Positions 1-64,000 of a stretch of DNA of 64,000 nucleotides are shown one piece after another. How positions within the stretch are numbered: position 1 is the stretch's first letter; each line of letters begins with the position of its first letter. This DNA comes from an uncultured Poribacteria bacterium (lineage in GTDB: Bacteria; Poribacteria; WGA-4E; WGA-3G), in NCBI GenBank assembly GCA_951828385.1, contig OX639973.1, forward strand, positions 6,364,845-6,428,844, read 5' to 3'. The notes below the pieces were generated by a model, which had not been told where the DNA came from, ran no database searches, and saw only the letters and a list, made by a program, of their open reading frames with translations. The position numbers were made by a program, and so were the translations under genes.

Positions 1-91
1 ACTCATCATCAAGTTCGGGGATCTCTGATGTATCAATCGTGTCATCAGGCAGGTTCTCAATTTCAGAAAGTCGTGTTTTTGAAAGCCTCAT
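1..91 (-). CDS. BrnA-like antitoxin, N-terminus only (cut by window edge)
   Basis: Thirty codons are visible, starting with ATG at position 91 and running off the left edge. The peptide begins MRLSKTRLSEI and continues with the acidic stretch PDDTIDTSEIPELDDE. This start pattern (basic, then a segment of the type D-T/Y-S-D/E-I-P-E-L) is what I know from COG3514/BrnA-type antitoxins, small DNA-binding partners of BrnT toxins. A purine-rich AAGAG lies 7-8 bases upstream of the ATG. The C-terminal ribbon-helix-helix part and any BrnT gene lie outside the window. Family assignment rests on this N-terminus alone. Confidence 0.5.
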   Translation of the reverse strand, partial: MRLSKTRLSEIENLPDDTIDTSEIPELDDE

Positions 92-186
92 GATATTCTC
101 TTGCATTATAACACAATTCAAAGGAATCCGTAAGTCTTAATTGGTGAACAAACGGTGGTGCGTGATTTCAATGTACTGCGTCCCAC

Positions 187-216
187 GCGCAATGAATTGC
201 GCTACTACGAACCGGA
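187..216 (-). repeat. Core fragment of a dispersed palindromic repeat
   Basis: GCGCAATGAATTGCGC (7-bp arms, GA centre) followed by TACTACGAACCGG matches, in reverse orientation, the centre of the inverted-repeat element at 40777-40909, with only a couple of mismatches over about 29 bases. The terminal inverted repeats of that element are not visible here. It lies just downstream of the stop of the PaaK-like gene. Confidence 0.7.
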
Positions 217-225
217 GTATATTTT

Positions 226-1476
226 TCACGAAACCCGTTCATCGGTGAAGCGTTTTGATTTGAGCTCATATCTTGGCAATGTTCCGAGTGGCACCGGTTT
301 TACGATGGCGCGTAAACCTAACTCGTCTCGGATCGCAGCAGCAACAGCAGTGGCAGTCTCATGAGGATGCGGGTTTGTAGATTCAATCTGAATTTCAAGT
401 TCATCAAGTGTGTCTGTTCCATAAACACGACCAGCAAACTCTTGGATCTCTGGGAACTTGAGGATAATGTTTTCAAGCGTCGCAGGGTATACGTTCAGAC
501 CGCGAATGATGAGCGCGTTATCTATCCGTCCGATAACACCACCGTCAAGCACGCGGCTCTCTCTACCACATTCACACCGTTCCGATTTGAGTTTAACGTA
601 GTCTCCTGTCCGATAGCGGATAACAGGCATACCGACGCGCCCTAAATTGGTAATTACTAATTCGCCTTCGTCTGCCGGATCGCCTGTTTCTGTATCAAGT
701 ACTTCACAGATAAACTCGTCTTCGTTGAGATGGATCCCTGCTTGCGGTTCGCACATCACACCCCAGGCACCAACTTCCGTTGCACCAGTGTGGTCGTAGG
801 CACGCGCACCCCAACGGGTTTCAATCCGTTCTTTTGTTGCCGGTAGACTCGCGCCCGGTTCACCTGCATGGAGGGTGACCCGCACTGAAGACGCTTCGCT
901 AAGATTGATGCCATCTTGTTCGGCGACTTCGGCAAGCCGCAATGCGTATGTTGGTGTGGCAATGAGTACCGTTATATCGTTGCTGAGGATGGCACGTATC
1001 CGCTGCTCAGAGGTCATACCACCGTTCGGAATTGTGAGTGCGCCGAGCTGCTGCGCACCGTGATAGGCACTCCAGAAACCGATAAAAGGACCGAACGAAA
1101 AGGCGATCATGAGTCGATCCGCTGAGGTCACGCCTGCGCCGCGATAGATTTCACCCCAACATTTTCCCCACCAGTCCCACGATTCCGCTGTATCTAACCA
1201 TCGCAACGGCGCACCCGTTGTGCCTGAGGTGCGGTGGAGGCAGGTATACTGCGCCAGTGGAAAGGTGAGGTTTGTACCGTAGGGCGGATGCGAGACCTGA
1301 TCTGCGCTGAGTTCTTCCTTTGTTGTAAAAGGCAGCTGCTGGTAATCCGTCAGTGTTTGCACATCGTTTGGATCTGTAATCCCAGCCTCGGTGAGTTTCC
1401 GCTGATAGAAAACATTTGTTTCTAATACTGGGGCAAGCATCTCACGGAGGCGGTGTAATTGTGTTTGTATCTCCAT
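226..1476 (-). CDS. Phenylacetate-CoA ligase-like AMP-forming acyl-CoA ligase
   Basis: A 416-residue member of the adenylate-forming (ANL) superfamily, closest in layout to PaaK: an N-terminal helical start, the AMP-binding P-loop TSGTTGAP at residues 83-90, the adenine-site segment YDHTGATEVG near residue 228, the hinge/motif region YRTGDYVKL, and a cysteine pair CECGRESR near residue 303 that PaaK-type enzymes carry. Length matches the PaaK family (about 420-440). Such enzymes activate an aromatic or other carboxylic acid with ATP and transfer it to CoA in the cytoplasm. No phenylacetate catabolic genes adjoin it, so the substrate is open; the next gene upstream is a toxin-antitoxin pair. 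The start ATG at 1476 gives a normal N-terminus. Confidence 0.8.
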   Translation of the reverse strand: MEIQTQLHRLREMLAPVLETNVFYQRKLTEAGITDPNDVQTLTDYQQLPFTTKEELSADQVSHPPYGTNLTFPLAQYTCLHRTSGTTGAPLRWLDTAESWDWWGKCWGEIYRGAGVTSADRLMIAFSFGPFIGFWSAYHGAQQLGALTIPNGGMTSEQRIRAILSNDITVLIATPTYALRLAEVAEQDGINLSEASSVRVTLHAGEPGASLPATKERIETRWGARAYDHTGATEVGAWGVMCEPQAGIHLNEDEFICEVLDTETGDPADEGELVITNLGRVGMPVIRYRTGDYVKLKSERCECGRESRVLDGGVIGRIDNALIIRGLNVYPATLENIILKFPEIQEFAGRVYGTDTLDELEIQIESTNPHPHETATAVAAAIRDELGLRAIVKPVPLGTLPRYELKSKRFTDERVS

Positions 1477-1524
1477 ATTTCTTGAGTTTAATTAGTGGAA
1501 GTATAGTTGGTGTAGTATAGTCGA

Positions 1525-1878
1525 TTAAAGTCCTCGGCGAATTCTAACCCTTCCGGGTGAAATAACACTGAAAGCTTCCTGCAATTCATCCTCGTAATTC
1601 GCCAAGACGGTTGAAACACTTGTTGCTTTTGCTGGCAAAGATAAACCCGAAAGACGAATAAGCACTACACCCATGTGTACTAATCCTTGACGAAAAACGA
1701 GTTCACCAAAGTCTTTATCTTCGGTAAGTAGTAGGGCACGGTTTAAGTTAGCTTGATGCAGTACTTCCTCGTCTTCAATACTTGGAGCAAATTCAGCAAT
1801 ATATAACACGTTATGACCATTTTGCCGAAGTGTCTCCACAATTGACTTACCGATGCTCTCGTCCGCAAGTAAATTCAT
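1525..1878 (-). CDS. DUF5615 PIN-like protein (putative toxin)
   Basis: A 117-residue protein with the DUF5615/PIN-like pattern: MNLLADESIGKSIVETL at the start (an early Asp-Glu), GHNV, DEEVL, then LLTEDKDFGELVF, where the Asp pair after the beta strand is the usual acidic site of PIN-like nucleases. Its start overlaps the stop of the upstream DUF433 gene by 4 bases, the usual arrangement for such pairs. By family it is the toxin half of a type II system, possibly an RNase; activity is inferred, not shown. Length is normal and the frame is intact. Confidence 0.75.
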   Translation of the reverse strand: MNLLADESIGKSIVETLRQNGHNVLYIAEFAPSIEDEEVLHQANLNRALLLTEDKDFGELVFRQGLVHMGVVLIRLSGLSLPAKATSVSTVLANYEDELQEAFSVISPGRVRIRRGL

Positions 1879-2111
1879 GGATTACCTTCATGAATTGGAT
1901 AGACCACATCCGCACGCAGAACCCGGGAAGCAAAATGAAGTGCTGCGCGTATCCCTTCCTCAGTCAAGCGTGGATACTCCTCAAGTAATTGATCAATTGT
2001 CTCACCTGCTGCGATTTTTTCTAAGATTAATTCGACAGGGATGCGGGTGCCTGCAATCACAGGTTTGCCCATCATAATTGATGGGTTAGATACGATGAGT
2101 TTAGTATCCAT
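1875..2111 (-). CDS. DUF433 antitoxin-like protein
   Basis: A 78-residue protein with the DUF433 hallmarks: an N-terminal strand followed by GKPVIAGTRIPVELIL, and then a helix-turn-helix-like segment AAGETIDQLLEEYPRLTEEGIRAAL. DUF433 proteins are small DNA-binding partners of DUF5615 PIN-like toxins, and the DUF5615 gene follows with a 4-base overlap. The ATG at 2111 has a strong ribosome site, AAGGAG, about 7 bases upstream. Presumed to autoregulate the pair. Confidence 0.75.
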   Translation of the reverse strand: MDTKLIVSNPSIMMGKPVIAGTRIPVELILEKIAAGETIDQLLEEYPRLTEEGIRAALHFASRVLRADVVYPIHEGNP

Positions 2112-2158
2112 ATTTTGCTCCTTCTACGGCAGAAGAAATGTCTTTTGAATAAGGTCGT

Positions 2159-3529
2159 TTAGGTATATCGCGTGTTCTGATATTCAGCAGCATAGAACGT
2201 TGGCAGCAGGCTATCAACTTGGAGCAGTCCGCGCTGTGTCAGTTGGATTTCATCGGATGCAGCGTTGACGCGCAGCATACCGTCGTTTTGCAGTTTTTCG
2301 TAGGCTTCAGCGAAAATCTCAAGGATGTCTGCGTTGAATTTCGTTTTGAAATAAGAAGGGCTGATTGTGCCGAGTTTGAGCTGCAGTATCATTTCCCGCG
2401 TCAAGCGTTCCGATTCAGTCGGTTTCAGCGCGCGGTAGACTGGAAGACTGTCTGCTGCAAGGTTACCGAGATAGTCGCCCCATGAAGGTGCGTTCTGAAA
2501 ATGAATCCCGCTGAGATGTGAGAAAGAGGCAACCCCTGTGCCTATCATATCACTCCCCTGCCAGACTGCGTCGCGATAGACGAATTGACAATGTTTGTCT
2601 TTCTTGAGGACAGTGTACGCGCTAGATTGTGTGTAACCGGCTTCCGTGAACTGTTCAAAGGCGTATTGGTGCCATTCGCGCTTGAGTTTCCAATCCGCCA
2701 CCGGTAGCGCGTCGCCACCGAGGATGTCCTTGGAATAAACGGTATTAAACGGCAATTCAAGTTGATAGACAGTGACACTATCCGGATCAAGTTCGATCGT
2801 TTTTCTAACGGTTTCGCGCCAACTTTCCCATGTTTCACCGATCATGCCTGAAATGAGGTCAATGTTCACTTGATCGAATGCCAAAGTCTTTATCCACGGT
2901 GCGATACGATAGACCTCTTTGGAAAGATGGGCTCTGCCGTTTTCAGCGAGGATTTCGTCGTTCAGATTCTCAACGCCGAGACTTAAACGCGTTACACCGA
3001 TTTCTTTGATGGCATCAAGTTTCTTTTCCGTCAAGGTACCCGGTTCGCACTCAAATGCGACCTCTTCAGCTGCGTCCCACGGCATCACCCGTTTCACCCT
3101 ATCGACGAGAGCCGTCAAGTGTTTGACACTAATATAGGACGGTGTACCACCGCCAAAATAGACGAATCTTAGCGGACGACCTGCGATTGCGGGGTGTTCG
3201 CTATAAAGTTCGACCTCTTTTCCAAGTGCGTTCAGATAAGTGTCAATTTCGGAACTATTTTTGTCGGTATAGACCCGAAAATAACAGAATTTGCACCGTT
3301 TCCGACAGAAGGGGATGTGGAGGTAAAGTCCTAACGTCGCGTCTGGACGCGCGGATTCGTTTAGTGCGCGATGTACCTCTGGCACATCAGATTCACCCCA
3401 TGTGGAATACGGTGGGTAGTTGGAAACGAAAACGCTCCCTACGGTTGTATCCTTTGAATCTATGCCTGCTGTTGCAGGTTCCGCTAAGGGCGTTGCTTGC
3501 GAGCCCGTGTTCAACTGTGTTTTAGACAT
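2159..3529 (-). CDS. Coproporphyrinogen III oxidase-family radical SAM protein (HemW/HemN-like)
   Basis: A 456-residue radical SAM enzyme. The 4Fe-4S ligands are the CxxxCxxC set in FCRKRCKFCYF (about residues 74-84), followed by FGGGTPS (SAM-binding glycine motif), EPGTLT, GVTRLSLGVENL and the DLISGMIGET segment typical of the HemN/HemW family; the C-terminal HemN winged-helix region is also recognisable. HemN decarboxylates coproporphyrinogen III, while HemW relatives act as haem chaperones. HemN has a further cysteine after the cluster, which is absent here, and the N-terminal extension of about 60 residues is unusual for HemW. I therefore give only the family. It lies 3 bases downstream of the PQQ-propeller gene, so the two are probably co-transcribed. 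Confidence 0.75.
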   Translation of the reverse strand: MSKTQLNTGSQATPLAEPATAGIDSKDTTVGSVFVSNYPPYSTWGESDVPEVHRALNESARPDATLGLYLHIPFCRKRCKFCYFRVYTDKNSSEIDTYLNALGKEVELYSEHPAIAGRPLRFVYFGGGTPSYISVKHLTALVDRVKRVMPWDAAEEVAFECEPGTLTEKKLDAIKEIGVTRLSLGVENLNDEILAENGRAHLSKEVYRIAPWIKTLAFDQVNIDLISGMIGETWESWRETVRKTIELDPDSVTVYQLELPFNTVYSKDILGGDALPVADWKLKREWHQYAFEQFTEAGYTQSSAYTVLKKDKHCQFVYRDAVWQGSDMIGTGVASFSHLSGIHFQNAPSWGDYLGNLAADSLPVYRALKPTESERLTREMILQLKLGTISPSYFKTKFNADILEIFAEAYEKLQNDGMLRVNAASDEIQLTQRGLLQVDSLLPTFYAAEYQNTRYT

Positions 3530-3532
3530 AAT

Positions 3533-4738
3533 CTATTTTTCTCCAAAGCAGTAAAGAATCCCATCTTCTGTACCAATGTAAATTTTACCATCCGAGACAC
3601 TCGGTGAGGCAACGATAGATGAACCTGTTGCGAATTCCCATACCGATTCCCCAGTCGTAATATCTAAAGCGATAAACACCCCACGAGTCGTTCCCAAAAA
3701 AGCACGCGTGCCAGCAATAACAGCGGAGGACTCAATACTAGATTTGGTCGTATAAGTCCATATCGGTTCTCCGGTCTCCCGCGAGACGGCGTGCACCATC
3801 TTATCGCGTCCCCCAATAATAACACTGTCCTCGGTGAGGGTGGCTGAGGCGAAGAATGGAAATTGCCGTTTCGGATGCCGATACCGCCACGCGATCTCCC
3901 CTGTATCTAAAGCGACCCCCAATACTTCGGTGCCATACGTGCCGCAATAGACCCTGTTTTCTGAAATCGCAGGGCTTGCAGCGACATACGCGCCGAGTTC
4001 TACCTGTTCAGCCTGTATGCCATCGTCGGTATTGATAACGCGGAGGTAACTGTCGCATCCAGTGACAATCACGAAGTTCTTGACATCACCAGAGCCACTC
4101 GCTGGCTGGGTCCAGACACCAGGCGTGCCATGGACATACCCTTCTGTCTCGAATTTCCAGACCAACGCTCCTTTTTCGGTGTTGAGGCAGTAGAGAAATC
4201 CGTCGTAGGAGCCAAACAACACGCGGTCGCCAGCAAAATTTGCCGATGATATAATTTCACCCTCTGTCCGAAACTGCCATTTCATTGCGTGGGTGTTGAT
4301 GTCCACTGCATGAAAGACACCATCGCCATCACCGAAGTAGACGACGCCATCGTGGATAGCGGCGGACGCTTTGATTGAACTGTTCGTCTGGTAGGTCCAT
4401 TTTTTTTCGCCTGTTTCGGCATCAATTGCGTAGAGGATCCCATCCAACGCACCAACATAGACCGTTCCATCAACGACTGCGGCGGTGGACTCAATCATGT
4501 CTCCTGCTTGAAACGTCCAGAGCAATTGGGGATTGTCAGGGAGTTCGGAATCCGCCACACCCGTGAGTTGTGGGTTCCCCCGAAAACTTACCCAGTTGCC
4601 CAGCGTTGTGTTTGCAATGCTAAGCAGTAGTACAAGAATGAGGAAAGTAGCAGGCACACACCGATGTGCCGTAGCCTTTGGCGTTTTAAGATATGTAAGA
4701 TTCCACTGATCTACTTGTATTTCAATAAACCTGTTCAT
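3533..4738 (-). CDS. Secreted PQQ-like beta-propeller protein
   Basis: A 401-residue protein with a hydrophobic segment at about residues 28-48 (CVPATFLILVLLLSIA) that looks like a signal peptide or membrane anchor after a long basic N-region. The rest is made of seven or eight repeats of the form G-x-V/I-Y-x-G-x-x-D-G-x-L/V-Y-A-x-D-x-x-T-G-x-x-x-W, the PQQ/BamB propeller blade pattern, for example GTVYVGALDGILYAID. These repeats in single-protein form are usually structural or ligand-binding rather than quinone enzymes; there is no dehydrogenase cytochrome domain. The ORF start overlaps the end of the alcohol dehydrogenase gene by 17 bases, and its stop is 3 bases from the radical SAM gene, suggesting one transcript. 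Confidence 0.8.
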   Translation of the reverse strand: MNRFIEIQVDQWNLTYLKTPKATAHRCVPATFLILVLLLSIANTTLGNWVSFRGNPQLTGVADSELPDNPQLLWTFQAGDMIESTAAVVDGTVYVGALDGILYAIDAETGEKKWTYQTNSSIKASAAIHDGVVYFGDGDGVFHAVDINTHAMKWQFRTEGEIISSANFAGDRVLFGSYDGFLYCLNTEKGALVWKFETEGYVHGTPGVWTQPASGSGDVKNFVIVTGCDSYLRVINTDDGIQAEQVELGAYVAASPAISENRVYCGTYGTEVLGVALDTGEIAWRYRHPKRQFPFFASATLTEDSVIIGGRDKMVHAVSRETGEPIWTYTTKSSIESSAVIAGTRAFLGTTRGVFIALDITTGESVWEFATGSSIVASPSVSDGKIYIGTEDGILYCFGEK

Positions 4739-5846
4739 AAAGTTTCATAAAATCGTTAACATTCACAGGGCGCGGGTTGAACTGTGCTGTCCATTGTGTC
4801 GCCGCTTCCTTTGCCAACGTCGGTAAGTCTGCTGTACCTATCGTGTATTGGACAGGATAATCCCGAAGTCTGTTCGGTAAATTGCCGATCTGCTTGAGTG
4901 CAGTAATTCTGTCTGCTAAGTCGCCGTCCGGGTATAGTTCATGGTATGCCTCGCCGGCGACACTGTTGTTGAATCGGATGACATGCGGTAACATCAACGC
5001 GACTGCAATGCCGTGGATGATGTCGTATCGTGCTGTTAGCGGGTTGGCACAAGCGTGCGCGGCACCGAGCATCGAATTTTCGATCGCAAGTCCGGCAAGG
5101 TAGGCACCAAACAGCATCTTACTACGTGCTGCGGCACTGTGTTGTTTAACAAGGCATGCTTCAAAGTTCGTGTTTAGCAATTCCCATGCGTGTCGTGCGA
5201 ACATCCGTGACATCGGGTTGTGTCGGGTGGAGACGAAACTCTCAACAGCGTGTGCGACGGCATCTATCGCGGTAATCGCTGCGATCGGTCTCGGCAAAGT
5301 TTTGGTAAGTGTCGGGTCCAAAATGACGGTGCCGAAACGTGCCTTTTTATCGCCACACGCCATTTTGATATGCGTTTCTGGTTGTGAAATGAGTGCGAAA
5401 GATTGTGCCTCGCTACCGGTGCCGATAGTCGTCGGGATCCCGATAGAGGGCAACATCGGTTCTGTCGCTTTGTTGCTGCCCCAATAGTCCGCCATTTTGC
5501 CGCCATTTGTGAGCAGGAAGTTCGCGCCCTTCGCGCAATCCATTGAGCTGCCACCGCCAAGTCCGATAATAAGATCTATCGGGGTATTGGTTTTCGCAAC
5601 TCTAACGGCGGCTTCGACATCTGCCGTCGTCGGGTTCGGCGTAACATCGGCATAAACGTAAGCGGCGATCCGTTCGCTTTGCAACGCTGAGACGGCTCTC
5701 GCAAGGATGCCTGCCTTTTCGATGCCAGGGTCTGTCGTAACGAGAACCCGACTACCGCCGAGCGAGCGGGTCAGTTCACCGAGCCTTTCAATCGTGTTAT
5801 TACCGTAGATAATCTGTTGTTTCAGTTCGCAATCAAAAGTATCCAT
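4722..5846 (-). CDS. Iron-containing alcohol dehydrogenase family protein
   Basis: A 374-residue class III (Fe-dependent) alcohol dehydrogenase-like enzyme. The NAD(P)-binding GGGSSMDCAKG (after LIIGL) and the metal-binding histidines in the segments AVESFVSTRHN, AAHACANPL and IIHGIAVALMLPHV follow the family pattern. These proteins reduce aldehydes/ketones or oxidise alcohols, using Fe2+ or Zn2+. I chose ATG 5846 (MDTFDCELK), because homologues start near the QQIIYG strand; the open frame extends another 46 codons upstream without family similarity. A probable promoter lies upstream at 5921-5950. The downstream PQQ and radical SAM genes follow closely. Confidence 0.85.
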   Translation of the reverse strand: MDTFDCELKQQIIYGNNTIERLGELTRSLGGSRVLVTTDPGIEKAGILARAVSALQSERIAAYVYADVTPNPTTADVEAAVRVAKTNTPIDLIIGLGGGSSMDCAKGANFLLTNGGKMADYWGSNKATEPMLPSIGIPTTIGTGSEAQSFALISQPETHIKMACGDKKARFGTVILDPTLTKTLPRPIAAITAIDAVAHAVESFVSTRHNPMSRMFARHAWELLNTNFEACLVKQHSAAARSKMLFGAYLAGLAIENSMLGAAHACANPLTARYDIIHGIAVALMLPHVIRFNNSVAGEAYHELYPDGDLADRITALKQIGNLPNRLRDYPVQYTIGTADLPTLAKEAATQWTAQFNPRPVNVNDFMKLYEQVY

Positions 5847-5920
5847 ATATGAAGTCCGATATGATATGGCGCGTTTATGGTACCTGCCGGTAGAAAATTG
5901 TATTATATAAGTTCTATAAA

Positions 5921-5950
5921 AGGATACCAGAGTCTGGAGCGGAAAGTCAA
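5921..5950 (-). promoter_or_regulatory. Putative sigma-70-type promoter for the alcohol dehydrogenase gene
   Basis: Reading the minus strand, TTGACT (5950-5945), an 18-base spacer and TATCCT (5926-5921) lie about 75 bases upstream of the chosen ATG at 5846. The fit to the -35 is good and to the -10 moderate; this also supports the shorter start, since the long ORF version would begin within the promoter region. Confidence 0.45.
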
Positions 5951-6035
5951 GGGAAAGGTCAGCTGTTTGCGGAGATTCAGACAATTTGTTGAGGGGGCGA
6001 TAAAGGTAAATTCTTGTAGATGGGATTCTTTAGCG

Positions 6036-6809
6036 TTAAATAGACAGGGCGCAAAGGTCATCGCTGTGCCAGCTGACGCTGTGATCATCAATCTTGGCTC
6101 CACCACGTTTCAGGTACCCGTCAATAGATTTACCTTCAAGTACCCGGACTTCAAATTCATAAGGCGGGTCAATTTTGAATGGCGCAATCTCAGCGATATT
6201 TCGGCACGCCACAGCAGCAGTCTCCCGAATCAGTTCTCGCGACCGTTGCGGTGAGAGATGCAACGCGAGTTCCTGTCCAAGTCCTTGTTTAGTTTCAACG
6301 CCATAAATGTTGGGTATAAGTCGCTTTGCTTCTATAACCGCTTTATCGTCGCCAGAGATGAAAACCGTCGGGACATCGAAAGTGCCAGCGAGTGCTGCAC
6401 GGCATCCGAACTCTCCGATCATATTTCCGTTGAGTTTGTAGTATTCAATTGACACGGAAGAATACGTATGACTCAACGGCGCGTTTGGCGTGCCTGCCAT
6501 GGCGTGTTGTCCTAAGAAAAAGAGCGCGTCATAACTTGCGTCAAGATAGTAGGGCGGACGAATAGGACCCCGCGCAATTAACTTCGCCTTTGGATGAAAT
6601 TCGAGCACATCAATCCCGCCAGTCCCGTGTCCATCCCAAACCACAATTTCTGCGTCCGCGTCCACATCAAGAATACCATCAACAGCCGCATTTACCTCCT
6701 GCGTCAATAATCTCATGGCAGTCTGTTTCTGGGGACCTTCTTCACGGGTTTGACTGAAGCGGGATACCATCGCAACGCCTTCCAAGTCGGTCAAAATGTA
6801 AATCTTCAT
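6036..6809 (-). CDS. M55 family D-aminopeptidase (DppA-like)
   Basis: A 257-residue protein of peptidase family M55. It starts with the characteristic metal-binding segment LTDLEGVAMV (Asp and Glu ligands), has VVWDGHGTGGID (a His ligand), FFLGQHAMAGT (another His) and the later SVSIEYYKLNG with a glutamate. DppA is a zinc-dependent D-amino-acid amidase/aminopeptidase forming a decameric ring, thought to recycle D-Ala peptides. I chose ATG 6809, because GGGGG sits seven bases before it; the frame also contains an upstream TTG. The gene is followed by the alcohol dehydrogenase gene, but with its own promoter region in between. Confidence 0.85.
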   Translation of the reverse strand: MKIYILTDLEGVAMVSRFSQTREEGPQKQTAMRLLTQEVNAAVDGILDVDADAEIVVWDGHGTGGIDVLEFHPKAKLIARGPIRPPYYLDASYDALFFLGQHAMAGTPNAPLSHTYSSVSIEYYKLNGNMIGEFGCRAALAGTFDVPTVFISGDDKAVIEAKRLIPNIYGVETKQGLGQELALHLSPQRSRELIRETAAVACRNIAEIAPFKIDPPYEFEVRVLEGKSIDGYLKRGGAKIDDHSVSWHSDDLCALSI

Positions 6810-6815
6810 GGTCAA

Positions 6816-7101
6816 CCCCCTGCCAGATTATAGTAAAACTCGAAAATATGTTTACACTTGTAGCATAGGAAACCGTTAGCCTGTGCCTCCATGAGATTGA
6901 CATTTACAAACTCACATAACCATACGAGTGTATAAGTAATTACGGGATCTACTATAATAGTAAAACCCATAATTATTTCGACACACGATGGTACCGGACG
7001 GACTGGGTTACCCAGCCCCTAAGAGTGCTGAATGTAGGACCGCTATCGTGATTTTCGGATTATACTATAATAGCCATGTTGAAACGAATATCCAGACAAT
7101 A
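6816..7101. other. Intergenic stretch with small dispersed repeats
   Basis: No gene is seen. The stretch holds a GTAGCATAG-type repeat (6860-6886), two similar CTATAATAGTAAAAC-type segments (near 6830 and 6951-6968), and a small hairpin CTGGG-TTA-CCCAG at 7003-7015, followed by CCCCTA. These look like REP-type intergenic repeats rather than specific regulators. Confidence 0.5.
6860..6886 (+). repeat. GTAGCATAG dispersed repeat, copy 1
   Basis: GTAGCATAGGAAACCGTTAG continuing CCTGTGC. It shares the frame GTAGCATAG...TTAG/C..TGTGC with copies at 39918-39944, 39957-39981 and 58851-58874. The internal sequence can fold as a weak hairpin. Confidence 0.6.
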
Positions 7102-8148
7102 CTATGATACCGTCCACGTTTCACCATCGTGAAGGAGTGCCTTGAGGTCACCCTCGCCTGTACGTTCTGTTGCGGTGCGGATTTGGTTGGTCATCAGGTC
7201 TTCGTAGCACGGGTGCTGAACGCTTCGGAAGATGCCCATCGGATGTGGCATGTCAGGCGTATCGCTCATCCCTGCGAGGAAATTCGCTAAGGTGGTGTCT
7301 TCGGCGTGCTGGTCATGGACAATGAGGTCGTCAATGGTGTGCTCACCATCCGTGAGGTCAACGACTTCAGGTTGGAAACCGTTAAGTCGGATCCCCTTAT
7401 CGTGTTCTGCCCCGAAAACGAGCGGTTCACCGTGTTCGAGAAGCACCGTATGATCAGTCTTATGCTCTTTTTCTCTCTGTAGTTCAAAGGTATCGTCGTT
7501 AAAGATATGGCAATTTTGGTAGATCTCGATAAAAGACGTGCCTTTATGCTCAAAGGCAGCCTTGAGCATCGGACGCAAATGATCCGAGTGAATGTCTACT
7601 GACCGTGCGACGAATGTTGCCCCTGAGGCAAGCGCAAGACTGATTGGATTAAACGGTGAATCCAGGGATCCGAGTGGTGTGGAAGGTGTCGATTCCCCTT
7701 GTTCGGAGGTCGGTGAATATTGCCCTTTCGTGAGTCCATAGATACGGTTGTTGAACAGCAGCATGTTGATATCGAAATTCCGACGCATCAGATGGATGAA
7801 ATGGTTACCACCGATTGAGAGTGCATCACCGTCACCCGTGATAACCCATACAGAAAGATCGGGGTTCGCCATCTTTACACCGGAGGCGATCGTTGGTGCT
7901 CTACCGTGGATCGTGTGGAAACCGTAGGTGTTCATGTAGTACGGGAACCGACTTGAACACCCGATGCCGGAAATAAAGACGATATTCTCCTTCGGAATGC
8001 CGAGTTCAGGTAGCGTGCGCTGCGTTTGGGCAAGAATAGAATAATCACCGCATTTTGGACACCAGCGTACATCTTGGTCGGATTTGAAATCATTCCTTGT
8101 GAGGGTCGGTGCACCGACTGGAATCCGTGAAGTTCTTTTCCTTTTCAT
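7102..8148 (-). CDS. korB: 2-oxoacid:ferredoxin oxidoreductase, beta (TPP-binding) subunit
   Basis: A 348-residue beta subunit. Near the start is the cysteine motif WCPKCGDYS, then GIGCSSRFPYY and the TPP/Mg-binding segment VWVITGDGDALSIGGNH with NNRIYGLTKGQ following, which matches the 2-oxoglutarate/2-oxoacid:ferredoxin oxidoreductase beta family. With the alpha subunit it oxidatively decarboxylates a 2-oxoacid (probably 2-oxoglutarate) to acyl-CoA, passing electrons to ferredoxin; the reaction can run backwards in reductive carboxylation. The alpha gene lies 28 bases upstream on the same strand. Confidence 0.9.
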   Translation of the reverse strand: MKRKRTSRIPVGAPTLTRNDFKSDQDVRWCPKCGDYSILAQTQRTLPELGIPKENIVFISGIGCSSRFPYYMNTYGFHTIHGRAPTIASGVKMANPDLSVWVITGDGDALSIGGNHFIHLMRRNFDINMLLFNNRIYGLTKGQYSPTSEQGESTPSTPLGSLDSPFNPISLALASGATFVARSVDIHSDHLRPMLKAAFEHKGTSFIEIYQNCHIFNDDTFELQREKEHKTDHTVLLEHGEPLVFGAEHDKGIRLNGFQPEVVDLTDGEHTIDDLIVHDQHAEDTTLANFLAGMSDTPDMPHPMGIFRSVQHPCYEDLMTNQIRTATERTGEGDLKALLHDGETWTVS

Positions 8149-8176
8149 GATATTTTACCGCCTTTGGCGTTTGACG

Positions 8177-10030
8177 CTAAAAGTGTTCTATCTCTTTAAG
8201 TATTTCGTCTATCTTGGCATGCAACTCAAAAACATGAAACGGTTGTCCCTGTACTTTGTTAAGTCCAATCGCATCAATAAGATAGGTGGCACGGATGAGT
8301 TGCAGGAGTTGCCCACTATTGAGTTCCGGAATTAAGATTTTTTTGAATCTTTTGAGGATGTCGGCTAAATCGTTTGGAAACGGGTTGAGATGCCGGAGAT
8401 GAACATGCCCTATCGGGAGTCCTTCGTCGACATAATTTTCCGCTGCGGTTCTGATCGCGCCGAAAGTACCGCCCCATCCGAGCAAGAGGACATCGCCTTC
8501 CTGCGCCCCAAAGACCTCAGTAGGTGGAATGTCGTTGGCAATGCGTGCCACCTTTTCCGCTCGGATTTCGACCATTTTCTGGTGGTTATCCGGGTCGTAG
8601 CTGACGTGTCCGGTCACATCGGATTTCTCCAATCCACCGATGCGGTGCTCTAAACCGAGTGTTCCCGGTTTTGCCCACGGGCGCGCCAGTGTCTCTGGAT
8701 CGCGTAGATATGGTTCAAATTCGGCACTCGCATCTGCGCGCGTTGAGAAATCCGGTTTAATCTCTGGTAATTCGGAGAGTTCCGGGATTTTCCACGGTTC
8801 GGCACCCATCCCGATATAGAGGTCAGACAAAAAGATTACCGGTGTCCTATATTTCACTGCAATCCGGCACGCCTCATAGACGGCTTCAAAACAGTCGAAC
8901 GGACGTGAGGACGCAACGATCGGAATAGGGGACTCGCCGTTCCTGCCGTAAAACATCTGCAGAAGGTCGGACTGCTCCGTCTTGGTCGGCATCCCGGTTG
9001 AGGGACCTGCCCGTTGGATGTTACATACGACGATAGGGAGCTCAGCGATCATCGCAAGGTTAATCGCCTCGGCTTTAAGAGCGAGTCCGGGGCCACTACT
9101 GCCGGTAACACCGAGGGCACCGCTAAATGCGGCACCGATGGCGACACCAACCGCGGCGATTTCATCCTCCATCTGCATGGTGATAACACCGAAATTTCGG
9201 TATTTCGCGAGTCCGTGAAGGATGTCGCTTGCAGGGGTTATCGGGTAACTGCCATAAATGAGTGGTAAACCAGATTGATGTGATGCGGCGACGAGTCCAA
9301 GCACTGTTGCCATATTGCCTTCGATGTTTCGATAGGTACCGGGTTCAAAAGGGGCCGGTTTGACATCGTAAGAGACAGCGAATTGCTCAGTCATATCACA
9401 GTAGGTATTCCCTGCGCGAAGCGCAAGAATATTGGGTTCAATGTACTGCGGTTTGCGAGCGAATTTCGCTTTGATCCACTTCATCGTGTATTCCATCGGA
9501 CGATTGTAGAGCCAGAGGATCATACCGAGTGCGAAAAAGTTCTTACATCTATCAATTTCACCCATACTCAGTTGTGTTGTTTCAAGGGTTTTTCGCGTGA
9601 GCCGTGTTAAGTCGACACGGAAGACTTGGTACTTTGTAAGGTCATCGCTTTCGAGAGGATCTTCTTCATATCCTGCAAGCCGTAGGTTGCGTCGCGCGAA
9701 ATTATCAGAATTTGCGATAAGGATGCCGTTCGGTTTAAGTTTATGGAGGTGGACTTTTAACGCGGCGGGGTTCATTACTACGAGTACGTCACAGAGGTCA
9801 CCAGGCGTATGAATTTGTTCACTTGAAAAGTGGAGTTGGAATCCAGATACACCTGCTAAAGACCCTGCGGGTGCGCGAATCTCGGCGGGGTAATCAGGGA
9901 GAGTAGCGACATCGTTCCCAATAAGGGCGGTGGTTTCTGTCATTTGTGTGCCAATGGACTGTGAACCATCACCGGAATCGCCAGCAAATAAGATTGTCGC
10001 TGCCTCGATTTGCTCTACTGGCTTGCGCAT
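8177..10030 (-). CDS. korA: 2-oxoacid:ferredoxin oxidoreductase, fused gamma-alpha subunit
   Basis: A 617-residue protein with the gamma domain first (FAGDSGDGSQSIGTQ to about residue 190) and the alpha (pyrimidine-binding) domain after (GNMATVLGLVAASHQSGLPL, YGSYPITPASDIL, AIGAAFSGALGVTGSSGPG), ending with the VLLLGWGGTFG transketolase C-like part. This gamma-alpha fusion and the order alpha-then-beta are standard for KorAB-type enzymes. ATG 10030 is taken as start; a GTG directly before it is also possible, and AGGA lies 7-10 bases upstream. The two CBS-domain genes directly upstream are unusual neighbours and suggest energy- or nucleotide-dependent control, an inference. Confidence 0.9.
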   Translation of the reverse strand: MRKPVEQIEAATILFAGDSGDGSQSIGTQMTETTALIGNDVATLPDYPAEIRAPAGSLAGVSGFQLHFSSEQIHTPGDLCDVLVVMNPAALKVHLHKLKPNGILIANSDNFARRNLRLAGYEEDPLESDDLTKYQVFRVDLTRLTRKTLETTQLSMGEIDRCKNFFALGMILWLYNRPMEYTMKWIKAKFARKPQYIEPNILALRAGNTYCDMTEQFAVSYDVKPAPFEPGTYRNIEGNMATVLGLVAASHQSGLPLIYGSYPITPASDILHGLAKYRNFGVITMQMEDEIAAVGVAIGAAFSGALGVTGSSGPGLALKAEAINLAMIAELPIVVCNIQRAGPSTGMPTKTEQSDLLQMFYGRNGESPIPIVASSRPFDCFEAVYEACRIAVKYRTPVIFLSDLYIGMGAEPWKIPELSELPEIKPDFSTRADASAEFEPYLRDPETLARPWAKPGTLGLEHRIGGLEKSDVTGHVSYDPDNHQKMVEIRAEKVARIANDIPPTEVFGAQEGDVLLLGWGGTFGAIRTAAENYVDEGLPIGHVHLRHLNPFPNDLADILKRFKKILIPELNSGQLLQLIRATYLIDAIGLNKVQGQPFHVFELHAKIDEILKEIEHF

Positions 10031-10098
10031 CACAATTGGTTCCTTTTTGTGTGGTAGGTGCGCGCGCTCTGAACGCGCCTATAAAATCTGAAATCCAT

Positions 10099-10632
10099 TT
10101 ATGCACCCTCGCGTGCTTTAAAGGCATCTCGAACGGGTCTCGGAGGTAGCGTTAGGACTTCTTTCGGAAATTCCTCAACGAGATAAGAGATCGCATCACG
10201 GATGGAGACCATACCGATCGGACGGTTTTCTGTGTCAACGATCGGGACGTGCCGGTAATGACCGCGTGCCATATAGAGAATGGCAGTATTCAGGAAATCT
10301 TCGGGACCTGCTGTTTGCGGGTCTGCTATCATAAATTCTTTAACACCAACGACATCAAGATCCCCGACCCGCTTGTTGAGGATTTTGTAGAGGACATCTC
10401 GTTCACTAAAAATCCCGCGAAGATAACCGTTTTCGACGACCGGTGCCGCGCCAATCTTATGGGTAAGGAGTATGTCAATGGCTTCGTTTGTGCTACAATC
10501 AATATCAATAGTGACAATAGGACGCATTATATCTTTTAGTGAAACGTGGATCTCATGGGCGCGCCATGCTTTTAATGCATCTTCTTCGTCCATCTGTTTT
10601 AACTCTTCGTCAATCGCTAAATCGTAAAGCAT
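10099..10632 (-). CDS. CBS-domain pair protein
   Basis: A 177-residue stand-alone Bateman module: two CBS repeats, seen as IMRPIVTIDIDCSTNEAID...GAAPVVENGYLRGIFSERDV and FMIADPQTAGPEDFLNTA...RHVPIVDTENRPIGMVSIRD. CBS pairs bind adenosine nucleotides (AMP, ATP, NAD, SAM). No catalytic domain is attached. It starts 2 bases after the stop of another CBS protein and precedes korA by 68 bases (with a GC-rich imperfect hairpin near 10055-10082 between). The context suggests nucleotide sensing tied to the oxidoreductase. Confidence 0.8.
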   Translation of the reverse strand: MLYDLAIDEELKQMDEEDALKAWRAHEIHVSLKDIMRPIVTIDIDCSTNEAIDILLTHKIGAAPVVENGYLRGIFSERDVLYKILNKRVGDLDVVGVKEFMIADPQTAGPEDFLNTAILYMARGHYRHVPIVDTENRPIGMVSIRDAISYLVEEFPKEVLTLPPRPVRDAFKAREGA

Positions 10633-10634
10633 GG

Positions 10635-11072
10635 TTACGCCTCCGGTTCCTGATTTTCTATAAATATGGCAATATGTTCCAAAATATCACGGGTCGAGAT
10701 TATGCCGATAGGGTACGCCTCGTCTTGGTCGTCCCAGACGCAAAGAGGTACGTGCCGAAAGTGCCCGAGATGCATTAAGTTTAATGCGAAAGCGATCGGA
10801 TCACTCGCACGAAGCGATTCTGGATCCGGGGTCATTACCTGTTCAACCTTAAATTCTGTGGGCGCGGCGCGCTGGCCACTCACGTGCTGCAGCAAGTCGC
10901 GCTCGGTGATAATTCCTGCCAGTTGTTCATCCTCATCAACGACGAGAACACACCCGCGTCCTTCCTCCTGCATCATATCAATTACAATAGAGACAGGGGA
11001 TCCAATGGGTACAGAGGCAGGTTGCTTGTAGTCTAAGGTGCTAATCGGTAAAGACAGCGTTCTCGCGTCCAT
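10635..11072 (-). CDS. CBS-domain pair protein
   Basis: A 145-residue protein with two CBS repeats: ASVPIGSPVSIVIDMMQEEGRG..LAGIITERDLLQHV and VMTPDPESLRASDPIAFALNL..RHVPLCVWDDQDEAYPIGIISTRDIL. It is the first gene of the leftward set CBS-CBS-korA-korB. The two adjacent CBS proteins are related in layout but differ clearly in sequence, so they may form a heteromer. Upstream is a 469-base gene-free region with minisatellite-like repeats. Confidence 0.8.
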   Translation of the reverse strand: MDARTLSLPISTLDYKQPASVPIGSPVSIVIDMMQEEGRGCVLVVDEDEQLAGIITERDLLQHVSGQRAAPTEFKVEQVMTPDPESLRASDPIAFALNLMHLGHFRHVPLCVWDDQDEAYPIGIISTRDILEHIAIFIENQEPEA

Positions 11073-11541
11073 TGTATCTATTCCTTTAGTGTAACGTTAA
11101 AAAACAGATTTCAGTTTCTTATTCTCTTTACTACTTAAAAAGGATACCACATTTTTTGCCGATTTGCAAAAATATTTTCAGCGAAAAATTCTGTATTAAG
11201 TTTAACAAAATATTTCGGTAATAAACGGGCAATAATGCACTTCGCATTTCGGTGAGTACACCGCGATGCACGTCGCATCTGGGGTTTTTGCTTGGGGTGT
11301 TTTTGCTTGGGGTGTTTTTGCTTGGGTATTTCTGCGTATTTCTGCGTATTGCTTGGGGTTTTTGATAGGGTGTTTCTGCGTATTTCTGCGGATTTCTTCA
11401 AGTACGCCGCAAAAATTGCCCTACTACCAACGGGTGGGTTCGTAGTAGGGCGATTTATCGCACGTTCCAATATTACCGAATTTAAAAATTAATCTTCAGA
11501 CAACCGCACCGGACATCACAAGGAAATTATCGAATTAAATT
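11073..11541. other. Gene-free region with minisatellite-like repeats
   Basis: No convincing gene. The open frame across 11135-11470 on the minus strand is made of repeat-derived KHPKQ units and has no family look. The stretch carries the repeat array described at 11281-11400 and otherwise A/T-rich sequence with a promoter-like region for the leftward CBS genes. Confidence 0.5.
11281..11400. repeat. Short tandem repeat array (GGGGTGTTTTTGCTTG and TATTTCTGCG units)
   Basis: A 16-base unit, GGGGTGTTTTTGCTTG, is repeated about three times (the first slightly shorter), followed by interspersed 10-base units of the type TATTTCTGCG, at least four copies, and a partial return of TTGCTTGGGG. A related single unit, GGGGGTTTTTGCTTGGGTGT, occurs at 62253-62272. 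Confidence 0.85.
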
Positions 11542-12483
11542 TTATACTCTCAATGTAACAGCACGCGAACTCGGTGAACCCCAACCCGGAACAACGATGC
11601 TCCACCTACCCGCAGGACCACCGGCTACTATGACCAGTAAGTCTTCTTCTGAGTATTGGTCGGTCGTGTCAGCGATATAGCGACGAATGTCGGTTTTGCT
11701 GAAGCCATCCTCAGAAATCGTCTTCGCGTGTTCAACACCGATGACGAGAAGCGTTTCACCGCTGCTGTTCCCCGGGGCAGCGATGTTTTCGGAAATTGTG
11801 TTGAGGATACCTTCAGCGGTATTGCTCCCGTGGTCATTGACGGTTTGCGGACCAGCAGCGGCGAAAACCGTGATAGTGCTATCGTCGGCTTCAAATCCAC
11901 GGTTAACATGCATCGCATCCCAAGGACTTGCCTCCTCCTTTTCAGCGATGCAGCATGTATACTTTCCGGCGTGTCCAAACGCTGCGCGATCGAGTTCACC
12001 CGGCAACGCGCCGCCAATATTCGTGCAGATGAGCCTCAGTGCACGACCAATAGTTGCATTCGCACGATAGCCTTGACCGAAGAGATTGAATCCATCGTTA
12101 ATTTCTAACGACTTTCGGATCGGTCCATTCACAATAAGCATCGGCCCAACGTGGGAGGTTGTGACTTGGACACCGTGGAGGTTGAATTGTTCGGCGGTCA
12201 TCGCCTCTACTGCGGTGAGAATAAGCGGTAGATACGCAGGCTTACATCCTGCCATAACAGCGTTGATTGCGACCTTTTCGACGGTGGCTCTGCCCCATTT
12301 CGGTGGGACTGCAGCGATTAATTCATCTGGATCCCGATCTGTCCCACTTAGCATCCCTTCAACGCGGTCAGGGGTCGGTGGAACGACGGGCAGACCGTCT
12401 GTCCAACCCTTCTCATAGCAGACCTCAATGAGATCCTCGGTTGCATCAATTTCCAGTTGTGTAGAATGCCATTCTTGTGCCAT
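11542..12483 (-). CDS. Conserved protein of the TDGLPVVPPT type, function unknown
   Basis: A 313-residue soluble protein. Near the start is the conserved stretch GWTDGLPVVPPTPDRV, then VEKVAINAVMAGCKPAYLP with a single conserved cysteine, and later glycine-rich segments (NIGGALPGELDRAAFGHAGK). I recall such sequences as widespread conserved hypothetical proteins, some grouped with UGSC-type (seleno)proteins, but no reaction is known to me. No signal peptide or membrane segment is visible. It stands alone, transcribed leftward; upstream is a short region shared with the divergent threonine dehydratase gene. Confidence 0.6.
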   Translation of the reverse strand: MAQEWHSTQLEIDATEDLIEVCYEKGWTDGLPVVPPTPDRVEGMLSGTDRDPDELIAAVPPKWGRATVEKVAINAVMAGCKPAYLPLILTAVEAMTAEQFNLHGVQVTTSHVGPMLIVNGPIRKSLEINDGFNLFGQGYRANATIGRALRLICTNIGGALPGELDRAAFGHAGKYTCCIAEKEEASPWDAMHVNRGFEADDSTITVFAAAGPQTVNDHGSNTAEGILNTISENIAAPGNSSGETLLVIGVEHAKTISEDGFSKTDIRRYIADTTDQYSEEDLLVIVAGGPAGRWSIVVPGWGSPSSRAVTLRV

Positions 12484-12499
12484 AGATTTACCTTTCTAT

Positions 12500-12713
12500 C
12501 AGGAATCAGTTGTCAGCAGTCAGTAAAAGAGGGTGCAATGAAACTGAATGCTCAGCTTTTGAATACGATTAATTTTGGATATGTCCGTTGAGATATGTTA
12601 TCATATTAGCACGGATTTTTTGCGTTTGCAAGATACTATTTTTACGAATCATCAGTTTTCGGTTGGATAAGTAGATGCTTTTCTAACAACTGACAACTGA
12701 TAACTGACAATTA
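12500..12713. repeat. Inverted pair of CAGTTGTCAG-type short repeats
   Basis: ATCAGTTGTCAGCAGTCAGT at 12502-12521 and its approximate reverse complement, AACTGACAACTGATAACTGAC (12688-12708), face each other about 170 bases apart in the region between the two divergent genes. They are made of repeated CAGTT/AACTG units. No regulator is evident; this sort of sequence is often a dispersed repeat. Confidence 0.6.
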
Positions 12714-12728
12714 TACTGAAGGAATGAA

Positions 12729-13694
12729 ATGGGAACTCTTAAATTTCAAGACATCATCGCCGCGAGAAAGGTCGTGGCGCGGTTTTTAAAATCGACACCC
12801 CTGATTCACTATCCAGAGTTGTCCGAACGACTCGGATTTCAAGCATACATCAAACACGAAAATCATAATCCAACAGGTAGTTTTAAAGTACGCGGAGGTC
12901 TAAATTTCATGCATCATCTGCCACAAGCCCAACGCGAAAAAGGCGTTATTACGGCGACGCGCGGGAACCATGGACAGTCTATCGCCTATGCTGCGGCACA
13001 GTTTGATGTCAAGGCTACCGTCGTGGTACCGCACGGAAATAATCCTGAAAAGAATAGTGCAATGGAAGCCTACGGTGCAGAACTCATTGAACACGGTAAA
13101 GATTTTGACGAGGCACTTACGTTGTGTGAACGGCTTCAAGCGGAACGCGGACTTTACTACGTCCATCCGTGTATGGAACCGGCACTCTTCCACGGTGTCG
13201 GCACTTATTCGCTTGAGATTTTTGAAAACTTACCAAATGTAGACGCAATTATCGTGCCTATTGGCGGTGGCAGCGGTTCCTGCGGTGCTATTACCGTTGC
13301 GAAGGCGATCAATCCGGATGTCAAAATCATCGGTGTGCAAGCGGAAAATGCACCTGCTATCTATCGTTCATGGAAAGCAGGACACCCGGTGGAGACTGAC
13401 TCTTGCGATACTATTGCAGATGGACTTGCGACGCGTGTGCCGTTCCCTGTGCCGTTTTCCATTATCAAAAAAGGCATTCACGACATGGTGCTGCTCAGCG
13501 AAACAGAAATTGTGGGCGGAATCCGTTTAGCAGTGCGATGGACACATAACTTAGCGGAAGGTGCAGGCGCAGCACCGATCGCTGCTGCACATAAACTCAC
13601 TGATACATTGGCCGGGAAAAACGTAGTGATGATAATGACCGGCGCGAATCTCGACACAGAGACACTCAAAAAAGTCCTTGCCTACCAGTTCTGA
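12729..13694 (+). CDS. Threonine/serine dehydratase (PLP-dependent)
   Basis: A 321-residue fold-type II PLP enzyme: NPTGSFKVRGGLNF with the Schiff-base lysine near residue 52, TRGNHGQSIAYAA, the glycine-rich phosphate loop PIGGGSGSCGAI and the C-terminal MIMTGANLD. It is the length of the catabolic (single-domain) threonine dehydratase/serine racemase group, without the ACT regulatory domain of IlvA. The reaction would be deamination of L-threonine or L-serine to the 2-oxoacid and ammonia; 3-hydroxyaspartate lyase is an alternative. Start ATG 12729 follows GAAGGAAT. The stop overlaps the convergent thiamine pyrophosphokinase-like gene by 13 bases. Confidence 0.85.
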   Translation: MGTLKFQDIIAARKVVARFLKSTPLIHYPELSERLGFQAYIKHENHNPTGSFKVRGGLNFMHHLPQAQREKGVITATRGNHGQSIAYAAAQFDVKATVVVPHGNNPEKNSAMEAYGAELIEHGKDFDEALTLCERLQAERGLYYVHPCMEPALFHGVGTYSLEIFENLPNVDAIIVPIGGGSGSCGAITVAKAINPDVKIIGVQAENAPAIYRSWKAGHPVETDSCDTIADGLATRVPFPVPFSIIKKGIHDMVLLSETEIVGGIRLAVRWTHNLAEGAGAAPIAAAHKLTDTLAGKNVVMIMTGANLDTETLKKVLAYQF

Positions 13695-14428
13695 ATCACG
13701 TAGACCGGGGCAGACCCTTCAGCCAGTTGGAGGGCTGCCCATTCCGCACCTTCTACAAACTCGTTACGGAGGGCGTTTGTGAGATCGGGGTGGATGTGTA
13801 GCGATGCTAAGTCCCACCGCAGGTTTTCGCTCTTTTCTACAACAACGTTGTCAGCTTCAGCTATGAGCGAAACGCGTTGCAATCCACTATTTTTTCGGGC
13901 TAATCGTACGGCTGATAGCACATAGTGGATCGTCTGTTTCGGGTCCCGCATTTCGGCACTGTAAGGTTCGTTTGTGGATACACGGTAATGTCCGAAGCGC
14001 ATCAGTTTGAGGTTACCAAGAAACTGATCCGTCTCATACCCTTCCGGACGCGGTAAACCCCCATAAATAATAATATGTCGGCATCCGGACTGTTCCAAGG
14101 CATAGTCCACAGCGAGCTGCCCGTCAGTGTAGTCTTTGTCCGTTTTTCCGATCCATTCCTGAACGACATGTTTTGCTTGTGCCACGGGTTGTTTTTCTTC
14201 TCGGAGGGGTTTGTAACCCCGATCAGCAACCGAATCCATGTCTCCAATGAGAACATCAGGAATAAACCGTCTCTCTCCACACTGATTTAAGGCATCAAAT
14301 ATCCAGATTCCACCGTCCGCACAGATAAGCGGTGAACGACTTTCCAACGCTGTTTCGATCTCTTGACGGTAAAAATCGAGATGCCGTGTGTCGTAGTAGC
14401 CGTTGAGAAAAATAAGTGCCGATTTCAT
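13682..14428 (-). CDS. Thiamine pyrophosphokinase-like protein
   Basis: A 248-residue protein with the thiamine pyrophosphokinase catalytic pattern: ICADGGIWIFDAL, PDVLIGDMDSV and KTDKDYTDGQLAVDYAL, followed by IIIYGGLPRPEGYETDQFLGNL in place of the usual G..G.R.DH loop. TPK transfers pyrophosphate from ATP to thiamine to make thiamine diphosphate, the cofactor of the 2-oxoacid oxidoreductase encoded nearby. The C-terminal domain is less typical, so substrate is not certain. It is the last gene of the leftward aroQ-RpoC-like set, 56 bases after the DUF2156 gene, with a hairpin in that gap. It ends convergently with threonine dehydratase. Confidence 0.7.
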   Translation of the reverse strand: MKSALIFLNGYYDTRHLDFYRQEIETALESRSPLICADGGIWIFDALNQCGERRFIPDVLIGDMDSVADRGYKPLREEKQPVAQAKHVVQEWIGKTDKDYTDGQLAVDYALEQSGCRHIIIYGGLPRPEGYETDQFLGNLKLMRFGHYRVSTNEPYSAEMRDPKQTIHYVLSAVRLARKNSGLQRVSLIAEADNVVVEKSENLRWDLASLHIHPDLTNALRNEFVEGAEWAALQLAEGSAPVYVIQNW

Positions 14429-14461
14429 TTTTTGATTTTCCTTGTGCTAGAATTATCGTAG

Positions 14462-14480
14462 GGGCGTGGTTTCCACGCCC
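14462..14480. repeat. Perfect palindrome GGGCGTGG-TTT-CCACGCCC
   Basis: An 8-bp perfect stem with a TTT loop, preceded by GTAG. It lies in the short gap between two leftward genes. This is the form of REP-type intergenic repeats; without a following T-run on either strand it does not look like a standard terminator. Confidence 0.75.
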
Positions 14481-14484
14481 GAAA

Positions 14485-15420
14485 TCAAGCAGATACCTTC
14501 ATTGTCAACTTGGACGGAACAATATTGTATGACGGAATCAGTTGGATAGGATGATAAGCGTGTTTGACGCGCTTTAGGTTCTCTAACCCAGAATCATCCA
14601 TGGCGTTAATCCATCTGTAAGTATCCATCAATTCCTTACAGAATTCGCGGTAAATAAACTGCGCCAACCCCTTTGTGCCGAGGTCAGTAATCTCAAATAG
14701 CACACAGAACGTCCCCGCGCCCAATGGATAGCCGAAGGTATAGCCTCTAATTTCTCCATCAATGCGGACAACACGTCCAAGGAGTCCGAGTGCATCCGCG
14801 TGTGAAACCCCAATCCGGTGTGCCGATCGTGAATCGTCGAGCATCGCGTTGTAGATGGAATCGTCATATTGCTGCGCTCGCGTCTCACGCCATCTGTCAT
14901 AAAGTGCAAAGCATTCATCCTGATCCGCTGGACGATACGGACGCAATTTCGCTGACGGATACTGTCCGACAAAAGTATTGTAGGCGTGCCGTTGTTGCTT
15001 GTAGCCATTACCGCGTAGTTCTGCAAGCACCGCCGTTTCGTAGAAATATTCGGTCTCCTTCAAGGTAGCACGAAACCCATTCTTTTCAAAGAAAGAAATC
15101 ATCTCTTGTGGCACATTCTCGATTCGGGCAATGTGCCGGTTCCGATTTGATGCTAACATAAATTGGGACGCTTTGTTAACAGTATTTAGGTAGGTGCGAT
15201 TGTTGGTCTCGTACGGCATCGGCAGTATCGGCATGAAGTAGTCATCACCCTGCTTTGCGAAAATGCATAAGTAATCCGCCAGCTGTGTCCAATAAAATTG
15301 AAAATGTTCTCGCCAGACATAGAGCGGCGCGAAGGCGTAGTGAGACAAACGCGTACAGCTCCGATGTGCATGCGCCTCAAAAATCGGTTTGTCATTAAGC
15401 GTGAGGGGCTGAAGTTGCAT
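14485..15420 (-). CDS. DUF2156 (LPG synthase C-terminal-like) GNAT-fold protein
   Basis: A 311-residue soluble protein of the DUF2156 family, the acyltransferase domain of lysyl-phosphatidylglycerol synthases: an N-terminal RSCTRLSHYAFAPLYVWRE segment, a first GNAT-like half, then RPADQDECFALYDRW and the second half ending AQFIYREFCKELMDTYRWINAMDDSGLENLKRVKHAYHP, where the INAMDDSGLENLKR segment is very typical. Stand-alone members lack the membrane flippase part, and their substrates are mostly unknown. Its start lies inside the 3-prime end of the YkgJ gene (26-base overlap), so translation is probably coupled. Confidence 0.75.
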   Translation of the reverse strand: MQLQPLTLNDKPIFEAHAHRSCTRLSHYAFAPLYVWREHFQFYWTQLADYLCIFAKQGDDYFMPILPMPYETNNRTYLNTVNKASQFMLASNRNRHIARIENVPQEMISFFEKNGFRATLKETEYFYETAVLAELRGNGYKQQRHAYNTFVGQYPSAKLRPYRPADQDECFALYDRWRETRAQQYDDSIYNAMLDDSRSAHRIGVSHADALGLLGRVVRIDGEIRGYTFGYPLGAGTFCVLFEITDLGTKGLAQFIYREFCKELMDTYRWINAMDDSGLENLKRVKHAYHPIQLIPSYNIVPSKLTMKVSA

Positions 15421-15955
15421 CTGTCAATTGTGCTAAAGTATGGACGATTATCACGGTCTCTTGGTAATCACCGATGAGACACCAGTGCGCTGCGATCTGT
15501 GCAATAACCGCTTCCGATTCGACGTAATTGATGACATCGCGGATATGTCGCTGGAATGCTTCCGTTTCGAGATATTTCTCACCGAACGGACAGAGGGTAT
15601 CCACACCGAGTACCACCTCGCGCCTGTCCTCGCTGAACATCAGCGCGAACGGGTAGAGTTGACAATCCAGCGGACGGATTGGGTAGATAGTGCAATGACT
15701 TGTTTCTGGATCAAAAAACGGACAGATATAAAAATCGTTATGATGTTTAAGTTGGATTTGCGCGCTTGCCCCGTCTCTCTGCGGACGAAACAGCTTTGGG
15801 TCGGCACCCTGTGCTACAGCATTATCTTTCTCTGTCTCGGTAAAGATTGGCGCGAGCGGACTGTCTACCTCTAAAAACCGACAACAGACATCACAGGAGA
15901 AGCAGACTTCAGATGGGATGATTTGATGAAGGTGTTTGTCCAACTTATTGGGCAT
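15395..15955 (-). CDS. YkgJ family cysteine-cluster protein
   Basis: A 186-residue protein with the zinc or Fe-S cluster-binding pattern of the YkgJ family: CFSCDVCCRFLE near residue 18, FYICPFFDPETSHCTIYPIRPLDCQLYPFAL in the middle (given here for its Cys spacing C-x10-C-x9-C) and DTLCPFG after. The family's function is not settled. It lies 10 bases downstream of the RNA polymerase beta-prime-like gene and overlaps the DUF2156 gene, so the three are likely one transcript. Confidence 0.8.
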   Translation of the reverse strand: MPNKLDKHLHQIIPSEVCFSCDVCCRFLEVDSPLAPIFTETEKDNAVAQGADPKLFRPQRDGASAQIQLKHHNDFYICPFFDPETSHCTIYPIRPLDCQLYPFALMFSEDRREVVLGVDTLCPFGEKYLETEAFQRHIRDVINYVESEAVIAQIAAHWCLIGDYQETVIIVHTLAQLTDATSAPHA

Positions 15956-15965
15956 CTGTTTTAAA

Positions 15966-18900
15966 TTATCGAAACGCGTTAAACCCTGTGCCTACAGGAA
16001 TGAGTTTGCCTGCCATGACATTCTCTCTGAGTCCATGGAAGGTATCCTTCTTTCCCTGAATAGCAGCTTGCATTAATTCTCGTTTAGTTGCCTTGAAGAC
16101 CGCGGATAAAAGGAAACTCTCTGTGTTTAAAGTTGCCTGTGTAATGCCTTGCAGGATAAGAGAGGCTTTAGCAGGGATGCCCTCGTTTTGATAGACTTTC
16201 TTATTTTCTTTCTGAAACAAGTGTTTGTGTATTTCTTGGTTAATATAAAAGGAGGTATCTCCGGGGTCCACAATTCGGATTTTCTGAGACATCTGTCGTA
16301 CAATAACCTCAATATGTTTTTCATTAATACTGCCTGCTTGATAAACCTTTTGTATTTCATCGATGAGATAACACCAGCCCGGTTCTTCGCCTTTAATGTG
16401 TACACCGTCGATTAACGTGCTGCCGGTATTCAAAAGATCATATAGATTTGGAACAACCGCTTTCTTACGTTTAGAGGTCTCAAACAACTCAATCAGGCGA
16501 GGTATTCCCGCGACCATGTCCGGCAAGATAGTTTCATCAACATGAGAGGGTATCCGTAAGGGGTGCATATTAAGTTCACTGATGGATTGGGCAGCAATAA
16601 CACCGATCGGTTCACCTACACTGACAAGTTTTCCATTTGTTAAATCTATGCCGTAGCATTTTGCACATATTCCGTCTCTGCTTTCACAGGTTAAAACCGA
16701 TCGGACTCTAACTTCTGGGATATTCGCTGCTTCAATGCGTTCAGCAATTTGTGGAGTTATGACAGAACCAGCATGGACAATTATCTCTTGTGTAACCGGG
16801 GTTGTACAGTTTTCGACAACGCTCCTTCCGCTGATTTTAAAAGTGAGATTGGCACTTTCAGTGGCAAGTTTTTTAATTGAATTGTGTGTACCGCAATCTA
16901 TTTCCGTAATTACGACATCAGAGGCAACATTGACAAGCCGCCGGTTGAGATTAGCGGCTTTCGGAATTGTCTTTATTCTCTTAACATTATTGTTTTGAAG
17001 GTTAGCAGCCGTTGTGAAATAGTCAAATAGATTTAACGCTGTATGGTGAGAGGCGTGATTCCTTATGTCTATATGGAGAGCACTGCGTGTAGCATACTCA
17101 GAACAGAGTTTTTGAAGATTATCGAGAAACGTAACAGTAGAACGTGTACCGAGTTCACTAAAACATTGATCGACAAGACTGCCTAAGTTTTGCGCGGTAA
17201 TTTCCTTGTTGAAAAACGGGACACATATACAGGCATGCGCGTCCATAAATTCTAAGCCGTCCGGAAGGATGTTGTTAAAAATAACGCGTCCAACTGTCGT
17301 GAGAATAGGCTCTTCCTCGTCTGGAAAGAAAATCTGAACGCTATCGTGTAACTTCAGTTTTCCTGTTTCGTAGGCAAGCATTATCTGGTGTAGATTTGTA
17401 TAGCGGCGAGCAGCCCAAGACTTATTATAGATTGTGGCAAATGCTTGATCAATATAGGCTTGATGCAAGGTGTTAGCGTCTGCTATGTTAGTGGGCAGTG
17501 CCTTGGTAAGGAAATTTAACCCGATTACTATACCTGACTGTGGTAGCGCGATAGTTTCACCGTTTATAGGTTTCCGCATATTGTGACAAGCGAGCATGAG
17601 CAACTTTGCCTCAATTTGCGCCTCTACAGTTATAGGAACATGTACGATTACCTTATTGTTATCACAATCAGAACCGAGAGTTTTATACGCAAGTGGGGAC
17701 ACGCGGATGGCCTGCCCCTCTACTAATACAGGCATAAAAGCTTGGATGTTAAGCCTATGCAGAGTAGGGAGGCGATTCAGTAGGACAGGATGATCTCTTA
17801 TTACTTCTTCTAAGACATTCCATACAGGCGAATCTGCATCAACATGCTGCGCAATATACTTTGCCCGTTTAACTGTCTGTGCGTAATTGTGGTCTAAGAG
17901 TTTCTTGACAATAAACGGTTCAAATAATTTGATTGCCATGTGTTTGGGCAATCCACATTGGTGCATCTCTAATTCGGGGGCAACAACGATAGGACCGGCA
18001 CCAGAGTAATTGACGCTTTTACCAAGCAGAACCTGACGAAATTCTCCATCTTTTCCTGTAAAAATATCGGCGACTGACTTGAGTCTGCGGTTCCCCGGCC
18101 CAGTAAGACGCTTCCCGTATGCCTGATTTTCAAACAGTGAATCAGCTGCTTCTTGCAGCATCCGATGCTCATTGCGGATGATCACTTTTGGAGAATCGAG
18201 TGCTATCAGTTTACGAATTCGATTATTGCGGTTGATAACGCGACGGTACAAGTCATTGAGGTCGATAGTCGCATAGCGTCCACCCTCAAGAGGGATGATA
18301 TCCCGTAGACCTGCCGGCATAACAGGGATCACATCCATAATCATCGCTTCGGGCAGCTGTTTGGACGCAATGAAACCTTCCAACTGTTCCATCTGTTTGT
18401 TAAGTTTGCGTTTCTTCTGTTCGCTACTCGTTATCAACAGGTCAGATTTAAGTTTGTCTACTTCTGCTTGAAGATCAACACCGCGCAGGATTTCACGAAT
18501 AGCACTCGCGCAAGTGTCTGCCCGGAAACCGCCCGGGTACTTCTCGCTCTGCTTTATATAGTCGTCATTGGTTAACACCTGCCGAGGTTCAAGCGAGCAG
18601 TCTGGATCACTTACCTCAATGACGATAAAGGCATCAGCGTAGAGAACACGCTCGAGTTGTGGAAGAGACACCCCACAGAGGATCGCAATCGGCGACGGAA
18701 ATGCTTTGAAGAACCAAGTATGAGCAACAGGGAGGGTAAGCGAGATATAACCGAAACGTCCGCGCCGCACTCGCGAGTGTGTTACCTCCACGGTGCATTC
18801 CTCACATACTGTGCCTGCATGCTTAAGGCGTCTATACTGACCACAGTGACAGCGCCAGTCCCTTTGTGGCCCGAAGATAGACTCACAGAAGAGACCTTCG

Positions 18901-19154
18901 GGATCCGGACGAAAGGAGGGGAAGTTAAGAATTGCCGATGTTTTGACCTCACCGCAGGCACATTTTCCGCGCTCTGGACATGGCCAAATAGCCCCTTCTG
19001 TCCCGCGTAATTTACATGCCGTGCGCTTCGCCCAATTTTTTATATCGGTGGCTGAAGCAATCCTTATGGACACGCTATCAAAGTCGTCAGGCATATCGTC
19101 TACGGGGACGGTGGAACTTATCTTTCCGTAGGTGCTGTCAGAGTCATTGGACAT
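15966..19154 (-). CDS. Catalytically defective RNA polymerase beta-prime (RpoC) paralogue
   Basis: An intact 1062-codon frame that is clearly homologous to RNA polymerase beta-prime along its whole length but shorter than usual (about 1350-1400). Well conserved: the N-terminal zinc ribbon (C102, C104, C117, C120), VEVTHSRVRRGRFGYISL, the QVLLGKSVNYSG switch region, QCGLPKHMAIKLFEPFI, LLNRLPTLHRLNIQAFMPVL, and the C-terminal KHIEVIVRQM, VDPGDT and GLRENVMAGKLIPVGTGF. Altered: the catalytic NADFDGDQM is GSDCDNNKV, so D496 and D498 remain but the third metal ligand is N500; the bridge-helix stretch (713-740) has no recognisable bridge-helix residues; the trigger loop, normally GEPGTQLTMRTFHIGG, reads SELNMHPLRIPS (859-870). 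There is an extra cysteine cluster at C47/C59/C65/C67. ATG 19154 is chosen because it lies 4 bases after the aminotransferase stop; the frame is open for 11 more codons. It cannot be the cell's working beta-prime as it stands. Confidence 0.85.
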   Translation of the reverse strand: MSNDSDSTYGKISSTVPVDDMPDDFDSVSIRIASATDIKNWAKRTACKLRGTEGAIWPCPERGKCACGEVKTSAILNFPSFRPDPEGLFCESIFGPQRDWRCHCGQYRRLKHAGTVCEECTVEVTHSRVRRGRFGYISLTLPVAHTWFFKAFPSPIAILCGVSLPQLERVLYADAFIVIEVSDPDCSLEPRQVLTNDDYIKQSEKYPGGFRADTCASAIREILRGVDLQAEVDKLKSDLLITSSEQKKRKLNKQMEQLEGFIASKQLPEAMIMDVIPVMPAGLRDIIPLEGGRYATIDLNDLYRRVINRNNRIRKLIALDSPKVIIRNEHRMLQEAADSLFENQAYGKRLTGPGNRRLKSVADIFTGKDGEFRQVLLGKSVNYSGAGPIVVAPELEMHQCGLPKHMAIKLFEPFIVKKLLDHNYAQTVKRAKYIAQHVDADSPVWNVLEEVIRDHPVLLNRLPTLHRLNIQAFMPVLVEGQAIRVSPLAYKTLGSDCDNNKVIVHVPITVEAQIEAKLLMLACHNMRKPINGETIALPQSGIVIGLNFLTKALPTNIADANTLHQAYIDQAFATIYNKSWAARRYTNLHQIMLAYETGKLKLHDSVQIFFPDEEEPILTTVGRVIFNNILPDGLEFMDAHACICVPFFNKEITAQNLGSLVDQCFSELGTRSTVTFLDNLQKLCSEYATRSALHIDIRNHASHHTALNLFDYFTTAANLQNNNVKRIKTIPKAANLNRRLVNVASDVVITEIDCGTHNSIKKLATESANLTFKISGRSVVENCTTPVTQEIIVHAGSVITPQIAERIEAANIPEVRVRSVLTCESRDGICAKCYGIDLTNGKLVSVGEPIGVIAAQSISELNMHPLRIPSHVDETILPDMVAGIPRLIELFETSKRKKAVVPNLYDLLNTGSTLIDGVHIKGEEPGWCYLIDEIQKVYQAGSINEKHIEVIVRQMSQKIRIVDPGDTSFYINQEIHKHLFQKENKKVYQNEGIPAKASLILQGITQATLNTESFLLSAVFKATKRELMQAAIQGKKDTFHGLRENVMAGKLIPVGTGFNAFR

Positions 19155-19158
19155 AGCG

Positions 19159-20310
19159 TTAATCCATCTGAGATAAAAAATTGCCAATGGTATTAATCAC
19201 GATGTGAATCTCATCTTCTGTTAATCCCGGATGAAGCGGGAGACTCACAACGCGTTCAAATGCCGCCTCAGCGCACCGGAAATCGCCGACACCGTAGCCG
19301 TACCGTTCCTGATAGAAATTAAAGAGGTGTAACGGAATATAGTGGACACTGCATTCAATGTTCGCCTCTCTTAAGGCTTCTACAAATTCGTCGCGGTTGC
19401 CGGTGTGGAGTTGGATAATGTAGAGATGCCACGCATGCTCACGAGCGTTATCCGGTGCTACAGGAGTGCTTATCTGTGGGAACTTTGCCAGTTCCGTTTG
19501 ATAGATTTGCGCGAAATTGCGGCGGCGTTCGTGCTGTTTGTTGAGTTTCATGAGTTGACACAACCCCATTGCCGCTTGGATATCGGTCATGTTGTATTTA
19601 TAACCTTCTGTCGTGATGTCGTAGTGCCAAATGTTGCGTTGTGATTGACGGGCCCAGGCATCTTTATCGATCCCGTGGAGCCGCATCGTGCGAAGCGGTT
19701 CAGCGAAAGCGTCGTTGTTGGTCGTAATCATACCACCTTCACCTGTCGTGAGGTTTTTATTTGCATAAAAACTAAAAGCGGACAGGTCCCCAATACTACC
19801 GATGTGTTGTCCTCTGTATTCGGCAGGGATGGCGTGCGCAGCGTCATCAATAAGTGTCAGATTATGGCGTTGACTTATGTCCTGCAACGCGTTCATATCG
19901 CACGGGATACCAGCGATATGAACAGGCAGTATTGCCTTCGTACGGGGCGTTATCGCCTGCTCAATTTTGCTTGTATCAATATTCAATGTATCAGGATGGA
20001 TGTCTACAAACACAGGCTTCGCGCCGACATATCGAATCGCTTCGGCAGTCGCCGTGAAAGTATAAGGCGTTGTGATAACCTCGTCGTCGCTGCCGATACC
20101 GGCAACTACAAGACTCAAATGCAACGCCGCGGTACAAGAACTGACAGCAATAGCGTGCTTAACACCGAGATATTCGGCGAAAGCGCGTTCAAATTCGCGG
20201 ACTCTATTTCCGGTGCTGATCCATTTCGACGCAAGCACTTGGCTAACGGCTTCGATTTCGGTATCATCAATCCAAGGACGACTAAACGGTATGAATCGGT
20301 TATTTGCCAT
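19159..20310 (-). CDS. DegT/DnrJ/EryC1/StrS-family aminotransferase
   Basis: A 383-residue PLP-dependent sugar aminotransferase-like protein. It begins FIPFSRPWIDDTEIEAV, has the SCTAALHLSL phosphate-binding region, LIDDAAHAIPAEYRG, and the PLP lysine in SFYANKNLTTGEGGM. The C-terminal SVHYIPLHLFNFY is also typical. Such enzymes aminate nucleotide-activated keto sugars for surface polysaccharide or glycan synthesis. Four bases separate its stop from the RpoC-like start; aroQ lies 79 bases upstream. There are no other sugar-nucleotide genes close by. Confidence 0.85.
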   Translation of the reverse strand: MANNRFIPFSRPWIDDTEIEAVSQVLASKWISTGNRVREFERAFAEYLGVKHAIAVSSCTAALHLSLVVAGIGSDDEVITTPYTFTATAEAIRYVGAKPVFVDIHPDTLNIDTSKIEQAITPRTKAILPVHIAGIPCDMNALQDISQRHNLTLIDDAAHAIPAEYRGQHIGSIGDLSAFSFYANKNLTTGEGGMITTNNDAFAEPLRTMRLHGIDKDAWARQSQRNIWHYDITTEGYKYNMTDIQAAMGLCQLMKLNKQHERRRNFAQIYQTELAKFPQISTPVAPDNAREHAWHLYIIQLHTGNRDEFVEALREANIECSVHYIPLHLFNFYQERYGYGVGDFRCAEAAFERVVSLPLHPGLTEDEIHIVINTIGNFLSQMD

Positions 20311-20389
20311 AGAGAGATTCCTTGTGGTCCAAATTAGGTATGATATAATTCCTTATGGATTCGCTGTGAGTTATGCTTGATTAAAGAGT

Positions 20390-20848
20390 TTATACGGACG
20401 GCTCCATTTTTAGTTGTAGATTGTGGATCATCGCTTCAAGGGCAAGTTTGTAACTATGGGATCCGAAACCACCGATCACACCGATTGCTATCGCCGAGAT
20501 ATAGGAATGATGCCGAAATTCCTCGCGGGCGTAGATATTAGAAAGATGAATCTCAATAACGGGCAGTGCAACGGTAGAGAGTGCGTCTCTGATAGCGATG
20601 CTCGTATGTGTATAGGCTGCAGGATTAATCAAGATACCGTCTGCCCAGTCAATATGGTCGCCGATGATGGAGACGAGTTCGCCTTCATGGTTAGATTGAA
20701 ACATTTTCAGGACGACTGGGTGAGGCGACGCTGCGACATGCTGGTCGAGCATCGTATTGATATCTGCTAAGGTTTCATGTCCATAAATCTCCGGTTGACG
20801 TTTCCCCAAGAGATGTAGATTCGGTCCGTGTAGGACGAGGATATTCAT
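20390..20848 (-). CDS. aroQ: Type II 3-dehydroquinate dehydratase
   Basis: A 152-residue protein with all the AroQ marks: ILVLHGPNLHLLGKRQPEIYG (given as start; catalytic Arg and Tyr), FQSNHEGELV, INPAAYTHTSIAIRDAL and VIEIHLSNIYAREEFRHHS. It dehydrates 3-dehydroquinate to 3-dehydroshikimate in the shikimate pathway and forms a dodecamer. It appears to be first in a leftward gene set; aroA lies far away at 57306. Confidence 0.92.
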   Translation of the reverse strand: MNILVLHGPNLHLLGKRQPEIYGHETLADINTMLDQHVAASPHPVVLKMFQSNHEGELVSIIGDHIDWADGILINPAAYTHTSIAIRDALSTVALPVIEIHLSNIYAREEFRHHSYISAIAIGVIGGFGSHSYKLALEAMIHNLQLKMEPSV

Positions 20849-20981
20849 GCAAGTGTTTCCTTTTTCAAAAAATATTGTCCTCTGCCATCAGCAGTATACA
20901 ATCAATCCGAAAAATTAGCAATGTATTTTGTGGTTTTTTCTCAAGTTTTGAAAGAGAGGGTCCTATTGCTCTTTTTATTTT

Positions 20982-23465
20982 TTAAGTTCCTATGTCATTA
21001 GCAACTTGAACCAAGTCTAAAACATTGACAACACCATCAGCATTGACATCCACGTCATACTCTGTATTAAGTTCTGCAGAACTTCCAATTGCACTTGCGA
21101 CAAGTACTAAATCCTGAATGTTAACTATTCCGTCTTGATTGACATCCGATTTGACATAAACGGGCGCATCAATAATTTCAAAGCGGACGATCTCTGTGAA
21201 GTCTACCCGGAGTATATTTTTTGCCTTATCAGATACACTCATTCCAGCGAGTCCCCATGTTCCCGGTGGGCTTCCAACTGGTAGGATAATCGTCTTATGA
21301 TAGTTCTCGTAAACAGTCGGATCGCGTGTAAAATATACCTTATAGAAATCGGCATCATAGTAATCAAAGTTATGCATAATGCCTTGCGGATCTCGTAAGT
21401 AAAAATCTGTAATCCGATGTCCGCTAATATTATCTCTGACTCGAAAAGTGATCTCTACACGGGTTTCACCATTTGGGTCTTCTGGCTGGGTAGGTTCGGC
21501 ATTTATGCTAATCTGATTTATATCAAGTTCTGGGGGTGTTATATCTGGATTTGACGTTTGAATCTCAATTGTAGCAGGGGGTTCATCGCTTCCGCCTTCC
21601 GTAAAATATACCCCACTTCTATTTTGAGCATAATCTTTCATCGTGATATGTACAAGTTTGTAGGTTCCACTTGGAAAATAATCTGGCACTTTTAGTTTAG
21701 CAGTTGCTATCCACATATTCCCATTTTCTTTACGATACTCTCCCCAATCAGTCAAACGCCGAGAATAAGTTTCATCGGTCGCATCATTGAGTTGAGCATA
21801 GATCCCATCTACTCCATTATCTTCGATTAGTTGCCATTGGGCATTTACGATCTGATACGCTCTACCGTTTTCATTGCCTTCCGATAAAGATAACTGCATT
21901 GAGTTAGGAACATAGACCGGAGGGTCCACATCGGCGAGCGGGTTGTCAATGTAAAGTTTCCAAGCAAAATCTTGTTGTCCTGAAAAGCGTTCATTACCAA
22001 CTGCATCTTTGATTTCAATTGTGTAAGGTCGCCAATAGCCGTTCGCGGCGTAGCGTGATAACTTAAAAACAGATCGTAATATGTGTGAAGATGCAACTCG
22101 ATTACCTTGTGCGTTGATCGGGTGAAAATGTATATCTTCACGAGTGTCTTTTTCGCTCCAAACTCTGGCAAACCCTCTACTGGCAGTATCCAAATCACTT
22201 TCAGCATGAAGTTCTATTTCCACAGTGATCTGCTTATCCTCTTCCGGCGCGCCTACCACTTCTATATCAACCCGAACAATCCGTCCTGGGTACACATAAT
22301 CAGGATAGAGATTATAGACTTGGAATGTCAAGTCTTCACGGATGCGCGAAATGTAGCGCGTGCCGTGCATCACTCGGTTCTGAATGAATTCGTATTTCGC
22401 TGGTGATCGGGAGCGGAGTTTGTCAGGATTGACGATGTAGTAACTGATGCTCTCTGCCATGTCCTCATTTGGGTTCTTGGCATGTGCATAAGCCGACACA
22501 AATTCGACCTGTTTTGTCGTTGACCAGCCGTCAGGAACGTCAGGGTCCTGATACCAGCCACCGAGTTCAATCCAGTCTTGTTTGAGTGATTCGTCAAAGA
22601 GATAAGCCCATAGGAAGTGTGCTTTCTCGTGCAATATAAGCCGATGAATAGAGTCAAATCCTTTTTCTTTGAAAGCTGACTCCATGAATTCAATATATCC
22701 TGCCCCTGTCCATGCTACTGCGTCTGCGGAGGGGTGTGTCGGATGGGGTGTGCCGTCTAAACGTCTGACGAGGTATTTAAGGCCCGGTGTTTTGATCATG
22801 CCGGTTGGGTATTCTTCAAGCATTGATGTCAGTGCAATAAGTTCCTCATTTTTGAATTGGTCAAATCGTCCAGCATGTTCAGCGGTCGTGTGTTTTGTAA
22901 GTTCTGAGTAATCAGGCACGTTGACACTGACGGCATATCGTTGCTCCAGTATCATGTCAATCGCATGACGATCTGTTCCGTTATCAGTAGCGAATCGAAC
23001 AACTGCACGATGCAGGCGTTTGGAGAAGTACCTGCCACGTACACCTTCAATTTCAGCCAACAGTGGATCGGCGTAGGTGAACGCCTCGGTAGCGATAGTA
23101 ACAACGCGCAGCCCATCGTGATACTCAATATCAATATCGTTGTGGACGTGTTGGCCGCTCAATAACCACACAGAAGACTCTGCTGGCCGTTGTGGAACAG
23201 ATTCAAATGTTTGAAGTAAACGGTAGGCGAGTGCCGGTGTCCAGTCAAGCGTGAGATAGACCGAGTACTTTTGCATTAGAGCGAGCGACGCGGAGTGTGA
23301 TGGTACTTCTATCATCTCGTTGAGCATTATGACCTGAATAGGTTCAACGACGGTAGCACTCTCGCTACCTTCCGGCGTTTCATCGAGTTCCCAATGGAAT
23401 GTAAAGGGGTGCGCTGTTGAAATACAACAGAACAAAATGACAATGATTATGATAGAATTTCTCAT
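20982..23465 (-). CDS. Secreted HExxH metalloprotease-like protein with dockerin domain
   Basis: An 827-residue protein. A typical signal peptide (SIIIIVILFCCISTAHPF) opens it. The zinc motif is H279-E280-x-x-H283 in LILHEKAHFLWAY, followed by N-E334-D-M-A-E338-S at a spacing that could give the third ligand, as in gluzincins. The middle is Ig-like/beta-sandwich sequence, some with the pattern of Ca-binding or FN3-type domains. The C-terminus has two dockerin-like EF-hand repeats, DVNQDGIVNIQDLVLVASAIG-type and DVNADGVVNVLDLVQVANDIG-type. Dockerins bind cohesins on scaffolds or the cell surface. Three base pairs of weak upstream sequence separate it from a remnant gene. The exact peptidase family is not recognised. 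Confidence 0.7.
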   Translation of the reverse strand: MRNSIIIIVILFCCISTAHPFTFHWELDETPEGSESATVVEPIQVIMLNEMIEVPSHSASLALMQKYSVYLTLDWTPALAYRLLQTFESVPQRPAESSVWLLSGQHVHNDIDIEYHDGLRVVTIATEAFTYADPLLAEIEGVRGRYFSKRLHRAVVRFATDNGTDRHAIDMILEQRYAVSVNVPDYSELTKHTTAEHAGRFDQFKNEELIALTSMLEEYPTGMIKTPGLKYLVRRLDGTPHPTHPSADAVAWTGAGYIEFMESAFKEKGFDSIHRLILHEKAHFLWAYLFDESLKQDWIELGGWYQDPDVPDGWSTTKQVEFVSAYAHAKNPNEDMAESISYYIVNPDKLRSRSPAKYEFIQNRVMHGTRYISRIREDLTFQVYNLYPDYVYPGRIVRVDIEVVGAPEEDKQITVEIELHAESDLDTASRGFARVWSEKDTREDIHFHPINAQGNRVASSHILRSVFKLSRYAANGYWRPYTIEIKDAVGNERFSGQQDFAWKLYIDNPLADVDPPVYVPNSMQLSLSEGNENGRAYQIVNAQWQLIEDNGVDGIYAQLNDATDETYSRRLTDWGEYRKENGNMWIATAKLKVPDYFPSGTYKLVHITMKDYAQNRSGVYFTEGGSDEPPATIEIQTSNPDITPPELDINQISINAEPTQPEDPNGETRVEITFRVRDNISGHRITDFYLRDPQGIMHNFDYYDADFYKVYFTRDPTVYENYHKTIILPVGSPPGTWGLAGMSVSDKAKNILRVDFTEIVRFEIIDAPVYVKSDVNQDGIVNIQDLVLVASAIGSSAELNTEYDVDVNADGVVNVLDLVQVANDIGT

Positions 23466-23476
23466 AGGAACATCAC

Positions 23477-23671
23477 CTAACGATTGCTTTGTTCACAGGG
23501 TTTCGGGACGATAGTAATGTGTTTGACATTTTGAAACTCGGTGGAATAGAAAACATGAGTGTCATTACTTAACCGATCCATTTCATTTTTCAGGTTTTCG
23601 CTAAATTCTGCTTCAACTTTCGATTCCTGAATCCTCTCATCGTCAAGATAAAAGAACTCGTCTGCACCGGT
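23477..23671 (-). pseudogene. Remnant 3-prime end of an unknown gene
   Basis: Sixty-four in-frame codons ending in TAG just 11 bases before the protease start, with ordinary coding character: DEFFYLDDERIQ, then MDRLSNDTHVFYSTEFQNVK, then HITIVPKPCEQSNR. An in-frame TAG precedes the stretch (23672-23674) and there is no start codon before the internal ATG. I read it as the tail of a decayed or truncated gene. Family not recognised. Confidence 0.4.
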
Positions 23672-23802
23672 CTACTGCAAATGTAATTTTAAGTTGACGG
23701 AAGTTTCAATGCTTGAAAATCTTTTAATCGTCAACCAAATCATCAACATCGCTAAACATTGATGTGTTCTGGGGTTATACCATAATCATCAACCAAAACC
23801 AA

Positions 23803-23982
23803 TTAGAAATCATCAACCAGTACGTAACGAGTTCCTCGTCCCTTTCCGACTTTTTTTAACACGCCCCTGTCTACCAAGGTTGTTAATTCTTTATAGGCTG
23901 AGGTATGTGAAAGATGAGTGAGTGCTCGTAATTCCTGATTAGTAATATGTCCATTTCTTCGACATAAGTAGAGTACCGGCAA
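23803..23982 (-). pseudogene. Winged-helix regulator fragment (C-terminus of a larger gene)
   Basis: A 59-codon open frame, with only TTG as possible start, encoding LYLCRRNGHITNQELRALTH, then LSHTSAYKELTTLVDRGVLK, then KVGKGRGTRYVL. This is the winged helix-turn-helix end found at the C-terminus of Fic-family or AlbA/RecG-like ATP-binding regulators. A stop (TAA) lies directly upstream in frame, so the catalytic N-terminal part is gone. Several poorly conserved direct repeats of CATCAACCA surround its end (23730-23820). Confidence 0.5.
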
Positions 23983-24002
23983 ATGTTAAGTCAAACTGAC
24001 AT

Positions 24003-25043
24003 TTACGAAACAACTCCGACCTCTTCACGCCAAGCGTCGAGCAGCTGCATATTACCAAGCGTATCATCCAAAGACATCGCCGGTGCCTGTCGGTCTGCGA
24101 TATGCGCTGCAACCGTATCCGCTTCGTAAGTAAATAAATCTCTGTCGGCAGGTACTGTTACTTCAGTCGTTTCCCTGTTTTGGGACGATTGAACGATCAG
24201 TTGTGTTGCTGGAAAGGTTGTATCCGGTGGCAATGGCGTTCTCGCGCCGCGGCACGGCGATGAGGGCAGCCACGGGTTCGGAACCGTTATCGTGCCTTCT
24301 GTGCCGTAAATAATAACGTTACTTCCATAATTGCATTCAACGGCACAAATGATCTCCGCGATAATATCGTTTTCAAATTTCAGAGTCGCCGCTGCGATGT
24401 GATCCACACCTGTCGGACCGATTTTCCCATTCCCTTTCACAGAAATCGGATTCAGAAAAAGTTCATTCGCCGCTGCACCTGCGACTTTCCGTGCCATTGA
24501 AGCGGTATAGCACCCGATGTCGAGGATACCACCACCCCCCATTTCACGGTTGTAGAGACGGCTCTGTGGATTAAAACCTGAACGGTAACCGAAAGTCGCA
24601 CGAATGGCTTGGACATTACCGATTGTGCCATCTTGTATCAGTTCAACCATTTTTGCGATCTGCGGGTGGCACCGGTACATAAACGCTTCCATAAGGAAGA
24701 CATCATTTTCTCGCGCAGCGTCTACCATCGCAGCGGTTTCAGCGTGATTCATGCTGATCGGTTTTTCAACCAATAGGTGTTTTCCCGCTTCCGCACATTT
24801 TATTGCCCACTCCGCGTGTAATGGGTGGATTGTCGCAATATAGACGGCATCAATATCGTCATCTGCTAACAGTTCTGCGTAATCGTTGTATTGGCGAGGA
24901 ATTCCGAAATCGTTGGCAAGTCTATCGTTACGTTCTCGCGTGCGACTCGCAACAGCAAGGATTTGTCCTGAGTCCGTAAAACGCATTCCATTGCAAAAGA
25001 CATAGGCGATACCGCCTGCTCCCATAACTCCCCAGTTTAACAT
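24003..25043 (-). CDS. Gfo/Idh/MocA-family oxidoreductase
   Basis: A 346-residue NAD(P)-dependent dehydrogenase: Rossmann start WGVMGAGGIAYVF, then VASRTRERNDRLA, DDIDAVYIATIHPLHAEWAI, and the signature EAGKHLLVEKPISMNHAET with the catalytic lysine. The C-terminal half is the usual alpha/beta domain. Members act on sugars, cyclitols or dihydrodiols (for example inositol dehydrogenase, scyllo-inositol dehydrogenase, glucose-fructose oxidoreductase); the substrate cannot be told. ATG 25043 is chosen, since GGAGA lies 9 bases upstream; the frame extends further only with low-complexity sequence. It follows the phytanoyl-CoA dioxygenase gene by 13 bases. Confidence 0.85.
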   Translation of the reverse strand: MLNWGVMGAGGIAYVFCNGMRFTDSGQILAVASRTRERNDRLANDFGIPRQYNDYAELLADDDIDAVYIATIHPLHAEWAIKCAEAGKHLLVEKPISMNHAETAAMVDAARENDVFLMEAFMYRCHPQIAKMVELIQDGTIGNVQAIRATFGYRSGFNPQSRLYNREMGGGGILDIGCYTASMARKVAGAAANELFLNPISVKGNGKIGPTGVDHIAAATLKFENDIIAEIICAVECNYGSNVIIYGTEGTITVPNPWLPSSPCRGARTPLPPDTTFPATQLIVQSSQNRETTEVTVPADRDLFTYEADTVAAHIADRQAPAMSLDDTLGNMQLLDAWREEVGVVS

Positions 25044-25056
25044 CTGTTGTCTCCTT

Positions 25057-26250
25057 CTATAATTTCTTTGCGGCTTCGCGCTGACTTGTGAGCGGATGCA
25101 TAATACCTGCACCTGCGGGCCAGACCCCCGGCTCCGCCTTGATCCAATCACACAATTTCTGAGCGTCCGGTGTCAAAGTTTCCCAAATTTCGTGAGGCAT
25201 AATTCGACTGAAACCGTGCTGTGTACGCCACGGCGCGGCGTACTCTACGTTTGGCAGTGCGCGAATCTCCTTTGACAAATTTGGCGTTGCGCCGTGCCAT
25301 GCCCGGTTATCTCGGAATACGCCGGAACCGGCAGTCGCACCGACAAGCGTTGAATGTTTCATCCAATCCGGTTCGTCACCCGGCGGTGGCGGGTACTGTT
25401 GTAACGTATGTGTTCCTGGAATCTGGCGGATCGGCCCGTTTTCCCAAGTGAGATTACACATGACGAAATTAATAGTAACCATCGGTGGAGTCATCTCCAT
25501 AATCAGTTTTTGGGACGGGACATCAAGATTACCGTTGTCGTCTCTATGGAGTTGCGCACCGAGGCGTTCTGCTTGAGTGATACGTGCTTCAGACAGGTGT
25601 TGTGGGTCCCTGCCATCGGCATGCAAGTGTTGGTACTCAATCGCACCCGGTAGGCAGAGGTCACCACCTGACCCCCACACGCGATAATCTGAAGAACCGA
25701 AAATCTCTGTGACGATTGGCGTGGTTGTCGGTAGATCAATCATGCTCGCCCAAGCGGGGTGGTGCAGCATCTGCCTTGAGGCAGAAGATGTGCCGTAACT
25801 ATATCGGTGTGGTAGCCGCCCGGTTTCAGCCGTGTATTTTCTGTTCCCTGGTCCCGGTATGGAGAGGATGTCCCGAAGTGCCTCAGCACACCCATCTCTC
25901 CAGCACGCCAGTTGCTCTGGAGTGAGTAGGTCGCGCACCACAACGAACCCGTCCCGATGGAAGATGCGAGCGGCTCTCTTAACTTCATGCGGATCACAAA
26001 TTTCGAGACCGCGGATCCCATTATGTTCGCGCAGCTTTTCGCGGAGTGCCTCGACTTCCGGATCATCGTAGACCCGACGTTTCGGTGAGTTCGGATCTGC
26101 TATACCAAAGCCTCTATTGCTGGGGGGCGGCTTTCCGTCCGCATCGACGGTTTCATTGACCGGTGTGTGCTCATCCCATCCGACGCGTGTTTCCCCATAG
26201 ACTTGCATCTCTTCAAGCTCTGCAGTTAAGGTACGTCCATCATTTTTCAT
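25057..26250 (-). CDS. Phytanoyl-CoA dioxygenase (PhyH) family protein
   Basis: A 397-residue non-haem Fe(II)/2-oxoglutarate dioxygenase-like protein. The iron triad is recognisable: HxD in YQHLHADGRD and a distal histidine in RDNRAWHGATPN with the 2-oxoglutarate-binding region after. HRDGFVVVRDLLTPEQL is the typical domain start at about residue 97; a 90-residue N-terminal extension precedes it. It shares a transcript with the Gfo/Idh/MocA gene. The substrate is unknown; PhyH proteins are greatly expanded in Poribacteria and some Planctomycetes. Confidence 0.8.
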   Translation of the reverse strand: MKNDGRTLTAELEEMQVYGETRVGWDEHTPVNETVDADGKPPPSNRGFGIADPNSPKRRVYDDPEVEALREKLREHNGIRGLEICDPHEVKRAARIFHRDGFVVVRDLLTPEQLACWRDGCAEALRDILSIPGPGNRKYTAETGRLPHRYSYGTSSASRQMLHHPAWASMIDLPTTTPIVTEIFGSSDYRVWGSGGDLCLPGAIEYQHLHADGRDPQHLSEARITQAERLGAQLHRDDNGNLDVPSQKLIMEMTPPMVTINFVMCNLTWENGPIRQIPGTHTLQQYPPPPGDEPDWMKHSTLVGATAGSGVFRDNRAWHGATPNLSKEIRALPNVEYAAPWRTQHGFSRIMPHEIWETLTPDAQKLCDWIKAEPGVWPAGAGIMHPLTSQREAAKKL

Positions 26251-26342
26251 AGCGTTAACTCCTTATTTTCCGCAGTATTGCAATCGTCAAACATCGGCTT
26301 TAATCTATCACGTCCCTTCTTTTTTCGCAACGATTAATTTAC

Positions 26343-26372
26343 TTGAAAAGAGGTCTTCGTATCTGCTATGAT
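26343..26372 (+). promoter_or_regulatory. Putative promoter for sbcDC
   Basis: TTGAAA (26343-26348), an 18-base spacer and TATGAT (26367-26372), 54 bases upstream of the sbcD ATG. A second TATG-rich stretch follows. It lies in the 176-base gap between the divergent dioxygenase and sbcD genes. Confidence 0.55.
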
Positions 26373-26426
26373 AGTATGTATTAGATCCTCATAGCAATTT
26401 CTAAGGGATGGTAACGGCACAAAAAT

Positions 26427-27599
26427 ATGAGAATACTACACACCGCCGATTGGCATATCGGTCAACGGCTCCACGAGCGTCAACGCACGGATGAACACAA
26501 AGAATTTCTGGAGTGGCTGCTCAACACAATCCAAGAACATCAAGTCGAACTCCTCCTCGTTTCAGGCGACATCTTTGATACTGCACTCCCCTCCTCGGAA
26601 TCAACGAACCTCTATTACCGATTCCTCTACCGCCTTTATAATGAGACCAACGCTTATGCTGTGATTACCGCTGGTAACCACGATTCACCACGCCACTTAG
26701 AAGCACCACGAGAGTTTCTTAAGATGGGCAGAATTTACGTCGTCGGGCTTGCCGATGAACCTAACAACTGCGTCGTCACCTTACCCTCTGACAATCCGCG
26801 GGTTGCTGTCGCGGCTGTACCGTTCCTCTCCGAAAGTGATCTCCGCCACCTCTCGTATGAAACGGAGGTAGATAGGAATGAACGTTATCGGGAATGGTTT
26901 AAGACATTCTATGCCGATTGCGTTGCCGCCATGCCAGCGGATCTCCCTAAAATTTTGATGGGGCACCTCTTCGTTCAAGGTGGAAAAATAGGCGATTCCG
27001 AACGGAATGTCCAAATTGGCGGCGCGACCGCTACCCACGCAAGCGATTTTCCTGAGAATATGAGCTATGTTGCCTTAGGACACCTCCACAGACCGCAGAC
27101 GATTGATGGCACTGAGTATCCGATCCGATATTCAGGTTCGCCAATTCCGCTGAGGTTTAACGAAACGGGTTATCGCAAGAAGGTGTATCTACTGGAGTTA
27201 TCTGATGATGGGACACTAATACAGGATAAAGAAATTGAGATTCCGATCTTCAAAGAATTATGTACTGTTGAAGGTGATGAAGTTTCGGTTTTGTCAGGAG
27301 CGATGACAGGGGATTGGACTGGAAAGTATATCCAAATCAAACTGAGATTAGATACACCAAGAGTCGGCATCAGCGATGAAATTCGGAAGCAATTCGGAGA
27401 CCGTGGCGGTGAGGTGCTGAGCGTTGAACTTGAGATACCGGAGGCAAAGCAGGGACCGACGATCCCTGTTGAAGATATGAAGCGTCCTCAAGAAATTTTC
27501 GAGCAGTATTACAAGACAAAGCATGATGACGAACCGCCAGATGACCCTTTGATGCAAACGTTCAGTGAATTAGTCCAGATAGTGGAGGAATCCAAATGA
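26427..27599 (+). CDS. sbcD: Exonuclease SbcD (Mre11-like) subunit
   Basis: A 390-residue metallophosphoesterase nuclease: MRILHTADWHIGQRLHERQR at the start (Asp and His ligands), VSGDIFDTALPS, TAGNHDSPRHL, and MGHLFVQGG with ALGHLHRPQ for the remaining histidines. With SbcC it forms the double-strand end and hairpin nuclease that removes DNA palindromes and protein-blocked ends. Its TGA overlaps the sbcC ATG (ATGA), so they are translationally coupled. A near-consensus promoter lies upstream. Confidence 0.95.
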   Translation: MRILHTADWHIGQRLHERQRTDEHKEFLEWLLNTIQEHQVELLLVSGDIFDTALPSSESTNLYYRFLYRLYNETNAYAVITAGNHDSPRHLEAPREFLKMGRIYVVGLADEPNNCVVTLPSDNPRVAVAAVPFLSESDLRHLSYETEVDRNERYREWFKTFYADCVAAMPADLPKILMGHLFVQGGKIGDSERNVQIGGATATHASDFPENMSYVALGHLHRPQTIDGTEYPIRYSGSPIPLRFNETGYRKKVYLLELSDDGTLIQDKEIEIPIFKELCTVEGDEVSVLSGAMTGDWTGKYIQIKLRLDTPRVGISDEIRKQFGDRGGEVLSVELEIPEAKQGPTIPVEDMKRPQEIFEQYYKTKHDDEPPDDPLMQTFSELVQIVEESK

Positions 27600-30500
27600 A
27601 AATATGTAAATTGAAACTTAAAAATCTGAATAGTTTTCGAGGAGAACAGGAAATTGATTTTGAAAGCGGGCTGTTAAGCAATGCTTCATTGGTGGCAATT
27701 ACCGGTCCGACAGGTGCAGGGAAGACAACGTTGTTAGACGCAATTTGTGTTGCTCTCTATGGTAAAACACCACGCCTGAGTGGAACCACGACTCAGCATC
27801 CAAGGCATCTTATCAGTCATGGAGAAACAGAGGGATTTGCTGAGGTACACTTTGAGGCAAATAATACCCGTTACCATGCGACATGGTCTATTAAACGCAA
27901 AGGCTCTCCCAAGGCGCAGTTGTTTGATGATTCCGGTGAGTTGATTACTACCAAAGTTACGCAAGAGGTGGAATCTATCTTAGGGCTTGATTTTGGTGCA
28001 TTCAAGCGGTCGGTCATGTTAGCGCAAGGCGAATTCGCAGCATTTTTAAAGGCAAACAATGAAGAGAGACGCACAATTTTAGAGGCAACCGCAGGCATCA
28101 GTATCTACGATGTACTGAAACAGATGTTAAATGACAAAGTTAGCGAGGTTGAGGCTGCGAACGCCGAAGTCTACGATAAATTAAATAAAATTCCAGAAGC
28201 TTCTCGTGAGCAGCTCGCAGCTGCTGAAGCAGAACTTGACAGATTGCAGATTGAGGTTGACGCGTTAGGGGCAGAAAGCCAGCAAATTCAGCAAGAGAGG
28301 AATCGGGAAACGAAACGTAAAGAGGAATTTGAAAAACTCCAGTCTTCAGAAAAACGGAAAGGGGAACTTTCAGATCAGCAAACAGAGATTGATGCACTTG
28401 AATCAGAGCGAGAACTTGCAGAGAAAGCCCAGCATCTTCTCCGTGAGAAAGATCGGTTTGACACTGCAAAATCGGAATTTGAAAATGCAACAGGGGCATT
28501 AAATCTGGCTGAAACGGAGAAAACGGAGGCAGAGGCGCAGGTTAAAACCGACCAAACTCTTTTTAACGAAAAGGCGAAGGCGTATCAGGATGCCTCTGAT
28601 GAATGTGATCGGAAAGTGGAAATTTACACTGAAGCAAAGTCAGATGTAGAATGGGCAGAAGATCGGTTTACAGCGGCGGAGAAACGGACTCCAGACTTGG
28701 CGGATTTGGGCAAACAGATTGATACATTGGAAAGCGAATTAACCGAAAAGCAAACTGAGAAAATCCAATTGCGGGAACGGATTGACGAAGCACAAACCTT
28801 TTTATATGCAAATCACCTGCCCGCGAATAACCCACAACGTCTTAACGATGCAACCGGTTTGCTGGCAGAATTGACAGCACATCGAAAGCAGTTAGAAACA
28901 GCATCGGCGAGCAAATCGCAGCACGAAAAGAAAGCGTCGTCGTTAAAGCGTGAAATTGAAAAGTTGTCCGAAACTTACGAAGAACGTCTCGCTGAAAAGA
29001 CAGAGGCAGAGGCTGCATTAGAAAACGCCAAAAATGATTTGAACAAACTGCTCACAACTGGTACCCACGAGAAATGGGATGCCAGAAAGCAGCAGGCGGC
29101 TAAGGCACAACCCATTGCACAGAAATATGAGGCAACGCAAAACGATTTGGCGGATACCGAAAACCAACTGAACGACTTAAATGAGACTGTAGGGACATTG
29201 AATACTGAACTCGAACAGATTGAAGCCGACTTAGCAAATCAAACCGATGTATGTCAAGAAGCCTCTGAAGTTGTACAACGTTGCGAAGCAGAGCGGGAAT
29301 CCCTACTTTTAGCGAATCCAATCAATCAGCTCCGGCAACACCTCCACGCTGGAGAACCGTGTCGAGTGTGTGGTGCTATGGAACATCCGTATGCCGATGT
29401 CATGGAAGATGAAAATGAAAACTTGCTACAAGATGCTGAAACAGCATTAGCAGCTGCGAGAACCGACGCACAAGCCGCGCAAGACCAGCTGAGGGCTTTG
29501 ACAAAGAAGCAGGTTCAAACTGAACAGAATAGACATAACAATTCTAAACAAATTAAAGATTGTGATACGGAAATAGAGAAACTCCGAAGTGAGATGGCAC
29601 TACTTCTCGCGGAATGGCAGGAGATATATCCAGACGCTGATGTTTCCTCTGACTGGGCAACCGAAGGGATTAACGTGGCAGATACTGCCATTGCAGACCT
29701 TGGAGATGCCAAACAAACACATACGCAAGCGTCGCATGATGATCAAACGGCATTGCAACAACTCGAAATTTGTGAAAACAACATCGCTAATGAGAAAAAG
29801 TCCTTGAGCGAAACGGAGAAGCAGGCACAAGAACTCAGTAATGACATTGAAGATTTGGAAGCGGGCATCAAATCTATTGAGATCCGTTTTTGGGAATTGC
29901 TGCCTGACACTTTTCATGGCGTTACGCCGAAGGAAGCTAAAGATCAGTTTCAAGGTAAGATTGAAAAGGTTGAGGCGTGTAAAGATGAACGAGACACAGC
30001 TGAGGCGCAACTTCAGGTACTTAACATCAAAATTGAGTCAGATCAGAGCAATCTTGAGAGTTTACGGAAGTCTCACAAGGAGTTACAAGCCGAAATAGAT
30101 GAGTATCAACGCGAAGCGGAAACGTTGTTGAATGCCGTTCGCGAGAAAACTGATGGATTGGAGACAGCAGCCGAGATTGATGAGGCTATTGACAAGTTAG
30201 AAGCGGAGTTCCGTGCGAAAGGAATCGAGAGCGATCAAGCCGAACAACAATTGCTGGATAGCCAAAGTTTGTTCATCCAAAAGGAGACCGCTCACGAGAT
30301 TTGTAGGAATCAGCGCGAGGCATCCGGTGAAAAATTTGATAATGCTTGCCAAGCTTACACCGATAAGTTACGTGTCGCTGGATTTGACTCACCAGAAGCA
30401 CACGATAACGCTTTCCGAGACGATAACCAGATGCAAGACTTAACTGACCAAATTGATGCACATAAGGATGAAATGCGGGAACTTGCATCAGAAATTCGTG

Positions 30501-31195
30501 AACTGTCAGCACGATTTGAAGAAACACCTTATGATCCAGACGCATTAGGACAGATTGAAAACCAACTCGGAGAAATCGAAACGCAGCTTCAGGAAAAGCA
30601 GAAAGAGATTGGCGCGCAACAGCAGAAAATCGACGATTTGAAAGATGCGCTTGAAAAACGCGAGGCTCTCGGTGATGAACTCGGTGCAGCACAGCAAGAA
30701 TTGGAACGCTGGCAGCGGTTACAGGAAATAATTCCGGCCAATGATTTACGCGATTTCGCACTGGAGATTATGTTCAGACAGATGGGCAGTTTAGCAAATG
30801 AACAACTCAAATATCTCACCTCAGAGCGGTACCAACTTGAAGTTGAGAGCATCGGCAATTTGACTGTCATCGATCGCTGGAACGCGAATGAAGAGCGCCC
30901 GGTTCAGACGCTCTCCGGTGGGGAATCTTTCCTGACGAGCCTTGCCTTGGCACTTGCACTTTCGGAACTCAGTAGTGGACGTGCACAACTCAACTCCTTG
31001 TTCCTTGACGAAGGGTTCGGCACGCTTGATGCAGAAACGCTTGACACCACCATCGCTGCATTGGAAGGACTCCGCATGCAGGGACGGAACATCTTTCTCA
31101 TCAGCCACATTCGGGAATTAACGAGACGTTTACCTGTCAAAATTGAAGTGAATAAAAAAGGAAACGGCAGTTCATCTGTTAGAATTCAAGGTTAA
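27596..31195 (+). CDS. sbcC: Exonuclease SbcC (Rad50-like) ATPase subunit
   Basis: A 1199-residue SMC-type ATPase: Walker A GPTGAGKTTLLDAI near residue 38, the FKRSVMLAQGEFAAFLKA Q-loop region, very long coiled coils, the zinc hook C589-R-V-C592 in EPCRVCGAMEHPYA, a second coiled coil, the ABC signature TLSGGESFL near residue 1106, and Walker B SLFLDEGFGTLD near residue 1140. It holds DNA ends and drives SbcD by ATP hydrolysis. The protein is slightly longer than the E. coli form (1048). A nuclease that clears palindromes fits a genome with many palindromic repeats, though this is only a suggestion. Confidence 0.95.
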   Translation: MKICKLKLKNLNSFRGEQEIDFESGLLSNASLVAITGPTGAGKTTLLDAICVALYGKTPRLSGTTTQHPRHLISHGETEGFAEVHFEANNTRYHATWSIKRKGSPKAQLFDDSGELITTKVTQEVESILGLDFGAFKRSVMLAQGEFAAFLKANNEERRTILEATAGISIYDVLKQMLNDKVSEVEAANAEVYDKLNKIPEASREQLAAAEAELDRLQIEVDALGAESQQIQQERNRETKRKEEFEKLQSSEKRKGELSDQQTEIDALESERELAEKAQHLLREKDRFDTAKSEFENATGALNLAETEKTEAEAQVKTDQTLFNEKAKAYQDASDECDRKVEIYTEAKSDVEWAEDRFTAAEKRTPDLADLGKQIDTLESELTEKQTEKIQLRERIDEAQTFLYANHLPANNPQRLNDATGLLAELTAHRKQLETASASKSQHEKKASSLKREIEKLSETYEERLAEKTEAEAALENAKNDLNKLLTTGTHEKWDARKQQAAKAQPIAQKYEATQNDLADTENQLNDLNETVGTLNTELEQIEADLANQTDVCQEASEVVQRCEAERESLLLANPINQLRQHLHAGEPCRVCGAMEHPYADVMEDENENLLQDAETALAAARTDAQAAQDQLRALTKKQVQTEQNRHNNSKQIKDCDTEIEKLRSEMALLLAEWQEIYPDADVSSDWATEGINVADTAIADLGDAKQTHTQASHDDQTALQQLEICENNIANEKKSLSETEKQAQELSNDIEDLEAGIKSIEIRFWELLPDTFHGVTPKEAKDQFQGKIEKVEACKDERDTAEAQLQVLNIKIESDQSNLESLRKSHKELQAEIDEYQREAETLLNAVREKTDGLETAAEIDEAIDKLEAEFRAKGIESDQAEQQLLDSQSLFIQKETAHEICRNQREASGEKFDNACQAYTDKLRVAGFDSPEAHDNAFRDDNQMQDLTDQIDAHKDEMRELASEIRELSARFEETPYDPDALGQIENQLGEIETQLQEKQKEIGAQQQKIDDLKDALEKREALGDELGAAQQELERWQRLQEIIPANDLRDFALEIMFRQMGSLANEQLKYLTSERYQLEVESIGNLTVIDRWNANEERPVQTLSGGESFLTSLALALALSELSSGRAQLNSLFLDEGFGTLDAETLDTTIAALEGLRMQGRNIFLISHIRELTRRLPVKIEVNKKGNGSSSVRIQG

Positions 31196-31218
31196 TCTAA
31201 CAAAACTGGAGGCTTTAC

Positions 31219-31977
31219 ATGCAATTTGGATTTATGTCGTCTGTCTGTCCGCCGCTAACATTGGCGGAACTGATTGACAAAGCGAAACAGTATGACTATA
31301 AACACTTAGAACTCCGCGTCGAGTGGGATCACGGACACGGTGTTGAATTGGATTCTACACCGCAACAACTTCGGGATGCGCGTGCCCAATTTGTGGATAG
31401 CGGGATTGATCTCTCCTGTATCGCAACGGGTGTCCGATTCATTGACCCAGACGCGAACAAACGCGCCGAACAAGTTGAACTTCTCAAGCGTTACATTGAC
31501 CTTACGGAAACCATGGGCGCGGCGAATATCCGTATCTTCGGGGATAGAGTGCCGAGCACGCCAGTTGAGGTGTCACAAACTTTGGATTGGGAGGCAGAAG
31601 GTATTCGTGAATGTGATGGGTTAGCAGGGGACGCAGGCGTTGCACTCTGTTTAGAGACACACGGCAACCTTCTCGCCAGTTACATTGCGGAAACACTGCA
31701 CCGGGCTGAAGCGCAAAACACCTATGTGAATTGGCATGCAGCACACCACGTCCGCCATGGAGAGCCGGTCGATGTAGCGTACGTCCATCTACGTGGCAAA
31801 GTCCGACACGCACACGTCAATTTCGGAGACAGCGGACCGATGCCAGATACCGAACGCGATTCACTCACGCTTCTCGCAAAAGACGGATATAACGGGTTTA
31901 TCTCCATTGAGGTGATCAACCCACCGGATTCAGATGCTGTACTGAAACGACACGCTGAACTCTATAACACGTTATAG
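31219..31977 (+). CDS. Sugar phosphate isomerase/epimerase-like TIM-barrel protein
   Basis: A 252-residue AP-endonuclease-2/xylose-isomerase-like TIM barrel. Recognisable metal-site segments include LELRVEWDHG, ALCLETHGNLL (Glu and His), VNWHAAHHVRHG, VAYVHLRGK and FISIEVINPPD. Such proteins epimerise or isomerise sugars and keto-acids, or act on inositol compounds (IolE/IolI); the exact reaction is not known. GGAGG is 8 bases before the ATG. It follows sbcC by 23 bases but is functionally unrelated. Confidence 0.7.
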   Translation: MQFGFMSSVCPPLTLAELIDKAKQYDYKHLELRVEWDHGHGVELDSTPQQLRDARAQFVDSGIDLSCIATGVRFIDPDANKRAEQVELLKRYIDLTETMGAANIRIFGDRVPSTPVEVSQTLDWEAEGIRECDGLAGDAGVALCLETHGNLLASYIAETLHRAEAQNTYVNWHAAHHVRHGEPVDVAYVHLRGKVRHAHVNFGDSGPMPDTERDSLTLLAKDGYNGFISIEVINPPDSDAVLKRHAELYNTL

Positions 31978-31987
31978 CTTCTAAACA

Positions 31988-32398
31988 CTAAGAATAGAGC
32001 GTCGCCATTAAGTGCCGTCTACCGCCTTGATTCCGAAATTCGCATAGATAAATACCTTGCCAGACACCTAAATTGAGGCGATGGTTCGTAATCGGAACGG
32101 AGACGGTAAAGCCGACGAGCGACGCTTTAATATGTGCCGGCATATCGTCATCACCTTCGATTGTGTGTTTATAGAACGGTTCACGCTCTTTGACGAGTCG
32201 ATCAAAACTGTTGGCAAAGTCTTCGCGAACCGTCGGATCGTCGTTTTCGTTGATGGTCAATCCTGCCGAGGTGTGTTTGATAAACAGGTGCAGGATACCT
32301 TCTCTCGGCAATTCCCCAAGCGATTTCACAATCTCATCTGTGACGAGATGAAAGCCACGCGGGTATTCAGGTAAAGTTATTTCAATTTGTTGAATCAC
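31988..32398 (-). CDS. YjbQ (UPF0047) family secondary thiamine-phosphate synthase-like protein
   Basis: A 136-residue protein with the full UPF0047 pattern: FHLVTDEIVKSLGEL, HLFIKHTSAGLTINENDDP, VREDFANSFDRL, DMPAHIKASLVG and LGVWQGIYLCEFRNQGGRR. The E. coli member YjbQ has a weak thiamine phosphate synthase activity, and some authors consider these proteins DNA- or nucleic acid-related; the true role is uncertain. It lies convergent to the isomerase gene and ends 10 bases from it. Confidence 0.85.
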   Translation of the reverse strand: MIQQIEITLPEYPRGFHLVTDEIVKSLGELPREGILHLFIKHTSAGLTINENDDPTVREDFANSFDRLVKEREPFYKHTIEGDDDMPAHIKASLVGFTVSVPITNHRLNLGVWQGIYLCEFRNQGGRRHLMATLYS

Positions 32399-32471
32399 TT
32401 TTAGTGTACTCCAAGTCTACTGATTATACCGTTTATTATACTTTGTCTACTCAATTTTTCAAGAGAATTGT

Positions 32472-32501
32472 TTGACAACTCATCTTCTTATACGATATAA
32501 T
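32472..32501 (+). promoter_or_regulatory. Strong sigma-70-like promoter
   Basis: TTGACA (32472-32477), 18-base spacer, TATAAT (32496-32501): both hexamers match consensus. It precedes the HicB-like gene at 32539 by 37 bases. It may also be a target of autorepression, as in other antitoxin genes. Confidence 0.75.
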
Positions 32502-32538
32502 TGGGTATATTTGAACTGCCACATAAAAGGAGTTACAC

Positions 32539-32850
32539 ATGAGTCAGGTTCATACTATTGAAGTTCATGAGCAGGGGTTTGATGAGACTTATACAGTCCA
32601 CACTGAGCAAAACGCTGATGGATGGATTGGATGGATACAGGAACTTCCTGAGGTAAGGTGTCAAAGTAAGACGAAAAAAGAATTGTTAAAAGTGTTGGAA
32701 ATTGAACTTCACGAGCGTTTAGAGGCATATAGGGTAGAAGCGGAAGTGTGGGATAAGCAATTTGAGGGAGACGCTAAGGCAGGAAAACTTGAACGATTCG
32801 CAGAGGAGGCACTCACTGATTTTCGAGCAGGTAAATGCGAAGATATGTGA
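32539..32850 (+). CDS. HicB-like antitoxin, solitary
   Basis: A 103-residue protein of the HicB type that begins with a short beta hairpin: YTVHTEQNADGWIGWIQELPEVRCQSKTKKELLKVLEIELHE (seen in pieces; key pattern DGWIGWIQELP-x-CQSKTKxEL). It matches the protein at 44711 in the same segment. Unlike usual HicB proteins, it lacks a recognisable C-terminal DNA-binding domain and has an acidic/helical tail instead. No hicA gene follows; downstream is a repeat-rich gene-free stretch. A consensus promoter and GGAG ribosome site precede it. Confidence 0.65.
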   Translation: MSQVHTIEVHEQGFDETYTVHTEQNADGWIGWIQELPEVRCQSKTKKELLKVLEIELHERLEAYRVEAEVWDKQFEGDAKAGKLERFAEEALTDFRAGKCEDM

Positions 32851-32854
32851 TAGA

Positions 32855-32874
32855 CCCAAACCTAAAGGATTGGG
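32855..32874. repeat. CCTAAAGG hairpin repeat, copy 1
   Basis: CCCAA-A-CCT-AA-AGG-A-TTGGG: an interrupted stem in 20 bases, shared with copy 2 at 33269-33286 (AAACCTAAAGGATTGGG identical core). Confidence 0.7.
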
Positions 32875-33254
32875 CTTCCGCAAACTTTATGCGAAAGCAT
32901 TTGTGGCTTCAAACGACATTGCTTTTGTTTTGAGAATGTCAAAAACGAAAGACTTACGATGCCTAAGCACAAGGGACGCTATCCCGACCCCGCACCGAAG
33001 TGCCTTATGAACATTTTGTATGTGTTGTGAGAGGCTATTAACCTCTTACATTCTCGTGGGATACAACATGACTTGGATTTCCCGAACACATGTCAAGCAT
33101 ATTTTAGATATTTCTGAGGTGTATAGGCTTTTACGTAGTTGTCTCAATATCAAGCAATATACCACTGCATCAACTCACAACCAATGCCGAATACACTGTG
33201 ATTATACCAATTTTTTAGGTAATTGTCAAGTGTTTTTTGACACAATTCAAGGGA

Positions 33255-33297
33255 CCGCTACTACATCCGAAACCTAAAGGATTGGGTTTTGTAGCGG
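33255..33297. repeat. CCTAAAGG hairpin repeat, copy 2, with long outer stem
   Basis: The core AAACCTAAAGGATTGGG of copy 1 recurs here inside an outer stem CCGCTAC (33255-33261) / GTAGCGG (33291-33297). It precedes the sugar isomerase gene at 33368 by about 70 bases, so the structure may be transcribed into its leader or end an upstream transcript. Confidence 0.7.
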
Positions 33298-33367
33298 AAG
33301 ATTAGATAAATGATTGATCAGACTGTATAGTGCCTTGATGTTTTTGGGAAAATAGAAAGGGGATTTG

Positions 33368-34162
33368 ATGGACATTATCTGTGCTTCTATCTGTTACCGA
33401 GGCTATGCAGAAGACGAAGTTGCCGCAACCTTGGAAAACGCGCCGAAAATAGGCTACCGTCTCATGGAAATCCACGGACCACTTATCTGGAGCGTTGATG
33501 CTGCCCTCGCGTTTGACATAGACACTATGAAGGCGAAAATTAACGCATCCGGAATAAAGTGTGCCGGACTCTATCCACCCGGATGGGGGGGACAGAACAA
33601 TGCCGATGTTGACGCACGCGCGGGCGCAATCGCGAGATGTGTCGAAATCGCTGAAGGACTCGGCGCAACACATTTGACGACAAGCGGCGCGCAACGCAGA
33701 ACAGACCCCGGTGCATTGGACAGGGTAACCGCTTGTGTGCGTGAGGTGTTGCAACGCATGCCAGCAGAAAGTCAAATCAAGTTAACGCTTGAACCGCATC
33801 ACGGCAACGTCCTTGAACAGGCGGAGGATTTCCAAACGGTTTTAGATGCTATTCCTGACGAACGGGTCGGTGTCTGCATAGATACCGGACATTTCCACGC
33901 GTCCGGTGTAGACACGCTTGCTGCAATTCGTCAATTCGCATCGCGCCTATATGCGGTACACCTCAAGGATCATCTCGGTGCCGTATCCGTCGGTATCGGG
34001 CGCGGGGAACTCAACCTCAGACAGATTATTGAGACCCTCCAAGCGGTAGACTACCAAGGCGACCTAACGTTGGAATTGGAAGTCGAGGACCCAGAAAATC
34101 TACCCCGTTATACTGAAGAGGCGTATCTCTATCTTAGCGGAATGCTCGGTAGACAGCTATAG
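33368..34162 (+). CDS. Sugar phosphate isomerase/epimerase-like TIM-barrel protein
   Basis: A 264-residue xylose-isomerase-like TIM barrel. The metal-site pattern is visible: KLTLEPHHGNVLEQAEDF (Glu, His), VGVCIDTGHFHASG (Asp, His), LYAVHLKDHLGAVSVGIGRGELNL (His-x-Lys-Asp) and LTLELEVEDPEN (Glu). This HxKD-plus-GxG pattern is common in inosose dehydratase or hydroxypyruvate isomerase-like members; I cannot tell the substrate. ATG 33368 is used with AAGGGG before it. It overlaps the convergent dioxygenase gene by 6 bases. Confidence 0.75.
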   Translation: MDIICASICYRGYAEDEVAATLENAPKIGYRLMEIHGPLIWSVDAALAFDIDTMKAKINASGIKCAGLYPPGWGGQNNADVDARAGAIARCVEIAEGLGATHLTTSGAQRRTDPGALDRVTACVREVLQRMPAESQIKLTLEPHHGNVLEQAEDFQTVLDAIPDERVGVCIDTGHFHASGVDTLAAIRQFASRLYAVHLKDHLGAVSVGIGRGELNLRQIIETLQAVDYQGDLTLELEVEDPENLPRYTEEAYLYLSGMLGRQL

Positions 34163-35377
34163 GTCCCACGTCTTGATAAAATCAGCAACGCCGAAGTTAG
34201 CAGGCATTTCATTGAAATAGTAATGCATCGGACCGGATTGGAAACCCGGTAGATACAGTTCTTCGTCGGTTTTGAGAAGCGCGTCAAGCAGCTTAAAACG
34301 TTCCCAGAGTACCGCTGCTTCTTCTTTCGTAAACCGATCGGCAAATGGCGGTCCCCAATTAAGCGTGATGGCGTGGAAACCTTTGCCGCGATTCTTGAGA
34401 TCATCGGGAAGGTCTGAAAGGTCACAACCGTGTTCCTGTGCCACAAAGCAGGCGGCTTTGCACAAAAAGACAGTTGAGAGCATTTTCCCTTTTTCACCTC
34501 TGCCCGGATGCAAATTGTCGAGTGCAGTGTGATAAGCATCAGGACTTTTGTTGATGACTGCCCGGAGCGCGTCTTCTGTCCACACTTGCATCTGATCGCT
34601 GCGTTCATTCCACCGGTGGAACTTGTCTCGCACTTCTGGCGATAGATAATCAATATAGTCGAACGCTTGATAGTGTGTGTGGTTTGAAAACCCACCGTGA
34701 ATCGTGCGCCGCATCTTCCGGCTGTAGTTGCTGCCCCAGTGCAAAATAGGCAGGATATAGACAACCCCATCACCGGCGTTGAGATGTGTCTGAACTGCGC
34801 CCGGCAACGGAACTTTCGGATCCGCCAGCAATTGTCGGTTTTCTGCTTCAGTGTTAACGCGTAAATGGCTGCCCGGCAACACCCACAACACATTATCGTC
34901 GTAGAGTGAGAGATTCCACTGCACGTAGCGCGGTCCCGTCTCCACAATATCGTCAATATAACCTCGCAATGGCGCGGTATCTATAGGGTGGTGGTCACGA
35001 TGCCATGCAGCAGGTCCGCAGTCTTTGATTGGACTGCACATGAGCATCATCTCCGTGACACCCGCATCCGCCTCTCCGAGCAGTTCAGTGCTTGCACCTT
35101 GCATGTTTTCGTGCGTCCAAATTTCGACAGTACTTGCTGTCTTCTCATCAACAAGCCCGGCAAGCGGATCGCGTCCGAGTTGTAGGCGCGGTTGTGGTGA
35201 AGTTTCCCATACGCCACCCGGTGGATCGTTTGGTGAACGTTCTCGCGCCCAGATTTTCCGCTGGCGGGATACCATCAGTTCATAACTCTCTCGAAGCGCA
35301 TCCAATTCTTCCGGCGGAACCACTGCTCGAAGAACGAGATACCCTTCTTCCATGAATTGGGTCGGGTTCACTTTCAT
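34157..35377 (-). CDS. Phytanoyl-CoA dioxygenase (PhyH) family protein
   Basis: A 406-residue Fe(II)/2-oxoglutarate dioxygenase-like protein: FMEEGYLVLRAVVPPEELDALRE is the usual family start, the HxD pair is in AAWHRDHHPIDTA, and the distal His is in RRTIHGGFSNHTH. ATG 35377 (MKVNPTQF) is preferred, because CCGGAGAC lies 7 bases upstream; an ATG at 35398 overlaps the SDR stop codon. The protein is not close to the other PhyH gene at 25057. It shares a transcript with the SDR gene upstream, so they may act in one pathway. Confidence 0.8.
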   Translation of the reverse strand: MKVNPTQFMEEGYLVLRAVVPPEELDALRESYELMVSRQRKIWARERSPNDPPGGVWETSPQPRLQLGRDPLAGLVDEKTASTVEIWTHENMQGASTELLGEADAGVTEMMLMCSPIKDCGPAAWHRDHHPIDTAPLRGYIDDIVETGPRYVQWNLSLYDDNVLWVLPGSHLRVNTEAENRQLLADPKVPLPGAVQTHLNAGDGVVYILPILHWGSNYSRKMRRTIHGGFSNHTHYQAFDYIDYLSPEVRDKFHRWNERSDQMQVWTEDALRAVINKSPDAYHTALDNLHPGRGEKGKMLSTVFLCKAACFVAQEHGCDLSDLPDDLKNRGKGFHAITLNWGPPFADRFTKEEAAVLWERFKLLDALLKTDEELYLPGFQSGPMHYYFNEMPANFGVADFIKTWDL

Positions 35378-35397
35378 AATGTGTCTCCGGTTGTGCA

Positions 35398-36129
35398 TTA
35401 TCCTCTGCCGACATAGAGTTGACCGACAGGTAGTACGGTCGCGTCTAACATATTGATATGTGGTGGTAAGGTTGCCATCAGGACAGCGGCTTGCGCGAGC
35501 TCGTCAACGTCCATCATCGGTTCAATCGGTGGCTGCGACTGATTTTGATGCCGTTCGACATAGGTGTTGCCGGGTTTCAAACAACTCGCTGTGATGCCGT
35601 GCGCTCTACCTTCGAGTGCTGTTACCTGCGTCAATCCCCAAATCCCGAATTTAGTGGCACTGTAAGGCGCAGTGCGCGGACGCACCCGATGTGAGGAGAT
35701 ACTGCCGACGTTAATGATACGTCCGCCTTCACCTTGTGCCTTCATAATCCGAAAGGCTTCACGCGTACAGAGAAACGGTGCCCTCAGGTTCACATTGACG
35801 ACCCAATCCCAATCCTCTGTCGAGAGTTCATCTATAGGACCGGCATTGAACGCACCGGCGTTGTTTACGAGAATGTCCAAACGACCATATTCCGCTATCG
35901 TTTTTTCAAAGAGAGCTTTAATCTGTGCTTCGTCGGTTACGTCGGTCGGAACAGTTAACACTTTTGTGCCGTTTGCGCGTAATTCGTTAGCGGTCTGTTC
36001 GAGGAGTTCGGCGTTCCTTGCGGCGATCGTTAGACTCGCACCCTCAGCAGCAAGTCCTCTCGCGATCCCTTTACCGATACCTCGGTTTCCACCCGTTACA
36101 ATCGCAAATTTTCCATCTAATTGTCCCAT
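35398..36129 (-). CDS. Short-chain dehydrogenase/reductase (SDR)
   Basis: A 243-residue classical SDR: cofactor motif VTGGNRGIGKGIA, the NNAGAF motif, catalytic Ser in GSISSHRVRP, and YSATKFG with the Tyr-x-x-x-Lys pair. The residue set points to NADP or NAD, with no clear preference. Substrate unknown. Its stop codon overlaps the alternative start of the downstream dioxygenase gene. Upstream, 19 bases away, is the DUF2064 glycosyltransferase gene on the same strand. Confidence 0.88.
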   Translation of the reverse strand: MGQLDGKFAIVTGGNRGIGKGIARGLAAEGASLTIAARNAELLEQTANELRANGTKVLTVPTDVTDEAQIKALFEKTIAEYGRLDILVNNAGAFNAGPIDELSTEDWDWVVNVNLRAPFLCTREAFRIMKAQGEGGRIINVGSISSHRVRPRTAPYSATKFGIWGLTQVTALEGRAHGITASCLKPGNTYVERHQNQSQPPIEPMMDVDELAQAAVLMATLPPHINMLDATVLPVGQLYVGRG

Positions 36130-36148
36130 TATTCAGTTTCCTTTCTTT

Positions 36149-36838
36149 TTATGAAAACAGTTCTGTCAGTAAAGATTCAGTTCTAACTGCTTGTACTGTA
36201 TCGCCTGCAAGTCGCATCGCAGATATATGCGCGTGCAGAAACGCCAAATCTTCAGCGGTATCGATATCATACCACGGCGGTAGAAGCCCAAGCGTTACTT
36301 CTGTTTCACGGATGCGTGTAACTGTCTGTTGAAAGACATCTGCCGTGCTCCATGCGATTTCTTCAAATACGTGTGGTACTGTCGTTGTTGATGCTGCAGC
36401 GGAGAAACCGATGAGGTAATAACCGCCATCTGTACTCGGTCCGATGACGATGTTTCGTGAGTCAAGGAGTGTGAGTGCTTGCGATATGTATGAGATCGGT
36501 AGTGTCGGGCTATCGGATCCGACGAGTAAAATCTTTGTCCATCCGTGTTCCGCTGCCCACTGCGTTGCCGAGGTGAGCCGTTCCCCAAGATCAATTCCCA
36601 CTTGTGGGATGTAGATAGCATCGTTGCCGATTAACGCTTGTAAATCGGGTTGTGCCTCTGCCGGGGTATACGCGATGACGAGGTCTACATCGGAGAGTTC
36701 AGCAAGTGCCTCACACCAATCTGTGAGAAACGCTGTATAGAGTATCGCCGCTTGTTCCGGTGTAAGCGGTGGTATCAGCCGCGTCTTGACCTCATTTGGT
36801 ATCGGATTCTTAGCGAAAACAATAACACAAGTTTTCAC
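36149..36838 (-). CDS. TIGR04282/DUF2064 glycosyltransferase-like protein
   Basis: A 229-residue nucleotidyl/glycosyltransferase-fold protein: IVFAKNPIPNEVKTRLIPPL at the start, LGERLTSA, LLVGSDSPTLP with the metal-binding Asp, IGPSTDGGYYLIGF and FEEIAWSTADVFQQT. This matches the TIGR04282 family, some of which take part in arsenosugar biosynthesis. There are no ars genes adjacent, so its acceptor is not known. Confidence 0.8.
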   Translation of the reverse strand: MKTCVIVFAKNPIPNEVKTRLIPPLTPEQAAILYTAFLTDWCEALAELSDVDLVIAYTPAEAQPDLQALIGNDAIYIPQVGIDLGERLTSATQWAAEHGWTKILLVGSDSPTLPISYISQALTLLDSRNIVIGPSTDGGYYLIGFSAAASTTTVPHVFEEIAWSTADVFQQTVTRIRETEVTLGLLPPWYDIDTAEDLAFLHAHISAMRLAGDTVQAVRTESLLTELFS

Positions 36839-36895
36839 TGATAAATTCCTTATTTTCGTGATTTTATTCCTATAGTGGCGGCAAATGTTCCCTTT

Positions 36896-37147
36896 CTACA
36901 GATGGAGTGCTTGACGTAGCCGCGACAGCAATCTCCCCGCGAAGTGTTTTTGCGGTGGATTATCTGGCTGTTCTTTAACTTTGATGTGGAGATCCACCAC
37001 GTTTTCAAAGGCAACACGTAGTTCTTCATCGGTATCTCCGTGGAAACAAATAATATCATCAATGTCTACTACATCGCCTACAAAGCACTCGTCTTCTTCG
37101 CTGTAGATGATTTCTGCTGTGTATCCTCGGTATGTCATTGTTTTCAT
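36896..37147 (-). CDS. hicB: HicB family antitoxin
   Basis: An 83-residue HicB: TYRGYTAEIIYSEEDECFVGDVVDIDDIICFHGDT (key pattern: YSEEDECFVG ... FHGDTDEELRVAFENVVD), which is the degenerate RNase H-like fold of HicB proteins. The C-terminus is short and basic-aromatic (RLLSRLRQALHL) and does not show a clear ribbon-helix-helix domain. It starts within the stop of the upstream hicA (ATGA overlap). Close copies occur at 39541 and 44974. Confidence 0.85.
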   Translation of the reverse strand: MKTMTYRGYTAEIIYSEEDECFVGDVVDIDDIICFHGDTDEELRVAFENVVDLHIKVKEQPDNPPQKHFAGRLLSRLRQALHL

Positions 37148-37410
37148 GGTGTTATTTCTACCTCTTCTAAAAAGTTTCGGGCACGCCTGATTTGATACCG
37201 CTTTATCTCTTTTCGGGGATGCGGGCGGTGAAACGTGGCAGTTTTTCCACGCAGTTTGAAATTCACGCCAGATCCACGGAGTTCTTCTTTTGTAGCACCA
37301 AGTGCCATGAAAAGGGCTTCAATCCGCCGCCATTGCAACGTAGCAGGGGTTTGTATGCTAAAGATAGCCTCCAATGTCTTTTGATGTTTTTTGTTTAAGC
37401 GTACATTCAT
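37144..37410 (-). CDS. hicA: HicA family toxin
   Basis: An 88-residue HicA-like protein with NKKHQKTLEAIF, LQWRRIEALFMALGATKEE, RGSGVNFKLRGKTATFHRPHPRKE and the C-terminal RNFLEEVEITP. HicA toxins are ribosome-independent mRNA interferases with a double-stranded RNA-binding fold; the His of FHRPHP sits at the usual active-site region. A consensus promoter (37441-37469) precedes it, and hicB overlaps its end by 4 bases. A close copy is at 45222. Confidence 0.85.
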   Translation of the reverse strand: MNVRLNKKHQKTLEAIFSIQTPATLQWRRIEALFMALGATKEELRGSGVNFKLRGKTATFHRPHPRKEIKRYQIRRARNFLEEVEITP

Positions 37411-37440
37411 ACTCTAACCGTGGGTGTGCTTTAACGCTTA

Positions 37441-37469
37441 ACACTACCATATACCCGTTGAAATGTCAA
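37441..37469 (-). promoter_or_regulatory. Promoter of the hicAB pair
   Basis: On the minus strand, TTGACA (37469-37464), a 17-base spacer and TAGTGT (37446-37441), 30 bases before the hicA ATG. The -35 is perfect; the -10 is weaker, as in many autorepressed TA promoters. Confidence 0.6.
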
Positions 37470-37496
37470 CTTAAAAATTTTAGTTCACCTACCACT

Positions 37497-39425
37497 TTAA
37501 TACCAAACCCGATACACCGGTATCCCAAAGATAGCACCCACTAAACTCCAGAACGTTCCGGTCAGAAAGTCGCCCAAAATCACGCCAACAAAAAATGGAG
37601 CTGCCTTCCGATAGGTTCGCAAACCTCCAAATTTGAGCAAGATCGCCTTGATGAACCAACCGACACAAACTGCGCTCCATACCCAGACCATTCCTGCAGA
37701 TAAACCGAGCGCGTAGCCCGCTGGATGAAAAGGAAACCAAATAAACTGTCTCCTCAAGAACATCAATCCCAACGTGAACAGCGAGGCGAACGCCGTGAAA
37801 CTCAATCCAGTGCTATCCGGCGCGTGTGGTTGCTGTAACCACGGTAATAGCAAACGTTCAAAGGTCTCAATACCGATGCCGATAATGTATCCCTCAGATT
37901 GCACCGCGCCGTGTTGATATATGAGATGCAAATACGCCCAAAACGAAACAGGTGTGGCAACCAATAGCGCGACGATCATCGCAATCGACATCTTTTTCTG
38001 AGAGAGCCGTGCGCGTTCGGCAATTTTGAACCCCTCTAACTGACTCGGCATCGGGTGTGAGACGTTATCCCGAACATACGGATATAAAAAGGAGAAAAGC
38101 GTTAGATTCGCCGCACCGATCCGTCGCACCCCTAACACCGAGACGAGCATCAGTTGTGGATGCGTCCAAATAACCTCATGGTAAGGCACACCGACCGCCG
38201 CCCTCGCATAAGTTATAGCGATAGACATGAGCACATAGAGACATAGGAAAGCAAGCAGAATTCCGACAGACATACCAGCCTGCTGAAAAATGAAAACGAG
38301 AATCACAGTGCCTATCAAAATGCCGAGCAGCGCAGTCCGATATTGAAACGGTTCATTTGTGGAAGTGGGAGGTTTCAAAGCGAGCGTAAACACCGTTTTC
38401 AGGTGCTTGCGACTTGCCCATAAAACTAAAATCCCAAGCGTCAACCAAGCACCGATACCCTGTTGATTGTAGTAAGGGAAGCCCGGTAACGATTTCCAAC
38501 CACCGATGCTCCCCAAAATCAACTGGAATTTCGTAAACAGGAAAAAGAACCAGACCGAAAACGAGAGTTCAAGCGGTACAAAGAAGGTCAACCCAATAAC
38601 CCAAGGATAAAAGAAGAGGGGCAGCCATCCGATAGCACTCCAAGGTTTCGACGTAAAAATTTTCGCGCCAAAATCAGGGATCTTGAGCGGCACGCCAGGG
38701 ACAAAAGGATAAAGGAAATGGAGTCCATTGAGGAGTTCTACCGCCGCACAGATGCCGAACCCAAGCCACAATAATCTTCTTGAGAAAAATCGCGGCGTGG
38801 TCATCTCTATCGGGAGTTGTGCAATCGGATAACTGAGCCGTTCCCGTTCACTCCACTGCAAACGTTGGATACTATTGAAGCACATCAGGATAAAGAAAAG
38901 CACAAACGTAACAAACGACCAAAGCAGCGTGGGACCTATCCAGACCAATAGGTGTTTTGCTGTGTATAAACTCGAATTGCCCTCAAAGAAACCGATGAGC
39001 GCGCTTTTATCTTGGATTGTGAACCACGATGGAATATATCTATGGAAAAGTGCTGCGTACTCGTTTTCAAAAGTAGCGAACCAGAACGGGTGCGCGAGAA
39101 TCCCCAAGATAAAGTCCATCGGATTATGCCCAGAGACAAGGCAGAGCATAACCAACATCTGATAGATGATGAGGAGTTGTGCGCGGTTCAAGGCGAGTTG
39201 TGGACGGAACCGTTTTAGCAATGTATTGAGTAATACAAGAAAAAAGAGATTGACAATCGGGGCGATAAACAGGGAGGCATAAGCAGGATTTAGGGAATGA
39301 TGGATACCACTGACCAGCGCAATCCAATATGCATTGATTAGAATCAGGGCTATACCGATGGCAAGCGGAAGCAAGAGCGAAGTCGTTTCAGTACCAATTT
39401 GAGGGTGATGTCTCTTTTCTGACAT
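37497..39425 (-). CDS. DUF6785-like polytopic membrane protein
   Basis: A 642-residue integral membrane protein with about 12 or more hydrophobic segments, for example SLLLPLAIGIALILINAYWI (near residue 18), YASLFIAPIVNLFFLVLL, and LLWSFVTFVLFFILMCF, with WSERERLSYPIAQLPIEM between segments, which is a stretch I recall from DUF6785-family proteins in Poribacteria, Armatimonadetes and Planctomycetes. The function is unknown; the layout recalls OPT-type or other transporters. I use ATG 39425, preceded by GGGGAAGG; a TTG 18 bases upstream is less likely. It stands between TA loci without partners. Confidence 0.65.
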   Translation of the reverse strand: MSEKRHHPQIGTETTSLLLPLAIGIALILINAYWIALVSGIHHSLNPAYASLFIAPIVNLFFLVLLNTLLKRFRPQLALNRAQLLIIYQMLVMLCLVSGHNPMDFILGILAHPFWFATFENEYAALFHRYIPSWFTIQDKSALIGFFEGNSSLYTAKHLLVWIGPTLLWSFVTFVLFFILMCFNSIQRLQWSERERLSYPIAQLPIEMTTPRFFSRRLLWLGFGICAAVELLNGLHFLYPFVPGVPLKIPDFGAKIFTSKPWSAIGWLPLFFYPWVIGLTFFVPLELSFSVWFFFLFTKFQLILGSIGGWKSLPGFPYYNQQGIGAWLTLGILVLWASRKHLKTVFTLALKPPTSTNEPFQYRTALLGILIGTVILVFIFQQAGMSVGILLAFLCLYVLMSIAITYARAAVGVPYHEVIWTHPQLMLVSVLGVRRIGAANLTLFSFLYPYVRDNVSHPMPSQLEGFKIAERARLSQKKMSIAMIVALLVATPVSFWAYLHLIYQHGAVQSEGYIIGIGIETFERLLLPWLQQPHAPDSTGLSFTAFASLFTLGLMFLRRQFIWFPFHPAGYALGLSAGMVWVWSAVCVGWFIKAILLKFGGLRTYRKAAPFFVGVILGDFLTGTFWSLVGAIFGIPVYRVWY

Positions 39426-39540
39426 GGCTGCCTTCCCCACCAAGTACCACCTTAGGCTGAATAGTGTTGGTATAAGCAGCGTCTTGACCTAATTCGGCAG
39501 AAACTTGTCTTCTTGTTAAAATGCCTTTGCATCAGCGCGG

Positions 39541-39795
39541 CTATAGGTGAAAGGCTTGACGGAGACGCGCCAGAAATCTCCACGCGAAGTGCTTTTGCGG
39601 TGGGTTTTCTGGTTGTTCTTTGACTTTGATGTGGAGATCCACCACGCCTTCAAAGGCATCGCGCAGCTCAGCATCTGTGTCCCCGTGGAAACCTATAATA
39701 TCGTCACCAGGATCGACAACATGGCCAACAAAACACTCATCTTTGTCACTATAGATAATTTCCGCTGTATATCCTCTGGATGTCATTGTTTTCAT
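39541..39795 (-). CDS. hicB: HicB family antitoxin, orphan (hicA lost)
   Basis: An 84-residue HicB very similar to the one at 36896 and the one at 44974 (shared start MKTMTxRGYTAEIIYS, shared tail NPPQKHF...ARLRQ..HL). Upstream, where hicA should end, only the last codons remain: GAAAAGGTAGGAATAACACCATGA encodes EKVGITP followed by the overlapping TGA, the same arrangement as in the intact loci, but there is no HicA frame before it. So the toxin gene has been deleted up to its last seven or so codons, and the antitoxin kept. Confidence 0.8.
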   Translation of the reverse strand: MKTMTSRGYTAEIIYSDKDECFVGHVVDPGDDIIGFHGDTDAELRDAFEGVVDLHIKVKEQPENPPQKHFAWRFLARLRQAFHL

Positions 39796-39917
39796 GGTGT
39801 TATTCCTACCTTTTCTATTCCGGCTTTACACGCACTTTACCACATACGAGATGAACTCCTTAAAACTCGGTGGAATGTGTAAAGTTTTTGACGCGCGATT
39901 ATTAAAAGGACGACCCC

Positions 39918-39981
39918 GTAGCATAGGTTGTTGGTTTCCTGTGCAATGTATCACTTGTAGCATAGACTGTTAGTCTGTGGC
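39918..39981 (+). repeat. GTAGCATAG dispersed repeat, copies 2 and 3
   Basis: GTAGCATAGGTTGTTGGTTT..CCTGTGC at 39918-39944 and GTAGCATAGACTGTTAGTCT..GTGGC at 39957-39981 lie 12 bases apart. Directly after comes AATCCGTGAAATCCGCGAAA continuing AATCCGCGATTCAG (39991-40023), a short internal repeat of AATCCGCG-type units. All lie in the 248-base gap before the DarG-like gene. Confidence 0.65.
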
Positions 39982-40043
39982 AAGTATTTCCAATCCGTGA
40001 AATCCGCGAAAATCCGCGATTCAGACGACAATTGACAAAATAT

Positions 40044-40769
40044 TTACACACCTGTCAAATTTGAAAACTGGAGAGTGAGTTGAAGTGGAAGCGTTTCGGT
40101 TGGCGGAGGTTCGTCTTTCCCTGTTATGAGTGCAAGGTAATAATCCTTATCCCGAAACATTTGCTCATCAATCAAGCCATTTTTGGACAGTGAAACAAAT
40201 AAGGCAGCAGCACGCGCTTGACAGTTAATTGAGCGATTCGGATTGAAGACGATGTCCGAAAAACCTTGAAACACTTCAAGTTCTTTCATCATATCGATTT
40301 CCTGCTGGTACAACGCAGTCATGTATAACCAATCGTAGAAAGCCGTTTTAGGTTCAGTAGGAAAATCTTCTCCACAAAAGTTAAAAGCAACGAACTCTCC
40401 TGAATTCTTTAACCGTTCATCCGTTTTCGCTTCTCGACTTGACACCGAGTAGAGTTCATGATAAGGACCGCCGTTTTCAAACACTTTGCTGCCCTGATAT
40501 GCACATTCTATACTCATCCGTTTTCCATCTTGAGTTTTCAATGATAGATTAAAGGCACTCAATGAAACCCCGAGGCGTGATGTAGATTTGCTTGATATTT
40601 CCAAAATTGGAGAAATTTTATTTATCTTTTCAGCAGCTTCATGCAGAGACGCTATAGACTTTTGCAGCTGCGATTTCGCAAAGCCGGGGTGCCATTTAAA
40701 TTCTATATCTATCGCATCAACATACGGAAATCCACTGAAGTTAGGGGTAAAAATAGGACGTTTTGCCAT
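40044..40769 (-). CDS. NADAR-type antitoxin of a DarTG1-like system
   Basis: A 241-residue protein with the pattern I know from DarT1-associated NADAR antitoxins: RPIFTPNF at the start, IDIEFKWHPGFAKSQLQKSI, ISPILEISSKSTSRLGVSLSAFNLSL, AYQGSKVFENGGPYHELY, FYDWLYMTALYQQE and FSDIVFNPNRSINCQARAAAL. In characterised DarTG1 systems, the NADAR protein removes ADP-ribose from guanosine on DNA and neutralises DarT1. I start it at ATG 40769 (MAKRPIF); the frame continues 23 codons upstream, but they are encoded by an inverted-repeat element. The toxin gene is just beyond the element. Before insertion the two genes were about 5 bases apart. Confidence 0.78.
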   Translation of the reverse strand: MAKRPIFTPNFSGFPYVDAIDIEFKWHPGFAKSQLQKSIASLHEAAEKINKISPILEISSKSTSRLGVSLSAFNLSLKTQDGKRMSIECAYQGSKVFENGGPYHELYSVSSREAKTDERLKNSGEFVAFNFCGEDFPTEPKTAFYDWLYMTALYQQEIDMMKELEVFQGFSDIVFNPNRSINCQARAAALFVSLSKNGLIDEQMFRDKDYYLALITGKDEPPPTETLPLQLTLQFSNLTGV

Positions 40770-40776
40770 AGTTCTT

Positions 40777-40909
40777 ATACCATTTCTAAATAAAAGCTTG
40801 TCATTAACAAAAAACTGGCTCGTAGTAGCGCAATTCATTGCGCTCGGACATTCGGTTTCCTATGAGTTTCAAAATCTCTGAAATGCGAATTTATTTTTAG
40901 ATTTGGTAT
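40777..40909 (+). mobile_element. Miniature inverted-repeat element (133 bp), copy A
   Basis: Imperfect terminal inverted repeats: ATACCATTTCTAAATAAA at the left and, read inwards on the other strand, ATACCAAATCTAAAAATAAA at the right. The centre is the palindrome GCGCAATTCATTGCGC (40828-40843). The right flank TAGTTCCT and the left flank TAGTTCTT look like an 8-base target duplication with one mismatch. Excising the element gives CCTTTTTAGGAACTATGGC on the minus strand, joining the toxin stop TAG and the antitoxin ATG with the ribosome site AGGA in place. Related copies lie at 58596-58777 and, fragmentary, at 187-216 and 52267-52309. It has no coding capacity. Confidence 0.8.
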
Positions 40910-40915
40910 TAGTTC

Positions 40916-43468
40916 CTAAAAAGGTATATTGTCATCGTCAAAGGGGACATCGTCGTCATCTAAAATGTCATCTTGCCAGACTACTTGACCCCGCCGATAT
41001 TGGAAATATTGCTGGTTATGGAGAAGCCTTTCAGGATTAATCCATGGATTATTATCACACCACTGTTTCAAAATGGTCTCATCGTAAAAATGGACTTCCT
41101 TGATATAATCTGATGGAATTTGGTCAAAAACCAGAATTTCTGCTTGCGGATGCGTTGGGTAATCGTCCGATATCTGCGAAGATTGACGTTCATAAACATT
41201 CCCTTTGGTGTCGCGGCAAACGTCTACAAACATGCCTTCTAACGCATCAGGTTTTTTCCTATCTTCCAATGGAATGTAACGAACGGTATTAGAAGCAGCG
41301 TTTTCTTGGCAAAAGGCACAATCTAATTCCCATAACACTTTTGCATCAAGAAGTAGAACAATCCATTGAGAATAATCAGGAGGACTCCCCGTGTTAGGTC
41401 GGCTGAATTTGTTAAACAGTAGATAGTTTGGAAAACTGATACTCAAACAAATTGCTTCCTTATGTCCGTCAACACGCTCCCAATCATTCGGTGCAAACTG
41501 TTGTCCGTGTTTTTTGAGTAGACTCTGATGACCCAGCAAACCTTCATGTAGAATATTCCGTAGATTTTTAATTTGGGTAAAATGAACAAGTGTTGTGATG
41601 CTACGGTCTTCGCAAATCTTTTGTATTTGAGATTCGCGATTCTGAAATTCGGAATCTTTTTCCTCAAGAGTGGTTTCATTGTTATCACTGTCTACATCAA
41701 AAAATGGATTGTTTTTTGTTTTCTTGATACCTCTATCTACATCCCACAGCAAAACAGTGCCATCACTACTGCAGCTAGCGACTGTCCGGCCATCAGGACT
41801 GAAGGATATACTTACAACGACACCATTATGTCCTGTAAATGTTTTAAGGTGTTTTCCAGTTTCTATATCCCAGACTAGTACCGTACCGTCACCATTGCCA
41901 CTAACCATGAGGCGACCATTTGGACTGAACGCCACATTAACATTACATAACGTCCGGGACGATGGATTATGTCCTGTAAGTGTTTTTATATTTTCTCCAG
42001 TTTGCACATCCCAGATTCGCACCGTTCCATCATAGCTGCCACTAGCGATGAAAAGGTTATTGCCACTGAAACATGTGCTATGGACACCGGAGATGTGCCC
42101 TATCAGCGTTTTAATGTGTTTTCCAGTTTGCACATCCCAGATTCGCACCGTTCCATCATGGCTGCCACTAGCGATGAAAAGGTTATTGCCACTGAAGGTT
42201 ACACTCTGAATCATCTTTGTATGCCCCGCTAGTGTTTTAATGTGTTTTCCAGTTTCGATGTCCCATACCTGTACCTTGTTTCCATCAATATCACCAGCAA
42301 GGAAACGACTATCGGCACTGAAACATGCACAGATACTGAAACCGTGTTGGACTGTCAGCGTTTTAATGTGTTTTCCAGTTTGCACATTCCGTAGTTCTAC
42401 ATAAACCTCTGTGGCCCATTCGTCTACATCTGTTAGTGCCATGGCGATGAGACGATTATTCGGGCTGATTATTACACCATAGGAACCATGGCTCGATAAG
42501 TTAGTCTTTGTAAATGTTTTAATATTTTTTCCAGTTTCTATATCCCAGACTTGCATGATTCTGTCATCGCCGCTACTGACGATAAAACGACTGTTGCCAC
42601 TGAATGACACACTTGTGAATCCTCCGGTATGTTCTATGAATGTTTTAATATTTTTTTCAGTTTCTACATCCCACACCCGCGCCCTATGATGATAGTAGTT
42701 CATAGCGATGAGGCGACCATTCGGACTGAATGTTACATTGTCGGGGCTATATCCTGTGAATGTTTTAATATTTTTTCCAGTTTCTACATTCCAAACTCTC
42801 ACCGTCCCGTCCCTACCACCACTGGCGATAAAACGGCTATCATCATTAAATGCTACACACGTGACTTTATACCTGTGTCCAACGAGCGTTTTGATATTTT
42901 TTCCAGTTTTTACATTCCACACTTGCACCGTCCCATCTAAGCCACCACCACTAGCGATGAGGCGACCATTCGGACTGAGTGCTACATTATTATCTAACCA
43001 TCCCTTATGTCCAATGAGTGTTTTAAGGTGTTTTCCAGTTTCTACATCCCATAAACGGATTTCGTCTTTATACATACCGACACTAGCGAGGATATGGTTA
43101 TTAGGACTGAAAGATACATACTTAACACTTGAAGTATGTCCAGTAAGCGTTTTTAGAGGCTTACCTGTTTCGATGTCCCACAAACGGACAGTTTTGTCTC
43201 CACTGCTACTAACGAGCGTCCGGCTATCGGGACTGAATGACACGCTTTTAACGCTTTGTGTATGTCCTAGGATGATGTTAAGTTCTTCACCTGTATCTGC
43301 ATCGTAAAGCCAAATCCCAATCGAACTGCCTACCGCCAGAAGCCTGCCATCCGCGGAATATGCTATATCATTTATCCAGCCTTTACCGAGGCGGGCTTTA
43401 GCACCTTCGGGTAAATTCCATCGGGTGTAATCTTGAGTGGGGTGATTTATTTTCATGGATTTATTCAA
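40916..43468 (-). CDS. WD40-repeat protein fused to a DarT-type ADP-ribosyltransferase
   Basis: An 850-residue fusion. Residues 20-590 or so hold 13 WD40 repeats (blades such as LWDVETGKHLKTLIGH), enough for about two propellers. After a charged linker, residues 620-830 match the DarT family, DarT1 type: VH629FTQIKNLRNILHEGLL, EAICLSISFPNYLLFNKF, VLLLDAKVLWELDCAFCQEN, RYIPLEDRKKPDALEGMF and HPQAE777ILVFDQIPSDYI, where H629 and E777 correspond to the NAD-binding His and catalytic Glu. DarT toxins ADP-ribosylate bases of single-stranded DNA (DarT1: guanosine). The protein ends DDDDVPFDDDNIPF, two copies of an SSB-type acidic C-terminal tip. The NADAR antitoxin gene follows, separated by a miniature element. 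A divergent DUF6602 gene starts 195 bases upstream. The fusion to WD40 repeats is unusual to me. Confidence 0.85.
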   Translation of the reverse strand: MNKSMKINHPTQDYTRWNLPEGAKARLGKGWINDIAYSADGRLLAVGSSIGIWLYDADTGEELNIILGHTQSVKSVSFSPDSRTLVSSSGDKTVRLWDIETGKPLKTLTGHTSSVKYVSFSPNNHILASVGMYKDEIRLWDVETGKHLKTLIGHKGWLDNNVALSPNGRLIASGGGLDGTVQVWNVKTGKNIKTLVGHRYKVTCVAFNDDSRFIASGGRDGTVRVWNVETGKNIKTFTGYSPDNVTFSPNGRLIAMNYYHHRARVWDVETEKNIKTFIEHTGGFTSVSFSGNSRFIVSSGDDRIMQVWDIETGKNIKTFTKTNLSSHGSYGVIISPNNRLIAMALTDVDEWATEVYVELRNVQTGKHIKTLTVQHGFSICACFSADSRFLAGDIDGNKVQVWDIETGKHIKTLAGHTKMIQSVTFSGNNLFIASGSHDGTVRIWDVQTGKHIKTLIGHISGVHSTCFSGNNLFIASGSYDGTVRIWDVQTGENIKTLTGHNPSSRTLCNVNVAFSPNGRLMVSGNGDGTVLVWDIETGKHLKTFTGHNGVVVSISFSPDGRTVASCSSDGTVLLWDVDRGIKKTKNNPFFDVDSDNNETTLEEKDSEFQNRESQIQKICEDRSITTLVHFTQIKNLRNILHEGLLGHQSLLKKHGQQFAPNDWERVDGHKEAICLSISFPNYLLFNKFSRPNTGSPPDYSQWIVLLLDAKVLWELDCAFCQENAASNTVRYIPLEDRKKPDALEGMFVDVCRDTKGNVYERQSSQISDDYPTHPQAEILVFDQIPSDYIKEVHFYDETILKQWCDNNPWINPERLLHNQQYFQYRRGQVVWQDDILDDDDVPFDDDNIPF

Positions 43469-43663
43469 CTTTCAATATCTCGAAGATTGCGTCAACAATA
43501 AGATATTGGTTTGATTATACCAGATTAGTATTACAATATCAAACAAAACATCACTTCAAAGCAGTTGCAGAGGTTAGTTCATAAATCTTGTTGCAATATA
43601 GCGAGGTAGTGGATACACTTTAATGAGAAATGAGAAGCAGAAAACGGAAGGAGAATAGTCATT

Positions 43664-44587
43664 ATGGAAGAAAATTTCGATCCAATCGCTTACGCAAATC
43701 TTGTAGGGCAGGAGTTAGTTCTGTCGTTTGATAAAGCCGGGTTAGGCACTACTCCCGGGTTAGTTGGTTCCGCAAAAGAGTATCCCGTTAGAACAAAATT
43801 GGAACACATCCTTCCTTCAGGAATCGGAGTAGGATCTGGTTGTGTCATTGACAGCTATGGAAATACCAGTAAGCAGATGGATGTTGTCCTTTATGAGAAG
43901 AACATTTGTCCCGTCTATTCGATAAATGATACGCCTGACACAACATACTATCCTTGTGAAGGAGTTGTGGCTGTTGGAGAAATTAAAAGTTCCCTCAGTT
44001 CTGATGAATTGGAGGATATCTTCCTCAAAATTGAATCTGTAAAACGGCTAAAACGGTTTTCAACCGAAACTCCACGTCCCATTCGGGTCGGTGAGTTGAG
44101 GTTTCCATATCGACACTATGGAACAACGGGACCTGCAACACATGGCAACCCTGGAACAGATTATAATCAGCAAGGCAACCCGCTGGATCAAATCTTTGGA
44201 TTTGCGCTTGCTGGTAAACTAAAACTTAAGCCTCAGAATTTGTGTGAGAAGTTTGTTAATCATACTAATGAGATAGAATCAATCTTAACACCGAATCTAA
44301 TAGTGACGTTAGACCAAGGGATTCTATGTCCTGCGACTATTGGGGAAGAAAGTAAGGAAGATCAAATAAATATATCGATTCAAGATGCAACAGGGATATA
44401 CCATGTAAATAAAGATGATGAAAATTTCCGATTCCTTTTATCACAGATTTACGACATATACAACCACGGACGCACCGTGTCGGCCTCAGCATTTGGGCGT
44501 TATTTTGATTATGAAGGGATGTTGATGTTGCCAGAAGGCGGAATATATATTCCAATCAAAGAACAGATGCTAGAATCAGATGAGTGA
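43664..44587 (+). CDS. DUF6602-like PD-(D/E)xK nuclease-fold protein
   Basis: A 307-residue soluble protein. The segment STRKLEHILPSGIGVGSGCV-type N-terminal part (here RTKLEHILPSGIGVGSG), KQMDVVLYEKNICPVY and EGVVAVGEIKSSLSSDEL give the acidic-then-ExK pattern of PD-(D/E)xK nucleases (D in QMDVVL, E-x-K in GEIKS), as found in DUF6602. DUF6602 proteins occur in many defence-like contexts, function unknown. It is divergent from the WD40-DarT gene, with a 195-base shared intergenic region. No methylase is adjacent. Confidence 0.65.
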   Translation: MEENFDPIAYANLVGQELVLSFDKAGLGTTPGLVGSAKEYPVRTKLEHILPSGIGVGSGCVIDSYGNTSKQMDVVLYEKNICPVYSINDTPDTTYYPCEGVVAVGEIKSSLSSDELEDIFLKIESVKRLKRFSTETPRPIRVGELRFPYRHYGTTGPATHGNPGTDYNQQGNPLDQIFGFALAGKLKLKPQNLCEKFVNHTNEIESILTPNLIVTLDQGILCPATIGEESKEDQINISIQDATGIYHVNKDDENFRFLLSQIYDIYNHGRTVSASAFGRYFDYEGMLMLPEGGIYIPIKEQMLESDE

Positions 44588-44600
44588 TTGGGGTTACCCG

Positions 44601-44714
44601 TTAGCAGTTATACCTTGGCAAACTTTTAGATTCAAACACCGAATGCTTACGACCTTCTCGAACCAATTCGCATCCATGCTTTTTGAGGTGTTGAATCAAT
44701 GCTCTCCGTTTCAT
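44601..44714 (-). pseudogene. Truncated HicA toxin
   Basis: A 37-codon frame directly overlapping the end of the HicB-like gene at 44711 (ATGA). It reads MKRRALIQHLKKHGCELVRE then GRKHSVFESKSLPRYNC. The first 27 or so residues are a normal HicA start, including the catalytic-region GRKHSVF, but the rest of the protein (another 25-30 residues) is missing, and the reading frame then shifts to unrelated sequence and ends. The toxin is therefore probably inactive, while its antitoxin is intact. Confidence 0.75.
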
Positions 44715-44926
44715 ACCGAGATAGAAACCGTCTGATACTCACCTTCTTCAGCACGCTGGATCGCTACCTTTCGATTGACTTCTAACATATCTTCAACAGC
44801 ACTTTTAAGGCTATTGAGCAATTCCGCCTTCGTCCGTTCTTGGCAATTGATACCACGGGTTTCTTGTACCCAGCCAATCCACCATCCGTCGCTCTGTTGG
44901 GTTACAGCGGTGTAAGTTTGTGACAT
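44711..44926 (-). CDS. HicB-like antitoxin (second type)
   Basis: A 71-residue protein, YTAVTQQSDGWWIGWVQETRGINCQERTKAEL as its core: the same type as the solitary one at 32539 (DGWIGW..E....CQ.[KR]TK.EL) and unlike the hicB at 44974. It stops on the ATG of a truncated hicA. Ribosome site AAGGAGG about 8 bases before the ATG at 44926. Confidence 0.75.
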   Translation of the reverse strand: MSQTYTAVTQQSDGWWIGWVQETRGINCQERTKAELLNSLKSAVEDMLEVNRKVAIQRAEEGEYQTVSISV

Positions 44927-44973
44927 CGGTTTTCCTCCTTACCCTCCAAATTTCGCGTGACATAGCACTATTA

Positions 44974-45225
44974 CTATAAGTGGAGTACTTGACGCAGCCG
45001 CGTCAACAGCCTCCGGACGTAGGGCTTTTGCGGAAGGTCCTCCGGTGCCTCGCGAGTTCTAATATAAAGGTCTACCATATCCTCAAACGCAACACGCAGC
45101 TCATCATCGGTGTCCCCGTGGAAACCCGATATAGCATCAATATTGACAATACGGCCAACAAAACATTCATCTTCGTCACTATAAATAATTTCCGCTGTAT
45201 AGCCTTTATAAGTCATTGTTTTCAT
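44974..45225 (-). CDS. hicB: HicB family antitoxin
   Basis: An 83-residue HicB closely related to the genes at 36896 and 39541 (MKTMTYKGYTAEIIYSDEDE start; FHGDTDDELRVAFEDMVD). The C-terminal segment EAPEDLPQKPYVRRLLTR differs most. It overlaps the hicA stop by 4 bases. The pair is complete and looks functional. Confidence 0.85.
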   Translation of the reverse strand: MKTMTYKGYTAEIIYSDEDECFVGRIVNIDAISGFHGDTDDELRVAFEDMVDLYIRTREAPEDLPQKPYVRRLLTRLRQVLHL

Positions 45226-45488
45226 GGTGTTATTCCTACCTCTTCTAAAAATTCTCGTGCTTCTCGAACTTGATATCGTTTCGCTTCTTTCCGCGGATGT
45301 GGCCGATGAAACATGGCCTCTTTATCTTTCAGTTTAAAGGTAACGACTGATCCGCGCCCTTCCTCTTTTGTGGCACCAAGCGTCATGAAAAGTGCTTCAA
45401 TTCGCCGCCATTGCAACGTCGCCGGAACTTGTGGACTAAAAATAACCGCTAATGTTCTTTGATGCTTTTTGTTTAAGCGTCGATTCAT
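45222..45488 (-). CDS. hicA: HicA family toxin
   Basis: An 88-residue HicA close to the one at 37144: NKKHQRTLAVIFSPQVPATL, QWRRIEALFMTLGATKEEG, RGSVVTFKLKDKEAMFHRPHP, and LEEVGITP at the end. Intact. A perfect inverted repeat lies 25-46 bases upstream, which might be an operator. It sits within the remains of a MazEF locus. Confidence 0.85.
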   Translation of the reverse strand: MNRRLNKKHQRTLAVIFSPQVPATLQWRRIEALFMTLGATKEEGRGSVVTFKLKDKEAMFHRPHPRKEAKRYQVREAREFLEEVGITP

Positions 45489-45512
45489 TATTGTAGCCGT
45501 AAAGGATTACCT

Positions 45513-45534
45513 CTTGTGAGAGGTAACTCACAAG
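45513..45534. promoter_or_regulatory. Perfect inverted repeat upstream of hicA
   Basis: CTTGTGAG-AGGTAA-CTCACAAG: two 8-base arms. It overlaps the stop of the MazF remnant and precedes hicA by 24 bases, a place where a HicB operator could be. The other hicAB copy (37144) does not have it, so it may instead be a terminator-like or insertion-derived structure. Confidence 0.45.
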
Positions 45535-45593
45535 TCATCAGGATCAAAGTCAATCCATACAATATCGCCAGCCTCTGAAATGTATTCTGACAT
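45528..45593 (-). pseudogene. MazF/PemK toxin remnant (N-terminal 21 residues)
   Basis: A 21-codon frame MSEYISEAGDIVWIDFDPDD-L then TGA. It matches the start of MazF/PemK toxins (xxGDIVWxDFDPxxGxEQxGxRP), but stops exactly where the GxEQ segment should begin. It lies 14 bases after the MazE-like gene, the normal position for mazF. The rest of the toxin seems to have been replaced by the hicAB pair. Confidence 0.65.
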
Positions 45594-45607
45594 AAGCTCC
45601 CTTGTTC

Positions 45608-45850
45608 CTACCAGACTTCATTTCCAACTGCAGGTCCCGTGGAAATTTCTTTATGGGCGTTTTCTTCTGTGATCTGAGATACGAGGTCCTCCAACTTCAG
45701 GCGAGGCAACTTCACCCTGCGGCGAACTTTTGTCTGTTGATGAGAATTACCTTTTATCCCTTTAACATCCTCTTTATCATCACGTTTCTCTGGGATTTGA
45801 GAAGCATTGAGTTTCGTTAGTTTTCCTCGGAAGAAATCGTTTTTTTTCAT
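45608..45850 (-). CDS. MazE-like antitoxin, C-terminus conserved, N-terminus altered
   Basis: An 80-residue protein. The last 30 residues, LKLEDLVSQITEENAHKEIS then TGPAVGNEVW, are the toxin-binding tail of MazE/PemI antitoxins (Y/L-x-LEDLLxxITxENxHxExxxGxxVGxEVW). The N-terminal AbrB-like DNA-binding part is not recognisable; in its place is a basic, lysine-rich segment. So it is either a chimera or a degenerated antitoxin. It has a perfect AAGGAG ribosome site, suggesting that it is still expressed. The toxin gene downstream is truncated. Confidence 0.6.
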   Translation of the reverse strand: MKKNDFFRGKLTKLNASQIPEKRDDKEDVKGIKGNSHQQTKVRRRVKLPRLKLEDLVSQITEENAHKEISTGPAVGNEVW

Positions 45851-45968
45851 GATGTATCTCCTTTTTATATTGTGTTTGAATGTGTTTGAAAAAGTATACT
45901 ACATTTCAGGAAAGAAATCAATCTCTTTTTGTTTCTGGATATGAGCAGATAACAGGCATTACTGGCTG

Positions 45969-46988
45969 TTACCGATCCTCAACCATTTCACGGGCAGGAG
46001 GATTCGCGGGTTCCACCGGTTCAGGACGCTGATCCAACCACCACGCAAAGAGGACAACCAAACACGCAAGCACCATCGCACTCAGTGCCATCGGGATACC
46101 TGTTGATTGCCCGGCACTTGCATCAATCTGAGATTTAGCAACAACCGCAGAGGCTATAGTGGCGACAGCCAGCACAAGGTTTACAGTCCACGGCACCTGA
46201 AAAAGCACCGCTATCAGCGAAACCACGGCAACAGTAAGGCTCAATTGCGCAAGGGGATGGTAAGGTGTCGCATCCTGTTCCTCAACATCGGCAGCATTTC
46301 CATGCCTATGAGAAACAGGTGTAGGCGCGCCCTCTTGATACGTCATCTCAATAAGGCGGATGAATTCCGCAAGGAGTTTCTCTTCCTGAATCCACGCAAA
46401 CAAATCCGGATATTCGTGGCGGAGGAGGATGACAAACTCTTGCCGTTGCGCACTGAAATCGGTGAACTCTTCCCAATCGCTTTCTATCACGGTGACGTAC
46501 GGTTCAGGACCGACACGAATTTCATAGCCGTGTCCAGCAACATAGACAACACTCCCGATACCTTCGCGTGCCGCCATTGTAATTTCTGACGAATCACCAA
46601 GATCAGCATCTTGAGGTGTGTCTTCCTGTACAACAGCCATATCGCGTTGTTTTAGTGCATCCGCTCTCTCTTCAGATTGCGCCACCATTTCGCTATCCGT
46701 GACGGCTACGCCGATACGGCTGACCAGTTCCATCGCTGCTACCTCATGTTCTGGGTCCACAAGGAGCGCGGTCTGGTTCTCCTCTTTTAATTCGACGGGT
46801 CGGCATCGGATCTGTTGTGCATTCAAAGTAGTTTGAATCAGGTTCGCTTCCCATTCATCGCTGGTGCGATGGATTTCCACCCATTCATTGGTATCGCCGA
46901 TCGCTTCACCAAACAATTGGGATACCTGTCGGACTTGCCCTTGACCTGCTTGAGCACCCTGTGGTGGACTAACCGTTTTTCCTCTCAT
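45969..46988 (-). CDS. Membrane protein with a DUF2007-like N-terminal part
   Basis: A 339-residue protein. Residues 35-90 (WVEIHRTSDEWEANLIQTTL, then CRPVELKEENQTALLVDPEHE) recall the DUF2007/putative signal-transducing domain that has a ferredoxin-like fold. A second soluble part follows (VTVIESDWEEFTDFSAQRQEF), and the C-terminus has three hydrophobic segments: LSLTVAVVSLIAVLF, VNLVLAVATIASAVV and MALSAMVLACLVVLFAWW. No function known. It lies 30 bases upstream of the GT4 gene. Confidence 0.5.
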   Translation of the reverse strand: MRGKTVSPPQGAQAGQGQVRQVSQLFGEAIGDTNEWVEIHRTSDEWEANLIQTTLNAQQIRCRPVELKEENQTALLVDPEHEVAAMELVSRIGVAVTDSEMVAQSEERADALKQRDMAVVQEDTPQDADLGDSSEITMAAREGIGSVVYVAGHGYEIRVGPEPYVTVIESDWEEFTDFSAQRQEFVILLRHEYPDLFAWIQEEKLLAEFIRLIEMTYQEGAPTPVSHRHGNAADVEEQDATPYHPLAQLSLTVAVVSLIAVLFQVPWTVNLVLAVATIASAVVAKSQIDASAGQSTGIPMALSAMVLACLVVLFAWWLDQRPEPVEPANPPAREMVEDR

Positions 46989-47018
46989 GATAACTCCTCT
47001 GTGGTATGTGGAGACATC

Positions 47019-48194
47019 TCAATATGTTTTTAACAGCTCCGTGTAGACTGTCTCCGTCAAAGCGGTATTCTTTTCACTGCTAAATAGTTGCACGGCGCGA
47101 TCGCGGGCGGCTGTTCCCATTGCTGCCAACCGTTCTCGGTCAGTTGCAAGCGTTGCGATAGCCTCAGCAACTGCCGACGCGTCTTCAGGTGGCACTAAAA
47201 TCCCTGTTCCAACGGTGACGAGTTCTTTGCTACCACCGAGCGGCGTTGCGATAACCGGTTTACCGACCGCCATCGCCTCAATGATGGTGCGCGGGCATGC
47301 TTCAGGGATAATTGACGGCACCAACACAAGGTCCAGCAGACTTGTTACGATACGCGTATCCGACAAAAATCCGGTGAAGATAACCGAATCTTCAATACCT
47401 AAGTCTGTGACTTCCTGCTTTAACGCACCCATATAGTCAACATCCTTTTGGAAATAGGGCCCCCCTACGATGAGCAATTTTACGTCTTTCTGTCCTTTGA
47501 GTTCTCGCATGGCCCTGACCAAGAAGTGGATACCTTTCTCCGGTGTAATCCGAGTTACGACACCAACGAGTATAGCAGTGTTAGGTGCATCGGGAAAAAG
47601 TTCCGCCCGGAGCGTTGCCACCTCTTCTGGCGATGCCTGAAAAGCGTCTAAATCCACACCGTTGTAGATAAGCGTCTGCTTTTCTGCTGACGCAAAATCC
47701 CACCGTGTTGCCTCTGACACCAAAATCACACGATGCAGGAGTCTTTCACAGAGTCGATCCAGAATTCCGTATGAAGTCGCATAGCGTTTGTGCATCAGGA
47801 TCGGGATGCGATTTATCTTCGCAACAATCCCGCCAAGGAGCGCCACCGAAAGCGAGTTCGCATGGATGAGGTTGATCGTATGTCGCTGCACTGCCCGATG
47901 GAGTTCAAAGATAACTTGAAGTTGCCGAAAATCTTCAAACAGATCGTGAAACGTGAATCGTTTCACTTTATCGGTTTTATTATGTGCTGCCGGCAGAGAG
48001 AGTGGGATCACACGCGCCGCTGTCTTTTCAACCTCTGCTGCAAAAGCACTATCGCCGAGACATCCGACAAAAGGTGTAAACTGCGCCTTGTCTAATCGGT
48101 TGAGCAAGAGTAGAAGGCTGCGTTGCCCGCCACCGATGCCTGAACCGCTATCGAGATATAGGATATTGGATTTTGATGTGTCGGATGTTTTCAT
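47019..48194 (-). CDS. GT4-family glycosyltransferase
   Basis: A 391-residue GT-B glycosyltransferase: SGSGIGGGQRSLLLLLNRL at the start, VTRITPEKGIHFLVRAM, LLIVGGPY, and the donor-binding EACPRTIIEAMAVGKPVIAT. It transfers a sugar from an activated donor to a lipid- or saccharide acceptor in cell-surface glycan synthesis. The first 16 codons overlap tsaE (47 bases) on the same strand in another frame. Confidence 0.85.
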   Translation of the reverse strand: MKTSDTSKSNILYLDSGSGIGGGQRSLLLLLNRLDKAQFTPFVGCLGDSAFAAEVEKTAARVIPLSLPAAHNKTDKVKRFTFHDLFEDFRQLQVIFELHRAVQRHTINLIHANSLSVALLGGIVAKINRIPILMHKRYATSYGILDRLCERLLHRVILVSEATRWDFASAEKQTLIYNGVDLDAFQASPEEVATLRAELFPDAPNTAILVGVVTRITPEKGIHFLVRAMRELKGQKDVKLLIVGGPYFQKDVDYMGALKQEVTDLGIEDSVIFTGFLSDTRIVTSLLDLVLVPSIIPEACPRTIIEAMAVGKPVIATPLGGSKELVTVGTGILVPPEDASAVAEAIATLATDRERLAAMGTAARDRAVQLFSSEKNTALTETVYTELLKTY

Positions 48195-48651
48195 CTTCAG
48201 GGCTATCTAATATGGATTTGGAAACTTCATCATCGCTGCGTAAGGCATTCGCGCCTCCAAGCGTTATGTCGATTTTTATACAGGCATCGGGCAGGGCATC
48301 TGCCATCCGCTCTGCCCACTCAATAATGCAAATTCCATTACCTTCCACATATTCGCTGAGTCCAAGTTCCGCAATATCTTCGCTGTTTTCGAGTCTATAC
48401 AGATCAATGTGGTAAATAGGCACTGTTCCGTTATACTCGTTAATCAGGATGTATGAAGGGCTACTGACAATCTCACTGGGGGCGATCCCCACCCCGCGCG
48501 CGATGCCTTGCGTTAAACACGTCTTACCGGTCCCAAGGTCACCGATGAGCGCAATGACATCCCCCCGTTTAAGCGTTTTGCCGATTTTTTCGCCGAGGGC
48601 TTGGGTCTCTTCTGGACTTGCTGTTTTAAAGTTTTCGTTTCTGTTTACCAT
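48148..48651 (-). CDS. tsaE: tRNA threonylcarbamoyladenosine biosynthesis ATPase TsaE
   Basis: A 167-residue TsaE. P-loop GDLGTGKTCLTQGIARG near residue 42, VSSPSYILINEYNG (the SPTY/SPSY motif), YHIDLYRLENSEDIAELGL, and ICIIEWAERM with the conserved E-W. It is the ATPase that, together with TsaB and TsaD, makes t6A37 of ANN-decoding tRNAs. The C-terminal 35 residues are longer and less typical, and overlap the downstream GT4 gene start. The ABC ATPase gene ends 6 bases before its ATG. Confidence 0.88.
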   Translation of the reverse strand: MVNRNENFKTASPEETQALGEKIGKTLKRGDVIALIGDLGTGKTCLTQGIARGVGIAPSEIVSSPSYILINEYNGTVPIYHIDLYRLENSEDIAELGLSEYVEGNGICIIEWAERMADALPDACIKIDITLGGANALRSDDEVSKSILDSPEDENIRHIKIQYPISR

Positions 48652-48657
48652 CTGTTC

Positions 48658-50235
48658 TCAAGTGCCAGCTGCGCACCGCAAAATCTCCGCTTGTGTTAGG
48701 TTATCGTTGGTAAATTCACCTGTGATTTTACCTTCGTGTAGCACCAAAACCCGGTCGCTCATCCCTAAAATCTCCGGCAGCTCGGAGGATACAAACACAA
48801 TCGCAACGCCCTCATCCGCGAGTTTTGCCATCAGCGCATGAATTTCTGCTTTCGCACCAACATCAATACCGCGTGTCGGTTCGTCGAGGAATAGCACCTT
48901 CGGATGCGTCATCAACCACTTCCCGAGCACGACTTTCTGTTGATTTCCACCGCTGAGATGGTTCACAGGGACCGCCAGCGAAGTCGTCTTAATCTGAAGA
49001 GAATTCACGTAGTGTTCGCTTTTTTCAGATGCCGCGTTGTGATTAATTATTCCATAAGATGCAAGGTCTGCCGATAAACCGAGATTCACCAACGTCATAT
49101 TGCGGGTGACATCCGCATCTAAGAGGAGTCCGTAGCGTTTCCGATCTTCGCTGACGAGTGCCATCCCTTGCTGGATCGCCTCACACGGCGCGTGTATCTG
49201 AACGGGCGTGTCTTCTATGAAGATCTCTCCGATCCATTTACCATCGTAAGCACCAAAAATGGTACTAATCAGTTCTGTCCTACCCGCACCCATCAGACCC
49301 GCAATGCCAAGAATCTCCCCGCGTCGCACCTCAAAGCTAACGTTTTCAAGGCGCGGCGGCTCCGATGGATAGGTGCTTAAGTTTTCGACCCGTAGTGCGA
49401 CTTCTTCTTGCTTTGAACCGTTGCCAGTCTGCCGTTCTGGAAAAAGTGTCGTTAGCTCCCTACCAACCATTTGCGAAATTAACACGTCTTCAGTGCATTC
49501 AGGAGATTTAATCGATTGCGTTGCTACCGTTTTGCCGTCCCGTAAAACTGTCACGCGATCAGCGATTTGGAAGATCTCCTTGAGTTTGTGCGTAATATAG
49601 ATACAGGCAACACCCTTTTCTCGGAGGCGCGTCAGAATCTGACGGAGAATATCCACCTCACTTTCGGTCAAAGCGGCTGTCGGTTCGTCAAGCACAAGCA
49701 GCAACGCGTTGCCAGATTGCAAACTCCGTCGCTGTTCAATATGGGCTTGCAAGCTGCGCCCTAGGGCCTTCGCTATTTCCACAAGTTGCTGCTGTCCAAT
49801 GCCGAGCGCATAGACCGGTTTCTCTAAGGGGATTGCCAATCCAAACTGCGACAGGAGTTCACCCGCCTCATGATAGAGACGATGCCTATCAATCACCCCA
49901 AATCGCCGCGGTTCCTTGCCGAGATAGATATTCTCTGCGACTGTCATCTCGGGGATAAGTGCTAATTCCTGGTGGATAATAGCGATCCCGGCGCGTTCTG
50001 CATCCCGAACGGAGTGGAACTGCTGCTCGGTGTCGTTGATACGCATACGACCACTGTAAGTGCCGTGCGGATAGACACCACCAAGAATCTTAATCAGCGT
50101 TGATTTGCCAGCACCGTTTTCGCCACAGAGCGCGTGGATTTCACCGGAACGCACCTCAAAAGAGGCATCGTCTAAAGCACGCACGCCGGGGAAGTCTTTC
50201 GTGATTGCCTGCATCTGGAGAAGTGGTGCTGCCAT
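48658..50235 (-). CDS. Sugar ABC transporter ATP-binding protein (double ABC domain)
   Basis: A 525-residue protein with two ABC domains, the RbsA/MglA/XylG layout: the first has Walker A GENGAGKSTLIKIL near residue 39, LGIGQQQLVEIAKAL (signature) and LLVLDEPTAALTESE; the second has GLMGAGRTELISTIFG, LSGGNQQKVVLGKWL and VLFLDEPTRGIDVGA. It would power uptake of a pentose, galactoside or similar compound. The permease and binding protein are not next to it. It lies upstream of tsaE with a 6-base gap. Confidence 0.9.
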   Translation of the reverse strand: MAAPLLQMQAITKDFPGVRALDDASFEVRSGEIHALCGENGAGKSTLIKILGGVYPHGTYSGRMRINDTEQQFHSVRDAERAGIAIIHQELALIPEMTVAENIYLGKEPRRFGVIDRHRLYHEAGELLSQFGLAIPLEKPVYALGIGQQQLVEIAKALGRSLQAHIEQRRSLQSGNALLLVLDEPTAALTESEVDILRQILTRLREKGVACIYITHKLKEIFQIADRVTVLRDGKTVATQSIKSPECTEDVLISQMVGRELTTLFPERQTGNGSKQEEVALRVENLSTYPSEPPRLENVSFEVRRGEILGIAGLMGAGRTELISTIFGAYDGKWIGEIFIEDTPVQIHAPCEAIQQGMALVSEDRKRYGLLLDADVTRNMTLVNLGLSADLASYGIINHNAASEKSEHYVNSLQIKTTSLAVPVNHLSGGNQQKVVLGKWLMTHPKVLFLDEPTRGIDVGAKAEIHALMAKLADEGVAIVFVSSELPEILGMSDRVLVLHEGKITGEFTNDNLTQAEILRCAAGT

Positions 50236-50565
50236 TGTTCATCAACACTCCGATCCTCAATTTTCTGTTATTATAGCAGAATTTCGGATGTAAATCAAGT
50301 TTCCTTATAAAAATAAGCTTGCTTTCCTATATTATATGTGTTATTATATATAATGTAAATTTGAATTAAGAATATAGGCGAGTTGAACGCGTGTCAGTAG
50401 AAAGTGAAACTTTCCCTGCTATATTTTTTTTTCGCAGCAGAAATATACAAAAAACACAAATAACGATGCTTGACAAATCGGCTATAAAATGGTATGATGA
50501 GGTAAAACGTAGCGCGCGGAACATATATCTGAATATAAAACGAATTATTGATTTCGGAGGATATC
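50236..50565. other. Intergenic region with strong promoter
   Basis: No gene. A very A/T-rich part (50320-50365, alternating TATATAA) lies between the divergent ABC ATPase gene and the gene at 50566, which has a near-consensus promoter. Confidence 0.5.
50470..50498 (+). promoter_or_regulatory. Near-consensus sigma-70 promoter
   Basis: TTGACA (50470-50475), exactly 17 bases, TATGAT (50493-50498), 67 bases before the ATG at 50566. A strong, presumably constitutive promoter. Confidence 0.75.
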
Positions 50566-51420
50566 ATGGCTGAAGAAAAAGAAAAAAAAGAAGAAATGGT
50601 ACCCGTTACCGCTGAATATGCAGTCGTTGATCAAGTGGACGACCAAGCAATCGTTGAACTAATGACGGGGCAAACGATTCAGGATTACGTCTATTCTTTT
50701 AAACAGGGTGGACGCACCGTTGAGGGATTAACCTTAGCGGGTATTAACGAAGCCGCCAACCGCCGGGGTGGTATCCAAGTTGAAGAAGTTAAGTATGAAG
50801 AACTCGAGAATTCTTGGATCGCTACTGCCAAAGCAATTGATACAATCACAGGTTCATCTCGCTACGGGGCGTATGAGCAACCAAAGATGGCTGGAGGCCG
50901 TTCCGACCCCTTTGCGTTCACGAAAGCAATTCACAAAGCACAACGGAACGCCATTAAGCAGCTCATACCTGTGCCAGTCATCCGCGAGGTGCTAAATTTC
51001 TATCTCCATCGAAAGGCAGGAAGTGGAAATTCAGCACCACAACAGCAGATACCACAAAGCGCGGGCAATATCGCACAAGCCCAAAAAGCCGCTTTCGCCA
51101 TCGCGAATAACCTCGCGGAGCCCCTTGAGAAGAAGGGAATCACGAAGGCAGCTCTCTGGGATTACATCAAACGTAAATACAGTGTGGAATCTCGAAACGA
51201 CATGAGCGAGATGCAATGGACGCAGCTTTCGGCGGAACTTAAGGCAGCCGAAACAACACCGCAGCTACTTAATGACCTCTGTGAACGGATCAAGCAGCTC
51301 ACCGCAGCTGCCAACGAGAGCGAAGTCCCGGTTCCCGCCGAAGAACCTGAAGAAAAACCGTCCACGCCTCCTGAAGAACCGAACACAGAAGCCGGACAAT
51401 CAGACAAGACACCCTTTTAG
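50566..51420 (+). CDS. Unknown protein, possibly a Rad52/annealing-type DNA protein
   Basis: A 284-residue protein beginning MAEEKEKKEEMVP. Residues 15-150 have the order AIVELMTGQTIQDYVYSFKQ, GINEAANRRGG, KAIDTITGSSRYGAYEQPKM and DPFAFTKAIHKAQRNAIKQL, which recalls phage/archaeal single-strand annealing proteins and other proteins working on single-stranded DNA; I cannot assign it firmly. The C-terminal third is helical and then acidic, ending in TEAGQSDKTPF, a weak likeness to SSB C-terminal tips. ATG 50566 is preceded by GGAGG, so the six extra upstream codons are not used. Strong promoter upstream, Uma2 gene 44 bases downstream. Confidence 0.4.
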   Translation: MAEEKEKKEEMVPVTAEYAVVDQVDDQAIVELMTGQTIQDYVYSFKQGGRTVEGLTLAGINEAANRRGGIQVEEVKYEELENSWIATAKAIDTITGSSRYGAYEQPKMAGGRSDPFAFTKAIHKAQRNAIKQLIPVPVIREVLNFYLHRKAGSGNSAPQQQIPQSAGNIAQAQKAAFAIANNLAEPLEKKGITKAALWDYIKRKYSVESRNDMSEMQWTQLSAELKAAETTPQLLNDLCERIKQLTAAANESEVPVPAEEPEEKPSTPPEEPNTEAGQSDKTPF

Positions 51421-51464
51421 GACTACCCTTGACGCAAAGAAACCACGGAAAAGGAGTTAGATTT

Positions 51465-52208
51465 ATGGGACATCTAAACACTTTCCCACTCCCTTCCGCA
51501 CCTACAGAAACAGCGGACCTATATCCTGAATCGGATGGGAAACCTATGGCTGAAACTGAACGTCATTTTAGAGAGCTCGTAAAGAATATGAGTCGCATTG
51601 AAACCCATTTCGCACATATCCCCGATGCTTATGTAATGGGAGATATGATGATGTATTATGAAGAGGGGAATCCTCGTAAATCTATATCACCTGATATTTT
51701 CGTCGCCTTCGGCATCGGCAAGAAGGAACGCCGTATCTATAAGATATGGGAGGAAGGAAAACCGCCCGACTTCGTGTTGGAGTTCGCAAGCAAAGGCACC
51801 TACCGCAACGACCTGACAGGAAAGGTACAGCTCTACGCAGCGATCGGCATTCCCGAATACTTCCTCTACGATGTGGATAGACGTTATTTACCGACACCTT
51901 TGATGGGGTTCCGCCTCGTTGGAGGCGATTATGTTGAAATATCGCCGCTCGCCAATGGTGGCATTCCGTCTGCGACCCTCGGCTTAGAGTTCCATTTACT
52001 TGATGATACTTTTGGCATTTACGATCCGGAGACACAAGAATGGCTAAAAACTGCTGCAGAGGACGCAGAAGACCGCGCTGAGGATGCAGAAATACGTGCT
52101 GAGGGCGCAGAAGAACGCGCCAATCAGGAGGCAAATGCTCGACACGAAGCAGAAACCGAAGTTGCACGACTCCAAGCGGAATTAGAACGCTTAAAAGCAC
52201 GCTCATGA
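51465..52208 (+). CDS. Uma2 family (PD-(D/E)xK fold) protein with coiled-coil tail
   Basis: A 247-residue Uma2-like protein: DAYVMGDMMMYYEEG, SISPDIFVAFG (conserved S-P-D), PPDFVLEFASKGTYRND (E-x-A-S-K in the place of the usual ExxS), and YAAIGIPEYFLYDV. Uma2 proteins are putative restriction endonuclease-fold proteins, widely multiplied in cyanobacteria and Chloroflexi, with unknown biological role. The last 45 residues are a heptad-like coiled coil rich in EDAE/ERA. ATG 51465 is used with AAAGGAG before it; the frame has another 12 codons upstream. Confidence 0.85.
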   Translation: MGHLNTFPLPSAPTETADLYPESDGKPMAETERHFRELVKNMSRIETHFAHIPDAYVMGDMMMYYEEGNPRKSISPDIFVAFGIGKKERRIYKIWEEGKPPDFVLEFASKGTYRNDLTGKVQLYAAIGIPEYFLYDVDRRYLPTPLMGFRLVGGDYVEISPLANGGIPSATLGLEFHLLDDTFGIYDPETQEWLKTAAEDAEDRAEDAEIRAEGAEERANQEANARHEAETEVARLQAELERLKARS

Positions 52209-52266
52209 CGCGGTTAAGGCAGATGGAAAAAAGAAACCGACCTCCACAATTGGGTCTATGTCTTAG

Positions 52267-52309
52267 ATCGTTTCTGAATAAATGCCTCTCATTTTTCAGA
52301 TATGATATT
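52267..52309 (+). repeat. Short deleted derivative of the inverted-repeat element
   Basis: ATCGTTTCTGAATAAATGCC, then TCTCATTTTTCAGATATGAT. This is the left end of the element seen at 58596 (ATACCATTTCTGAATAAACG then CTTCTCATT) joined to its right end (TTTTTCAGATTTGGTAT), without the centre. It lies just downstream of the Uma2 gene. Confidence 0.5.
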
Positions 52310-52335
52310 ACTAAACTTTGGACACTTTTCTGTAA

Positions 52336-52449
52336 GGAGACACTCTGGAAGCGAAGCGGGATCTCCAAACCGCATTGCGGCTCGCTGAAAAAGCAGGAAA
52401 TGCACGTCTAAAAGCCTATATTCAAGAGACACTCCATCTATTGAAATAG
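52336..52449 (+). pseudogene. C-terminal remnant of a TPR-like repeat protein
   Basis: An open frame without start codon, after an in-frame TAA, reading GDTLEAKRDLQTALRLAEKA then GNARLKAYIQETLHLLK and a TAG stop. The pattern DLQTALRLAEKAGNARLK is of the tetratricopeptide type seen at the ends of STAND/TPR proteins. The rest of the gene is missing. Confidence 0.5.
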
Positions 52450-52493
52450 AAAACGCTGGAACCTGAAAGAAATGGGAGAGGATTGATCAAATT

Positions 52494-53381
52494 TTAACAA
52501 CTCAGCAAATACGCTCGGCTCCGCAGCGCATCTCCCAGAGAATGGGCAGTCGGTGTGTTTTCAAGGAGCAGATCGCCGGTATAGTGCCCCGTTTTCAGGT
52601 GTTCCGCAATTGCGCGGAAATTGACATAACCATCGCTGACTTCTGAAAGAACCCCGGCTTCTGTCTTCTGTTTGAAATGGACCGACGTGAGGTCTGTCAT
52701 CTCAACAGCACTCCAGAATTCAGCCGGTGGATTTACCGTTGTTCCGTCAGCGCGGTATGTGTTCGTTTCGTCGTACGTGAGTTTCGCACCACCCGCGACT
52801 GCTAACGCCAGCGTCAGTGTGGCAGTTTGGCGAGCGTTCTCTACGGCGAAAATCATCGGATACTCCGGTAGGAGTGCAGCATAGTGTTTGAGGTTAGCAA
52901 TCGCTGTGGATGCATCAATATCACCTTCCGTGTCAAGGTCAACGAGGCGGAGTCTCGGTCTCTCTGGACACAGCAGGTAAGCTAACTTTTTCGCCTTGAT
53001 TATCTGTTGTGTGTCCGTTTCGCTGTCGATTGCGCGTGAAAGCCACCGGTGAGACATAGCATAACTCAACGTGAGTCCAGATGCTTTCTTTGTAAAGGCG
53101 GCAATTGCCTCAAAAAGCGTGACATGCTTCGTTTGATATGGCTGTTCAGTCCAGACAGCATCACAGATGGTCCGGAATTCAGCATCAGTGTACACAGACA
53201 TCGCGATTTCGAGTTCTTGGATCAGTTGTCCGAATTCAGAGTTACGAAGGTAATCGCCTTCGCGGACCTCCATATCTTTGAAACCGTTCGCCCCGAATTC
53301 CACCATGAGTTCATCAAAGCGTGCACCATTTGCTATCTCTTCAGCCCAGATATTGGTTACAATTCCGAGTTTTTCAAACAT
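52494..53381 (-). CDS. Xylose isomerase-like TIM-barrel protein
   Basis: A 295-residue protein related to sugar phosphate isomerases/epimerases, judged from the N-terminal LGIVTNIWAEEI...FDELMVEFGANGFKDMEVREG, a central MIFAVENARQT (Glu-Asn in the metal-site strand), KLTYDETNTYRAD, VHFKQKTEAGVLSEVSDGYV and LLLENTPTAHS. The HFKQK segment replaces the usual HxKD, so the metal site is altered and activity is doubtful. Third or fourth TIM-barrel protein of this type in the window. Upstream divergent gene: tenA. Confidence 0.55.
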   Translation of the reverse strand: MFEKLGIVTNIWAEEIANGARFDELMVEFGANGFKDMEVREGDYLRNSEFGQLIQELEIAMSVYTDAEFRTICDAVWTEQPYQTKHVTLFEAIAAFTKKASGLTLSYAMSHRWLSRAIDSETDTQQIIKAKKLAYLLCPERPRLRLVDLDTEGDIDASTAIANLKHYAALLPEYPMIFAVENARQTATLTLALAVAGGAKLTYDETNTYRADGTTVNPPAEFWSAVEMTDLTSVHFKQKTEAGVLSEVSDGYVNFRAIAEHLKTGHYTGDLLLENTPTAHSLGDALRSRAYLLSC

Positions 53382-53459
53382 TTTGACATCCTTGTTCTGT
53401 TAGGGTATGATATACAGCAAAACATTATAGCATATTTTTCAAGGAGTTTGATAATACGT

Positions 53460-54137
53460 ATGGCACAAAGTGGACAATTTACCGATGAACTCAGGATCGC
53501 TGCTGCACCGATTTGGGAAGCCGACCTTAAACATCCCTTCGTCCTCGGTATGGCTGATGGTAGTCTGCCGACAGAGAAATTCAAATTCTACCTGATTCAG
53601 GATTATCTGTTCTTACTCGACTATAGCCGCGTGTTCGCTTACGGTGTTATCAAGGCACACGATGAGGCGACGATGGCGATGTTTTCGCAGCTCGTCAACG
53701 AGACGCTGAACACTGAGATGGATTTACATCGTGGATATTGCGAAAAATTTGGTATCACCGCCGCGGAGATGGAAGCAGCACCGATGGCACCTACAACACA
53801 TGCATATACGCGACATGTCCTCAACGTAGCGGAAACCGGCACTTTGGCGGATCTCGTCGCCGGTGTTCTGCCGTGTCAGTGGGGCTACGCCGAAATCGGC
53901 ACAACGCTCGCCAAACAGGGCGGTTCGCCGGAACCTCTCTATCAGGAATGGATTGACATGTACGCCTCTCCTGAATTTCTGTCGTTAGGTGAATGGTTGC
54001 GAGGTTTACTCAACACTCTCGCTGCTGAGTATAGTACCGCCGAGAGAGAACGGATTAAAAATTACTTCTTGACGAGTAGTCGTTATGAATACCTCTTTTG
54101 GGAGATGGCATACACGCAAGAGGTCTGGAAAATTTAG
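53460..54137 (+). CDS. tenA: TenA-family aminopyrimidine aminohydrolase / thiaminase II
   Basis: A 225-residue TenA. IWEADLKHPFVLGMADGSLP, FYLIQDYLFLLDYSRVFAYG, the active-site cysteine in VLPCQWGYAEIG, and YEYLFWEMAYTQE at the C-terminus (Tyr/Glu active-site residues). TenA salvages thiamine breakdown products by hydrolysing aminopyrimidines to HMP. The frame extends upstream (through 53049), but that part is antisense of the neighbouring gene; ATG 53460 with MAQSGQFTDEL is the family start. AAGGAG lies 13-18 bases upstream, a little far. Confidence 0.88.
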   Translation: MAQSGQFTDELRIAAAPIWEADLKHPFVLGMADGSLPTEKFKFYLIQDYLFLLDYSRVFAYGVIKAHDEATMAMFSQLVNETLNTEMDLHRGYCEKFGITAAEMEAAPMAPTTHAYTRHVLNVAETGTLADLVAGVLPCQWGYAEIGTTLAKQGGSPEPLYQEWIDMYASPEFLSLGEWLRGLLNTLAAEYSTAERERIKNYFLTSSRYEYLFWEMAYTQEVWKI

Positions 54138-54140
54138 CGC

Positions 54141-54290
54141 ACTCAGCAATTTTTGCCACTGTGGGTTTTCAACCAGAAACTGCTGGTATTCAAGATTTCT
54201 CACCGGGTGTGTGTGAATATAAAAAGCGTTGACGCTTCCGATCTCAAGGTTGCCAGTGGGGATTAACACCATGTTTTTCATCAAAAACAA
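54141..54290 (-). pseudogene. Truncated formylglycine-generating-enzyme-like (SUMF1) fragment
   Basis: From an ATG at 54290: MFLMKNMVLIPTGNLEIGSV, then NAFYIHTHPVRNLEYQQFLV, then ENPQWQKL. This is the start of FGE-sulfatase/SUMF1 domains (MVxIPxGxFxMGS...DAFYIDxxPVTNxxYxxFVxxNPxWQK), with the usual ~12 residues between GS and V-x-AFY deleted and everything after NPQWQK lost. The frame beyond, towards 54006, runs antisense through tenA and is not homologous. Just upstream of it lies the sensor kinase end. Confidence 0.6.
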
Positions 54291-54293
54291 TCC

Positions 54294-56111
54294 TTATAAC
54301 GGAATAGCAACGTGAAATACGCTACCTTCTCCTAAAGTGCTTTCCAGCCAGATCTGTCCATTGTGACAAAGCACAATATGCTTGGTGATCGCTAACCCTA
54401 ATCCGGTGCCACCCATCGCTCGCGCGCGTCCTTTGTCAACACGATAGAACCGCTCAAATACACGAGGTTGAGATTCCATCGGGATACCGATACCTGTATC
54501 TTTTATATCCACGATAATTTCTTCCGAGGTTATATCGGATCCTTCAAAGGCTTCACTCGTACGGATCTCTGCTGAAACCGTAATTGTACCGCTATCGGGT
54601 GTATATTTAATAGCGTTGTCAATCAGATTTACAAGCACCTGCATGAAAAGTTGGTGATCTACGCTAACCTTAGGCAGACTTTCTGGAACCTCCCATTTTA
54701 AAACCAATTCGGATTCCTCTAATATAGGCTCAAACACGTCTAAAAGCGGTTCATAAAAGGTATTGAGGTGGCACCGTGTACGTTTCAATTCAACATCACC
54801 AGACTCAAGTCGAGAGAGTTCGAGCAGATCCGAGACTAATCTTGAGAGCCGGGACGTATGATTGAGAATTTTCACGACAAACTGTTCTTGGGTCTTGGTA
54901 CGTGTGGCATCTTCACTCAGTAAGGTCTCAGCGTAACCCCGGATTGTTGTCAGTGGCGTACGCAATTCGTGTGAGACATTCGCCACGAAGTCCGCGCGAA
55001 TCCGCTCTAACTGCCGTTCCTTACTCACATCGTGGATGACGACAACGTATTCTTCCGCTTCGCCGGCAGCGACCGGCACAACCGTGACCTCCGCTTCCGG
55101 TTCCGTTAGATTACCGAGACGGATTTCTGCGAACGCAACTGTTTCTGTCTGTTCTGCTGCTTGTAGCAGTGTTTGGAGTTCAGGAATCCGATTGATTTCG
55201 ATCAGTGCTCTTCCGACATAAGTATTCGGAAGCGATAACATAGAGATAGCCAGAGGGTTGGCGTATGTAATTTCGGACGCACCGTTGACGAGTAGCACGC
55301 CTTCACCCATATCTGTCAGGATGGTTTCCAAACGCCGGTGCTCTTCGGAAATTCTATCAATCTGTTCCTGCAACCGGTCTGCCATTACGTTGAAATTCCG
55401 TGAGAGTTGGCCGAGTTCGTTCTTGGAGTCGATCGGTACGCGGGAGTTTATATCGCCAGCAGCAAGCGATTGCGTCATCTGCGTTAATTTTTCAATCGGT
55501 TTTGTGATGATCCTTGTAGAAAAAATGCTAAACACAATGGCGAGAATTAATCCTGCCACACTCGCAAGCAAAACCATCCGCCGGAGATTGTCGATGGCTG
55601 TATTGACGGCTTTCATCGGCAGCGCGACGCGGCAAATACCAATCAGCGTTTCCGCGCCGTTTGGTGAAGTTTGCCGATAGATCGGTGTCGCGTAGTAACG
55701 AAATTCTGTCTGTGTTGTATTGCTGTAGCGGTCGCGAATACCGCTGCCAAATTGGAGTGCATCCTGTACCTCTGGACGTTTAAGGTGATTGTCCATTACG
55801 CGCAGTGCCTCTCCATCCCGTTCTGTATCACCCCAGACAACACCCGCTAAGTCGATGAAGGTCACCCGAGCCTTCCCGGTCTTTCCGAGTCTATTGATAA
55901 GCGGATCTATCGCGGCGTAGGTAAAATTATCTTTAGCAGGGAGTTTTTCAATGAGGAATTCCCGGGTTAATGCCGCCTGAATTTCCAACTCGCTGGTGAT
56001 CCGAGTGCTCATCGAATCTTTGAGCATCGCGCCAAGATAGAGGTACATCGCGAATAACACCAAAAGCACGATGCCTATATACCTAAGCGTCAATTGTGTG
56101 CGGATATTCAT
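54294..56111 (-). CDS. Sensor histidine kinase (PhoR/WalK type)
   Basis: A 605-residue membrane kinase. TM1 at about residues 11-30 (YIGIVLLVLFAMYLYLGAML), an extracytoplasmic domain to about 180, TM2 (MVLLASVAGLILAIVFSIF), HAMP (ITKPIEKLTQMTQSLAAGDI), a PAS domain, then HisKA with NVSHELRTPLTTIRGYAE (phospho-His), and the ATPase boxes LVNLIDNAIKYTP, DTGIGIP, and GGTGLGLAITKHI. It presumably phosphorylates a response regulator, but none is encoded next to it: upstream is the divergent dapA-family gene. Confidence 0.92.
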   Translation of the reverse strand: MNIRTQLTLRYIGIVLLVLFAMYLYLGAMLKDSMSTRITSELEIQAALTREFLIEKLPAKDNFTYAAIDPLINRLGKTGKARVTFIDLAGVVWGDTERDGEALRVMDNHLKRPEVQDALQFGSGIRDRYSNTTQTEFRYYATPIYRQTSPNGAETLIGICRVALPMKAVNTAIDNLRRMVLLASVAGLILAIVFSIFSTRIITKPIEKLTQMTQSLAAGDINSRVPIDSKNELGQLSRNFNVMADRLQEQIDRISEEHRRLETILTDMGEGVLLVNGASEITYANPLAISMLSLPNTYVGRALIEINRIPELQTLLQAAEQTETVAFAEIRLGNLTEPEAEVTVVPVAAGEAEEYVVVIHDVSKERQLERIRADFVANVSHELRTPLTTIRGYAETLLSEDATRTKTQEQFVVKILNHTSRLSRLVSDLLELSRLESGDVELKRTRCHLNTFYEPLLDVFEPILEESELVLKWEVPESLPKVSVDHQLFMQVLVNLIDNAIKYTPDSGTITVSAEIRTSEAFEGSDITSEEIIVDIKDTGIGIPMESQPRVFERFYRVDKGRARAMGGTGLGLAITKHIVLCHNGQIWLESTLGEGSVFHVAIPL

Positions 56112-56343
56112 CTCTGAGGTGTCCTTGCGTACTCGATATTATCTGCCTTTTAACCGTTTGAAATCTATTACGCGCTGTGGAGGCATGTCACACAAACCTA
56201 TAACGTTACACCGCCCCAGTTTAACACAATGATAGCACAATTTCGGCGTAACGCGCAAGCCAAAACTAACAAATCCCTGTTTCGCCACTTGACATCTAAG
56301 GCAGATTCTGCTAAACTGAAAAGTAACTGAATTGATGGGTTTG

Positions 56344-56369
56344 TAGGTACTGCTTGCAAGCCCGTACTA
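56344..56369. repeat. Imperfect palindrome in leader of the dapA-family gene
   Basis: TAGGTACTGCTTGCAAGC then CCGTACTA: arms TAG(G)TAC(T)GCTTG / CAAGC(CC)GTA-CTA. It lies 40 bases before the ATG at 56410 and could be transcribed. The form (GTAG...CTTGCAAG...CTA) is more like a dispersed intergenic palindrome than a known operator. Confidence 0.5.
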
Positions 56370-56409
56370 TGTAAAGTAAGATTGTGATTACGCCTCACAG
56401 GAGACACGC

Positions 56410-57309
56410 ATGAATATCCGATTTGAAGGCATTTTTTCACCGACAGTAACGCCAATTGACGAAAAAGAACGGGTTGATGAGCGCGGGTTTGTCAACCAAC
56501 TCAACCGCCTGATTAACAACGGTGTTCACGGTATCTATCTACTCGGAAGTTCCGGTGAATTTACGACATTAACGAATACAGAACGCGAACGCGCACTGGA
56601 TATCGCTCTCAAAACGGTTGGGGGGCGCGTCCCAGTTATCTGTTGTGTGATGGATACAAGCACCCAACGCGTCATCCAAAATATTGAAATCGCTGAACAG
56701 TTTGGCGTTGATGCAGTCGCTGCAACACCCGGTTACTATTATCCCTCCACCGATGATGCGGACCTGATCGAATTCTATCAGATGGTCGCCGCGAGTACAA
56801 AACTCCCTGTTTTCATCTATAATATCCCGTCCACTGTTAAAACCTTCATTAAGCCCCAGGTCATCGTTGAACTTGCAGACACATGTGAGAATATTGTCGG
56901 TACAAAGGACAGTACCGGCGATTGGACCAACGCTCTCAATCTCTTGGCACTACTCGGTGATCGGACAGATTTCTCTATCTTTCTCGGTTCGCATGTTGCA
57001 CTCGGCGCAGCGCTCCTATTCGGTGCAGACGGTGGTGTTGTCTCAATCGCAAACGTCGCTCCAAAAGAATCTGTCGCGCTCTACAACGCTGCAAAGGCAC
57101 GTGATATTGATGAAGTTCACCGATTACAAAAGTGGATGCTGCGGCTCAGTAAGATGTATACCTACGGACAAGGGGTCAGCGGTATGAAAGCATGTCTCGA
57201 AATTTTAGGAGTCTGCAGCGCACGCACAACGAGTCCGCTGCTACCGCTCACTGATGCTGAGAAAGCTGAATTACAGCAATTGCTAACCGAGTTAGGAGTG
57301 CATGAATGA
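56410..57309 (+). CDS. Dihydrodipicolinate synthase (DapA) family protein
   Basis: A 299-residue class I aldolase of the DapA/NAL family: SPTVTPIDEKERVDERGF, GIYLLGSSGEFTTLT, the Tyr in VFIYNIPSTV, and the Schiff-base Lys in NIVGTKDSTGDW. The family includes dapA, N-acetylneuraminate lyase, and keto-deoxy sugar acid lyases; GSSGEFTTL fits most of these, so the substrate is open. It overlaps aroA by 4 bases (ATGA), hinting at common regulation of amino-acid biosynthesis, which mildly favours DapA. Confidence 0.8.
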   Translation: MNIRFEGIFSPTVTPIDEKERVDERGFVNQLNRLINNGVHGIYLLGSSGEFTTLTNTERERALDIALKTVGGRVPVICCVMDTSTQRVIQNIEIAEQFGVDAVAATPGYYYPSTDDADLIEFYQMVAASTKLPVFIYNIPSTVKTFIKPQVIVELADTCENIVGTKDSTGDWTNALNLLALLGDRTDFSIFLGSHVALGAALLFGADGGVVSIANVAPKESVALYNAAKARDIDEVHRLQKWMLRLSKMYTYGQGVSGMKACLEILGVCSARTTSPLLPLTDAEKAELQQLLTELGVHE

Positions 57310-58577
57310 TTGAAATACAACCAATCCGCAAACCCCTTGATGCTACCATAGCGGTACCGGGTTCTAAAAGTTATACCAACCGTGCCTTATTAGTCGCTGC
57401 AATGGCACGCGGTGTTTCAACACTGACGGGCGCTCTCTTTAGCGACGATACGCGTTATATGTCTGCGTCGCTGCGAAAACTCGGGGTCAAAATTGATGCC
57501 GATGAAAAGCAAGCAAGGTTTGATATCCATGGAAACGGCGGCGAAATCCCTGTTTCGGAGGCTGACCTCTATATCGGGAACTCAGGCACCACTTCACGTT
57601 CACTTACCGCCTACGTTTCACTCGGACATGGAAAATTCGTCATTGATGGCGACGAACCGATGCGCCACGGGCGTCCTATCGCTGACCTACTTGACGCACT
57701 CAGGCAAATTGGGGGCTCGGCGCGCACCCAATTTGAGAACGGACATCTCCCTGTCATCGTCGAAGCAAACGGACTTGCAGGTGGAAAAACCCGACTGGAT
57801 ATCACTAAAAGCAGCCAGTTCTTAACAGCGCTGCTCCTCATTGCCCCTTATGCAAAAAACGGCATGGAGATTGAGGTCCTCGGTGACCGAACAATGCCTT
57901 ATATTGACATCACACGATCAGTCATGACAGCGTTTGGTGTACAGGTCATAAGCGAAGACTACAAGTTTTTTCGGATTGAAGGTGGACAGCAGTATCAGCC
58001 GCGGGTCTATCACATAGAGCCGGATGCCTCTAACGCCTCTTACTTCTTTGCTGCCGCCGCACTCACCGGTGGACGTGTCACTGTCCAACACCTCAATTTA
58101 GATTCCACACAAGGGGATCTCGAGTTTGTACATATCTTACAACAGATGGGCTGTCGGACTACCGTTTCTAACGCCGGTATTACCGTTACCGGAACGCGCC
58201 ACCTAAAAGGGATTGATGTCGATATGCGGACGATTTCGGATACTGCCTTGACCCTCGCGGCGATTGCACCCTTCGCTGATAGCAAAGTAACCATCCGAAA
58301 CATTGAGCATACGCGTTGGCAAGAGACTGATCGGATTCATGCGATGGTAACAGAACTCCGAAAGTTAGGGGTGCCTGTCGTTGAACACCGAGACGGGCTC
58401 GAAATCTCACCGGCACCGATTACCCCTGCAGCAATTGATACCTACGAAGACCACCGCGTGGCGATGGCGTTTTCGCTCGTCGGCTTAAAGGCGAATGGGA
58501 TTCGGATTAACGATCCAGAATGTGTCAGCAAGACGTTCCCTAATTATTTCGAGGTGCTGCAGGAGCTATATTCTTGA
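57306..58577 (+). CDS. aroA: 3-phosphoshikimate 1-carboxyvinyltransferase (EPSP synthase)
   Basis: A 423-residue EPSP synthase: VPGSKSYTNRALLVAAMA at the N-terminus, YIGNSGTTSRSLTAYV, GDEPMRHGRPIADLLDAL, SSQFLTALLLIAPYA, and the C-terminal DTYEDHRVAMAFSLVGL. It transfers enolpyruvate from PEP to shikimate 3-phosphate. The frame starts on the ATGA overlap with the dapA-family gene. The next 436 bases are repeat-rich. Confidence 0.93.
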   Translation: MIEIQPIRKPLDATIAVPGSKSYTNRALLVAAMARGVSTLTGALFSDDTRYMSASLRKLGVKIDADEKQARFDIHGNGGEIPVSEADLYIGNSGTTSRSLTAYVSLGHGKFVIDGDEPMRHGRPIADLLDALRQIGGSARTQFENGHLPVIVEANGLAGGKTRLDITKSSQFLTALLLIAPYAKNGMEIEVLGDRTMPYIDITRSVMTAFGVQVISEDYKFFRIEGGQQYQPRVYHIEPDASNASYFFAAAALTGGRVTVQHLNLDSTQGDLEFVHILQQMGCRTTVSNAGITVTGTRHLKGIDVDMRTISDTALTLAAIAPFADSKVTIRNIEHTRWQETDRIHAMVTELRKLGVPVVEHRDGLEISPAPITPAAIDTYEDHRVAMAFSLVGLKANGIRINDPECVSKTFPNYFEVLQELYS

Positions 58578-58595
58578 TGGGTGTATCTTCATGTA

Positions 58596-58777
58596 ATACC
58601 ATTTCTGAATAAACGCTTCTCATTAACGAAAAGTTGGTTTGTAGTTGCGCAATTCATTGCGCTTTTACATACGAAAAGTTGGTTTGTAGTTGCGCAATTC
58701 ATTGCACTCTTACATGCGGAAACTATTAATGGGTTTCAAAACCACTGAAATGCGAATCTATTTTTCAGATTTGGTAT
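58596..58777 (+). mobile_element. Miniature inverted-repeat element (182 bp), copy B
   Basis: Same ends and centre as the element at 40777-40909: ATACCATTTCTGAATAAACG at the left, and inwards from the right ATACCAAATCTGAAAAATAG. Its centre holds two tandem copies of a 45-base unit, each with ACGAAAAGTTGGTTTGTAGT then TGCGCAATTCATTGC (58647-58662 and 58692-58707). No target duplication is apparent at these ends. The extra length compared with copy A is due to this duplication. Confidence 0.75.
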
Positions 58778-58850
58778 AAGAACGACTTTTTGGCTAAAAT
58801 AACGCAAGTTGCCACCTTTTTAGAGAACCTGTTAGATTGTCGGAGTTGAT

Positions 58851-58874
58851 GTAGCATAGACTGTTAGTCTGTGC
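58851..58874 (+). repeat. GTAGCATAG dispersed repeat, copy 4
   Basis: GTAGCATAGACTGTTAGTCT then GTGC, almost identical to the copy at 39957. GACT and AGTC can pair. Confidence 0.65.
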
Positions 58875-59013
58875 TTCTAGGTCCGTAAAAGAACAGTGGA
58901 CGCTACGAAATGCCACGGATAATCAACCTCGTTGCCTGAAAAACGGGGTATGCATGCCTAAATCTTGTCCGTAGCAACTTCGGTTGTACATAGGTTTTAG
59001 AGGAGAAAACTGC

Positions 59014-62000
59014 ATGCGCCTTTTAAGCATAACCGTTTTGTGTGGGATACTTTGTATATTTTGTTCACAAGCGACACAGTCTGCCGAAGTTAACATTATT
59101 GATAATAAGGTCTTTGTCAAAACGGATGCTTATGAAGTGCAATTTGTGGACGGTGTTATCACCCATCTTTATAACAAACTGACTGAAGAAACCTATACCC
59201 TTCCTCTTGGTAGTGGCGGCGTTACAGGTTTTCGTGGGCGCAGTGGATTATTAAAAAGAGACGGCAGATTTATCTGGACCGACCAAGCAACCCTAACACA
59301 GGCAAGAAAAGTTGCACCGCTTAAAGCAGAACTTGTATTTGGACAAGAACAAAATGAAATTCGCCTATTCATAGCCGTTGATGAGAATATTGGTGATTTA
59401 CTGATTGAACAGGAAGGGACTTCCGATGCTGCAGGCGTTTATGGAATTCAGTTGGGGTGTGGCAATCTGGATGTTAGGAATCTTGACCTCATTCTTCCAG
59501 CAGAGGGCGGGCAAATCATTGATGCTACAACTCCAATTACCTCGAAAAGTTTCAATTATCCGGGTAGTTGGGAAGTACAACTCGCGATTCTTCAAGGGAA
59601 ACAGGGAGGGTTTTTTGTTCGCGGAGCAGATGAAACCTTTCAGTTTAAAGCACTTCACTATCAAAAGGATATAGACAGTTTTGCGCTTGGTTTTGAAACC
59701 CAAAACCAAGCACCTTTCGACGCACTTACATCCGCGAAATCTGTTGTATGGCGACTGAATACATACACAGGCGATTGGCGTGTGCCTGTGAGGCAGTATC
59801 GGGAGTGGATGGAACAGACTTTCAAACCGAGAAAATTGACAGAGATGCCCGCATGGGTTTCCGAGATCGGTTTGGTTGTTATCTATCACGGTCAGGAAAT
59901 TGCCTTATTGGAGCCGTTAGCAACGCAGATAGATCCGACAAAGACGTTGCTGTATTTGACGCAGTGGCGAAAAGACGACTACGATACAAATTATCCAGAT
60001 TATACAGCATCCGAAAACTTTGGCGGTTTCCTTGATGCTGCGCGTCAACACGGATTTCGGGTCATGCTTCACACCAATTTCCCCGGTGTCGCCCCGTACC
60101 ATCCGCGCTATGCTCAACTTCAGAAATATCAATTTCGTGACCGATGGAGTGGCAACCCCATCGGTTGGTTTTGGGATCGGATTGAAGAACCCGGACGACA
60201 CGCCTTTATTAATCCCGCGAGTTCTGAATTTAGAAAAATCCTCGTCCACCAATTAACAGATGTATCGCAGAAATATCCAGTCGATGCCTTTCATCTGGAT
60301 GTTAGTCTTATCGCAAAAAATGACGCAAACGGGTTGATTGAAGGGTTAAATTCGGCGCAAGGGAACGTCCAACTGCATACGGAATTGACGGAAGCCATGC
60401 CACAGGTCGTTTTCGGTGGTGAAGGACTTCATGAGGTGACTTTCTTCCGTGAAAATTTCGCACAATGCTTGATATACTCACTGGCCATTAAACCGCACCC
60501 TATCAGCACGTTTCTGTTTTCGCCCTATACCTTACGCTACGGTCATCTCGGATTACCAAACCCAGATATTGGTCCCAAACTTTATCAAAAGTATCTGCAT
60601 TTGTATGAAAATTGGGGTATTTTGCCGACACTTCGCCTTTGGTCCGTAGAACAGTTGGCGGAGGATCATCTCGGGACACAGCGGTTACTCTCGCTCGCCA
60701 GGGCTTGGCAAAAATTGGGTTTCAAACCTGATTTTGAAACAGATTGGGGAGCAGAAACGCTTTTTCAATATATAGGAAAAGGGGGTGAAGTCGCAACACT
60801 TCAAAAAACAGACAGGCGGGTTACATTCGTTCTGCCGGAGGATAGTATCGGGTATGAAAGAATCTTTGGGATGACACAAGTGGAAACCGAGCGAAGCCTT
60901 CCACATTGGCACGCTTACAATCAGACAACGCTCCTCGGATTAAATCCTAAAAAACCTTATTTCTTCAGTGATACCCCGCGCGATTTTTCGCAAGTGCATA
61001 TTAACGCCTTACCAGAAGGTGTTTCCGTAACAGCATCGCGTGTGACAGAAAATGCTGCCCTCTTTCGTCTTGAAAGAACGAATGCATCTCACGAAATCGA
61101 TGTATTGTCTCAGTTTCATCTTGTGAGAACGGGTATTGTCCTAAATGGAGAAGAATTGCCACGCCAGAAAGGGGCTACCTTCCAACCCGTTACGACTTCT
61201 ATCGCCGGAGTTCACAAGGCTGCAATTCACGCGCATCCACCGTATCAAGGTATCAGCGGCGACACATTCGGAGAATGGACACTCTCACTACCGGATAGCC
61301 CCAATATCCATTTAGAATTCGCTATCGGATTGCGGGACGGTTCTGCAGGTTCTGACGGTGTAAAGTTCATCATTACTGTGCAGGGTGAGGAGATTTTTCA
61401 CCAACATTATAACGAACAACAGTGGGAACATTTCAGCCTTGATTTGACACCCTATCGGAACCAACAGATTAAACTCCGATTGACGACGACACCCGGTCCC
61501 AATGGAAATGGCGCGTGGGATTGGGCGGTATGGGGAAACCCTAAAATTGTCTCTGAACCCACAGATTCGAGGGCAGAAGTAGGGTTTTTCTTGCCTAACG
61601 CACCGATACAAAGTTTTCCTGATACGGTGAAATATCAAGGAGACGGACAGTATGCCTTGAAAACCGGACTGCCTGCACAGATACACTTTTTCTTCAATAC
61701 ACCACAACAGGTGGAGGGTGACTATAATCTGAGAGATGCGGAATTCGCCGCCGGACTCCAATATGATGGTGTATTCCGACTCGGAAGCGTTTGGGATTCA
61801 GGTCAACGGATGACATTAACTGCCAATGGTGTGAGTAAGGAGACGATTTCAGCACATCCGCCCCCTAATGGGCAGACCATTCTCCAGTTCTTGTTGTCCT
61901 TACCTCACGCCCAAGCGTTGACCTTCTCCTTTTCGATGGGATTACCTGATCGAAGTTGTAGTCTTGATGGACTGTTCTTTAAAGTGTTTCTCAACGGTGA

Positions 62001-62178
62001 AATGCGATATGAACACTTCGCATTCAACACACCGGGTTGGGTGGATGCAGAAATCTCTCTATCTGAATTCGCGGGTGAAACCATATTATTGGAATTAGTA
62101 ACCGACGCTGTGGAAAGCGCAACCTGTGACTGGGCACACTGGGCGGATATGTTTATTACCGCTAAAGAAAATTGGTAA
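59014..62178 (+). CDS. Large secreted DUF6259-like (glycoside hydrolase-like) protein
   Basis: A 1054-residue protein with a signal peptide (MRLLSITVLCGILCIFCSQA). The N-terminal third is beta-rich (galactose mutarotase-like sandwich); then MPAWVSEIGLVVIYHGQEIA leads into a TIM-barrel-like domain with LLYLTQWRKDDYDTNYPDY, FRVMLHTNFPG, VDAFHLDVSL and QVVFGGEGLHEV, where FHLDVS and GGEGL supply possible catalytic acids. This fits DUF6259. The C-terminus has two homologous beta-sandwich modules (residues ~740-860 and ~950-1050), each with HAHPP/SAHPP, F/L-x-FxxGLxDxSxxSDG and CDW/WDWAxW. Start ATG 59014 with GGAG at 9-10 bases; the long frame's first 10 codons are not signal-like. Confidence 0.65.
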   Translation: MRLLSITVLCGILCIFCSQATQSAEVNIIDNKVFVKTDAYEVQFVDGVITHLYNKLTEETYTLPLGSGGVTGFRGRSGLLKRDGRFIWTDQATLTQARKVAPLKAELVFGQEQNEIRLFIAVDENIGDLLIEQEGTSDAAGVYGIQLGCGNLDVRNLDLILPAEGGQIIDATTPITSKSFNYPGSWEVQLAILQGKQGGFFVRGADETFQFKALHYQKDIDSFALGFETQNQAPFDALTSAKSVVWRLNTYTGDWRVPVRQYREWMEQTFKPRKLTEMPAWVSEIGLVVIYHGQEIALLEPLATQIDPTKTLLYLTQWRKDDYDTNYPDYTASENFGGFLDAARQHGFRVMLHTNFPGVAPYHPRYAQLQKYQFRDRWSGNPIGWFWDRIEEPGRHAFINPASSEFRKILVHQLTDVSQKYPVDAFHLDVSLIAKNDANGLIEGLNSAQGNVQLHTELTEAMPQVVFGGEGLHEVTFFRENFAQCLIYSLAIKPHPISTFLFSPYTLRYGHLGLPNPDIGPKLYQKYLHLYENWGILPTLRLWSVEQLAEDHLGTQRLLSLARAWQKLGFKPDFETDWGAETLFQYIGKGGEVATLQKTDRRVTFVLPEDSIGYERIFGMTQVETERSLPHWHAYNQTTLLGLNPKKPYFFSDTPRDFSQVHINALPEGVSVTASRVTENAALFRLERTNASHEIDVLSQFHLVRTGIVLNGEELPRQKGATFQPVTTSIAGVHKAAIHAHPPYQGISGDTFGEWTLSLPDSPNIHLEFAIGLRDGSAGSDGVKFIITVQGEEIFHQHYNEQQWEHFSLDLTPYRNQQIKLRLTTTPGPNGNGAWDWAVWGNPKIVSEPTDSRAEVGFFLPNAPIQSFPDTVKYQGDGQYALKTGLPAQIHFFFNTPQQVEGDYNLRDAEFAAGLQYDGVFRLGSVWDSGQRMTLTANGVSKETISAHPPPNGQTILQFLLSLPHAQALTFSFSMGLPDRSCSLDGLFFKVFLNGEMRYEHFAFNTPGWVDAEISLSEFAGETILLELVTDAVESATCDWAHWADMFITAKENW

Positions 62179-62353
62179 TTTTTGTTTTTTACTAAGCAAT
62201 ATTAAATAATAATCTTCCGATTTTTTCGGCAGATGACGACACCGAGCTCGCAGGGGGTTTTTGCTTGGGTGTTCTTCAGGGTTTCCCCGCCCGATAGCGA
62301 TGGACAAAGCGTTGAACTGACGTTAATCAACTTCTTGACGAGAGGAACCCTGC
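62179..62353. other. Convergent intergenic region with a GCTTGGG repeat unit
   Basis: The region between two convergent genes. It contains GGGGGTTTTTGCTTGGGTGT (62253-62272), similar to the unit in the array at 11281, and a CCGATTTTTTCGG palindrome at 62217-62229 that could help end transcription. Confidence 0.5.
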
Positions 62354-63784
62354 TTAATCAAACCTAAATCCTGTCCGGAATTCACCCAAGACGGCAATGC
62401 CACCACCGTAAAACACCACCGCCAACGGGATCAATACCCAAACCGACAAAATCCCCTTCAACCACACTAAACCGATACCCATTACACCAGAGAGAAAGAC
62501 TGCTTTCAAAAGCGTCGGCAGTATCGGAAATGTTTTCCGAAATTTAACGATATGTCTTGAGATATAGCCAAGCCCAACGACAAGCACGTACGCTTCGCTG
62601 ATGACCATCGCGATCGCTGCACCCACATGGCTAAAACGCGGGATCAGATATAGATTCAGGCAGATGTTCAAGAATGCGGTCGTCCCCATGAGTACTGAAA
62701 AAGCACGCCGTTTATCTGTCGCTCGTAATACCGCCAGCACTGCCGTCGTTAAAAAGAGAAGTCCACCTGACCAACTGAGCCATTGAAGTGCCATTGTGAT
62801 TTTACCGACTTCATCCGATGTGTAAGTCGAAAATAAGACCCTCGTAATTTCAGGAGATAGTGTTGAAAGCCCAACAGCGAACGGAAATCCGCACAGTACC
62901 ATCCATCGCATACTGAACGTGTACGCACTTGGAAATCTGCCCTTTTCTCTCTCCCAAGCACGAGAGAGCACTGGAAACATCGCACCCATCATGAACGCGC
63001 CCGGTAGAATCGTGAAGGCATTGACAATCGTATACGGCAACCCATACCACGTATTGGCATCTAAGCCTTCTGAACTGAGTTTTGATAGCATGATCGCATC
63101 TACACGAAGATAGAGCAGATTGAAGAGATTACCGACCGCAAACGGTAACGCCTGCTGCATCAGCATCTTTATGGTCTCTCGGCTCGGTTGAAAGCGGAGT
63201 GGAATGAAACGGAGACGGGTGAACCCAACACTCAAGATTAGGTTAATGCAACTTGCTACCAACATTACTTGACAAATAGTCACCAGTCCATATCCAAATA
63301 GGATCGCACCACCGCTGATTAAGAGAAACGTACCACGCTCAGCAATCACGGTGAATGCCTCATATTTCAACGCCTCGTGTGCGCGGAAGACGCATCGGTA
63401 CAGCTGCGCAATGGAATTGGTGATCTCTGCCAATCCTAAGAAAATTATCATATCTACGATTATCGGGGTATAGAGGAAGATACCGCTGACAAGCATGATC
63501 GCATAAGCGATGATCGACAGAATCCCGCGAACGATGAGCGCGTTACCGAGGTAATGCCGCGTCTGCTGCAGATGTAGCGTCATTTCCCGGATGAGTGGGT
63601 TTTGGATACCGAGTTCTGTCAGAATCGCAATTAGGTTCGTGAGCGCGATTGCAACAAAATAGCCGCCTAACTCCGTTTCAGTAAAATAACGTGGCATTAA
63701 CCAAAGCGTTATCACAAATGAGCCGAGGCGGCCGATAAGGTGTGCACTAAGGAGACTGGAGGTGTTTTTAAAGATACGGTTCAT
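62354..63784 (-). CDS. Polysaccharide/oligosaccharide flippase-like membrane protein (MOP family)
   Basis: A 476-residue polytopic membrane protein of the Wzx/MATE-like MOP superfamily: SSLLSAHLIGRLGSFVITLWLMPRYFTETELGGYFVAIAL as the N-terminal two helices (shown in outline), TRLRFIPLRFQPSRETIKML, and ALPFAVGNLFNLLYLRVDAIMLSKLSS in the middle; about 12-14 hydrophobic segments. It would flip lipid-linked sugars across the membrane. No wzy or other glycan cluster follows here, but the GT4 gene at 47019 is also in the window. The redoxin gene ends 5 bases upstream. Confidence 0.8.
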   Translation of the reverse strand: MNRIFKNTSSLLSAHLIGRLGSFVITLWLMPRYFTETELGGYFVAIALTNLIAILTELGIQNPLIREMTLHLQQTRHYLGNALIVRGILSIIAYAIMLVSGIFLYTPIIVDMIIFLGLAEITNSIAQLYRCVFRAHEALKYEAFTVIAERGTFLLISGGAILFGYGLVTICQVMLVASCINLILSVGFTRLRFIPLRFQPSRETIKMLMQQALPFAVGNLFNLLYLRVDAIMLSKLSSEGLDANTWYGLPYTIVNAFTILPGAFMMGAMFPVLSRAWEREKGRFPSAYTFSMRWMVLCGFPFAVGLSTLSPEITRVLFSTYTSDEVGKITMALQWLSWSGGLLFLTTAVLAVLRATDKRRAFSVLMGTTAFLNICLNLYLIPRFSHVGAAIAMVISEAYVLVVGLGYISRHIVKFRKTFPILPTLLKAVFLSGVMGIGLVWLKGILSVWVLIPLAVVFYGGGIAVLGEFRTGFRFD

Positions 63785-63789
63785 CTGCC

Positions 63790-64000
63790 CTAAAGCTGCG
63801 AGAGTTGTTCAAGAATCAGTGCTCGATCCGGACGGTCGGAATTCCTCTCACCGATATAGAGCCATTTCAGGTTACCCTCTTTATCGATTAAGAATGTCGC
63901 GGGTAGGTACATATCCTGCCGGTGGAAGTGATAAGGTTTAACGATGCCATAAGCCTCATGGACAGAGGAACCCGGATCCGCAAGCAACCGGATGTCCATT
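63790..64000 (-). CDS. Redoxin / thioredoxin-fold protein, C-terminal part (cut by window edge)
   Basis: Seventy visible codons: DIRLLADPGSSVHEAYGI, then YLPATFLIDKEGNLKWLYIG and a C-terminal helix ending EQLSQL. The ATFLIDKEGxxxW strand-turn-strand is typical of the AhpC/TSA (peroxiredoxin) and TlpA-like families. The active-site cysteines would lie further N-terminal, outside the window. An ATG near the edge (63998) is internal and not the real start. Confidence 0.7.
   Translation of the reverse strand, partial: MDIRLLADPGSSVHEAYGIVKPYHFHRQDMYLPATFLIDKEGNLKWLYIGERNSDRPDRALILEQLSQL

What the first reader, a model, noticed from the sequence alone, without database searches (positions are those of the whole stretch)
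40916..40970. Tandem SSB-like C-terminal tips on the DarT fusion
The DarT fusion ends DILDDDDVPFDDDNIPF. The final segment is nearly the same as the E. coli SSB tip (DFDDDIPF), and just before it is a second copy, DDDDVPF. SSB tips recruit RecO, RecQ, PriA, ExoI, DNA Pol III chi and others by a Pro-Phe-COOH end. A toxin that modifies bases in ssDNA and carries an SSB tip might be delivered to, or compete for, the SSB interactome. This would be a new idea for toxin targeting.
Basis: partly seen in the sequence, partly recalled or inferred. Interest (0 to 1): 0.8.

Follow-up and report, generated by a model that had tools for sequence, protein, structure and literature searches.

The report
DNA-modifying toxin with an SSB-like tail
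A bacterial toxin that chemically tags single-stranded DNA ends in a copy of the short 'docking tail' of the cell's own single-strand DNA-binding protein, and related toxins have kept that tail through long evolution, which suggests that the toxin reaches its target by imitating this protein.

Summary
The 850-aa WD40–DarT1 protein (40916–43468, minus strand) ends ...DDDDVPF-DDDNIPF. The genome's own SSB ends ...ATDDDIPF. A D(D/N)IPF-stop DNA pattern occurs twice in the 6.66-Mb genome: on ssb and on this gene.

The tip is inherited. In a supported clade of 13 DarT1 proteins (12 Poribacteria plus one transferred copy), 10 end in an acidic I/M-P-F. Two more still encode the tip or its remnant behind an in-frame stop. 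The thirteenth has no tip but carries an SSB OB-fold domain at its N-terminus. No DarT1 outside the clade (0 of 21 read) and no DarT2-type protein of the same phylum (0 of 26) has a tip. Conservation is graded as in SSB: P and F never change, the acidic residues change 2–3 times, the linker 6–7 times.

Correction: 'tandem' does not mean two working tips, because SSB-tip docking needs a free C-terminal carboxylate. The inner copy is decayed in most relatives.

Best reading: a DarT–NADAR (DarTG1) system whose toxin mimics the SSB C-terminus to dock on SSB-interacting proteins at single-stranded DNA. Binding itself is untested.

The parts
40919..40939 (-). Terminal SSB-Ct-like tip DDDNIPF-COOH
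   Evidence: Translation; codons GAC GAT GAC AAT ATA CCT TTT TAG; only ssb shares the pattern in the genome
40940..40960 (-). Inner tip-like copy DDDDVPF (not C-terminal)
   Evidence: Translation; FNDDGIPLS or similar at the same place in relatives
40916..43468 (-). WD40-DarT1 toxin fusion with tail, 850 aa (TTG start)
   Evidence: ORF; WD40 PF00400 and many beta-propeller models; DarT PF14487
41063..41584 (-). DarT ADP-ribosyltransferase domain (Pfam match)
   Evidence: PF14487 E 3.4e-19; phmmer to E. coli C7 DarT1 8baq E 1.2e-31; predicted fold closest to 8baq
41669..43381 (-). WD40 beta-propeller repeats (about residues 30-600)
   Evidence: Pfam WD40, 9 stretches
40044..40838 (-). NADAR-DarT1 antitoxin; homologous start is probably MAKRPIF at 40769
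   Evidence: PF22397 E 8.3e-87; start inferred from relatives

Best explanation
This is a DarT1-NADAR (DarTG1-type) toxin-antitoxin module whose toxin has acquired a short, disordered tail ending in a mimic of the SSB C-terminal tip. Inferred mechanism: the free C-terminal Pro-Phe docks into the SSB-Ct pockets of host or phage SSB-interacting proteins (RecO, PriA, RecG, RecJ, primase and the like). This places the ssDNA-modifying enzyme where SSB-covered ssDNA is exposed, at forks and gaps. It may also occupy RecO, which works in the RecFOR pathway that rescues cells from DarT lesions. The WD40 domain is a separate, interchangeable N-terminal module, perhaps a sensor. Shown here: the tip, its inheritance, its graded constraint, its independence from WD40, its match to the local SSB, and the SSB-domain fusion in the clade member that has no trace of the tip. 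Inferred: binding partners and the effect on toxicity.
For: Own SSB ends ATDDDIPF and the DarT fusion ends DDDNIPF; these are the only two pattern hits in the genome. The tip maps to one supported DarT1 clade (13 rows, support 96/95): 10 tipped inside; outside, 0 of 15 in the tree plus 0 of 6 plasmid-borne copies. Parsimony changes over the tipped rows: F 0, P 0, I 1, acidic positions 2-3, linker positions 6-7, core mean 2.5. Stand-alone DarT1 of 243 aa (L057) and 289 aa (L059) keep the tip. L061, nested in the clade but filed under another phylum, ends GEEIPF with different codons (ATT CCC TTC TGA), and its genome's SSB ends DDEIPF. L063, the clade member with a free end and no trace of the tip, has an SSB OB-fold domain fused N-terminally (PF00436 E 4.7e-10; PDB hits are E. 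coli SSB). The predicted tail is disordered (last block pLDDT 46). DarT2-type proteins of the same phylum: 0 of 26 tipped. Known SSB-Ct docking needs the terminal Phe and its carboxyl group (PMC10164576). Loss of recF sensitises cells to DarT (PMC7003065). RecO is present in the host genome.
Against: No binding data exist. The characterised E. coli C7 DarT1 is a short form (208-aa construct) of the kind without the tail, so the tip is not needed for basic toxicity. Three copies have an in-frame stop just before the tail, so loss is tolerated or the copies are decaying. The SSB fusion is one case in one draft genome. The SSB-Ct pocket of the host RecO could not be judged from the weak alignment.
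Confidence: 0.72

Rival explanations
1. The acidic tail is real and selected but acts on its own module: it binds the NADAR antitoxin, or imitates ssDNA to hold the toxin inactive, as is reported for the DarG C-terminal domain on DarT2.
For: The tail is highly acidic and always part of a DarT-NADAR pair. ssDNA mimicry by DarG is cited in the NADAR literature.
Against: Charge mimicry does not need an exact I-P-F at the extreme C-terminus, yet P and F never change. The model gives the tail very low confidence, with no ordered docking on the catalytic core. L063 lacks the tail but keeps NADAR. The ending matches SSB, even to the E-type of L061's genome.
Confidence: 0.13
2. The tip is a C-terminal tag for proteolysis that keeps toxin levels low.
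For: Free hydrophobic C-termini can be protease signals (general knowledge).
Against: It does not explain the SSB-like acidic stretch, the match to SSB, or the SSB-domain fusion in L063.
Confidence: 0.06
3. The ending is a by-product of DNA constraint: in most loci the DarT stop TTTTTAGGAG overlaps the ribosome-binding site of NADAR.
For: In nearly all tipped poribacterial loci TTTTTAGGAG lies 6-10 bases before the NADAR start.
Against: In the window NADAR is about 150 bp away and the tip is kept. L063 keeps AAGGAG without the Pro-Phe codons. L061 keeps EEIPF with other codons and no AGGAG. Acidic and Ile positions upstream of the overlap are conserved with synonymous changes.
Confidence: 0.04
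4. Chance resemblance.
For: Short motif.
Against: Two hits per genome, both at functional gene ends; the tip persists over a clade with a core tree length of 4.5 substitutions per site.
Confidence: 0.01

Closest known systems
DarTG1 (DarT1-NADAR), E. coli C7 and Geobacter lovleyi (PMC11543638)
   Same: DarT1 fold (8baq best match, TM 0.70/0.83); R52, D54, N104 and E152 counterparts conserved; NADAR gene directly downstream
   Different: N-terminal WD40 fusion; C-terminal tail with SSB-like tip; M71 counterpart is Leu; 146-bp gap before the likely NADAR start
Bacterial SSB C-terminal tip (SSB-Ct)
   Same: Disordered linker, acidic run, I-P-F with free carboxylate; nearly identical to the host's own SSB tip
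   Different: Sits on an enzyme without an OB fold; degenerate inner copy; one tip per polypeptide, not four per tetramer
Deinococcus DdrB 'SSB-like C-terminal motif' (PMC3834827)
   Same: Precedent for an SSB-like tail claimed on a non-SSB protein
   Different: DdrB is itself an ssDNA-binding/annealing protein, and its motif was reported as not needed for radioresistance

Membership tests
DarTG1 toxin-antitoxin system | DarT ADP-ribosyltransferase domain of the DarT1 kind | tested here: met
   PF14487 E 3.4e-19; phmmer to 8baq E 1.2e-31; Foldseek best hit 8baq E 6e-19
DarTG1 toxin-antitoxin system | Cognate NADAR antitoxin gene adjacent | tested here: met
   PF22397 E 8.3e-87 at 40044-40838; conserved next to DarT in nearly all relatives
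DarTG1 toxin-antitoxin system | Catalytic residues R52, D54, M71, N104, E152 (C7 numbering) | tested here: inconclusive
   Four conserved; the M71 counterpart is Leu in the window and its nearest relatives (residue roles from PMC11543638)
DarTG1 toxin-antitoxin system | Guanine ADP-ribosylation of ssDNA reversed by NADAR | not testable with these tools
   Needs biochemistry
SSB-Ct docking motif | Acidic residues followed by I-P-F at the extreme C-terminus | tested here: met
   DDDNIPF*; constraint pattern
SSB-Ct docking motif | Flexible linker before the tip | tested here: met
   pLDDT 58 and 46 over the last 20 residues; variable length in the family
SSB-Ct docking motif | Binds pockets of SSB-interacting proteins | not testable with these tools
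   No complex prediction or binding assay available
SSB protein family | OB-fold SSB domain (PF00436) | tested here: not met
   The only PF00436 match in the genome is the true ssb. The relative L063 does have one

The most novel reading that the evidence does not exclude
SSB mimicry as a targeting device for a DNA-modifying toxin: a DarT1 lineage borrows either the tail of SSB (ten members) or its OB-fold head (one member) to reach SSB-coated ssDNA and its repair/replication partners. The same tip has been added sporadically to other defence-like proteins of this phylum (FRG-TPR proteins, a large zinc-ribbon protein resembling a nuclease).
Probability: 0.55. Interest if true: 0.85.

Novelty: new variant of a known kind. 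Interest (0 to 1): 0.76.

Why it matters
Toxins that modify ssDNA must reach ssDNA that is normally wrapped by SSB. A conserved SSB-tip mimic on the toxin, backed by an SSB-domain fusion in a relative, suggests a concrete solution: join the SSB interactome. It makes a testable prediction (one terminal Phe) and suggests that other proteins with SSB-like tips may be found by their last six residues. In the searches made here I found no report of an SSB-like tip or SSB fusion on any DarT.

Tried and rejected
Recent capture of the ssb 3' end: rejected, because the DarT tips share their own codon pattern and TAG stop (ATA CCT TTT TAG) while ssb has ATC CCG TTT TAA. RBS-overlap artefact: rejected. 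WD40-linked feature: rejected, because stand-alone DarT1 keeps the tip. General DarT feature: rejected. Tail docked in an ordered way on the enzyme: not supported by the model. SSB-Ct pocket in the host RecO: inconclusive, alignment too weak. A PDB sequence search with the tip alone gave nothing, as expected for so short a query. A search of another phylum with the L061 protein (64 genomes around the Latescibacteria genome) found no further tipped DarT1. Phage records: no match.

Full report
What is there. The minus-strand ORF 40916–43468 encodes 850 residues: WD40 beta-propeller repeats (about residues 30–600), a DarT domain (PF14487 E 3.4e-19) and a tail that ends DILDDDDVPFDDDNIPF. By sequence the nearest solved structure is E. 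coli C7 DarT1 (8baq, E 1.2e-31). A predicted model of the DarT domain (mean pLDDT 86) has 8baq as its best structural match (TM 0.70/0.83). The next gene is a NADAR-DarT1 antitoxin (PF22397 E 8.3e-87). This is therefore a DarT1–NADAR (DarTG1) module. Of the residues shown to matter in C7 DarT1 (R52, D54, M71, N104, E152; PMC11543638), four have identical counterparts and M71 is Leu in the window (alignment).

Is the ending more than chance? The genome (6.66 Mb, one contig; its closest relatives are labelled Candidatus Poribacteria) has one SSB gene, which ends SATDDDIPF. The DNA pattern for D-(D/N)-I-P-F-stop occurs exactly twice in the genome, at the ends of ssb and of this gene. The same pattern read backwards occurs 0 times in this genome and 11 times in all 85 phylum genomes together.

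Conservation. DarT1 homologues occur in 14 of 85 genomes of the phylum. Of the 13 distinct copies whose C-terminus is free (not fused to another domain), nine end in frame with an acidic run and IPF or MPF. Three have the tip or its remnant (DEDDIPF, DEDDIPF, EDDILF) immediately behind an in-frame stop. One (L015, the same gene as L063) has no tip. A tree built from the core only puts the tip in one starred clade of 13 rows (96/95): 10 tipped, none tipped among the 15 rows outside, and fewer label changes than any of 500 shuffles. Six plasmid-borne DarT1 copies outside the clade also lack it. DarT2-type proteins of the same phylum lack it as well (0 of 26). Over the ten tipped rows, parsimony counts are F 0, P 0, I 1, the three acidic positions 2–3, the next three positions 6–7, and an average core column 2.5. 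Linker length and sequence vary freely. This is the constraint profile expected of a C-terminal docking tip on a disordered tether.

Independent lines. (a) L061, filed under another phylum but nested in this clade, ends GEEIPF with codons that differ from the commonest poribacterial ones in Ile, Pro, Phe and stop. The SSB of its genome ends DDEIPF, so the toxin follows the local SSB. This rests on one case. (b) Stand-alone DarT1 proteins of 243 and 289 aa keep the tip, so it belongs to DarT and not to WD40. (c) L063, the clade member with no trace of the tip, carries an SSB OB-fold domain directly before DarT in one open frame (PF00436 E 4.7e-10, above cutoff; E. coli SSB structures are the best PDB hits; about 30–37% identity to poribacterial SSBs). 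The fusion links DarT1 and SSB function. It is a single draft-genome case.

The inner DDDDVPF cannot act as a second tip in the known mode, because SSB-interacting proteins bury the terminal Phe and hold its alpha-carboxyl group (PMC10164576). At the same place most relatives have FNDDGIPLS or similar, L050 has three tip-like copies, and L052 has a single, terminal one. The simplest history is repeated extension beyond an older tip, with decay of the inner one (inference). The inner Phe might serve as the upstream Phe of the E. coli tip, whose contribution is described in PMC10143822; this too is inference.

Artefact check. In most loci the DarT stop forms TTTTTAGGAG, part of the ribosome-binding site of NADAR. 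This could conserve the Pro-Phe codons without any protein function. It fails for three loci: the window, where NADAR's homologous start is 146 bp away; L063, which keeps AAGGAG without Pro-Phe; and L061, which has no AGGAG.

Mechanism. DarT needs ssDNA, and ssDNA in cells is wrapped by SSB. SSB's tip is the docking site for many repair and replication proteins (PMC10164576). A toxin with the same tip would dock on those proteins, be concentrated at forks and gaps, and compete with SSB for them. Loss of recF sensitises cells to DarT, and the RecFOR pathway is implicated in tolerance of DarT lesions (PMC7003065). RecO, the SSB-tip-binding member of that pathway, is encoded in the host. Occupying RecO could therefore raise toxicity. 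Recruitment and competition are inferences and were not tested. The model gives the tail very low confidence, with no ordered docking on the enzyme, which argues mildly against self-inhibition.

Wider theme. Other non-SSB poribacterial proteins with DDIPF ends include FRG–TPR proteins (L111, L122; L147 ends SDIPF) and a large zinc-ribbon protein resembling a nuclease (own reading of the sequence; no Pfam match), with three close orthologues (L161–L163). Most members of these families lack the tip, so it seems to be gained sporadically. The DarT1 clade is the family with the most persistent tip found here.

Limits. No binding assay or co-folding was possible. Sampling outside Poribacteria is modest (29 loci from genome contigs, 6 viral contigs, 27 plasmid records of which 6 were read). 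The literature search covers only the held open-access library and gave no report of SSB-like tips or SSB fusions on DarT.

Noticed in passing
L063:4605-5663 (G035:C168): SSB OB-fold domain fused to DarT1 in one 353-aa frame, next to NADAR, in the clade member with no trace of the tip.
   Followed up: yes
L062:4926-7817 (G014:C37): One 964-aa open frame joins two DarT1 domains to a complete sigma-70 factor (regions 1.2-4). The genome has another sigma-70 of 562 aa elsewhere. Could target DarT to open promoter DNA, or be a fusion artefact.
   Followed up: partly
L053:4146-6389 (G029): WD40 remnant, macrodomain, DarT1 and NADAR in a single frame: toxin with two kinds of ADP-ribose-removing domain fused. 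A second DarT1-NADAR pair lies 3 kb away.
   Followed up: no
L010/L055, L016/L018, L017/L053:2061-2807: Three distinct DarT1 copies have an in-frame stop just before the tail while the tip or its remnant is still encoded behind it: recent tip loss, or stop read-through giving tipped and tipless forms.
   Followed up: partly
L111, L122, L147 (FRG-TPR); L161-L163 (zinc-ribbon, nuclease-like); L124, L128 (~210 aa): Other non-SSB proteins ending in D-rich IPF; most homologues of the first two families lack the tip.
   Followed up: partly
L095 (G009:C18): A 246-aa open frame with a possible membrane segment and a long basic stretch ends DYEIPFDDDIPF, another doubled tip-like ending.
   Followed up: no
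window 36896-37410, 39541-39795, 44974-45488: HicA toxin genes (PF07927) each paired with a small HicB-like gene, plus an apparently orphan copy of the latter at 39541-39795. Similar HicB-like copies flank DarT1 in L050, L051 and L056.
   Followed up: no
window 43664-44587: DUF6602 protein with NucC-like nuclease similarity, divergent from the DarT fusion; not found beside DarT1 in the other loci.
   Followed up: partly
window 40770-40915: About 146 bp lie between the DarT stop and the homologous NADAR start (40769), where the other poribacterial loci read mostly have about 10 bases.
   Followed up: no
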